Positions 1 to 40,516 of a DNA stretch of 40,516 nt are shown here, one piece after another. A program made the translations under genes and the position numbers. Source of the DNA: Acidimicrobiales bacterium (GTDB lineage Bacteria > Actinomycetota > Acidimicrobiia > Acidimicrobiales > MedAcidi-G1); contig JAKUSA010000001.1 of assembly GCA_022449565.1 (NCBI GenBank), forward strand, positions 1-40,516, given 5' to 3'. Within the stretch, counting starts at the first letter, position 1. Every line of letters starts with the position of its first letter. Under the pieces are notes generated by a model. That model was given only the letters and a program-made list of their open reading frames with translations, ran no database searches and was not told the DNA's origin.

Positions 1-1
1 C

Positions 2-106
2 GAGTTGGTCACCGCCATCATCACAGAGGTCGGCGTTCTGCGGCCGGACTATTCGGCATCGATCGCCGACGCACTACGGCGGGTCGGACTCTCCTCAGAG
101 GGGTAG
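2..106 (+). CDS. C-terminal fragment of an upstream CDS (…ELVTAIITEVGVLRPDYSASIADALRRVGLSSEG*), product not determined
   Basis: Open frame from the window edge to TAG at 104-106, immediately upstream of the aldolase gene; too short to assign. Confidence 0.5.
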   Translation, partial: ELVTAIITEVGVLRPDYSASIADALRRVGLSSEG

Positions 107-110
107 AACA

Positions 111-2078
111 ATGGTCAACCAGCACGCCGACGCCCCCGACGACCCGGTCGGATCCTGCGCCTATTTCAGTCGATTAATCGGCTCCGACCCCGACCTGGTG
201 CTCCACGGGGGCGGGAACTCCTCGGTCAAAGCGCCGTGGCCGGACGTTACCGGCCGCACCAGTGAGGCGATCGTCGTGAAGGGGTCAGGCCGGGACATGG
301 GAAGTCTCGAGGTTAAGGACCTCACCGCGCTGCGTCTGTCCCGGTTGCAGGAACTGCTCGAGTTGGACGTGCTCAGCGACGTCGACATGATGCGTGAACT
401 GGCGGCCGCCAAACTCGACCCCGGCGCCCCCAGCCCCTCGGTGGAAACGTTGCTCCACGCCTTCCTCCCGTACCCGGCGGTGCAGCACTCGCACGCCGAC
501 GTCGTCGTGACCCTTACCAACCTGGCCAGTCCTGAGGCACTGGTCCGGGAGGTCTACGGCGACAACGTAGTGGTAATCCCCTACGTCATGCCGGGATTCG
601 ACCTGGCCAGGGCGGTGCGCTCAACCTGGTCCGAGCAGGCCCACGAGGGCACGCTTGGCATGGTCCTGTGCAACCACGGACTGTTCACCTTCGGCGAGGA
701 CTCGGAGACCGCCTACCGACGTCATGCCGACCTCATCAAGCGTGCCGTGGCGTGGCTGGACCGGGAAGCACCGATCGCCCCGCCGGTGGGTGCCGAACTG
801 CCCGAGGTGCTCCTCACCGATCTGGCCCGACTGCGCTGTCACCTCTCCCGGGTGGCCGGGGAACCCATGGTGGTGGGCCGGCATACCGACCTGACGGTGT
901 CGGCATTCCTGGCCCGACCCGACCTGGCCTCGCTGGCCGGCCAGGGCCCACTTACTCCCGACCATGTGATCCGCACCAAGCGCATCCCCATGATCGGCTC
1001 CACCGGAGAGGTCCTTGAGGCTTACGCCGAGGCCTACCGGCAGTACGTAGAACAACACCGGGAAAGGGCCAGCACCGAACTGACCGAGATCGACCCGGCC
1101 CCCCGGGTGGTCCTTGACCCGGAACTCGGAATGCTCACCGTCGGGCGAACGGCCACTGACGCCCGAGTCGCCTCCGACATCTACCACCACACCATCCCCG
1201 TGCTGTGCCGCGCCGAGGACCACCTTGGTGGCTACCAGGCCCTCCCAGACCATGAACTGTTCGACGTCGAGTACTGGGACCTGGAGCAGGCCAAGCTTCG
1301 CCGTGGGGGACCGGCCCCCGACCTGACTGGGTCGGTGGCTGTGGTGACGGGTGCCGCATCGGGCATCGGGCGGGCCTGCGCCGAGGAACTCCTGCAACGT
1401 GGTGCTGCCGTGGTCGGTGTCGATCGGGCCGCTGAGGTGGTCACGGTGGGCGAGGGTGACGCCTGGCTGGGGGTCGAAGCGGACGTCACCGACTCGGAGG
1501 CGGTCGGACGTGCCGTGCGATCCGCAGTCGAATGCTTCGGCGGGATCGACATAGTCGTGGTAGCCGCCGGGATTTTCGGCCCCTCGGCCAGCCTCGACAC
1601 GCTGACCTCCGAAGAGTGGCGCCGGGTCATGGCGGTCAACGTGGACTCGGTACAGATCTTGTTCGGTCTGGTCGGACCACTGCTCGCTCTCTCACCGATC
1701 GGTGGCCGGGTGGCCGTCGTCGGGTCCAAGAACGTTCCGGCACCGGGGCAGGGCGCCGCGGCCTATTCGGCCTCCAAGGCGGCCCTGCAGCAACTCTGTC
1801 GGGTGGCCGCCCTGGAATGGGCAGCCGACGGTGTTCGGATCAACGTTGTCCATCCCGATGCCGTGTTCGACACGGGCCTCTGGAACGACGAACTGATCGC
1901 CGAACGGGCGGCCATTTACGGTCTCACCCCCGAGGAGTACCGCCGGAGAAACCTGCTGTCCGCCGAGATCACCTCCCGCCTCGTGGCCCGATCCACGGTG
2001 GCGCTGTGCACCGACGATTTCGCTGCCACCACTGGCGCTCAGGTGCCCGTCGATGGGGGCAGCGAGCGGGTGATCTAG
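111..2078 (+). CDS. Bifunctional class II aldolase / short-chain dehydrogenase fusion
   Basis: N-terminal class II aldolase-like region (HGGGNSSVK, HSHAD); C-terminal SDR (VVTGAASGIGRACAEEL, YSASKAAL). Confidence 0.85.
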   Translation: MVNQHADAPDDPVGSCAYFSRLIGSDPDLVLHGGGNSSVKAPWPDVTGRTSEAIVVKGSGRDMGSLEVKDLTALRLSRLQELLELDVLSDVDMMRELAAAKLDPGAPSPSVETLLHAFLPYPAVQHSHADVVVTLTNLASPEALVREVYGDNVVVIPYVMPGFDLARAVRSTWSEQAHEGTLGMVLCNHGLFTFGEDSETAYRRHADLIKRAVAWLDREAPIAPPVGAELPEVLLTDLARLRCHLSRVAGEPMVVGRHTDLTVSAFLARPDLASLAGQGPLTPDHVIRTKRIPMIGSTGEVLEAYAEAYRQYVEQHRERASTELTEIDPAPRVVLDPELGMLTVGRTATDARVASDIYHHTIPVLCRAEDHLGGYQALPDHELFDVEYWDLEQAKLRRGGPAPDLTGSVAVVTGAASGIGRACAEELLQRGAAVVGVDRAAEVVTVGEGDAWLGVEADVTDSEAVGRAVRSAVECFGGIDIVVVAAGIFGPSASLDTLTSEEWRRVMAVNVDSVQILFGLVGPLLALSPIGGRVAVVGSKNVPAPGQGAAAYSASKAALQQLCRVAALEWAADGVRINVVHPDAVFDTGLWNDELIAERAAIYGLTPEEYRRRNLLSAEITSRLVARSTVALCTDDFAATTGAQVPVDGGSERVI

Positions 2079-2149
2079 ATCAGATCCCGCTGACCGAAAC
2101 AGGCTCGGGGTGCCCCGATATCGGGTACCCCCGAACCTATGCTGGGGTC

Positions 2150-2782
2150 GTGCAGAGGCTCCTCGGGGTGTGCGTGCTGTCCCTCCTGGTCACTGCGGGT
2201 TGCGGTGGCGGCGAGGAGGATCCGATCCTGGTCCCGGCCACGATGGCACCTACCACTGCCGCGCCGGCCACTCTGGCGTCGACTACGACCACCACCACCC
2301 TGGCCCCGACTCCAACTACCGCAGCTCCCGTTGCGTCCACCACGACCACCACAGCTCCCGTTGCGTCCACCACGGCCATCCCGACCACCACGGAAGCGGC
2401 AGACGTCGGACCCTTATCGGTGCTCGTGGAGGTCGGCGACTCCCTGTCCAAGATCGCCAAGCGTTACGACACTACGACCGAGATACTGGCCGCCATCAAC
2501 GGAATCTGTGATGTCAACCAGATCTACGTCGGCCAGAAGATCCTGCTCGCCGCCGCAGGATCCGAGACCGACGACGGGGTCGACCCCGAGCCGATCTCGG
2601 TCACCGTGATCGTGGAGGCCGGCGACTCCCTGTCCAAGATCGCCAAGCAGTACGACACAACCGTGGATGACCTCATGGTGGCCAACGACATCACCGACCC
2701 AAACCTGGTTCTCGTCGGCCAGGAACTCGTAGTGTCCGGCATCGTGCCCGTCGTGCCAGACGTCGAACCCCCCGTCTGCTGA
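2150..2782 (+). CDS. LysM-repeat lipoprotein
   Basis: GTG start, signal peptide with lipobox LLVTAGC, Thr/Pro-rich linker, two LysM-like repeats (VEVGDSLSKIAKRYDTT…, VEAGDSLSKIAKQYDTT…). Confidence 0.8.
   Translation: MQRLLGVCVLSLLVTAGCGGGEEDPILVPATMAPTTAAPATLASTTTTTTLAPTPTTAAPVASTTTTTAPVASTTAIPTTTEAADVGPLSVLVEVGDSLSKIAKRYDTTTEILAAINGICDVNQIYVGQKILLAAAGSETDDGVDPEPISVTVIVEAGDSLSKIAKQYDTTVDDLMVANDITDPNLVLVGQELVVSGIVPVVPDVEPPVC
2322..2374 (+). repeat. Direct repeat in the LysM lipoprotein linker (23 nt, period 30 nt)
   Basis: cagctcccgttgcgtccaccacg at 2322-2344 and again at 2352-2374. Confidence 0.8.
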
Positions 2783-2790
2783 TTCGGACG

Positions 2791-4059
2791 GTGAGCGTTC
2801 GTCTCACCGACGGCGACCGGGCGTACCTGGCCGGCGACCATGGTCCGTCCGCGCAGTCGGCGATGCGCGTCGTGGTGCGCCTCGCCGACACTATGGAGGC
2901 CGAGGGACTCCTCGACATCACCGGAGCCCACATCGACTCCTGCCTCTACCACGGTCCGGCCGTACTCGACTTTGCTGACTGGTTGGCCGATGGTGGCGCC
3001 CGGGTGGCCGTGCCCACCACCTTGAATGTCTCCTCCCTGGACCTCCTCCACCCCGATCTCTACCGGGGCGACCCGGACTGGGCGGTCCAGGCCCGACGAC
3101 TCATGGAGCGCTACGAGGAGATGGGGTGCCAGCCGACCTGGACGTGTGCCCCCTACCAACTGGACGTCCGCCCGTCGTTTGGTGAGCAGATCGCGTGGGC
3201 CGAGTCGAACGCCATCGTCTTCGCCAACTCAGTGCTCGGTGCGCGCACCCACCGCTACGGCGATTTCATCGACATCTGTGCAGCCATCTGCGGTCGGGCA
3301 CCGGCCGCCGGCTTGCATCTCGAGGGGAACCGGCGGGGAACGCTCCTGGTCCGCCTCGAAGGCCTAGGCGACGATCTGCTCGACCGGGATGTTCTCTACC
3401 CGGTCCTGGGTCACCTAGTGGGGCAGACCGCCGGCCACGGCGTGCCGGTCATTGACGGCCTACCTCCCTCGGTTGGTGAGGATCGTCTCAAGGCCCTCGG
3501 TGCGGCCGCGGCCTCGGCCGGTTCGGTCGGTCTCTTCCATGCGGTGGGGAGCACTCCCGAGGCCCCTACCGTCGAAGCGGCCTTCCAGGGCGTCGAACCG
3601 GAGGTGGTTGTAGTGGTGGGTACGGCGGAGCTGCGGGCCGCACGCGACGCACTGAGCACCACGGGAGACTCCCGACTCGGCACGGTGAGCCTTGGTACCC
3701 CCCACTACTCGGTGGCTGAGATCAGCCGGCTTGTGGAACTACTCGATGGCCGTTCGGTGCATCCGGATGTGTCCTTCTACGTGTCCACGGGACGAGATGT
3801 TCTGGCCGAGGTGGGACTGCGCGGGTGGGAAGAACCCCTTCGGTCGGCGGGGGTTACTTTCGTCACCGATACCTGCACCTACATCACCCCGATCCTGGCC
3901 GAGACCAGTCGACCGGCCATGACCGACTCGGGCAAATGGGCCTACTACGCGCCGGGGAACCTGGGAGTCGAGGTGGTGTTCGGCAGTGTCGAGGATTGTG
4001 TCGCCTCGGCGGTGGCCGGCGAGGTTGTGCGCGACGACGGGATCTGGGGCGATGGCTGA
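2791..4059 (+). CDS. Aconitase X (AcnX/DUF521) large subunit, hydro-lyase
   Basis: Sequence resembles AcnX catalytic proteins; GTG start; followed by an overlapping small swivel subunit. Confidence 0.8.
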   Translation: MSVRLTDGDRAYLAGDHGPSAQSAMRVVVRLADTMEAEGLLDITGAHIDSCLYHGPAVLDFADWLADGGARVAVPTTLNVSSLDLLHPDLYRGDPDWAVQARRLMERYEEMGCQPTWTCAPYQLDVRPSFGEQIAWAESNAIVFANSVLGARTHRYGDFIDICAAICGRAPAAGLHLEGNRRGTLLVRLEGLGDDLLDRDVLYPVLGHLVGQTAGHGVPVIDGLPPSVGEDRLKALGAAAASAGSVGLFHAVGSTPEAPTVEAAFQGVEPEVVVVVGTAELRAARDALSTTGDSRLGTVSLGTPHYSVAEISRLVELLDGRSVHPDVSFYVSTGRDVLAEVGLRGWEEPLRSAGVTFVTDTCTYITPILAETSRPAMTDSGKWAYYAPGNLGVEVVFGSVEDCVASAVAGEVVRDDGIWGDG

Positions 4060-4462
4060 CCGGCCCCGGGTTTTGGTGGCCGGTACGGCGGCCGGGGAGG
4101 TCCTACGCCTCGACGAACCTCTCAGTTTCTGGGGTGGTGTGGACCCCGTCACCGGTCGCATCACCGACCTCCGCCATCCCCAGGTCGGGCAGTCGGTGAC
4201 CGGCCGGATCCTGGTCATGCCGTTCGGCCGGGGATCGAGTGGTGGGAGTTCTGTGATCGCCGAGGGCATACGGGCCGGGACCGCTCCGTCGGCGATCCTC
4301 CTCCTCGAACCGGACGAGATCGTCACCGTTGGGGCGATCGTGGCGGACGAGCTCTACGGCGAATCGATGCCGGTCGTGGTGTTGGCCGAGGATCGGCACT
4401 CTTTGCTCCGAACCGGCCAGCAGGTCACCGTGGCCCCCGACGGATCGGTGGTGGGGACGTGA
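4052..4462 (+). CDS. Aconitase X small (swivel) subunit
   Basis: ATG at 4052 overlaps the large-subunit stop; contains swivel-type motif LVMPFGRGSSGGSSVIAE. Confidence 0.8.
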   Translation: MADRPRVLVAGTAAGEVLRLDEPLSFWGGVDPVTGRITDLRHPQVGQSVTGRILVMPFGRGSSGGSSVIAEGIRAGTAPSAILLLEPDEIVTVGAIVADELYGESMPVVVLAEDRHSLLRTGQQVTVAPDGSVVGT

Positions 4463-4486
4463 CCCGGATCGCCGGAGGATGAGCAG

Positions 4487-5353
4487 GTGCGGTACCTGAG
4501 AGCAGCCGAGGTCCGCGAAGCGCTCCCCATGAACGAGTGCATCGAAGCAATGGTCCATGCGTTCGGTGGAACACGGGATGGCCAGAGTCGAACGAGGCTC
4601 GGGGGCTCGCTGGTCCTGTTGGGGCTCCTCGACGGCCAGGCCAGTGTCAAGATCGTGTCCACCGGGCTCGGCGAGGAAGCGGGGATAGTCGCGGTGTTCG
4701 ACGTCGACGGACGACCACTTGGCCTCGTCGACGGACCCACCCTCTCCGCCATTCGCACCGGAGCGGCGCCGGGGTTGGCCACCGACCTGTTAGCCGACTC
4801 GGACTGCTCGACGCTGGCCATGCTGGGGGCCGGCTCGATGGCCACCGACCAGGTCGCCGCCGTCCGGGCCGTCCGACCCATCGAACGGGTGCTGGTGTGG
4901 AGCAGGACCGAGAGGCGGGCCCAGTCGCTGGCCGACTCGGTCGGCGGGGAAGTGGTGGCCGACGCCGACGAGGCGGTCGCCGAAGCTGACATCGTGAGCA
5001 CGGCGACCCCGGCCACCGTCCCGCTGTTCGACGCCGGCTCTCTGCGGCCGGGAACCCATGTGAACGCCATCGGAGCGTTCACGCCCGATATGGCCGAAAT
5101 CCCCGGCGAGGTGGTCGAGAGGGCCTTCGTCGTCGTCGACGATCGGAAAGCGGCGGCCTCCGAGGCCGGTGACCTTCTGCGGGTGGCGCGCCGTCCCGAC
5201 GCCGACCTGGCCGAGTTGCTCGCTGGCCGGGCCGGCCCAGACGGTCAGCCGTTCACCCTGTTCAAGTCGGTAGGCATCGCGGCCCAGGACGCCGCGGCTG
5301 CCATAAGGGCCTTGGACAACGCAGAACGACTTGGTATAGGAGTACGGCTCTAA
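4487..5353 (+). CDS. Ornithine cyclodeaminase / mu-crystallin family, probable pyrroline-2-carboxylate reductase
   Basis: OCD family motifs (RTGAAPGLATDLLA, LGAGSMATDQVAAV, THVNAIGAFTPDMAEI); next to AcnX. Confidence 0.8.
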   Translation: MRYLRAAEVREALPMNECIEAMVHAFGGTRDGQSRTRLGGSLVLLGLLDGQASVKIVSTGLGEEAGIVAVFDVDGRPLGLVDGPTLSAIRTGAAPGLATDLLADSDCSTLAMLGAGSMATDQVAAVRAVRPIERVLVWSRTERRAQSLADSVGGEVVADADEAVAEADIVSTATPATVPLFDAGSLRPGTHVNAIGAFTPDMAEIPGEVVERAFVVVDDRKAAASEAGDLLRVARRPDADLAELLAGRAGPDGQPFTLFKSVGIAAQDAAAAIRALDNAERLGIGVRL

Positions 5354-5358
5354 ACCTG

Positions 5359-5382
5359 TCGCCCCATCGATCTGGGTGGCGA
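5359..5382. terminator. Possible hairpin between convergent genes
   Basis: TCGCC (5359-5363) pairs with GGCGA (5378-5382); no T tract. Confidence 0.3.
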
Positions 5383-5387
5383 TCTAC

Positions 5388-5963
5388 TCAGTTGTCCTCG
5401 GGAATCCACGGTTCGGGCTGCAGGCCCAGCCCGTCGGCGATCCGGTTGGCATAGGCGTAGTAGGCGGTGACCTCGACGATGTCGAGGATGTCACGGTCGG
5501 TGAACCCTGCTGCCCGGAGGGGTGCCAGGTCGGCCTCGGACATCTCCGCTGGCCGGACCGTCAACTTGACAGCGAACCCGAGCATCGCCCGACGCCGGTC
5601 GTCGAGCGGGGCACTCCGCCAGTCGGCTTCGACTAGGGCCAGTAGAGAGTCGTCTCTCAGGAGTCGGCGTAGACCACGCCGATGATGAGTCACTCAATAA
5701 TGGCAGTGGTTCTCCAGGCTGACCACCAGGGCGATCAACTCCCGTTCCGCCTTCCGGAGGGATGGCGTTCCGGCCATCGCCGACGAGTACACCGACTGGT
5801 GTGCGGCCATCCCAGGTGGGTTAAGGGAGTGCACCGCCATTATGTGGTCCACCCGACCGGTTCCAGGATCGACCACCTCGCCGTGTAGTTCGCGCAAGTT
5901 GTCATCGGACGACCACTCGCTGTCTGGCACCGTTTCGATCCAGGACATGCCTGAGTCTCCCAT
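5388..5963 (-). CDS. AhpD/carboxymuconolactone decarboxylase-like (peroxidase-related) selenoprotein, CxxU motif; Sec codon UGA at 5694-5696
   Basis: ORFs 5694..5963 (-) and 5388..5693 (-) share one frame and join as …VVSLENHCHY-[UGA]-VTHHRRGLRRLL…; the UGA sits at the second Cys of the AhpD-type CxxC…H motif; bSECIS-like hairpin directly downstream. Confidence 0.85.
5665..5681 (-). promoter_or_regulatory. Putative bacterial SECIS element for the AhpD-like selenoprotein
   Basis: Minus strand CGGCGT-GGTCT-ACGCCG: perfect 6-bp stem, GGUCU loop starting 18 nt after the UGA. Confidence 0.8.
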
Positions 5964-5970
5964 GTAGCCC

Positions 5971-6693
5971 TCAGGAGGGGGTTAGCGAGAACTCGGCCAA
6001 CCGGTCGTAAAGCGGCTGGGCCTCGGCTAGGACAGCCTCGAGGTGACCGGGAAGCGACCCGGTGCCCGGCATACCGGCCTCGAACCCGGTCGACCGGTGG
6101 GCATTCTGGTACCAGTGCCCGGCCCATACTCCGTCCTCAGGTTTAGGCCCAGCCGGCCAGGACAGCATCGCCTCCTCAAACGGCAAGCCGAGTCGCTGAC
6201 AGACCTTGGCCAGCACCGCACCCGGATCGCCCAGAAGGACCGCCGAGTCCACTACTAACGGCCGATCGCCGTTTGCGAGGATGGTCTCCAACAGGTCGAC
6301 CTGCACGTCGAGTCCGATGTCGGTCACCTTCACGTCGGGCAGGTTGACGGAGTGCGATCGGAGGACCTGTCGGGGCTCGCGGATCAGGAGGATGTTGTGG
6401 CACAAACCCAGGAACGACCGGTCCAGGCCCACTAGGTGGTGACACATCTGCTTGAAGAAGACAACCGGGGTCTCGTAGTGGCCAAGGATTACCTCCTCCA
6501 CTACGCGGGTGCCGTTTGAGTCCTGGTCGGCCAGGACGGCGTTACGCCCCGGATGATTCCGGCCGCTCACCTCGAGGTAGTGGGCATAGATGGGCTCGTC
6601 GACGACCGTGGTGTCGGTCCGCTGCCGGAACGAGTACATCAGCGCTGTGGATATGTTCCGCGGGCCCGACCAGCAGTTGATCCGCAGCGTCAT
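5971..6693 (-). CDS. Sulfotransferase-like P-loop protein
   Basis: N-terminal WSGPRNISTALMYSF P-loop-like motif and LLIREPRQVLRSH motif typical of sulfotransferase-like proteins. Confidence 0.65.
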   Translation of the reverse strand: MTLRINCWSGPRNISTALMYSFRQRTDTTVVDEPIYAHYLEVSGRNHPGRNAVLADQDSNGTRVVEEVILGHYETPVVFFKQMCHHLVGLDRSFLGLCHNILLIREPRQVLRSHSVNLPDVKVTDIGLDVQVDLLETILANGDRPLVVDSAVLLGDPGAVLAKVCQRLGLPFEEAMLSWPAGPKPEDGVWAGHWYQNAHRSTGFEAGMPGTGSLPGHLEAVLAEAQPLYDRLAEFSLTPS

Positions 6694-7604
6694 CGGTTGA
6701 GATCGGCGGCCAAGGCCTTCCCGTAGAGACTCCGGAGGCGGGCCGTGACCGGACCCCCAGACCCGTTGCCGATCGTTCGCCCATCCACCGCGACCACAGG
6801 GGTCAGACCGCCGAAGGTGCCGGTGACAAATGCCTCGTCGGCCGAGTAGACGTCGGTGAGCGAGAAGGGTTGTTGACGGGTTGCCATCCCGTCTGCCTCG
6901 GCCACTTCCAGCACGACCTCCCGGGTAATGCCGTTCAGGCAGTAGTGGCCCGTGGAGGTCCAGAGTTCGGTGCTGCGGACGACAAAAAAGTTGGTGGCGT
7001 TACAGGTGGCGACCGCGCCGGTCGGGTCGAGCATCAGTGCCTCGTCGGCGCCGGCCTCAACGGCTTGGATTAGGGCGATCACTTCGTGCAGCTTTGAGTG
7101 GCAGTTGAGCCGTTGGTCAAGCGTGTCGGGTGCCGGACGACGAACGGTGGCCGTGAAGAGTGAGATTCCCGACTCGGTAACCTCCGGGCTGGCCGCCTTG
7201 TGCTCGGCGATGATCACCATGTTCGGACCGCCGACCGTGTTGGCCGGGTGCTGTGATGGCGTTCTCTTGTCGCCCCGGGTGACCATGAGACGGAGGTGCA
7301 CGTCGTCGTGCATGGCATTGCGGTCGACCGTGGCCTGCAGGGCGGCGACCACCTCGGTTCGGGCCATCCCGATGTCCAGATGGATAGCCGCGGCCCCGGC
7401 AAACAGGCGGTCCAGGTGCCGGTCTAGAAATCCGAACTGGCCCTCGTGGAGTCGGATCCCCTCCCAGACACCATCGCCGACCAGGAATCCGCTGTCGAAA
7501 ACCGAGATCCGAGCCTCCGCACGGGGGTAGAAATCCCCGTTGATATACACCTGAACCGTGTCGTTACGGGGATCGTGGACCGCGGAATGGGTGGACTTCT
7601 CCAT
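6690..7604 (-). CDS. Class IV PLP aminotransferase (branched-chain/D-amino-acid aminotransferase-like)
   Basis: VYINGDFYPRAEARISVFDSGFLVGDGVWEGIRLHEG; NGITREVVLEVA; EAFVTGTFGGLTPVVAVDGRTIG. Confidence 0.85.
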   Translation of the reverse strand: MEKSTHSAVHDPRNDTVQVYINGDFYPRAEARISVFDSGFLVGDGVWEGIRLHEGQFGFLDRHLDRLFAGAAAIHLDIGMARTEVVAALQATVDRNAMHDDVHLRLMVTRGDKRTPSQHPANTVGGPNMVIIAEHKAASPEVTESGISLFTATVRRPAPDTLDQRLNCHSKLHEVIALIQAVEAGADEALMLDPTGAVATCNATNFFVVRSTELWTSTGHYCLNGITREVVLEVAEADGMATRQQPFSLTDVYSADEAFVTGTFGGLTPVVAVDGRTIGNGSGGPVTARLRSLYGKALAADLNR

Positions 7605-7824
7605 GGCCGACGAGCGTACCGGTGGCCGGTGAGCTGACCGCTCCCGGGAGTCGCCTTGCCACCTTGTAGTGATCACCCCGGAAAGGACTATCGTTCGACT
7701 CGCAATTGCCGGAGAGGGCAGCACAGGGCACGGCGCGGGTCGTGCCCGAAGTCGCTCTCCCGCAGGCCATCGGGCCTGTTGCACCCATTCGGAGGGAGTG
7801 GCTTCACCCAGTCCGGGATCAGCG

Positions 7825-8991
7825 ATGGACTTCGGCTACTTCCTCAACCAGAACAACCTCGGCCTCGAGAAGCCGTTTGACCGGGTGATCGCCGAAGGCC
7901 GCGACATCGCCCAGTACTGCGACCGCACAGGCTGGCATTCGATCTGGAACACCGAACACCACTTCGGCCACGAGGGCCTGGAGGTCTGCCCGAACCCGGT
8001 GATGATGAGCACCGATCTGGCGGCTCGTACGGAACGAATCCGGATCGGCCAAGCGGCCAACATCGTCACCTTTCGGCATCCGATCCAGTTAGCCGAGGAC
8101 CTTGCGATGCTTGACCACATGAGCGCCGGTCGTCTCGAGGTCGGGGTGGGCCGAGGGGTGTACCCCCGCGAGACGGTCAATATGAACCCGACGGCAGACG
8201 TGCGTAACCCGGAGGTGAACCGAGCTCTGTTCGCCGAGGCCCTCGAGGTCATGAAACGGTGCTGGACTGAGGAGTTCTTCTCCTTCGAGGGTGAATTCTT
8301 CCAATTCCCGGTCCCGGGAGTCTCCTTCTCTCACGCGATGAGCCCCCCTCGACCGGAGAACACCGATCCCGACACTGGGCATATCACCGCTCTGGCGGTT
8401 ATCCCCAAGCCATTTCAGAGACCTCACCCACCTCTGTGGCAGGTGGTCGATACGCCTCCGTCGATCGATTTCGCAGCCCGGAACGATCTGCAGGCGATGT
8501 TCTGGATCCCGCCCACCGACGCGCTCATTCCCCGGTTCGAGGCCTACCGGGATGCCGCTTCCGAGGCCCGGGGCCTTGAACTGGGATTCGGCGAGGGGAT
8601 AGCGGTCCTTCGTGACCTCTTCGTGACCGAGACGATGGCAGAGGCCGAAAGGTTGGCCGGTGACGGAATCGTCCGCTACATGGAGTGGGTCTGTGAGTTC
8701 CGGGGCATAGGCAACCACCGGTACCCGGGTGAGGAACTTCCCAAGACCGGCGGGAAACTCGACCTCCTCTCCTACGAGTGGCTCCACCCGCGCAACATGC
8801 TGTTTGGCACCGCGGACTACGTGATCGAGAAGATTCAGGAGATGCGGGAGAAATTGAACCTTCGGACGCTGCTGTTGTGGTCCAACTTCCCAGGGGTTCC
8901 CCATGAAGCGGTCATGGACAGCATCACCTTGTTTACCGAGCAGGTGATACCGCACTTCACCGACCAGTCGGACCCCGCGGAGGTGGCGTGA
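7825..8991 (+). CDS. LLM-class flavin-dependent monooxygenase (bacterial luciferase-like)
   Basis: MDFGYFLNQNN…WNTEHHF…IRIGQAANIVTFRHPIQLAEDLAMLDHMSAGRLEVGVGRG. Confidence 0.85.
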   Translation: MDFGYFLNQNNLGLEKPFDRVIAEGRDIAQYCDRTGWHSIWNTEHHFGHEGLEVCPNPVMMSTDLAARTERIRIGQAANIVTFRHPIQLAEDLAMLDHMSAGRLEVGVGRGVYPRETVNMNPTADVRNPEVNRALFAEALEVMKRCWTEEFFSFEGEFFQFPVPGVSFSHAMSPPRPENTDPDTGHITALAVIPKPFQRPHPPLWQVVDTPPSIDFAARNDLQAMFWIPPTDALIPRFEAYRDAASEARGLELGFGEGIAVLRDLFVTETMAEAERLAGDGIVRYMEWVCEFRGIGNHRYPGEELPKTGGKLDLLSYEWLHPRNMLFGTADYVIEKIQEMREKLNLRTLLLWSNFPGVPHEAVMDSITLFTEQVIPHFTDQSDPAEVA

Positions 8992-9578
8992 TGGCTTTTG
9001 ACCTGCGCAAGGTGGTAACCCACACCGAGGAGGTCCACATCGAAGGGGGCCGACCCGCCGACCCGCCTCTCCGACTGCTGGGAATCGCCGCCGTGCTGAC
9101 CAACCCATGGGCCGGCCGGGGGTTCGTTGAGGACCTACGTCCAACAATCCTCGAGGTGGCCCCTCGCCTCGGTGAGGTTCTCGTTCCACGGCTGGTGGAC
9201 CTCGCCGGCGGCGCTGACGCCGTCGAGGGGTATGGCAAGGCGGCCATGGTCGGGACCTCCGGTGAGGTGGAGCACGGCTCGGCACTGATCCACACCCTGC
9301 GGTTCGGGAACGTGTTCCGTGAGGCGGTGGGTGGCACCGCCTACCTGTCGTTTACCAACACCCGCGGGGGCCCGGGCGCCACCCTGTCGATCCCGATGAT
9401 GCACAAGGTCGACCCCGGCTGGCGGTCGCACTACCTGACCTTGGAGATGACGGTGGCCGACGCTCCGGCACCCGACGAGATCGTGGTCGCCATTGGCGCC
9501 TCAGTCGGCGGCCGACCCCACCACCGGATCGGCAACCGCTATTCCGACATGGAGGAGATGGGGCTGGCCCCGGAGTGA
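8991..9578 (+). CDS. DUF1185 / amino acid synthesis family protein
   Basis: KVVTHTEEVHIEGGRP…RLLGIAAVLTNPWAGRGFVEDL…GEVEHGSALIHTLRFG; TGATG overlap with the upstream CDS. Confidence 0.75.
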   Translation: MAFDLRKVVTHTEEVHIEGGRPADPPLRLLGIAAVLTNPWAGRGFVEDLRPTILEVAPRLGEVLVPRLVDLAGGADAVEGYGKAAMVGTSGEVEHGSALIHTLRFGNVFREAVGGTAYLSFTNTRGGPGATLSIPMMHKVDPGWRSHYLTLEMTVADAPAPDEIVVAIGASVGGRPHHRIGNRYSDMEEMGLAPE

Positions 9579-10357
9579 ACTCCGAGACCTTCGCTACGGT
9601 TGACGGAGAAGGGCCACCACTGGTGTTGGTCCATGGTGTGGGCCTAGACCACACCATGTGGGATCGGGTGTTGGACTCCCTGGGTGCCTCCCGCCGGGTC
9701 ATCCGCTACGACCTCCTAGGCCACGGTCAGACCCCCGATCCTCCCGGCCCGCGCACCCTCGAGGACTTCGTAGTCCAGCTCCTGGCCGTCCTCGACGCCC
9801 ACCGGCTCGACCGGGCCGATGTTGCCGGCCTGTCCCTAGGTGGCATGGTCGCTCTGGCGGCCGCCGCCCGCCAGCCCGGCAGGTTTGATCGCCTGGCTCT
9901 CCTCAACACGGTCTTCGAACGCTCACCCGAACAGGTGGCGTCCGCCCTCCGACGAATGGCCATTGCCGAGAGCGAGGGAATGGTTGCGGTGGCCGACCTG
10001 GCCGTAGACAGATGGTTCTCTCCCCAGTGGCAGGCTGAGCATCCCGCCCAGGTCGATCAGATTCGACGTCGACTCGCCGACACCGATCCAGTGGGCTACC
10101 TGAAGGCCTACCGGATTTTCATCGCCGGCGACCCCTTGATGCCGGAAGGGGCCACTGCGGTGACCGCTACCACTCTGGCCATGACCGGAGAGCTGGATTC
10201 AGGCTCCACCCCGGCCATGAGCCGAGCCCTGGCCACTGCGGTACCTGGGGGTCAGGTACGGATCCTGGCTGGCCTGCACCATCTCCCCCCCGTTGAGGCG
10301 CCGAGTACCTTTGCCGGTGCACTGTCGGAATTCCTCGATCGGGAGGCGACCTCGTGA
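9575..10357 (+). CDS. Alpha/beta hydrolase (3-oxoadipate enol-lactonase-like)
   Basis: LVLVHGVGLDHTMWD, nucleophile elbow GLSLGGMVAL. Confidence 0.8.
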   Translation: MNSETFATVDGEGPPLVLVHGVGLDHTMWDRVLDSLGASRRVIRYDLLGHGQTPDPPGPRTLEDFVVQLLAVLDAHRLDRADVAGLSLGGMVALAAAARQPGRFDRLALLNTVFERSPEQVASALRRMAIAESEGMVAVADLAVDRWFSPQWQAEHPAQVDQIRRRLADTDPVGYLKAYRIFIAGDPLMPEGATAVTATTLAMTGELDSGSTPAMSRALATAVPGGQVRILAGLHHLPPVEAPSTFAGALSEFLDREATS

Positions 10358-11829
10358 CCGACTACCGGCTCTACATCGACGGCGAGTTCTGCGAGGCCTC
10401 GGACGGCGGGCGGTTTGATTCGGTGAACCCGGCGAACGGACAGGTATGGGCAACCGCTCCGGCTGCCACAGAGGCCGACGTAGATCGGGCCGTGGTGGCA
10501 GCCCGGCGTGCCCTGACCGGAGGCGACTGGGCCACCATGTCGGCAACCAACCGGGGCCGTCTGTTGTTCGAACTCGCCGACCGGGTAGCCGGTCGGGCCT
10601 CCCACCTCGGCGAAATCGAGACGAGAGACACCGGCAAGCTGGCCGTCGAAACCAGGGGCCAGTCGGCCTACGTGGCCGACTACTACCGCTACTACGCCGG
10701 GCTGGCCGACAAGATCCAGGGCGACACTCTCCCAATCGACAAGCCGGACCTTCACGTGTTTACCATCCGCGAGCCCGTCGGGGTGGTGGCCGCCATCGTC
10801 CCGTGGAACGCCGAGATGTTCCTCACAGCGACCAAGGTCGGCCCGGCTCTGGCAGCCGGCAACACCGTGGTGATCAAGGCCTCCGAGGAGGCGCCCGCCC
10901 CGCTGCTGGAGTTCGCCGAAGTGGTCCACGAGGTGGGCTTCCCACCCGGGGTGATCAACCTGATCACCGGCTTCGGGGAGCCCTGTGGTCGGGCATTGAC
11001 CAGCCATCCTCTGGTCAGCCGGGTGGCGTTCACCGGTGGTGTCGAAACGGCCCGCCGGGTGGTCGAGAACACTGCCCAGAACTTCGCCCACCTCTCACTG
11101 GAGTTGGGCGGCAAGTCCCCGATTCTGATCTTCAACGACGCCGACCTCGAAGGAGCGGTGAACGGCGCGGTGGCTGGCAACTTCGGGGCCAGCGGGCAGA
11201 GTTGTGTGGCCGGTTCACGGGTGTTTGTGCAGGCCGGAATCCACGACGAGTTCCTCGAGAGGCTGATCGGGCGGGCCGAGGCCATTCGCATCGGTGACCC
11301 CCTCCACGAGGACACCCAGATGGGTCCTCTGGCCACCGAGGCCCAAAGGGACCGGATCGAAGCAGTGGTGGCCGAATCGAGGGACCAGGGAGCCACTGTG
11401 CACACCGGCGGGAAACGGCCCGAGGGATTTGACACCGGCTGGTACTTCGAGCCGACAGTCCTTGGTTGTGACAGCCAGTCGATCCGCAGCACCCAGGTGG
11501 AACTGTTCGGGCCGGTCATGTCGGTGCTCACCTTCGAAAGCGAGGAGGAAGCCGTTGCCATGGCCAACGATTCGGTCTTCGGACTGGGGGCCGGTGTTTT
11601 CACTACCGATGTTGGGCGAGCCCACCGGGTGGCAAAGGCGGTCCACTCGGGGATCGTCTGGGTGAACACCTACCGGGCGATCTCCCCGGTCGCCCCGTTC
11701 GGCGGATTCGGACAGAGCGGCCACGGGCGGGAGGCCGGGATCGACACCATCTACGACTACACCCGGACCAAGACCGTGTGGATCAACACCTCGGAGGATC
11801 CGATGGCCAACCCCTTCGTGATGCGATGA
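10354..11829 (+). CDS. NAD(P)-dependent aldehyde dehydrogenase
   Basis: VAAIVPWNAEMF, FTGGVETARRV, LELGGKSP, GQSCVAGSRVFV, PFGGFGQSGHGREAG. Confidence 0.92.
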   Translation: MTDYRLYIDGEFCEASDGGRFDSVNPANGQVWATAPAATEADVDRAVVAARRALTGGDWATMSATNRGRLLFELADRVAGRASHLGEIETRDTGKLAVETRGQSAYVADYYRYYAGLADKIQGDTLPIDKPDLHVFTIREPVGVVAAIVPWNAEMFLTATKVGPALAAGNTVVIKASEEAPAPLLEFAEVVHEVGFPPGVINLITGFGEPCGRALTSHPLVSRVAFTGGVETARRVVENTAQNFAHLSLELGGKSPILIFNDADLEGAVNGAVAGNFGASGQSCVAGSRVFVQAGIHDEFLERLIGRAEAIRIGDPLHEDTQMGPLATEAQRDRIEAVVAESRDQGATVHTGGKRPEGFDTGWYFEPTVLGCDSQSIRSTQVELFGPVMSVLTFESEEEAVAMANDSVFGLGAGVFTTDVGRAHRVAKAVHSGIVWVNTYRAISPVAPFGGFGQSGHGREAGIDTIYDYTRTKTVWINTSEDPMANPFVMR

Positions 11830-11889
11830 CCTTCGGGCTCCGCCACGGCGACCGCACGATGGTGCCTGCTACGGTTCTTCCGTTCGAAA

Positions 11890-11933
11890 CCCGAGGGTAT
11901 CGGTCGGCGCGGGTGGACCGACTCGGGCTTTTT
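11890..11933 (+). terminator. Rho-independent terminator or attenuator hairpin upstream of the ProV-like gene
   Basis: CCCGAG(11890-11895)/CTCGGG(11922-11927) plus TCGGTC(11900-11905)/GACCGA(11916-11921), followed by CTTTTT. Confidence 0.7.
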
Positions 11934-11955
11934 CGCATCGGAAGGGGTGAGGTGG

Positions 11956-13179
11956 ATGACTGAGGCCGGCGAAACCCTCATCTCGTTCGAAGAGGTGTAC
12001 AAGATCTTCGGACCCAACCCCCGGGGGCGAGCCTTCGAACTCTCCCAGGGCGGTATGCACAAGGACGAAGTCCAACGCCAGACCGGCCACGTGGTGGGTA
12101 TCACCGACGTGTCCTTCGAGGTTAAAAAGGGTGAGATCTTTGTTGTCATGGGCCTGTCGGGCTCCGGCAAGTCGACGGCCATCCGGACGGTCAACAAACT
12201 CCACGACGTCACCCACGGCCGGGTCGTCGTCGAGGGCACCGACGTGCAGCAACTGGAAGGGCCGGCCCTCCAGCAATTCCGGCGGGAGAAAATGGGCATG
12301 GTCTTCCAGCACTTCGCCCTCTTTCCGCACCGCAACATCTGGGAGAACACCAGTTACGGCCTCAAGGTCCAGGGGATGGAAAAGAAGGAACGTCGGAAGA
12401 AAGCCATGGAGGCACTCTCGATGGTCGGCCTGGAGGCCTATGCGTTCAACGCGGTGAGGGAACTCTCCGGGGGCATGCAACAGCGCGTCGGGTTGGCCCG
12501 GGCCCTGTGCAGCGACCCGGACATCCTGTTGATGGACGAGGCGTTCAGTGCCCTGGACCCGCTGATCCGTCGTCAGATGCAGGACGAACTCCTGGCCATC
12601 CAGGAGAAACTCCACAAGACGATCCTGTTCATCACCCACGACCTGAACGAGGCTCTCCGGATCTGCAACCGGGTGTGCATCCTGCGCGACGGCTACGTCG
12701 TCCAGATCGGCACCGCCGAAGAGATCCTGACCCAGCCCGCCGACGGCTACGTAGCGGAATTCGTCCAGGACGTCGACCAGGGTCGGGTGATCGACGTGGC
12801 CTCGATGGTCAACCCCCCGGCCATCATCGACCCCGGTTCCACTCTGGTGGCCGCCGTGGATTCGCTGGGTGATCGGCAGGGCGGATTCGTAGTGGACGCC
12901 GACGGCCGTCCGACCGGACTGTTGCACGTGGGGGCGGCTAGTTCCGCCCTGGCCCACGGGACGACCGCCCTGGCCGACGTGCTGCAGACCGACTTCGAGA
13001 CGACAACGATGGAGGCCAGACTCAACCACAACTACGCAGCCGCCGGACGGGGACTCCCGATCGCCGTGATCGACGAGGCCGGTCGCCTGGTCGGCGAGTT
13101 GGAACCCCGCGAAATCATGGAGGAAATGGGACGGGTCGAAGAACTCGTCGACGGGTTCGAACGGGAGAAGTTCCTGTGA
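11956..13179 (+). CDS. proV: Quaternary-amine (glycine betaine/proline) ABC transporter ATP-binding protein with CBS-like C-terminus
   Basis: MGLSGSGKSTAIRTVNKL, LSGGMQQRVGLARAL, LLMDEAFSALDPLIRRQMQDELL; extended C-terminus. Confidence 0.85.
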   Translation: MTEAGETLISFEEVYKIFGPNPRGRAFELSQGGMHKDEVQRQTGHVVGITDVSFEVKKGEIFVVMGLSGSGKSTAIRTVNKLHDVTHGRVVVEGTDVQQLEGPALQQFRREKMGMVFQHFALFPHRNIWENTSYGLKVQGMEKKERRKKAMEALSMVGLEAYAFNAVRELSGGMQQRVGLARALCSDPDILLMDEAFSALDPLIRRQMQDELLAIQEKLHKTILFITHDLNEALRICNRVCILRDGYVVQIGTAEEILTQPADGYVAEFVQDVDQGRVIDVASMVNPPAIIDPGSTLVAAVDSLGDRQGGFVVDADGRPTGLLHVGAASSALAHGTTALADVLQTDFETTTMEARLNHNYAAAGRGLPIAVIDEAGRLVGELEPREIMEEMGRVEELVDGFEREKFL

Positions 13180-15272
13180 TCCACATCCTCGCAGCCGGCA
13201 CCTCCAGAACCGAGGCCAGGGGCGTTGGGGAGGCCGACAGCATCTACGACAACCTGATCCTGGACCAGTGGACGATCCCGTTCGGCTCGTGGATCGACCA
13301 GATGGTCGATTGGACTGACATGAACCTGGATTGGCTGCTTGATGGCATCAAGTGGCCGTTCGAGATGCTGATCAAGTACTTCGTCAACGAATTCCTGGTG
13401 CAACTCCCGTGGATGTGGGTCGTCCTGGCCGTCGTCATCATCGGCTCCCTGGTGCGCAGCCCCAAAGTAGGCATCACCGCCGGCATAGGCCTGTGCATCT
13501 GTGGACTGCTGGGCATCGCCTACTGGATAGAGACCTGCCGGACCATAGGCATGGTCCTCGTCTCGGTCTTTCTCTGTGCCCTGGTCGGCATCCCGGTGGG
13601 GATCATGAGCGGACGGATGGACGGCGTATGGGGGGTGGTCCGACCGATCCTCGACGCCATGCAGACCGTCCACGCCTTCGTCTACATGCTCCCGTTCATC
13701 TTCTTCTTCAGCATCGGCACGGTCCCGGCCACCATGGTGACCATGGTGTACGCCGTCCCACCGCTGGTCCGCCTCACCAACCTGGGAATCCGGCAGGTGC
13801 CAGAGGACGTCGTGGAAGCCAGCCGGGCCTACGGGGCCCCAGAGATGCGCGTCCTCAGGGACGTCCAGCTGCCATTAGCCCGCCAGGCCATCATGACCGG
13901 CCTGAACCAGACACTGATGATGTCGATCGCCATGGCCGGGATCGCGGCCATCATGGGCGCCGGCGGCCTCGGACGGCTCGTCTACCGGGCGATCCAGAAC
14001 CTTGACATCGCCGAAGCCGCAAGCTCAGGCCTCGGGTTCTTCATCGTGGCCGTGGTCCTGGACCGGCTCTCCCAGCCCGAAGACTCCGATTCCGGGAACC
14101 TGCTCAGCCGCATCAACCGGGCCTTCGCCCACCGGCGCGACCCGGAGATGCTCCTCGCCAGCGTCAAGGAAGAGGCAGAGAAGCCGGCCGCCGCGACAGA
14201 GTCCAACGCGCCGGCCACCGTGTCGGAGCGACGGGGACTTGGCCTGTCCGGCCTCGCCGGACTGGTGGCGATCGTCTCGGTGTTCCTGACCTGGGGCAAT
14301 GACGCGGGGCTCCTCAGCGGCCACACCCGCTACGCCGACCTGGACCTGGGCGGCCAGTCGTTCGGCGGGCTCGAAGCCTCCGGTGGGAACTGGGTCGGTC
14401 TTTTTGTGCTGGGCCTAGGGGTGTTCCTCGTGCTCGCCGCGGGAACCATCCTCCGCCGGCCGGAGACCGAGACGCGCTGGCTCACCCCAGCAGGATCGGT
14501 CATCGCGGCCATCGCCATGATCGTGGTCGTCGTCACATATCTCATGTGGCGCCCCGCCACGGGAACCGTCGACTACAGCAACGGGGTGGGCGTCTACGTG
14601 GCCCTGGTCGCCGGAATCCTGGCCACCATCGGGTCGATGCACGCCCTCTGGACGGCGCCCTACGTCTCCCATCGGCCGTTGCGGCAAAAAGTCGCCTGGG
14701 GCCGGTTCGCCGCCGCTGTGTTCGCGGTGATCGTGATCGGGATCGGTGCTATCTCCGGCTGGACGTTCGACCAACGCCAGTCCGGCAACCTGACCGACGA
14801 CCAGCGGGCGCGGGTCGACATGCTGATGGAGGAGGCCAAGGTCGACCCAGACTTGGCTGCTCTGAATAACTCCAAGATCGCCTCGATTATCAACAAGGCC
14901 CGCAAGACGAACCTGATCATCCTCGACGGGCTGACCGAGGAGGGCGGTGGGCTGGGACGCCTGGCGATCCCCGTCGGGATCATCGGGGCGCTGCTCGTTC
15001 TACCGGCCGCCGGGGTGTTCGGCCTGGACGAGCACTTCCGATGGCGGTGGAGTGCCGTGGTCGCCGGAGTCGGCATGGGCCTCATCCTGCTTGCACTTAG
15101 CTGGGTGGCCAGCCTGGCCCGGGTCACCGACAGCAAGATCGTGACGGGTGCCGGCGTCTTCCTGACCCTGCTGGGCGGAGTCTTCATCCTGTCGTCATCG
15201 CGTTCGATCCTCGGCGAGTTCACCCGCCGGAAGGTCTACAGCGACGCGGTGGTAGACCCGGTAACGACCTAG
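13176..15272 (+). CDS. proW: Glycine betaine/proline ABC transporter permease with long C-terminal membrane extension
   Basis: ProW-type core (GIPVGIMSGRMDGVWGVVRPILDAMQTVHAFVYMLPFIFFF…EASRAYGAPEMRVLRDVQLPLARQAIMTGLNQTLMMSIAMAGIAAIMGAGGLG), then several hundred further residues. Confidence 0.85.
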   Translation: MIHILAAGTSRTEARGVGEADSIYDNLILDQWTIPFGSWIDQMVDWTDMNLDWLLDGIKWPFEMLIKYFVNEFLVQLPWMWVVLAVVIIGSLVRSPKVGITAGIGLCICGLLGIAYWIETCRTIGMVLVSVFLCALVGIPVGIMSGRMDGVWGVVRPILDAMQTVHAFVYMLPFIFFFSIGTVPATMVTMVYAVPPLVRLTNLGIRQVPEDVVEASRAYGAPEMRVLRDVQLPLARQAIMTGLNQTLMMSIAMAGIAAIMGAGGLGRLVYRAIQNLDIAEAASSGLGFFIVAVVLDRLSQPEDSDSGNLLSRINRAFAHRRDPEMLLASVKEEAEKPAAATESNAPATVSERRGLGLSGLAGLVAIVSVFLTWGNDAGLLSGHTRYADLDLGGQSFGGLEASGGNWVGLFVLGLGVFLVLAAGTILRRPETETRWLTPAGSVIAAIAMIVVVVTYLMWRPATGTVDYSNGVGVYVALVAGILATIGSMHALWTAPYVSHRPLRQKVAWGRFAAAVFAVIVIGIGAISGWTFDQRQSGNLTDDQRARVDMLMEEAKVDPDLAALNNSKIASIINKARKTNLIILDGLTEEGGGLGRLAIPVGIIGALLVLPAAGVFGLDEHFRWRWSAVVAGVGMGLILLALSWVASLARVTDSKIVTGAGVFLTLLGGVFILSSSRSILGEFTRRKVYSDAVVDPVTT

Positions 15273-15286
15273 GAGACGGTTCACTG

Positions 15287-16675
15287 ATGACCGGGGTCAT
15301 GCGAAGCCGGTCGGCGCGCCGGGTCACGGGCGTCGACCGGTTCCTGACCCTCATCCGGGTTGTCATGATCTCGGTGATCATCATCGGGTTCCTGGCCTTC
15401 GTCGCTCAGCAGATCGACCCCGACAACCCGTTCGCCCGGTGGCGAAACCCAGGTGCCCGCGGCCTCACCGGCGACCAGTTCAAGGGCCTGCTGATCTCCG
15501 GCCTGTCCCAGGGATCGATGTACGGGCTGATCGCCCTCGGCTACTCGATGGTCTACGGCGTCTTGGGGTTCATCAACTTCGCCCACGGCGAGGTCTTCAT
15601 GGTGGGCGCCATGTCCGGATTCATCACCTCGGACAAGCTCCACGCCGCCGGATGGTGGGAATCGAACTTTCTGCTGTCGCTGACCGTCGTGACCCTCATC
15701 GCCATCGTCACCTCCACGTTCACCGCGGTGATCACCGAGCGCATCGCCTACCGCCCACTGCGCAACTCCCCGCGCCTCATTCCGCTGATCACCTCGATCG
15801 GCGTGTCGTTCTTCATCCAGAACGCGGTGATGGGCCTCCTCGGGCCAGCCACCAAGAGCTACCCCAAGCTCCCCGAATGGCTCACCACTGTGCGATCGGT
15901 TGACCTCGGTCGGGTTTTTGTTTGGATTGCAGGGATTCTTGTCGTGGCAGGTCTCCTCTGGTACTGGTGGCGAGGGGGGTCGAGAGAAAAAGATCCAACC
16001 GCTGATGCGGGTGAACTACCTGTCTCAGAGAGTGAGCTACCAATCGGAGAGAAGGTCGGCCAAGTAGCCGCGACGCTCGGCATCTCCGTGCCGGCACTTC
16101 GGTGGTTGGTCTCCGTATGGATTGCACTCCTGCTGCTCGGGTTCTTGGTTCCCGGGAAGGTCCTTATCTTCGCAATCACTGGGACGAAGATCACGGTGGT
16201 GACTGTTGCCGCCGTCTCCATGGCCGGCCTCTGGTACCTAGTCGAGCGGACCAAGACCGGTCGGGCCATGCGCGCGGTGGCCGAGGACAAGGAGATCGCC
16301 GCCCTCATGGGCATCAACGTGAACCGGATCATCGTCGTCACCTTCGCGGTGGGTGGGACCATGGCCGGGATCGGCGGGATCCTCTGGGGACTGCTGTTCC
16401 GCAGCGTGCACCACATGACCGGGTTCCTGCCCGGTATCAAAGCCTTCACCGCGGCGGTCGTGGGAGGCATTGGAAACATGGGCGGCGCCATGGCCGGTGG
16501 CCTGTTCCTCGGATCGGCCGAATCGGTCGCCCCCCTGGTCCTCATGGAACCCCTCGGCATACCCGGAGTGTCGCAACTCAAGGACGCCGTGGCCTTCACC
16601 GTGCTCGTCCTCGTCCTGCTATTCAGGCCTGCTGGCCTCTTCGGCGAGCGTCTCTCCCAGGAGGACCGGGCATGA
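15287..16675 (+). CDS. livH: Branched-chain amino acid-type ABC transporter permease (LivH family), with internal insertion
   Basis: GLSQGSMYGLIALGYSMVYGVLGFINFAHGEVFMVGA; TGRAMRAVAEDKEIAALMGINVNRII. Confidence 0.88.
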   Translation: MTGVMRSRSARRVTGVDRFLTLIRVVMISVIIIGFLAFVAQQIDPDNPFARWRNPGARGLTGDQFKGLLISGLSQGSMYGLIALGYSMVYGVLGFINFAHGEVFMVGAMSGFITSDKLHAAGWWESNFLLSLTVVTLIAIVTSTFTAVITERIAYRPLRNSPRLIPLITSIGVSFFIQNAVMGLLGPATKSYPKLPEWLTTVRSVDLGRVFVWIAGILVVAGLLWYWWRGGSREKDPTADAGELPVSESELPIGEKVGQVAATLGISVPALRWLVSVWIALLLLGFLVPGKVLIFAITGTKITVVTVAAVSMAGLWYLVERTKTGRAMRAVAEDKEIAALMGINVNRIIVVTFAVGGTMAGIGGILWGLLFRSVHHMTGFLPGIKAFTAAVVGGIGNMGGAMAGGLFLGSAESVAPLVLMEPLGIPGVSQLKDAVAFTVLVLVLLFRPAGLFGERLSQEDRA

Positions 16676-18465
16676 CAGCGACCCTGGCCCCTTCTGGGTC
16701 GTCGGTGGCCCTGGACTGGAGGCGGGCCCTCCTCTGGGGCGGCATCTGCGCCCTGAGCCTCGTGTCGGTGTCCCTCATCGGTCTGCCGGTGGGCATGAAC
16801 AAGCGGATTCTCATCGAACCTGTGCTGAGTCTCGGCTACCTCTTCCTGCTCTGGATTCCGTTGGTCTTCGGCTACGTGGCGACCACCGTGGTGGTCCTCG
16901 AAGGAGTGGAGGCCCGAAAGTCCGGGGTTGCCGATCTGCTGGCCGGCCTGACAGCCGGCCTGATGGGCGGCATCGGTCTGACGCTGCTCATGGTGGGCTT
17001 AGACACCGTCAACATCCGGAAGCCACTGGTCAACTGGAGCCCACAACTGTTCAGGCTGCTGACCTTCGAGCGGGGTCTGGAATTCGGGATCCCCGTGTGG
17101 TTGGGGATTTGTGCGGGATTGGGCTTGGTCGGTGCCGTACTGCACCAACTGCCTGCAGTGGCTCGCCGGGTCATGTCGTGGGTGCTGTTCGGGGTGATGG
17201 CCGTCGCGATTCTCGAGGCCGTCATCGACGATCTAGCCGAGGGGTTCCACCTCGAATGGCTGACCGACGCCCTGTACTACAAGAAGGGTGGAACAGAAGG
17301 TCTCACCGTCACCTCAGCGGTAGTTCTGGCCTTAGTTCTTGCCGCCCTGCCCGTGGTCACCGGGGGCCGGGTCAAGGCCGCGGTGGACCATTACCGGGAC
17401 GCACCGTCGGAAGATCGGCGGCGGACCTCCCTTGTCCTGTTCGGGGCGATCGCCGTGGCCTGTGTAGGTCTGCCAATGATCTTGGGAGGCATCGTCAACG
17501 AGTTGCTGGCCAACGTCGGCCTGTTCCTGCTGCTGGCCCTTGGGCTGAACATCGTTGTCGGCCTGGCCGGTCTCCTTGACCTCGGCTACGTGGCCTTCTT
17601 TGCTGTCGGCGGCTACACCACTTCGGTTCTCACCTCTTCCAACTCGCCGTTCTTCGCCCCCGAGTGGCACTTCGGGATCGCCCTGCTCTTCGTGGTGGTG
17701 ATGGCCGCCGTCGCCGGGCTGCTTATCGGCGCACCGGTAATCCGGATGCGCGGCGACTACCTGGCCATCGTTACCCTCGGCTTTGGGGAGATCGTCAGGC
17801 TGTTGTTCCTCTCCGACTGGCTGAAGCCCTACTTCGGCGGCTCCCAGGGGATCACCAAGGTGAACCCCGTGGATATAGGACCGTTCAAGGTGCAGGGCAG
17901 CGACCCGAGGTCGGTCTTCTACCTGGTCCTCTTTTTCTGCGCCCTAGCCATCTACGTGTCCTGGAGGCTCCAGGGCTCCCGCCTGGGGCGAGCTTGGATG
18001 GCCACCCGTGAGGATGAACAGGTCGCCGAGGCGATGGGCATCAACACGGTGAACGCCAAACTGATGGCCTTCGTGGTAGGAGCCACGATGGCCGCGTTCA
18101 GTGGGGCGGTGTTGGCCGCCAAGGTCGGGTCGGTGTTTCCCAAGAGCTTCGAGATTCTCGTCTCGATCATCATCCTGGTGGTGGTCATCGTCGGCGGAAT
18201 GGGCAACATCGCCGGCGTCATGGTCGGTTCCCTAGTGCTGATTGGCATCCTCGGTGGGCCCCGCCAGCCCGGACTGCTACAGGAATTCCAGTCCTACAAA
18301 CTGCTCATCTACGGCGCTCTGTTGGTGTTCATGATGTTGAAGCGCCCGGAGGGCCTGGTGCCCAGTGCTCGTCGCAGCCGCGAACTGCACCAGGACGAGT
18401 ACCTCCAGGACGCCTGGCTGGGCGACGAGGCGGAGACCGAGGGAGATCAAGGGGCCCCGTCGTGA
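16672..18465 (+). CDS. livM: Branched-chain amino acid-type ABC transporter permease (LivM family)
   Basis: GLNIVVGLAGLLDLGYVAFFAVGGYTTSVL; LAIVTLGFGEIVRLLFL; ATREDEQVAEAMGINTVNAKLMAF. Confidence 0.88.
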   Translation: MTATLAPSGSSVALDWRRALLWGGICALSLVSVSLIGLPVGMNKRILIEPVLSLGYLFLLWIPLVFGYVATTVVVLEGVEARKSGVADLLAGLTAGLMGGIGLTLLMVGLDTVNIRKPLVNWSPQLFRLLTFERGLEFGIPVWLGICAGLGLVGAVLHQLPAVARRVMSWVLFGVMAVAILEAVIDDLAEGFHLEWLTDALYYKKGGTEGLTVTSAVVLALVLAALPVVTGGRVKAAVDHYRDAPSEDRRRTSLVLFGAIAVACVGLPMILGGIVNELLANVGLFLLLALGLNIVVGLAGLLDLGYVAFFAVGGYTTSVLTSSNSPFFAPEWHFGIALLFVVVMAAVAGLLIGAPVIRMRGDYLAIVTLGFGEIVRLLFLSDWLKPYFGGSQGITKVNPVDIGPFKVQGSDPRSVFYLVLFFCALAIYVSWRLQGSRLGRAWMATREDEQVAEAMGINTVNAKLMAFVVGATMAAFSGAVLAAKVGSVFPKSFEILVSIIILVVVIVGGMGNIAGVMVGSLVLIGILGGPRQPGLLQEFQSYKLLIYGALLVFMMLKRPEGLVPSARRSRELHQDEYLQDAWLGDEAETEGDQGAPS

Positions 18466-19256
18466 GCCTGCTGGAGATCCGAGGCCTGCAGGTCACCTTT
18501 GGGGGCTTGGATGCCCTTTCCAGTCTTGATTTTCACGTCAACGACGGAGAGATCGTCAGTGTCATAGGCCCTAACGGTGCCGGGAAGACCACGTTCTTCA
18601 ACGCCATCTCAGGCATGGTCCCGCCCACCGAGGGTGAGATCCTCTTCGACGGGGAATCAGTGCTTGGCCTTGATCCCAACCAGATCACTGAGATGGGCAT
18701 TGCCCGGACGTTCCAGAACGTCCGCCTGTTCCCCAACATGACCGTGGTGGAAAACCTGATGGTCTCCCAGCACTGCCGGACCTCACAACTCTTTGTCGGC
18801 GCGCTTTTCCAGACCAAGGCCTTCAAGAAGGAGGAACGGGAAATCCGGGAACGAGCCGAGGAGATCTTGGCCTTCTTCGGCACCCGGCTCACCGGATATC
18901 GCCTGGACCAGCCGGCATTCGCACTCTCCTACGCCAACCGCCGGCGTCTAGAAATCGCTCGGGCCATGGCCACCCAGCCCCGCCTCCTCCTGCTGGACGA
19001 ACCGGTGGCCGGTATGAACCCCATGGAAACCGCCGAGTTGACCGGACTCATCGGCCGGTTGCGTGACGAATGGGGGTTCACCATCGTGTTCATCGAACAC
19101 GACATGAAGGTGGTGCGGGACGTCTCGGACCGGGTGGTGGTCCTCGACCATGGCGTTCCGATCGCCGAGGGTTCCTACGAATCGGTCTCCACCGACCCGG
19201 ACGTCATCGAGGCCTACCTGGGTCGTCCGCTGGAAAGTCGGAAGGATCGGCGATGA
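18462..19256 (+). CDS. livG: Branched-chain amino acid-type ABC transporter ATP-binding protein (LivG)
   Basis: GPNGAGKTTFFNAISG, ARTFQNVRLFPNMTVVENLMV, LLDEPVAGMNPMET. Confidence 0.92.
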   Translation: MSLLEIRGLQVTFGGLDALSSLDFHVNDGEIVSVIGPNGAGKTTFFNAISGMVPPTEGEILFDGESVLGLDPNQITEMGIARTFQNVRLFPNMTVVENLMVSQHCRTSQLFVGALFQTKAFKKEEREIRERAEEILAFFGTRLTGYRLDQPAFALSYANRRRLEIARAMATQPRLLLLDEPVAGMNPMETAELTGLIGRLRDEWGFTIVFIEHDMKVVRDVSDRVVVLDHGVPIAEGSYESVSTDPDVIEAYLGRPLESRKDRR

Positions 19257-19993
19257 CCTCCGGCGAAGCCTCCCCGCTGCTCGAGTTCCGACAGGTCAAC
19301 ACCCACTACGGGGCTGTTCACATCCTCAAAGACGTCGACCTGTCCATCTACCCCGGAGAGCTGGTCTGCCTGCTGGGTGGGAACGCCAGCGGCAAGACAA
19401 CGACGCTGAAGACCCTCCTAGGCATGGTCATTCCCACCTCCGGGGAGGTGCTCCTCAACGGTGAGGTGGTCAACGGCAAACCCACCAGCTTCCGGGTCGA
19501 AAATGGGGTGACGATGGTCCCCGAAAACCGACGGTTGTTCAAGCGGCTCAGCGTGAGGGAAAACCTTGAGTTGGGGGCGTACCTGCGCAACGACCGGGAT
19601 GGCATCGAGGCCGACATGGAGCGAGTATTCGGCCTGTTCCCCCGGGTGAAGGAGCGGATCGGCCAGAAGGCCGGCACCCTCTCGGGCGGAGAGCAGCAGA
19701 TGGTGGCCATTGGCCGGGCCTTGATGTCCCGGCCGACAGTCCTACTGATGGATGAGCCCTCCATGGGCCTAGCTCCCGCGTTGGTCCAGCAGAACTTCGA
19801 ACTGATCCAGCAGATCAATGACGACGGCATGACAGTGTTCATGGTGGAGCAGAACGCCAACATGGCCCTGTCCATCGCGGATCGGGGATGGGTTCTCCAG
19901 AGCGGGGCGGTGGTGCTCGACGACACCGCCGAGGCCCTGTTGGCCAACCCAGAGATGCGGGCCGCCTACCTCGGAGACGATCGGGCCGACTGA
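19253..19993 (+). CDS. livF: Branched-chain amino acid-type ABC transporter ATP-binding protein (LivF)
   Basis: LLGGNASGKTTTLKTLLG, LSGGEQQMVAIGRALM, LLMDEPSMGLAPALVQ. Confidence 0.92.
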   Translation: MTSGEASPLLEFRQVNTHYGAVHILKDVDLSIYPGELVCLLGGNASGKTTTLKTLLGMVIPTSGEVLLNGEVVNGKPTSFRVENGVTMVPENRRLFKRLSVRENLELGAYLRNDRDGIEADMERVFGLFPRVKERIGQKAGTLSGGEQQMVAIGRALMSRPTVLLMDEPSMGLAPALVQQNFELIQQINDDGMTVFMVEQNANMALSIADRGWVLQSGAVVLDDTAEALLANPEMRAAYLGDDRAD

Positions 19994-20009
19994 CTGGGGT
20001 ACAGCGCCC

Positions 20010-21203
20010 CTAGATCACGGACCGTTCCACGAACGGTTCGGCCCGCAGGATCCTGTCGTAGCCCAATTCGCGGAGGTCGAGAGTCTGGTATTCGCCGTAG
20101 GTGATGAGTTCGCTGATCGCCCTTCCCACTCCGGGGCTCTGCTGGAGGCCGTGGCCGCTGAACCCGTTGGCGAAGAGGAAGTTGGGAACTGGCCCGGCCG
20201 GTCCGACCACCGCGTTTTGGTCCAACGTGTTGTAGGCGTAGTGGCCGGCCCAGGTGTGGGTCACCCCGATCCTTTCGAAGGCCGGGATCCGGTGGACGAG
20301 AGCCGGCCAGACTTGCTCTTCCCACTCGTCGTGGCGGACCCGGAAGTCGTCTGGGTCGACCTCGAGGTCGGGGTCCGGGGGAACTCCAGTGAGGTAGTGG
20401 GGCGGATCGGTACGGACGTGCAGTCCGCACGGATCGATGGTTAACGGCAGCAGGCTCCCCCCGAGGCTTTCCCGACAATCGAAGGAGAACACCGACCGGA
20501 TCCGAGGTTCCACCGGGAGCTCCAGTCCCACCATCTCGGCGATCCACCGGGCCCGAGGGCCGGCGCAGTTGACCACCCACCCACAGTCCACCATCCTGCC
20601 TGAGGCCAACTCCACCCCGGCGACCCGGTTGCCGGCGTCGTTCAACGCCAGGTCAACGACCCGGTCGGTGGCATACTCGACGCCGTTGTGGCGGGCCCGG
20701 CCCTGGAAGCCCCGCATCAGGGAGTAGGCGTCCAAGGATCCCTCGTGGCGTAGGCCGAGGCTGCCCCCAGCTAGGTCGTCGACGAACAGATAGGGGAAGC
20801 GGGCGGTGAGTTCCGCTGGGTTGAGCAGCGCCACCTGGGCCCCACAGGCCACCTGTGTCTCGTGGTTCTCACGCATGGCCTCCATGCCCGACTCGGTGGC
20901 CAGGAACAGGTACCCGGTGTCCCGGAATCCCAGGTCAGGTGCCTCGTCGTCGACCTCGACGTGGGTGTGGAAGTCCGCCAGGAATTCGGTAGCGAACTGG
21001 GACAGCGCGATGTTGATCGGATTTGAGAACTGGTGGCGGATACTGGCCTCGGAAAGGGTGGTGGAGGCCCGCTGGTAGGTCGGGTCCGGCTCGACGACCA
21101 GCACTGTGCCGTCATAGTCGGGGTTCTCGGACAGCCAGTAGGCGACCGAACTGCCGATGACCGCCCCGCCGACGATCACCGTGTCCCAGGAGCCGGAGTT
21201 CAC
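20010..21203 (-). CDS. FAD-dependent oxidoreductase, DAO family (sarcosine/D-amino acid oxidase-like)
   Basis: TVIVGGAVIGSSVAYWLSEN; substrate-domain and C-terminal NGFSGHGLQQSPGVGRAISELI. Confidence 0.85.
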   Translation of the reverse strand: MNSGSWDTVIVGGAVIGSSVAYWLSENPDYDGTVLVVEPDPTYQRASTTLSEASIRHQFSNPINIALSQFATEFLADFHTHVEVDDEAPDLGFRDTGYLFLATESGMEAMRENHETQVACGAQVALLNPAELTARFPYLFVDDLAGGSLGLRHEGSLDAYSLMRGFQGRARHNGVEYATDRVVDLALNDAGNRVAGVELASGRMVDCGWVVNCAGPRARWIAEMVGLELPVEPRIRSVFSFDCRESLGGSLLPLTIDPCGLHVRTDPPHYLTGVPPDPDLEVDPDDFRVRHDEWEEQVWPALVHRIPAFERIGVTHTWAGHYAYNTLDQNAVVGPAGPVPNFLFANGFSGHGLQQSPGVGRAISELITYGEYQTLDLRELGYDRILRAEPFVERSVI

Positions 21204-22804
21204 CCCACGTAACCCTGGGTGCGGTCCCTCTCGGAGGCTTCCGGGTCCCGCTGGTCCGGGTCTCCGAACCCGCCGCCCCCGGGGAGTTCCAGGATCAGCC
21301 GTCGTCCGGCCGGAACCAGTTGCTTACCCTTGGCGTCGAAGGGCGTGCCGTCGTCGAGGTACACCCGTCCCGGAGCGCCGCTCCCTCCGCCCCGGCGGCC
21401 CCGCGCCGGGTTCTCGACGCGATCGAACATGCAACTGAACCCGAACTGGTACCCCTCGGCCGGGCCCAGTTCGATGATCTGGCCCAGTCCTCCCCTGAAC
21501 CGTCCCGCCCCCCCCGAGTCGGGCCGAAGTTCCTTGCGCCAGATGACGATCGGACCGACCTGTTCGGTGGCCTCGCTGGACATGGTCCGTACCCCGCTTG
21601 GGAAAGCAGTGGAGTTGAGCCCATCGAGGCTTGGGCGGGCCCCGGTGCCTCCGCTGTTGAACATGAGGATCTCCCGGGGAGGGAGGCCCGAGGCCGGGTC
21701 GGCGGCCCGAGCGCTGACGTGGAAGTTCCAGAGGGCACCGGCGCCTTCAGCTGGAATGACGTGGGGTAGGGCCTCGGCAATGGCCCCCAGGCATAGGTCG
21801 GTGACGAAATGACCTGTGACGTGCCGGACAGCTACCGGGTCGGGGTGTCGGGCGTTGAGGATGCACCCCTCGGGGGCACTGACCGTGAATGCGGCGAGCG
21901 AGGCGAAGTTGCTGGGCATCTCCGGGGCTAGCGCCACCAGCATGGCGTACGAGAAATAGGCGTGGGCGTAGACCAGCGGGACGTTCACCCCGTGGGCGCA
22001 GGTGGGTGAGGTACCAGCGAAGTCGGCGTGGGCGCCGTCGTCAGTGACGGTGAGGGTCACTGCCAGGGTGACCGCTTCGTTGTAGCCGTCGACCCGCATC
22101 TCGTTGGTGTAGGTGCCGGACGGCAGGGCCCTAAGCCGCTCCCGGGTGGCCTCGGCGGTTCGGCGGAACACGAAGTCGGCCAATCCGGTCAGGTCGTCGA
22201 GGTCGAACTCGTCGAGCATGTCTTCAAGGCGGCGGAGGCCGGTGTCGTTGCAGGCGGCCAATGAGTACAGGTCGCCGACGACCTGGTTGGCCTCCCGCAC
22301 GTTGTGGCGCACGATGTTGACAAGATCCACGTTGACCACGCCGCGTTCAACGAACTTCATGATCGGGACGAAGAGCCCCTCTTCGTAGACCTCGGTGGCG
22401 TCGGGGCCGAAGCCCCGGCCGCCGACGTCGACCACATGGGCGGTACAGCCGAAGTACCCGATGAGCCGGTCCCGGCGGAACACCGGGGTGACGACGGTGA
22501 AGTCGTGGAGGTGTCCGGTGCCCTTCCACGGGTCGTTGGTGATGTAGGCGTCACCTTCATAGATGCGGTGAGGTCCGATGTCCTCGATGAAGTTGGCCAC
22601 CGCGGCGGCCATGGTGTTCACGTGGCCCGGGGTGCCGGTGATCGCTTGAGCGATCATGCGCCCTTCGACGTCATAGACGCCGGCGGAAAGGTCCCCGGCC
22701 TCCCGGACGCTGGTACTGAACGCCGCGCGTACCAGGGCCAGGGCCTGTTCCTCGACGATCGAGATGAGACGGTTCCACATCACCTGGTTGCGGAGTTCGC
22801 TCAT
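21200..22804 (-). CDS. Hydantoinase B / N-methylhydantoinase B-type subunit
   Basis: ATG at 22804; MIAQAITGTPGHVNTM, NDPWKGTGHLHDFTVVTPVF, ELPGGGGFGDPDQRDPEA. Confidence 0.88.
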   Translation of the reverse strand: MSELRNQVMWNRLISIVEEQALALVRAAFSTSVREAGDLSAGVYDVEGRMIAQAITGTPGHVNTMAAAVANFIEDIGPHRIYEGDAYITNDPWKGTGHLHDFTVVTPVFRRDRLIGYFGCTAHVVDVGGRGFGPDATEVYEEGLFVPIMKFVERGVVNVDLVNIVRHNVREANQVVGDLYSLAACNDTGLRRLEDMLDEFDLDDLTGLADFVFRRTAEATRERLRALPSGTYTNEMRVDGYNEAVTLAVTLTVTDDGAHADFAGTSPTCAHGVNVPLVYAHAYFSYAMLVALAPEMPSNFASLAAFTVSAPEGCILNARHPDPVAVRHVTGHFVTDLCLGAIAEALPHVIPAEGAGALWNFHVSARAADPASGLPPREILMFNSGGTGARPSLDGLNSTAFPSGVRTMSSEATEQVGPIVIWRKELRPDSGGAGRFRGGLGQIIELGPAEGYQFGFSCMFDRVENPARGRRGGGSGAPGRVYLDDGTPFDAKGKQLVPAGRRLILELPGGGGFGDPDQRDPEASERDRTQGYVG

Positions 22805-24936
22805 CAGTCCGACTCCGCGTCCACCGGGTCGGCGTCCTGCCGGGTGATCAACAGGCACCCGTCAGCCTGCAGGACCGCCTGATCGGCACCGGTCAACCAT
22901 GTGGTGGTCTGGTCCTCGACGATCACCGCCGGGCCGATGACCCGGTCGCCCACGGCCAGCGTGGCCCGGTCCAGGACCGCGGCGTCAACGACCGCGCCGC
23001 TGACAGTGTCGTAGATCCTCCGGGTGCGGTCACCGACCACGTCGCGCCGTGGCTCCACCCGGGCGATGCGATCCACGGCCGGTCGGGGAGTGGCTACCCG
23101 GACCGACCATCCGATGGCCTCGACACCCAGCCCGTCGATGGCCCGTCCAAAGAACTCCTCGTAGGCCTTCTCGAACCGGTTGGCCAGTAGTTCGCCGCCG
23201 AGGTGGTCGAAATGCTCGTTGTCGAGACGGACCGGGATCTCCCAACCCTGGCCGGCATAACGCATAAATACACAGCGTTCGACCTCCAGAAGGGGAATCA
23301 GGTCGCCGGTTCCGCCGAGCGCCGAGCGGACGAATGCGGAGGCCTCGTCGGCTAAGTCCTCGAGGAGCAGGTTGGCAACGGTGTGGTCGAACGAGTCCAT
23401 GGCGACGTAGTGGCTGCGCAGCGCCTCGTAGGCGAACGGAGCACGGAGGAAACCGATGGCCGAGCCGACACCAGCTCCAGGGGGTACCAGCAACTCGTCG
23501 ACGCGGAGCTTCTCGCACAATCTCCCCGCATGGAGAGGTGCGCCGCCACCGAAGGCGATCATGGTGAACCTCGAGACGTCTTTGCCATTCTCCACGGCAT
23601 GAACCCGGGCGGCGTTGGCCATGTTCTCGTCGACCACTTCGGTAACTCCGACGGCCGCCGTTTCGACATCCATCTCGAGTGGGGTGGCGACATGGTCGGC
23701 CAGCGCTGTACGGGCCGCCTCCTTGACCAGGTCGATGCCTGGAGCGCCGAACGAATCGACGGAGAGGCGCCCGAGGATCAGATTGGCGTCGGTTACCGTG
23801 GGTCGGGTGCCGCCGAGGCCGTAGGCGGCCGGGCCAGGTTCGGAGCCGGCACTGAGGGGGCCGACCCTGATCTGGCCGAGCATGTCCACTCCGGCGATCG
23901 ATCCGCCGCCCGCGCCGATCTCGATCATCTCGATCACCGGGATGGAGATCGGCATGCCACTGCCCTTGTTGAATCGGTGGGTGCGGGCCACCTCGAAGGT
24001 CTTGGCTGTCCGGGGGGTCTGGTCCTCGACGAGGCAGATCTTTGCCGTCGTACCACCCATGTCGTAGGAGAGGACGGCGTCGAGGCCATGACGGGCTGCG
24101 ATGTCGGCGGCGAAGATCGCACCACCTGCCGGTCCGGACTCCACCAGGCGCACCGGGAACCGGGCCGCGGTGTCGACGTCGACCAGACCACCGCCTGAGT
24201 GCATGAGGTACACCGGGCAGGTGGCCCCGGCGGCGTGCAGCCGTTCCTCGAGGTTCCTGAGGTAGGACGCCATGAGGGGCTGTACGTAGGCGTTGGCGCA
24301 CACCGTGTTGAACCGTTCAAACTCCCGCATTTGCGGCGAGACCTCCGAGGAGATCGATACAGCCAGGTCAGGCATCCGCTCCAGTAACAGATCGCGGAAT
24401 CGGCGTTCGTGGTCGCCGTTGACGTAGGAGTGGATGAATCCGACGGCCACCGCCTGATAGCGGTGGCCGTCCGGGCGGTCGGCCAGGCGTTCGATAAGGG
24501 TCCGGGCCTCGTCGTCGTCGAATGGTCGCAGAACCCGACCATCGGCGCCGACCCGTTCTCCGAGAGTGTGGCGGTCCCGACGCTCGACGAGTGGCACGGG
24601 CAGGACGAGGTTCAGGTCGTACTGCTCGAACCGGCTTTCGGTCCGCATCTCGATTGTGTCCCGGAAGCCCTCGGTGGTTACCAGAGCGGTACGGGCTCCG
24701 GTCCTGCCGATCAGGGCGTTGGTAGCCAGCGTGGTCCCGTGGATGAACGTCTCGAGTCCCGACAGGTTGACCCCAGCCTCGGCCACCACGGTACGAACCC
24801 CGTCGAGGACGCTGTCCTCGGGTGCGTCGTAGGTGGTGAGGACCTTGGTCGAGAACATCCTCTCACCTGTCTCGAGCACCACGTCGGTGAACGTCCCCCC
24901 GACGTCGGCACCGATGCGCATGGTCCCGGAGGTCAT
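22804..24936 (-). CDS. Hydantoinase A / N-methylhydantoinase A-type subunit
   Basis: MRIGADVGGTFTDVVLE, HGTTLATNALIGRTGARTALVTTEGFRD, YDMGGTTAKICLVED; start at 24936 or 24921. Confidence 0.9.
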   Translation of the reverse strand: MTSGTMRIGADVGGTFTDVVLETGERMFSTKVLTTYDAPEDSVLDGVRTVVAEAGVNLSGLETFIHGTTLATNALIGRTGARTALVTTEGFRDTIEMRTESRFEQYDLNLVLPVPLVERRDRHTLGERVGADGRVLRPFDDDEARTLIERLADRPDGHRYQAVAVGFIHSYVNGDHERRFRDLLLERMPDLAVSISSEVSPQMREFERFNTVCANAYVQPLMASYLRNLEERLHAAGATCPVYLMHSGGGLVDVDTAARFPVRLVESGPAGGAIFAADIAARHGLDAVLSYDMGGTTAKICLVEDQTPRTAKTFEVARTHRFNKGSGMPISIPVIEMIEIGAGGGSIAGVDMLGQIRVGPLSAGSEPGPAAYGLGGTRPTVTDANLILGRLSVDSFGAPGIDLVKEAARTALADHVATPLEMDVETAAVGVTEVVDENMANAARVHAVENGKDVSRFTMIAFGGGAPLHAGRLCEKLRVDELLVPPGAGVGSAIGFLRAPFAYEALRSHYVAMDSFDHTVANLLLEDLADEASAFVRSALGGTGDLIPLLEVERCVFMRYAGQGWEIPVRLDNEHFDHLGGELLANRFEKAYEEFFGRAIDGLGVEAIGWSVRVATPRPAVDRIARVEPRRDVVGDRTRRIYDTVSGAVVDAAVLDRATLAVGDRVIGPAVIVEDQTTTWLTGADQAVLQADGCLLITRQDADPVDAESD

Positions 24937-24949
24937 CGAGTTCCGGCGG

Positions 24950-25771
24950 TCAGCTCTCGTCGTCGCCGAGCACGTCGGCGAGGGACGGGAAGCCACTGGG
25001 CGGCATGATGTCGACGGTGGCCGACCGCTGCTGGGACAGCATTCCGCCGTCCACCTTGAGCACGTCTCCGGTCATGTATCGGGCATCGTCGGAGGCCAGG
25101 AACAGCGCTGGGCCGGCCATATCGTCCGGATCGCCAGGCCGGCCGAGGGGGATGTTCTCCCCACGGAGTCGACGGGCCGCCTCGTCCATGCCTTCGGTGT
25201 CGATCGAGCCGGGCATGAGCGCGCAAACCCGTATGCCGTACGGGCCCAAGTCGAGGGCCATGGCCCGGGTGAGGGCCTCGATGCCACCCTTGGAGGCGTC
25301 GTAGGCGGAGAATGCGCGATGGGCCCGGGTGGCACCCCCAGAGGACATGTTGATGATCACCCCGTGTCCCTTGCCAGCCATGATTCGCGCTGCCCGATGA
25401 GAGCACAGGAAGTGGCCGGTGAGGTTGACGTCGATTATCCGACGCCACCACGCCTCATCGGCCTCGAAGAAGTGGAGCATCGGACCGACCAGTCCGGCGT
25501 TGTTGACCAGCACATCGACGGTTCCGAAGGCTTCGAGAGCGGCGTCAAACATGGCGTCGACCTGCGAGCGGTCCGAGACGTCGGCTACCGCGCCGATGGC
25601 CGTGCCGCCACTGTCGGCAATCCCGGCCACCACGACCTCGACCCGTTCGGGGTCAACGTCGTTGACGACCACACGGGCACCGGCCTCGGCGAACCTCTCG
25701 GCGATGGCCCGGCCTATTCCGTGGCCGGCTCCTGTTACCACGACGGCCTGGCCTTCGTGCTGCGGTCCCAT
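24950..25771 (-). CDS. Short-chain dehydrogenase/reductase
   Basis: VVVTGAGHGIGRAIAERFAEAGA, NNAGLVGP, YDASKGGIEAL. Confidence 0.9.
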   Translation of the reverse strand: MGPQHEGQAVVVTGAGHGIGRAIAERFAEAGARVVVNDVDPERVEVVVAGIADSGGTAIGAVADVSDRSQVDAMFDAALEAFGTVDVLVNNAGLVGPMLHFFEADEAWWRRIIDVNLTGHFLCSHRAARIMAGKGHGVIINMSSGGATRAHRAFSAYDASKGGIEALTRAMALDLGPYGIRVCALMPGSIDTEGMDEAARRLRGENIPLGRPGDPDDMAGPALFLASDDARYMTGDVLKVDGGMLSQQRSATVDIMPPSGFPSLADVLGDDES

Positions 25772-25858
25772 GGGAGCCTCCCGCTCGACGACGCGACTTT
25801 GGGATCTCAGGCTACCCGGGTGCCGTTCCGGGCCTTCGATGGGGTGGGGGTTCTCCGG

Positions 25859-27034
25859 TCAGTTGGCCACACTGAAGGGCAGCTCGGTGTGCCGGCGGAC
25901 GTAGTTCCCCGTTGCGTAGGCGCCGCCCGCTCCGTCGACCGTGAACTCCGGGCAGCGGCCTAGCAACTCCTCCAAGGCCACCCGCGCCTGGAGACGGGCC
26001 GCGGCGGCGCCGAGGCAGAAGTGGGTACCCGAGCCGAAGGTGAGCATCCGCTCGACCGGGCGGCCGACGTCGAGGCATTCGGAGTTCGCTCCGTACTCCC
26101 GCTCGTCACGGTTTGCCGAGCCGTAGCCGAGTAGTACCCGGGCCCCGGTCGGGATGGTTGTTCCACCGACGTCGACGTCCCGGGTAGTGGTACGGGCCAG
26201 GTTCTGGACAGGCGAAGTGAGGCGCAGGAGTTCCTCTACGGCGTTGGGGATGAGGCTGGGGTCGTCTAGGAGGCGACGTCGCTCCCCCCGGTGTTCGGTG
26301 AGGAGCACCGCCGAGCCGCCCAGCATCCCGGTGGTCGTGTCGTTGCCGCCGGCCACCATGGTGAAGGCGAAGCCGAGGATCCACATCACCGAGGCCTGTT
26401 CCTCCCCCAGGCCGACCAACTGCGAGACCATGTCGTCACCCGGGTCGGTCCGCCGCCGGCCGATCAGGTGGCTGAAGTAGCCGGCCAGATCAGCGATGGC
26501 GTCAAGACCGTCGGAGGTTCCGCCCTGGCCGGCACCGGCGACAATCCGCTCCGTCCAACCGTCGAAGCGGACACGGTCTGTGGCCGGCACCCCGAGGTAG
26601 TGGGCGACCACGAAGCTGGGAAGGGGCTTGAACAGATCGGCGATGATGTCGCCGCCCCCCGCCTCGACGACCCGGTCCAGGGCCGAGGTCACGAAGACCC
26701 GGACCTCATGCTCGAGGTCGGCCACCTGCCGTGGGGTGAACCCACGGCCAACGAGGCGTCGGAAGGCAGTGTGGTCGGGCGGGTCCAGGAAGACGATGGG
26801 GGTCACGTCGCCCAGGTCGGCGGCCGGCCCGTCGGGGTCAACGGTCAGCCCGGACGCCGAGGAAAACGTCGCCGGATCACGGGCCGCGGCAAACACGTCG
26901 GCGAATCGGGCCAGGAACCAGAAGTCACCATCACCGACATGGTGGACCGGGTCGCGGTCTCGTAGGTCCCGGTACATGGGAAACGGGTCCCGCCACGATT
27001 CACCGGACCGCAGTGAGAAGGCGACGTTCGTCAC
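25859..27034 (-). CDS. Cytochrome P450
   Basis: [26 protein letters not shown] heme motif; [14 protein letters not shown]-helix. Confidence 0.93.
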
Positions 27035-27158
27035 GACGGGAGGCTACCGGTGGGACCAAAGCGTGTTCGCCCCAACGGCGCGGCCAGCGGGCAGAATCTC
27101 CGGTAGTGACGGGACTGGATCGGGCGACGGAGCCTCCGGGAGTGGGGCGGGGTGTCCT

Positions 27159-28811
27159 ATGACTGACTTCGACATCGTGATCGTGGGGGGCGGTTCGGCC
27201 GGCTGCGTCCTAGCCAACCGCCTGAGCGCCGATCCCTCGACCAGGGTCCTAGTTCTCGAAGCCGGTCGACCCGACCACCGGTGGGACTTTGTTATCCAGA
27301 TGCCGGCCGCGCTCTCGTTCGGGATCGGTAACCGGTTCTACGACTGGAAGTACGAGTCGGAGCCGGAACCGGGACTCGGTGGCCGGCGTATCGCTCACGC
27401 CCGAGGCAAGGTGCTAGGCGGGTCGTCGAGCATCAACGGGATGATCTTCCAGCGGGGCAACCCCATGGACTACGACCGTTGGGCGACCACACCGGGTTGT
27501 CGGAACTGGGACTACGCACACTGCCTCCCGTACTTCCGTCGGATGGAGACCTGTCTGGAGGGCGCTGACCAGTACCGAGGCGGTCACGGGCCGTTAGTGC
27601 TGGAACGAGGCCCTGCGGCCAGTCCCCTGTTCGAGGCGTTCTTCGAGGCCGTCCAACAGGCCGGGTATCACCTCACCGACGACCTGAACGGCTACCGCCA
27701 GGAGGGCTTCGCCGCTTTCGACCGGAACGTCCACCGAGGGCGTCGCCTCTCCGCGTCGGTGGCCTACCTCCATCCGGTGGCCCATCGACCCAACCTGGAG
27801 GTGCTCACCCGGGCCCAGGCCACCCGGATCCTGCTGGAGGGGAACCGGGCTGTCGGGGTCGAGTACCGACGGGGGCGCCGCCTCCACACCGTGACGGCCG
27901 GCCAGGTGATCTGCTGCGGCGGGGCGGTCAACACCCCACAACTCCTCCAAGTGTCGGGCATTGGCCCGGCCCGGGTACTGGAGGAAGCCGGGGTAAGAGC
28001 ACAACTGGACATCCCCGGAGTGGGGGAGAACCTCCAAGATCACCTTGAGGTCTACGTCCAGTACGCCTGCCGCCAGCCCGTGTCGGTGGCCCCCCACCTG
28101 GCGATGTGGCGCCGACCGTTGGTCTTCGCCCAGTGGCTGGCCCGACGGGGCCCCGGGGCAACCAACCACTTTGAGGCCGGGGGATTCGTCCGTAGCAACG
28201 ACGAGGTGTCCTGGCCGAACCTGATGTTCCACTTCCTGCCCATCGCCATCCGCTACGACGGGACGATGCCCACCCCGGGCCACGGCTACCAGTTCCACGT
28301 CGGGCCCACGTCCTCCAACAGTCGGGGATGGGTGCGGATCCGCTCCGCCGATCCCCTCCAGAAGCCGGCGATCCGGTTCAACTACCTATCTACTCCGGAG
28401 GACCGCCGGGAATGGCTTGAGGCCGTGTCGGTGGCGAGGAGGGTCATGGCCCAACCGGCGTTCGAGGAGTTCAACGCCGGCGAGTTATCTCCCGGCCCCG
28501 AGGTGGTCGACGAAGAGGCGGTCCTGGACTGGGTGCGACGCGACTCCGAGACGGCCCTCCATCCGTCCTGCACAGCCCGCATGGGCACCGACCACCTGGC
28601 TGTAGTGGACCCAACGACTCTAAACGTCCACGGTGTCCGGGGTCTTAGCGTGGTGGACGCTTCGGTGATGCCCAGGATCACCAACGGCAACATCTACGCG
28701 CCGGTGATGATGGTGGCCGAGCGGTCCGCCGACCTGATCATGGGCAATACTCCGCTCTCGCCCAGCCGGGTCCCGTTCCACCATCACGGCCAGGAGGACC
28801 AGTCGCCATGA
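27159..28811 (+). CDS. GMC-family FAD oxidoreductase (choline dehydrogenase-like)
   Basis: [72 protein letters not shown]. Confidence 0.9.
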
Positions 28812-29917
28812 CCTACCGGATCACCATGGGGGCCCGGGTCCGGAAGTCGCCGTTCTTCACAGCCACGGTGGCCCATGGGGTTACCCAGTTTTCGGCCTAC
28901 AACCACATGCTCATGCCCACCTCCTATGGCGACCCCGACGCTGAATACCAGGCGCTCACCCAGAGGGTGTCGATCTGGGATGTGGCCTGTGAACGCCAGG
29001 TCGAAGTGGTCGGACCCGACGCCCCGGCACTCGTCCAGTACCTGTCGGCCCGGGACATGGCCACCTGCCCTGTCGGTCGGGCTCGGTACACGCCGATCTG
29101 TGATCACGACGGGACCCTGATCAACGATCCGATCACCCTCCGTCTCTCCGGCGACCGGTTCTGGCTCTCCATTGCCGATGGGGACCTGGAGTTGTGGGCC
29201 CGGGCCGTGGCTGTCGAGCGGGGCCTGGACTGCGCGGTGTTCGAGCCCGACGTCTCTCCGTTGGCCGTCCAGGGCCCCCGGGCCGACGACACCATGGCTG
29301 ATCTGGTCGGCGAATGGGTACGCGACCTCTCGTTCTTCGCCTTCGTCGAGACCAACCTGAACGGAATCCCGTTGGTGGTCTGCCGGTCTGGGTGGAGCGG
29401 GCAGGGCGGCTTCGAGTTGTTCCTTACCGACGGTTCCCGGGGCGGGGAACTGTGGGACCGGGTGTGGGAGGCCGGTCTGGCCTACGGCATCCATCCGGGC
29501 ACCCCCAACCCCGCTGAACGGATCGAGAGCGGCCTGTTGTCCTACCGGTGCGATTGTGCCGGATCGGCGACACCATTGGAGTTGGGACTAGGACGGTTCC
29601 TGACCCTCGACCGAGATGATGAGTTCGTGGGCAAGGCGGCCCTGCTGGCTGAGCGAGAGAGTGGCCCGGCTCGCCGATTGGTGAAGGTGTCGCTATCCGG
29701 AGACCGCCTGGCTTCGCCCAGCGAGCACCCGTGGCCAGCTCGGGACGCCCACGGATCCCCGGTGGGCGAAGTGAGGGTGGCGGTGTGGTCACCCGCCCTG
29801 GCCTCCAACCTCGCCCTGGCCCTTGTGGAGGCCTCGGCGGCTGGTAGCGGGTTCACCGCCCTAACCCCGGACGGTGACGAACTGGTGGCCACGCACCTGT
29901 CTTTCTTCGGCGAGTAG
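28808..29917 (+). CDS. dmdA: GcvT-family aminomethyltransferase resembling DMSP demethylase DmdA
   Basis: DmdA-like strings [80 protein letters not shown]; resemblance judged from memory of SAR11 DmdA. Confidence 0.7.
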
Positions 29918-30035
29918 GCCGTCGGCGGTACCTAGGCCCCTCAGTAGAACCAGGGTTGCTCGGGGACCCGTCCGGCCGCCGCCTCGGGGTGGCTCAGGTC
30001 GGTGGCCATGACCGGAGTATCCCACCGGGGCCTGA

Positions 30036-31094
30036 ATGGGAGACAATGCCGCGGTGGACGACTACCAGGGACTCGTCGAGGTGGCCGACCAGGGCCCCGA
30101 GGGACTCTACGAATACTTCAGCGAGCGCGGCTGGGGAGACGGCCTGCCTCTGGTCGCACCGACCCACGAGCGGGTCGAAGAATCTCTGTCCCACGCCGAC
30201 GGAGACCCCGACGAGCCAGTGGCCATACTGTCCCCACGTGACGGGGTGGCCACCCGAAGGGCGGTGGCCGTCAACGCCGTGCTGGCCGGTTGCCGACCCG
30301 AGTACCTGCCGGTGGTGTTGACCGCCGTGCGGGCCCTCGGCCACCAGCAGGTCAACCTGCGGGGGGTCAACGCCACCACCCACCCGGTGGCACCACTGTC
30401 GATTGTGCACGGTGAGGTAGTCGACGCCCTGGGGTTCAATGCCGGTCTCGGCGCATTCGGGCCGGGGACCAGGGCCAACGCCACCGTTGGGCGGGCCGTC
30501 CGGCTGGTCCTACTCCACGTGGCTGGTGCTCGCCCCGGTCCCGGTGACGCCTCCACCCAGGGGCAGCCGTCCAAGTACACCTACTGCGTAGCCGAGAATT
30601 CGGCCGAGAGCCCCTGGGAGCCGTACCACCGCTCGGTCGGAGTGGAGGCACCAAGCGCGGTGACCGTGCATTGTGGGGAAAATCCCCACAACTTCCACGA
30701 CATGGAATCCGATCGCATCGAGCGCATCCTCGACAAGGCGGCGTCGGCCATGGCCACGTTCGGCGTGAACAATGCCTGCATCTCAGGAGGGGAGTGGTTC
30801 ATCGGACTGTGCCCCGAACACGCCGCGGTGGCCGACGGCGACGGTTGGGGGAGAGCCGACGTCGCCGCCTACCTGTTCGAGCATGCCCGGCGTCCCGCGT
30901 CGGAGTTCCGGGCCCAGTTCGACCGGCTGGCCTGGGCCGATTGGATGCGGACGGCTGACGACGAGGCCCTGCTGCCTATGACCCAGGAACCCGGCAACAT
31001 CCGGGTCTTCGTGACCGGGGGGCCGGGCAAACACTCATGCGTGATTCCCAGTTGGGGGATGACCCGCAGTGTGACCCTCCCGGTAGCAGGCTGA
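30036..31094 (+). CDS. Conserved uncharacterised protein, probable partner of the UGSC selenoprotein
   Basis: RGWGDGLPLVAPTHERVEE…NAVLAGCRPEYLPVVLTAV…YTYCVAENSAESPWEPYH; ends 18 nt before the UGSC gene. Confidence 0.65.
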   Translation: MGDNAAVDDYQGLVEVADQGPEGLYEYFSERGWGDGLPLVAPTHERVEESLSHADGDPDEPVAILSPRDGVATRRAVAVNAVLAGCRPEYLPVVLTAVRALGHQQVNLRGVNATTHPVAPLSIVHGEVVDALGFNAGLGAFGPGTRANATVGRAVRLVLLHVAGARPGPGDASTQGQPSKYTYCVAENSAESPWEPYHRSVGVEAPSAVTVHCGENPHNFHDMESDRIERILDKAASAMATFGVNNACISGGEWFIGLCPEHAAVADGDGWGRADVAAYLFEHARRPASEFRAQFDRLAWADWMRTADDEALLPMTQEPGNIRVFVTGGPGKHSCVIPSWGMTRSVTLPVAG

Positions 31095-31112
31095 GATGGC
31101 AGGCTGGGAGCC

Positions 31113-31646
31113 ATGGCGACCCTGATCCACCGGCCCGACGGGCCCCTCGCCGATGGCGCCGTCCAACTCTCCTCGACCACCCCGGTGCTGTCCGGCGGGC
31201 GAATCGGCGTGCTCGACAACGGCAAGCCCAACGCACGGCTGCTGCTCACCCGGGCCGCCGAAGGCCTGGCCGGGCGGATAGGGGGACACCTAGCCACCGT
31301 CACCGGTAAGGGGGCGGGGGCCAACGCAGCAACCGCTTGTACCTCCCAGGTCCTCGAGACCCTCAGCAAGGAGGTCGAGCTGGTCCTCACCGGCTCGGCC
31401 GATTGAGGTTCGTGCACGTCGTGGAGTGTCCACGACCTCGTACAGCTCGAAAAGGCGGGCACACCCACCGTGGTGTTCACCACCGAACCCTTCGAGGTAC
31501 TCACCACCTCGGCCGCCGACAGCCTGGGACTCCCGGAAGCCCGGATCGTCGTGGTACCGCACCCCCTAGGGGGCACCGACCAGGCGACGGTCGTCGGGTG
31601 GGCCGAGGCTGCCGTGGACCGGCTGGTCGAGGTGCTCGGGGCGTGA
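31113..31646 (+). CDS. UGSC-family selenoprotein; Sec codon UGA at 31404-31406
   Basis: ORF 31113..31406 continues in frame past the UGA: …EVELVLTGSAD-[UGA]-GSCTSWSVHDLVQLEKAGTPTVVFTTEPFEVLTTSAADSLGLPEARIVVVPHPLGGTDQATVVGWAEAAVDRLVEVLGA*; the UGA is at the first position of the U/CGSC motif. Confidence 0.9.
31418..31436 (+). promoter_or_regulatory. Putative bacterial SECIS element for the UGSC selenoprotein
   Basis: GTCGTGG-AGTGT-CCACGAC: perfect 7-bp stem, AGUGU loop starting 18 nt after the UGA. Confidence 0.8.
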
Positions 31647-31650
31647 GCCG

Positions 31651-32454
31651 ATGAGCGTCACCATCGACCATTCGGGAGCTCGGGTGCTCGTCACCGGGTC
31701 GGGGGCGGGCATCGGCCGCGAGGTGGCCCGCTGGTTCGCCAGGGCTGGAGCCACTGTGGCCGTGGCCGACGCCAGGTCCGACATGGCCGATGAGACGGTC
31801 GCCCTCATCGACCAGGAAGGCGACGGCGGGGCGTTCGCGGTGGTCGTCGACGCCCGAGACGACCAGGAACTGGAACGCATGGTCGAGGAGTCGGCCGGGA
31901 AGCTCGGGGGTCTGGACGTGGCGGTCAACAACATCGGGATGCTCGGCCCGCGGGGCACGGCGCCCCTCCTGGACATGGACGGTGAACGGTGGCGCGACGT
32001 ACTCGACCAGAACCTGGTGCTCACCGCCCTTTGCATGCGGGCTGAGGCACGGGTGATGGTCGACGGGGGAGCCGGCGTGATCATCAACGTCAGTTCCGGT
32101 GAGACAACCCGGCCGTCACCGTTCCTGGCCGGCTACGGGGCGGCCAAGGCGGGGATCAACCACCTCACCGGTACGGCAGCAGTCGAATGGGGACCGTCTG
32201 GAATCCGCGTCCTGGCCATAGCCCCCGGGACCACGCTCACCGAGACCGTCTCGGCCGTGCTGAGCGAGGAGCAGGGGGCGGCCATCGCCGCTTCAAACCC
32301 GCTGCGGCGACTGGGAGACCACGACGAACTGGGACGCCTTGCCGTGTTCCTGGCCTCCGATCTGGCCCGCAACATCACCGGACAACTGATCCTGGCCGAC
32401 GCCGGAGCACACCTGGCCCGGGATCGGCCCGCTATCCCGGGCACCGGGGAGTGA
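31651..32454 (+). CDS. Short-chain dehydrogenase/reductase
   Basis: RVLVTGSGAGIGREVARWFARAGA, NNIGMLGPRG, YGAAKAGINHL. Confidence 0.88.
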   Translation: MSVTIDHSGARVLVTGSGAGIGREVARWFARAGATVAVADARSDMADETVALIDQEGDGGAFAVVVDARDDQELERMVEESAGKLGGLDVAVNNIGMLGPRGTAPLLDMDGERWRDVLDQNLVLTALCMRAEARVMVDGGAGVIINVSSGETTRPSPFLAGYGAAKAGINHLTGTAAVEWGPSGIRVLAIAPGTTLTETVSAVLSEEQGAAIAASNPLRRLGDHDELGRLAVFLASDLARNITGQLILADAGAHLARDRPAIPGTGE

Positions 32455-32464
32455 GAGCTCCGAG

Positions 32465-33346
32465 TTGACCCCCGGTCGGGAACCACTGCGGGACGTCACC
32501 GACTCTGAGATCCGGGTGTTCACCGACGACGGGGTCGTACACCTCCCGGGGATTCTCCCCGGGGCGTGGATCGACCTGCTGGACGGCCCGGTCGACGAGA
32601 CCATCGCCGACCCGTCGGTCACCGCGGATCTGACCGCATTGGGCGAGGACCTGGCCGCCGACCTCGGCTCCGAACCCCTGATCGACCCCCGCACCTCTGG
32701 GGGACACTTCCTGTCAGGAGTCGACCACTGGCGACACCATGAGGCGTTCGCCGCGTTCGCCACCGCCTCCCCCCTGGCGGAGATCGCTGGGGTACTGATG
32801 GGGGCCGGCCACGTCAACCTCTACGAAGACTCGGTCCTGGTGAAGGAGCCGGGAACCGCCGAGGAAACGGCATTCCACCAGGACCTCGGGTATTTCCACC
32901 TGACCGGCGACCGCATCTGCACGACCTGGGTCCCACTGGACCGGGTCGGGGTTGACACCGGAGCCGTGGCCTACCTGCGGGGCTCCCACCTGACCGGCAC
33001 CGTCTATAGGCCAAACTGGTTCGTCACCACCGATCCACTGCCGGGCACCGAGGGCGAACCGGTCCCGTCGATCCGGCCCGACGACGACCACCCGGACCTG
33101 ATCCGGTTCGAAGTTGCGCCCGGTGACATCGTGGTCCACCATGCGGCCACCCTCCATGGAGCAGGTGCCAACCTGTCACCATCGCGCCGTCGCCGCGCCA
33201 TCTCGGTCCGCTACTGCGGTGACGGCGTGCGCTACCAGATCCGTCCCGGCGCGCCTACCAAACCCCACCACTCCGAGGTGTCGAGCGGAGACATGGTGGT
33301 CGACCACCCCGATTGCCCCCTGGTCTGGACACGTCCTCCCGGATAG
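32465..33346 (+). CDS. Phytanoyl-CoA dioxygenase (PhyH) family Fe(II)/2OG oxygenase
   Basis: FHQDLGYFHLTGDRICTTWVPLDRV…GAVAYLRGSH…GDIVVHHAATLHGAGAN; TTG start. Confidence 0.85.
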   Translation: MTPGREPLRDVTDSEIRVFTDDGVVHLPGILPGAWIDLLDGPVDETIADPSVTADLTALGEDLAADLGSEPLIDPRTSGGHFLSGVDHWRHHEAFAAFATASPLAEIAGVLMGAGHVNLYEDSVLVKEPGTAEETAFHQDLGYFHLTGDRICTTWVPLDRVGVDTGAVAYLRGSHLTGTVYRPNWFVTTDPLPGTEGEPVPSIRPDDDHPDLIRFEVAPGDIVVHHAATLHGAGANLSPSRRRRAISVRYCGDGVRYQIRPGAPTKPHHSEVSSGDMVVDHPDCPLVWTRPPG

Positions 33347-33354
33347 AGCGACCG

Positions 33355-34422
33355 CTAGTGGTGGTGTACCAGCACAGCCCGCACCGCGTCCCTGTCAGCG
33401 GTCCGGTTCAGGAGGTCCATGGCGTGGTCGATCCCGCCGAGGTCCACCACCTCTCCAAGTAGTGGCCCGGTCGGGAAGGCACCCCCGTTGAGTACCTCGG
33501 CGGCCTCAGCGATCGACCGGTTGGAACCACCGGCGCCACCATGGACGGTGAGGGCCTTCATGACCACCTGATCGGTGATCACGGGGACGGCCTTACGGTC
33601 CTTCAGGCCGGCCCACACCACCTGACCGCCGTGACGGACCAGGTCCAGGCAGAGGCCGGGCGTGGAGGGTGCGCTGGCTAGGTCGACGACGACGTCGGCC
33701 ATCACCCCGCTGGTGGCCTCGGCCACAACAGCCACCGGGTCGTCGACGGACACGTCGATGGTCCGGTCGGCTCCGACCTCCAGGGCGACGTCCAGCCGGA
33801 GGCCGTCCTCGCCGGTCCCCGTCACGATGACCTCACCGGCCCCGAGGTGCTTGGCCATCGCCGCACAGGTCAGCCCCATGTGTCCGGGGCCCTGTACCAC
33901 GACGGTCGCCCCAGCCCGGAACTTGGCCCGGTCCAGCCAGGCGATCACGTTGCTCAATGGCTCAAAGATGGTCAGTTCGGCGGGGCTTATCTCCTCGGTC
34001 AGGGGCACCAATTGCGTGCCGGGCAGGACCGACATGTACTCGCCGTAGCCGCCCCACAGGCCCTCCGCCTCGTCCAGACCGAACGAGTAGCCGTAACACC
34101 TCACACCGAGCGGGTTGACGGGGGACGGTTCGCCATAGGTGACGATGTTGACAGCCACCCGGTCCCCGGTGGTCACCCCCAGGTCGGCGTCGCCGGCCAG
34201 GGCGTGAACCCGGCCCACAATCTCGTGGCCGGGAACGGTCGGTGAGACCTCGCCGGGGACATGCTTGTGTCCATGGAGTTGGGCCACGTCACTGTGGCAG
34301 AGTCCGACCGCCTCGACGGCCAGGACCGCACCGCCCGGTGGGGGCTGGGGGACGTCGAAGTCGTCGTGTCGCTCCCAGGTGCCGTCGCCGTTGAAGACGA
34401 CGGCGGAGCACCGCTCGGCCAT
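33355..34422 (-). CDS. Zinc-type medium-chain alcohol dehydrogenase
   Basis: AVGLCHSDVAQLHGH, TVPGHEIVGRV, VVQGPGHMGLTCAAMAKHLGA; ATG at 34422. Confidence 0.88.
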   Translation of the reverse strand: MAERCSAVVFNGDGTWERHDDFDVPQPPPGGAVLAVEAVGLCHSDVAQLHGHKHVPGEVSPTVPGHEIVGRVHALAGDADLGVTTGDRVAVNIVTYGEPSPVNPLGVRCYGYSFGLDEAEGLWGGYGEYMSVLPGTQLVPLTEEISPAELTIFEPLSNVIAWLDRAKFRAGATVVVQGPGHMGLTCAAMAKHLGAGEVIVTGTGEDGLRLDVALEVGADRTIDVSVDDPVAVVAEATSGVMADVVVDLASAPSTPGLCLDLVRHGGQVVWAGLKDRKAVPVITDQVVMKALTVHGGAGGSNRSIAEAAEVLNGGAFPTGPLLGEVVDLGGIDHAMDLLNRTADRDAVRAVLVHHH

Positions 34423-34448
34423 CGTCGGAACCCGGTTCAGCGGCGGGA

Positions 34449-35627
34449 CTAGAGGCGCTGAAGGAGGGTGCCGGTACCTAGCCCACCGCCGCAACACATG
34501 GTCACCAGTGCGTGCTCGGTGTCGGTGCGCTGCAGCTCGTGGACCGCCTTGGTGGTCAAGATGGCTCCGGTGCCGCCCAGCGGGTGGCCCAGGGCGATAG
34601 CTCCGCCGTTCGGGTTCACCCGCTCCATATCGGGATGAACCTCCTTCTCCCAGGCCAGCACCACCGAAGCGAACGCCTCGTTGATCTCCACCACGTCGAT
34701 GTCGCTGATGGACATCGAGTTCTCCTCCAGCAACTTCCGGGTAGCGAAAATCGGACCGGTGAGCATGAACTCGGGGTCGGATCCGACCAGGCAACTGTCC
34801 ACGATGCGGGCCAGAGGCTCGACGCCCAGCTCCTTGGCCTTCTCGGCAGTCATCATCAGCACCGCCCCGGCCCCGTCGGAGATCTGCGACGACGAGCCGG
34901 CGGTGTGGACGCCGTTCTCCCGGCCGGACGGCTTGAGGCCGGCCAGGGCCTCCAGGGTGGTTTCCCTCAGCCCCTCGTCTCGGTCCACCCGGTGGGTCTC
35001 ACCGGTCGGCTTGCCCGCCTCGTCAAGTACCGGGGCATCCACGGGAACGATCTGGGTGGCGAACCGGTCCTCAATCCAGGCCCGGGCGGCCCGGTCCTGG
35101 GAGAGCTTCCCGAAGGTGTCGCACTCCTCGCGGGTGATCTCCCAGTGGTCGGCGATCCGCTCCGAGCCCTCGAACTGGCTGGTCATCTCGAAATGGGCGA
35201 AGTAGTTGCGGTTCACCGGTGCTCCCGAGTCGGGCTCTTTGGGGATCGTCGCCCCGAACCCGACCCGGCTCATCAACTCCACTCCGCAGCCCACCGAGGC
35301 GTCAACGGTGCCCGAGGCAACCAGGGCGTACGCCAGGTTGGTGGCCTGCTGAGAAGATCCGCACTGGGCGTCGACCGTGGTGGCCGGCACTTCGATGGGC
35401 AGGCCGGCGGTCAACCATGCGGTCCGGGTGACGTTCATGGTCTGCATGCCGACCTGGCCGACACAGCCCCCGACGACCTGGCCGACTTCGCCCGGGTCGA
35501 CTCCGGTGCGGTCGAACAGGGCCTTCTGGACGGTGCCCAGCACGTCGACCGAATGGGACGTGGATAGCCCGCCCCCTCGCCGGCCGACCGGGGTTCGTAC
35601 CGCTTCGACGATCACGACGTCACGCAT
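34449..35627 (-). CDS. Thiolase (acetyl-CoA C-acyltransferase)
   Basis: MRDVVIVEAVRTPVGRRGGGLS, TTVDAQCGSSQQA, NPNGGAIALGHPLGGTGA, MCCGGGLGTGTLLQRL. Confidence 0.93.
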   Translation of the reverse strand: MRDVVIVEAVRTPVGRRGGGLSTSHSVDVLGTVQKALFDRTGVDPGEVGQVVGGCVGQVGMQTMNVTRTAWLTAGLPIEVPATTVDAQCGSSQQATNLAYALVASGTVDASVGCGVELMSRVGFGATIPKEPDSGAPVNRNYFAHFEMTSQFEGSERIADHWEITREECDTFGKLSQDRAARAWIEDRFATQIVPVDAPVLDEAGKPTGETHRVDRDEGLRETTLEALAGLKPSGRENGVHTAGSSSQISDGAGAVLMMTAEKAKELGVEPLARIVDSCLVGSDPEFMLTGPIFATRKLLEENSMSISDIDVVEINEAFASVVLAWEKEVHPDMERVNPNGGAIALGHPLGGTGAILTTKAVHELQRTDTEHALVTMCCGGGLGTGTLLQRL

Positions 35628-35685
35628 GGTGCACTCCTTGGTTCCTGGGCCAGGGCCACGGTAGCCCGGGCCCTCTCCGGTCGGG

Positions 35686-36924
35686 TCAGATGGGAAGGTC
35701 GCCGGTGGCCGACGCGGTGGACCCGTGGTCCTTGTAGGCGGCGATGGTCCGCTGGGCGATCCGCATCTGGTGGATCTCGTCGGCCCCGTCGGCAAATCGG
35801 GCCCACCGAGCGTGTTGGAACATGTGGGCCAGGGGCGTGTCGGTGGAGTAGCCGAGCGCCCCGTGGACCTGGATGGCCCGGTCGACGATTCGGTTGAGGC
35901 TGTTGGCCACGAAGTGCTTGGCCATCGAGACCTCCGACTTGAAGTCGTCGCCCCGGTCGATCTTGGACGCCGCGTGGAGCACCATCAGCTTGGACTGGTA
36001 GAGCTCCATGGCTGAGTCGGCGATCATCCACTGGATGCCCTGCTTCTCGGCCAGGACCGAGCCGTGGCTGTACCGCTTGAGTGCCCGGTCCACCATCATG
36101 TCCAGTGCGATCTCGGCTTGGGCGATCCAGCGCATGCAATGCGCCAGGCGGGCCGGCCCCAGTCGGTACTGACCGAGTAGGTGGCCCTGCCCACGGCCGC
36201 CCAGCATCTTCGAGTCGTGGAGTCGGAGGTTCTCGATGAGGATCTCCGAATGTCCGGTGGAGCCGTGCATGGTCTCGATCTGGCGGACCTCGGTCCAGCC
36301 GTCGGACGGCAAATCCACGATGAACGCCGTGTTGGCCGCCTGGGGGAGTTCGGGGTCGTCCTCGGTGCGTGCGATGAGGATGGCGAAGCTGGCCCGGTGG
36401 GCGTTGGAGATGAACCACTTGTGGCCGTTGATCACCCACTCCTCGCCGTCCTGGTAGGCGTGGGTCTGGATGAGCGTCGGATCGGAGCCCGCCACGTCCG
36501 GCTCGGTCATGGCGAAGCACGACCACACTCGGCCCTCGCAGAGCGGCCGGAGGTAGGACTCCTTCTGCTCGTCGGTGGCCCAGTGGAGGAGGGTGTGCAT
36601 GTTGCCCTCGTCGGGGGCCTGGCAGTTGAGCACCCACGGGCCGTAGGTGGATTTGGCTGCCTCGGCCTGGACCATGGCCATGGCCACATGTCCAAGCTCC
36701 ATGCCGCCCCACTTCTCGGGCATGTGGGGCAGCCACAGCCCGGCGGAGCGGGCCTGCTTGCGGAGGCCGATCAACTCGGCCAGCCGGTCGCCTCCTTCCA
36801 GTGGGGCGTCGCCGTCCCGGCCTTCGATGCGGGCCTCAGCGGGCTTGATGACCTCGGTGACGAAGATCCGGACCCGGTCGCGGATCTCTTCCAGGTCAGG
36901 AGACAGGGTGAAATCGATGGCCAT
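35686..36924 (-). CDS. Acyl-CoA dehydrogenase
   Basis: CFAMTEPDVAGSDPTLIQT, WVINGHKWFISNA, VDRAIQVHGALGYSTDTPLAHMFQHARWARFADGADEIHQMRIAQ. Confidence 0.92.
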   Translation of the reverse strand: MAIDFTLSPDLEEIRDRVRIFVTEVIKPAEARIEGRDGDAPLEGGDRLAELIGLRKQARSAGLWLPHMPEKWGGMELGHVAMAMVQAEAAKSTYGPWVLNCQAPDEGNMHTLLHWATDEQKESYLRPLCEGRVWSCFAMTEPDVAGSDPTLIQTHAYQDGEEWVINGHKWFISNAHRASFAILIARTEDDPELPQAANTAFIVDLPSDGWTEVRQIETMHGSTGHSEILIENLRLHDSKMLGGRGQGHLLGQYRLGPARLAHCMRWIAQAEIALDMMVDRALKRYSHGSVLAEKQGIQWMIADSAMELYQSKLMVLHAASKIDRGDDFKSEVSMAKHFVANSLNRIVDRAIQVHGALGYSTDTPLAHMFQHARWARFADGADEIHQMRIAQRTIAAYKDHGSTASATGDLPI

Positions 36925-36946
36925 GTCGATAGCCCCTGGGCGGTTC

Positions 36947-37879
36947 CTAGATGCCCTGTGCCGGTCGCCCCGGACCAACGGTCGGCATACCGCCCATGTC
37001 CGGGTTGAGCTGGGCCTCGGCCATCAGGCCAGCCACGATGTCTGTCAGCTCGGCCGGGTCCTCGGGCTGGGTGGCGGTCGGTCCGAGGTGCCACTGTTCG
37101 GCGATACCGACCCGGTTGCCGACCACGTCGAACACCCGGCCGGTGACGTTCTGGGCGGCCTCACTGCACAACCAGGCGGTGATAACCGAGATCCACCGGG
37201 GGCCCATGTCCTCCTGGCCCTCGTCGTCGAGGTTGTTGAAGCCTGGCAGCTCGGCGGTCATCCGGGTGTAGGCCGCCGGGGCCAGGCAGTTGACCGTCAC
37301 CCCGTACTTGACCAGTTCCATGGCGGTGATGACCGTGAAGGCGGCGATGCCTGCCTTGGCCGCTCCATAGTTTGACTGTCCGACGTTGCCGTAGATGCCC
37401 GAGGGCGAAGAGGTATTGACGATCCGACCGAACGTCTCGCCGCCCGCCTTGACCGTCTCCCGCCAAAAGACCGAGGCGTGGTGGGTGGTGGAGAAGGTGC
37501 CCTTGAGGTGCACGTTGACCACGGCGTCAAAGTCCTCCTCGGCCATCGAGAAGACCATGCGGTCGCGCAGGATTCCCGCGTTGTTGACCAGGATGTCGAG
37601 GCGTCCCCAGGCGTCGATGGCCTGTTGGACCATCTCGCCGGATGCCGCGAAGTCGGCGACGTTGGCTCCGTTGACCAGAGCCTGGCCGCCCATGGCCTCG
37701 ATCTCGGCCACCACCTCCTGGGCCGGGCTGAGGTCCCCGCCGGCGCCGTCCACGTCACCGCCCAGGTCGTTGACGACGACCTTGGCTCCTTGGCTGGCCA
37801 GCATCAGGGCGTGTTCCCGGCCGATGCCCCTTCCAGCGCCGGTGACGATGGCCACCCGGCCGTCACAGAGGTTGCCCAT
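36947..37879 (-). CDS. SDR-family oxidoreductase (3-hydroxyacyl-CoA dehydrogenase-like)
   Basis: MGNLCDGRVAIVTGAGRGIGREHALMLASQGAKVVVNDLGGD; NNAGILRDRMVFSM; YGAAKAGIAAFT. Confidence 0.9.
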   Translation of the reverse strand: MGNLCDGRVAIVTGAGRGIGREHALMLASQGAKVVVNDLGGDVDGAGGDLSPAQEVVAEIEAMGGQALVNGANVADFAASGEMVQQAIDAWGRLDILVNNAGILRDRMVFSMAEEDFDAVVNVHLKGTFSTTHHASVFWRETVKAGGETFGRIVNTSSPSGIYGNVGQSNYGAAKAGIAAFTVITAMELVKYGVTVNCLAPAAYTRMTAELPGFNNLDDEGQEDMGPRWISVITAWLCSEAAQNVTGRVFDVVGNRVGIAEQWHLGPTATQPEDPAELTDIVAGLMAEAQLNPDMGGMPTVGPGRPAQGI

Positions 37880-38017
37880 GGTCAGATCTCCCGTTTCTCT
37901 CTCGGTCGTGGCCAGCCTGCCACCGGGGGGGCCTGGCGGCCCAGCCGGGATGCGCGACCCGCGGTCGGACAAGCCTAGGGTCATCCGGCACCGGACCGGA
38001 CCGGTGAGGGGGAGGCG

Positions 38018-38953
<936 letters not shown>

Positions 38954-38988
38954 CCGCGACCCCAGGAAAGGGAATGGAGGAAGAAGAC

Positions 38989-39858
38989 ATGGCGTCATGT
39001 GCTTTCGTAGGACTGGGGGTCATGGGCTACCCCATGGCCGGTCACCTTCAGGCGGCCGGCCATCCGACCACCGTCTACAACCGGACCACCGCTCGGGCCG
39101 AGGCCTGGGTGGCCGAACATGGCGGCACGATGGCCGGCACGCCGGCTGAGGCGGCCGCTGGGGCCGATGCGGTGATGCTTTGTGTGGGAAACGACGACGA
39201 CGTCCGGTCCGTGGTCTACGGCAACGACGGTGTGCTAGCTGGAATGGTCCCCGGCGCGACGCTGGTCGACCACACCACGGCGTCGGCACAGCTGGCCCGC
39301 GAACTGGGTGAGGCGACCGCCGAGAGAGAAATGGGCTTCGTGGACGGCCCGATCTCGGGAGGCCAGGCTGGTGCCGAGAACGGTCAACTCAGCGTGATGT
39401 GCGGCGGCGACCCCGAAGTGTTCGCCGGTGTGGAACCGGTCATCGACGCCTACGCCAGGGTCATCGTCCTGGTCGGCCCGGTGGGCCACGGGCAGTTGAC
39501 CAAGATGGTGAACCAGATCTGCATCGGTGGCCTGGTCCAGGGGCTCTCCGAGGCCTTGGACTTCGGCCGGCGGGCCGGCCTTGACGCCTCGAAGGTGATG
39601 GAGGCGATCAGTCAGGGGGCTTCGGCCTCGTGGTATCTGTCCAACCGGTCGGACACCATGCTGGACCGCCACTTCGACCACGGGTTCGCCATCGACTGGA
39701 TGCGCAAGGACTTCGGGATCGTGTTCGACGAGGCTCGACGTCTAGGAGCCAGCCTGCCGGTGACCGCCCTGGTCGATCAGTACTACGGCCAACTACAGGC
39801 CCGGGGCCACGGCCGCTGGGACACGTCGTCGTTGATCGAACTTCTGCGCGACGACTAA
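38989..39858 (+). CDS. NAD(P)-dependent beta-hydroxyacid dehydrogenase (3-hydroxyisobutyrate dehydrogenase-like)
   Basis: FVGLGVMGYPMAGHLQAAGHPTTVYNRT, FVDGPISGGQAGAENGQLSVMCGG, GHGQLTKMVNQICIGG. Confidence 0.92.
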   Translation: MASCAFVGLGVMGYPMAGHLQAAGHPTTVYNRTTARAEAWVAEHGGTMAGTPAEAAAGADAVMLCVGNDDDVRSVVYGNDGVLAGMVPGATLVDHTTASAQLARELGEATAEREMGFVDGPISGGQAGAENGQLSVMCGGDPEVFAGVEPVIDAYARVIVLVGPVGHGQLTKMVNQICIGGLVQGLSEALDFGRRAGLDASKVMEAISQGASASWYLSNRSDTMLDRHFDHGFAIDWMRKDFGIVFDEARRLGASLPVTALVDQYYGQLQARGHGRWDTSSLIELLRDD

Positions 39859-39904
39859 CCGGGGTTGACCCGGTCCGGGGCACGGACCGCCGGCTGGTCG
39901 GCTC

Positions 39905-40516
39905 TCAGGCGAGGATCTGGGACAGGAACAGCTTGGTTCGTTCTTCGGTCGGGTTGGTGAAGAAGTGCTCCGGGGTTCCGGTCTCGACGATCTGACCGCC
40001 CTCCATGAACATGACCTGGTCGGCCACCTCCTTGGCGAAGCCCATCTCATGGGTGACCACCATCATGGTCATCCCCGAGTGGGCCAGGTTCCTCATCACG
40101 TCGAGGACCTCCTTGATCATCTCCGGGTCGAGAGCCGAAGTGGGCTCGTCAAACAGCATGATTCGGGGCTCCATGGCCAACGCCCGGGCGATAGCCACCC
40201 GCTGCTGCTGGCCGCCGGAGAGTTGACCGGGGTACTTGTGTGCCTGTTCGGGGATGCCGACCCGCTCCAGGAGGGCCATGGCCTGCTCCTCCGCCTCGGC
40301 GCGGGGCTTCTTGCGGACCCAGATGGGGGCCAGGCTGACGTTGTCGATCACCCGGAGGTGCGGGAACAGGTTGAACATCTGGAAGACCATCCCCACCTCG
40401 GAGCGGACCTTCTCGATGTTCCGCATGTCGTTGGTCAACTCCACGCCATCCACGACGATCCGACCCTCCTGGTGCTGTTCGAGTCGGTTGATGCACCGGA
40501 TCCAGGTTGACTTGCC
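39905..40516 (-). CDS. Polar amino acid ABC transporter ATP-binding protein (GlnQ-type), truncated by the window end
   Basis: GKSTW at the edge…[58 protein letters not shown]. Confidence 0.93.

Follow-up and report, generated by a model that had tools for sequence, protein, structure and literature searches.

AhpD-like selenoproteins with a CxxU redox motif are already known from the sea. There were 27 such sequences in the Sargasso Sea data of 2005 (PMC1088965). The GOS survey of 2008 listed 299 and 70 sequences under AhpD-like 1 and AhpD-like 2, and for AhpD-like 1 the 299 Sec forms stood against 902 Cys homologs (PMC2398784). In a table of a 2026 review, the entry “AhpD-like protein, TIGR01926, CxxU” is given as predicted with high confidence (PMC13188914). 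An earlier note on the DNA studied here had mentioned reports of AhpD-like selenoproteins from marine metagenomes, and these papers bear it out. The gene described here shares with the known family the TIGR01926 assignment, the CxxU motif with Sec as its second redox residue, a bacterial SECIS element directly after the UGA, and a marine source. The known entries are metagenomic or tabulated, whereas the present gene belongs to a genome with full Sec machinery, Sec is clade-wide, and the neighbours are described. Judged against open-access papers, with earlier reports elsewhere being possible, what is added to this known family is the fixation of Sec across a clade of Acidimicrobiia, synonymous covariation in the SECIS element, and two conserved neighbourhoods.

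The window, meaning the whole stretch of 40,516 nucleotides that was analysed, comes from a fragmented marine Acidimicrobiia MAG (1.72 Mb, 202 contigs, about 75% complete). Positions 5391-5963 of the reverse strand form one open frame of 191 codons, and the sole internal stop is a UGA (Table 1). With table 11 ORF calling, the gene is annotated as two ORFs. The earlier note had listed these as 5694..5963 (-) and 5388..5693 (-), contiguous in the same frame, parted by that TGA alone, with a GTG start of the second ORF immediately 3' of it, and had joined them into a product of 191 residues. All of this was found exactly so, and the read-through product contains C87-H-Y-U90-V-T-H-H94. The translated read-through segment is ...RKAERELIALVVSLENHCHYUVTHHRRGLRRLLRDD.... 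Met6 is the likelier start codon because homologues begin at “MAWI”, and by this alignment the true product is probably about 186 aa long. The rest of the window was scanned for other redox-motif UGA codons, and none besides that of CHYU was judged credible by eye. A Rfam gathering scan and ARAGORN returned no matches on the window.

Table 1. Features of the Sec-AhpD locus, in positions of the window
Feature	Position	Strand	Basis or remark
AcnX/cis-3-hydroxyproline dehydratase-like gene	2791..4059	(+)	convergent with the Sec-AhpD gene
Ornithine cyclodeaminase/mu-crystallin family gene (pyrroline-2-carboxylate reductase-like)	4487..5353	(+)	convergent neighbour
AhpD-like selenoprotein gene (TIGR01926, CxxU)	5388..5963	(-)	ATG 5961-5963; terminal stop TGA 5388-5390
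Bacterial-type SECIS hairpin UCGGCGU-GGUCU-ACGCCGA (putative)	5664..5682	(-)	covariation, frozen synonymous codons, bSECIS model
His94 (U90+4), predicted proton-relay residue	5682..5684	(-)	invariant in both alignments
In-frame UGA, predicted selenocysteine U90	5694..5696	(-)	TGA in all distinct homologues and all named loci
Cys87, predicted resolving Cys of CxxU	5703..5705	(-)	invariant in both alignments
Glu75, predicted proton-relay residue, 12 residues before C87	5739..5741	(-)	invariant in both alignments; role from AhpD family knowledge
Probable true start codon Met6 (“MSWI”)	5946-5948	(-)	aligned with “MAWI” of homologues
Sulfotransferase-domain gene (PF19798)	5971..6693	(-)	directly upstream of Sec-AhpD
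Class IV aminotransferase gene (PF01063)	6690..7784	(-)	overlaps the sulfotransferase start (6690-6693)

The product matches the “peroxidase-related” family TIGR01926 over residues 31-185 with 146.9 bits (E=5e-43), which is above the curated NCBIfam cutoff of 81.8. Pfam CMD is matched as well. In phmmer, the alignment to the AhpD-like PDB proteins 3c1l, 2pfx, and 6k40 runs unbroken across the UGA. In Cys homologues, these three proteins included, the second catalytic Cys stands in the column of U90. Both the AhpD-like CxxU assignment proposed earlier and the alignment of homologs across the UGA on which it depended are thus supported. The AlphaFold model, made with 36 homologues, is a confident all-helical AhpD fold (pLDDT 92.9). 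Its top Foldseek matches are AhpD-like “peroxidase-related” proteins, the best by TM-score being 6k40 (TM 0.85, E 3e-10). The residues E75, C87, Y89, U90, H93, and H94 are invariant in the alignments. E75, CxxU, and H94 have the same spacing as Glu, CxxC, and His in 3c1l, 2pfx, and 6k40, which makes this an AhpD-type active site.

The closest structure, 6k40, is DR1765 of Deinococcus radiodurans. It is 36% identical in the Foldseek alignment and has the spacing E-12-C-x-x-C/U-4-H, but it has Cys where the window protein has Sec. The best PDB sequence matches, with 150-158 residues aligned, are Mlr4105 of Mesorhizobium loti (3c1l) and 2pfx of Silicibacter. These differ in having CxxC, and their annotation goes no further than putative antioxidant or peroxidase-related. 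The AhpD_rel_CFYUT (seleno)protein family, NF041238, is AhpD-related and has CxxU like the window protein, but it is about 350 aa long. Membership in it was rejected, as the window protein scores 34.3 bits against a cutoff of 175. The AhpC-dependent AhpD of the M. tuberculosis type (1gu9, 1knc) was also rejected, with Foldseek E values of at least 0.2 and TMq of 0.41-0.51.

In the AhpD family, the second Cys is the nucleophile, the first is the resolving Cys, and Glu and His serve as a proton relay. The reductant of AhpD is a lipoyl protein. Because the second Cys is the nucleophile, Sec would replace the attacking thiol in the window protein. The gene very probably encodes a genuine selenoprotein, the Sec form of the TIGR01926 branch of AhpD/CMD proteins, with its UGA decoded through SelB, tRNA-Sec, and the hairpin, and with a peroxide-reducing redox enzyme as its product. 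The function is most likely that of a Sec-dependent thiol peroxidase or reductase of the AhpD type. SelB and tRNA-Sec would decode the UGA as Sec, directed by the hairpin with its GGUCU loop. The relay of E75 and H94 would help to deprotonate U90, and the U90 selenolate could then attack a hydroperoxide and be converted to a selenenic acid. C87 would resolve the oxidised U90 to give a U90-C87 selenenylsulfide. A cellular thiol donor would reduce this bond, and the genome's Sec peroxiredoxin (TPGU) could be a partner.

The physiological substrate can only be proposed, because some members of the AhpD superfamily are not peroxidases, the debrominase Bmp8 being one. It is possible, and on balance unlikely, that the window protein is a real selenoprotein whose primary role is not that of a peroxidase. 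It could be a Sec electron carrier or disulfide reductase, like an AhpD that donates to a peroxiredoxin, or it could be a CMD-type reductase of another substrate, for example a Bmp8-like dehalogenase. AhpD of M. tuberculosis gives electrons to AhpC (PMC8945050), and a carrier would also suit a genome that encodes the Sec peroxiredoxin TPGU and a Prx-like UxxC protein. Bmp8 has the same fold (TM 0.73-0.78), but its identity to the window protein is just 15-16%. The conserved neighbours of the gene are metabolic genes and not stress genes, as might be expected if the enzyme were no peroxidase. However, the closest structures are annotated as antioxidant or peroxidase-related, and DR1765 mutants are peroxide sensitive, the CxxC cysteines being required for full H2O2 resistance in Deinococcus radiodurans (PMC8945050). 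A Sec-dependent peroxidase of the AhpD type is the reading preferred here.

The neighbourhood of the Sec-AhpD gene recurs in other genomes. The sulfotransferase gene directly upstream is probably co-transcribed with it, and the aminotransferase ORF beyond, as listed, probably extends too far in the 5' direction. The order class IV aminotransferase, sulfotransferase, and AhpD(Sec), on the same strand and tightly spaced, was found at 19 of the 68 loci that extend far enough upstream. A convergent AcnX gene lies downstream of Sec-AhpD at 36 of 70 loci (for example among L048-L127). AcnX enzymes of the cis-3-hydroxyproline dehydratase type have been described (PMC5144071). The recurrent neighbourhood may represent shared synteny or a functional link. 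We know of no reason for AcnX to need a peroxidase. The clade's enzyme could depend strictly on Sec and, instead of being a generic peroxidase, serve a specific pathway of marine Acidimicrobiia, to which the adjacent AcnX locus and the frequent operon with the aminotransferase and sulfotransferase genes would tie it. Such an enzyme might reduce an organic peroxide or another oxidised intermediate there. This proposal is a doubtful one.

The active-site UGA is almost certainly translated as selenocysteine. Among the homologues examined, UGA is present in all 108 distinct sequences of at least 55% identity. Across 61 genomes, the source genome and its relatives, the 38 matches with an identity of 59% or more all have TGA at precisely this codon. 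An independent genome scan found TGA in 80/80 named loci, 78 by motif and two by direct translation, and nearly all of these loci belong to marine Acidimicrobiia or Acidimicrobiales. Of the two peptide patterns used in the scan, one demanded Cys at this codon, and any bias would thus have worked against Sec forms. In a class sample of 296 genomes, an in-frame TGA was present in all matches listed at 55% identity or above, and this was likewise so in a phylum-wide sample. A Cys codon in place of the UGA was looked for in close homologues and none was found, all having TGA, and no Cys orthologue appeared in Acidimicrobiia among the homologues examined. Two separate genes, or a pseudogene broken by a stop codon, may be suggested by the table 11 calls and by the GTG that happens to begin the second ORF, but there is scarcely any chance of this, since the identical UGA is kept in every one of the 108 homologues, both halves are conserved at the protein level, neither half holds the whole active site, and a decayed gene would not be expected to keep one identical stop together with frozen codons downstream. 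UxxU motifs were suspected in homologues with two TGA codons and were rejected, the second TGA being the terminal stop where inspected.

The predicted SECIS hairpin starts 11 nt downstream of the UGA, with the GGUCU loop at a distance of 18 nt from that codon, and has a folding energy of -10.7 kcal/mol. It satisfies every term of the bacterial SECIS model (PMC13188914). In 30 aligned sequences, 91.7% of cells are paired, and none of the 500 shuffles and none of the slid controls reaches the observed covariation score. Double changes occupy 14 cells in 102 distinct sequences, whereas shuffles gave 2.7 on average and at most 8. The stem changes that matter most are synonymous. Relatives read CGC-GGU-CUG and the window CGU-GGU-CUA, a swap of the closing pair from C-G to U-A that leaves R-G-L unchanged. 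Other stem swaps are G-C to A-U (L032) and G-C to C-G (L122). Such synonymous compensatory changes are comparative evidence for a SECIS element within a coding region. In addition, the loop codons are frozen at protein-invariant positions, with GGT in 106/108 and CTG in 107/108 sequences. An invariant Leu three codons further uses six codons, none above about 33%, and in tests of the other near-invariant Gly/Leu columns, all outside the hairpin, no codon exceeded 63%. The region is GC-rich, so that fold energy alone does not tell the hairpin apart from synonymous shuffles (mean z -0.7), and codon freezing and covariation were therefore used as evidence instead. A simple bSECIS screen was passed by 90 of the 108 real sequences, but also by 26% of synonymous shuffles. 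Among the Cys homologues tested, none has a GGUC hairpin of this kind.

The source genome possesses a complete Sec system, with tRNA-Sec, SelA, SelB, and SelD, which the earlier note had required for its reading. None of the three conditions that the earlier note had named as refuting that reading was borne out by the sequence data analysed. The tRNA-Sec scores 65.9 bits, exceeding the gathering score, and ARAGORN calls it tRNA-SeC with anticodon TCA. The selA gene adjoins selB on contig C178, and selD, on contig C147, has an in-frame UGA of its own (HGAGUGCK). Without phylogenetic correction, selA occurs in 36 of 38 genomes that have the Sec form versus 10 of 23 that do not (Fisher p=1e-5). 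Further redox genes with in-frame UGA are present in the same genome. These are a peroxiredoxin with TPGU (C160:2442-2825(-)), a Prx-like gene with UPPC (C25:971-1366(-)), a CMD protein with NGCGLU (C46:21825-22049(+)), and a CFYU gene of the NF041238 kind (C33:1777-1938(-)). The source organism is a selenoprotein-rich marine actinobacterium. That UGA has been reassigned throughout the lineage, for instance to Trp or Cys, instead of being recoded locally is barely conceivable, since there is a full Sec system with a dedicated tRNA-Sec, relatives have TAG or TAA where this gene has its terminal TGA, TGA is likewise the stop codon of the sulfotransferase ORF upstream, and the conserved hairpin would be left unexplained.

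Standard gene calling splits this enzyme into two meaningless ORFs, and Sec-AhpD is therefore probably under-annotated in marine Acidimicrobiia. Every orthologue found in the clade has Sec, whereas mixtures of Cys and Sec forms are common in marine AhpD-like proteins. The clade is thus well suited to the question of why Sec is retained. Cys forms occur from about 42% identity downwards. A second, more distant Sec group, at about 32-44% identity, has CEYU and stands out among genomes about 1 Mb in size. The hairpins of more distant Sec homologues are placed differently and mostly expose GGUC or GGUU; in the second clade, with CEYU and similar motifs (L152-L155, L156-L158, L167), the loop lies 24-25 nt after the UGA. 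L152-L155 come from these small genomes (group f42/g82), which are possibly Actinomarina-like. A tree of the sampled set contains at least three Sec/Cys changes and several very long branches.

The closest Cys-form relative found is L176 of Tritonibacter mobilis, at about 43% identity and with CEYC (CEYCVEHHYQGLRRL). It differs from the window gene in having Cys. The GGT CTG codons are kept in it, and the hairpin stem is lost. This pattern is as would be expected of a Sec-to-Cys reversion, and in a single lineage it could be due to chance. L176 and L177 both lie on Tritonibacter mobilis plasmids, and the L177 gene is also frameshifted.
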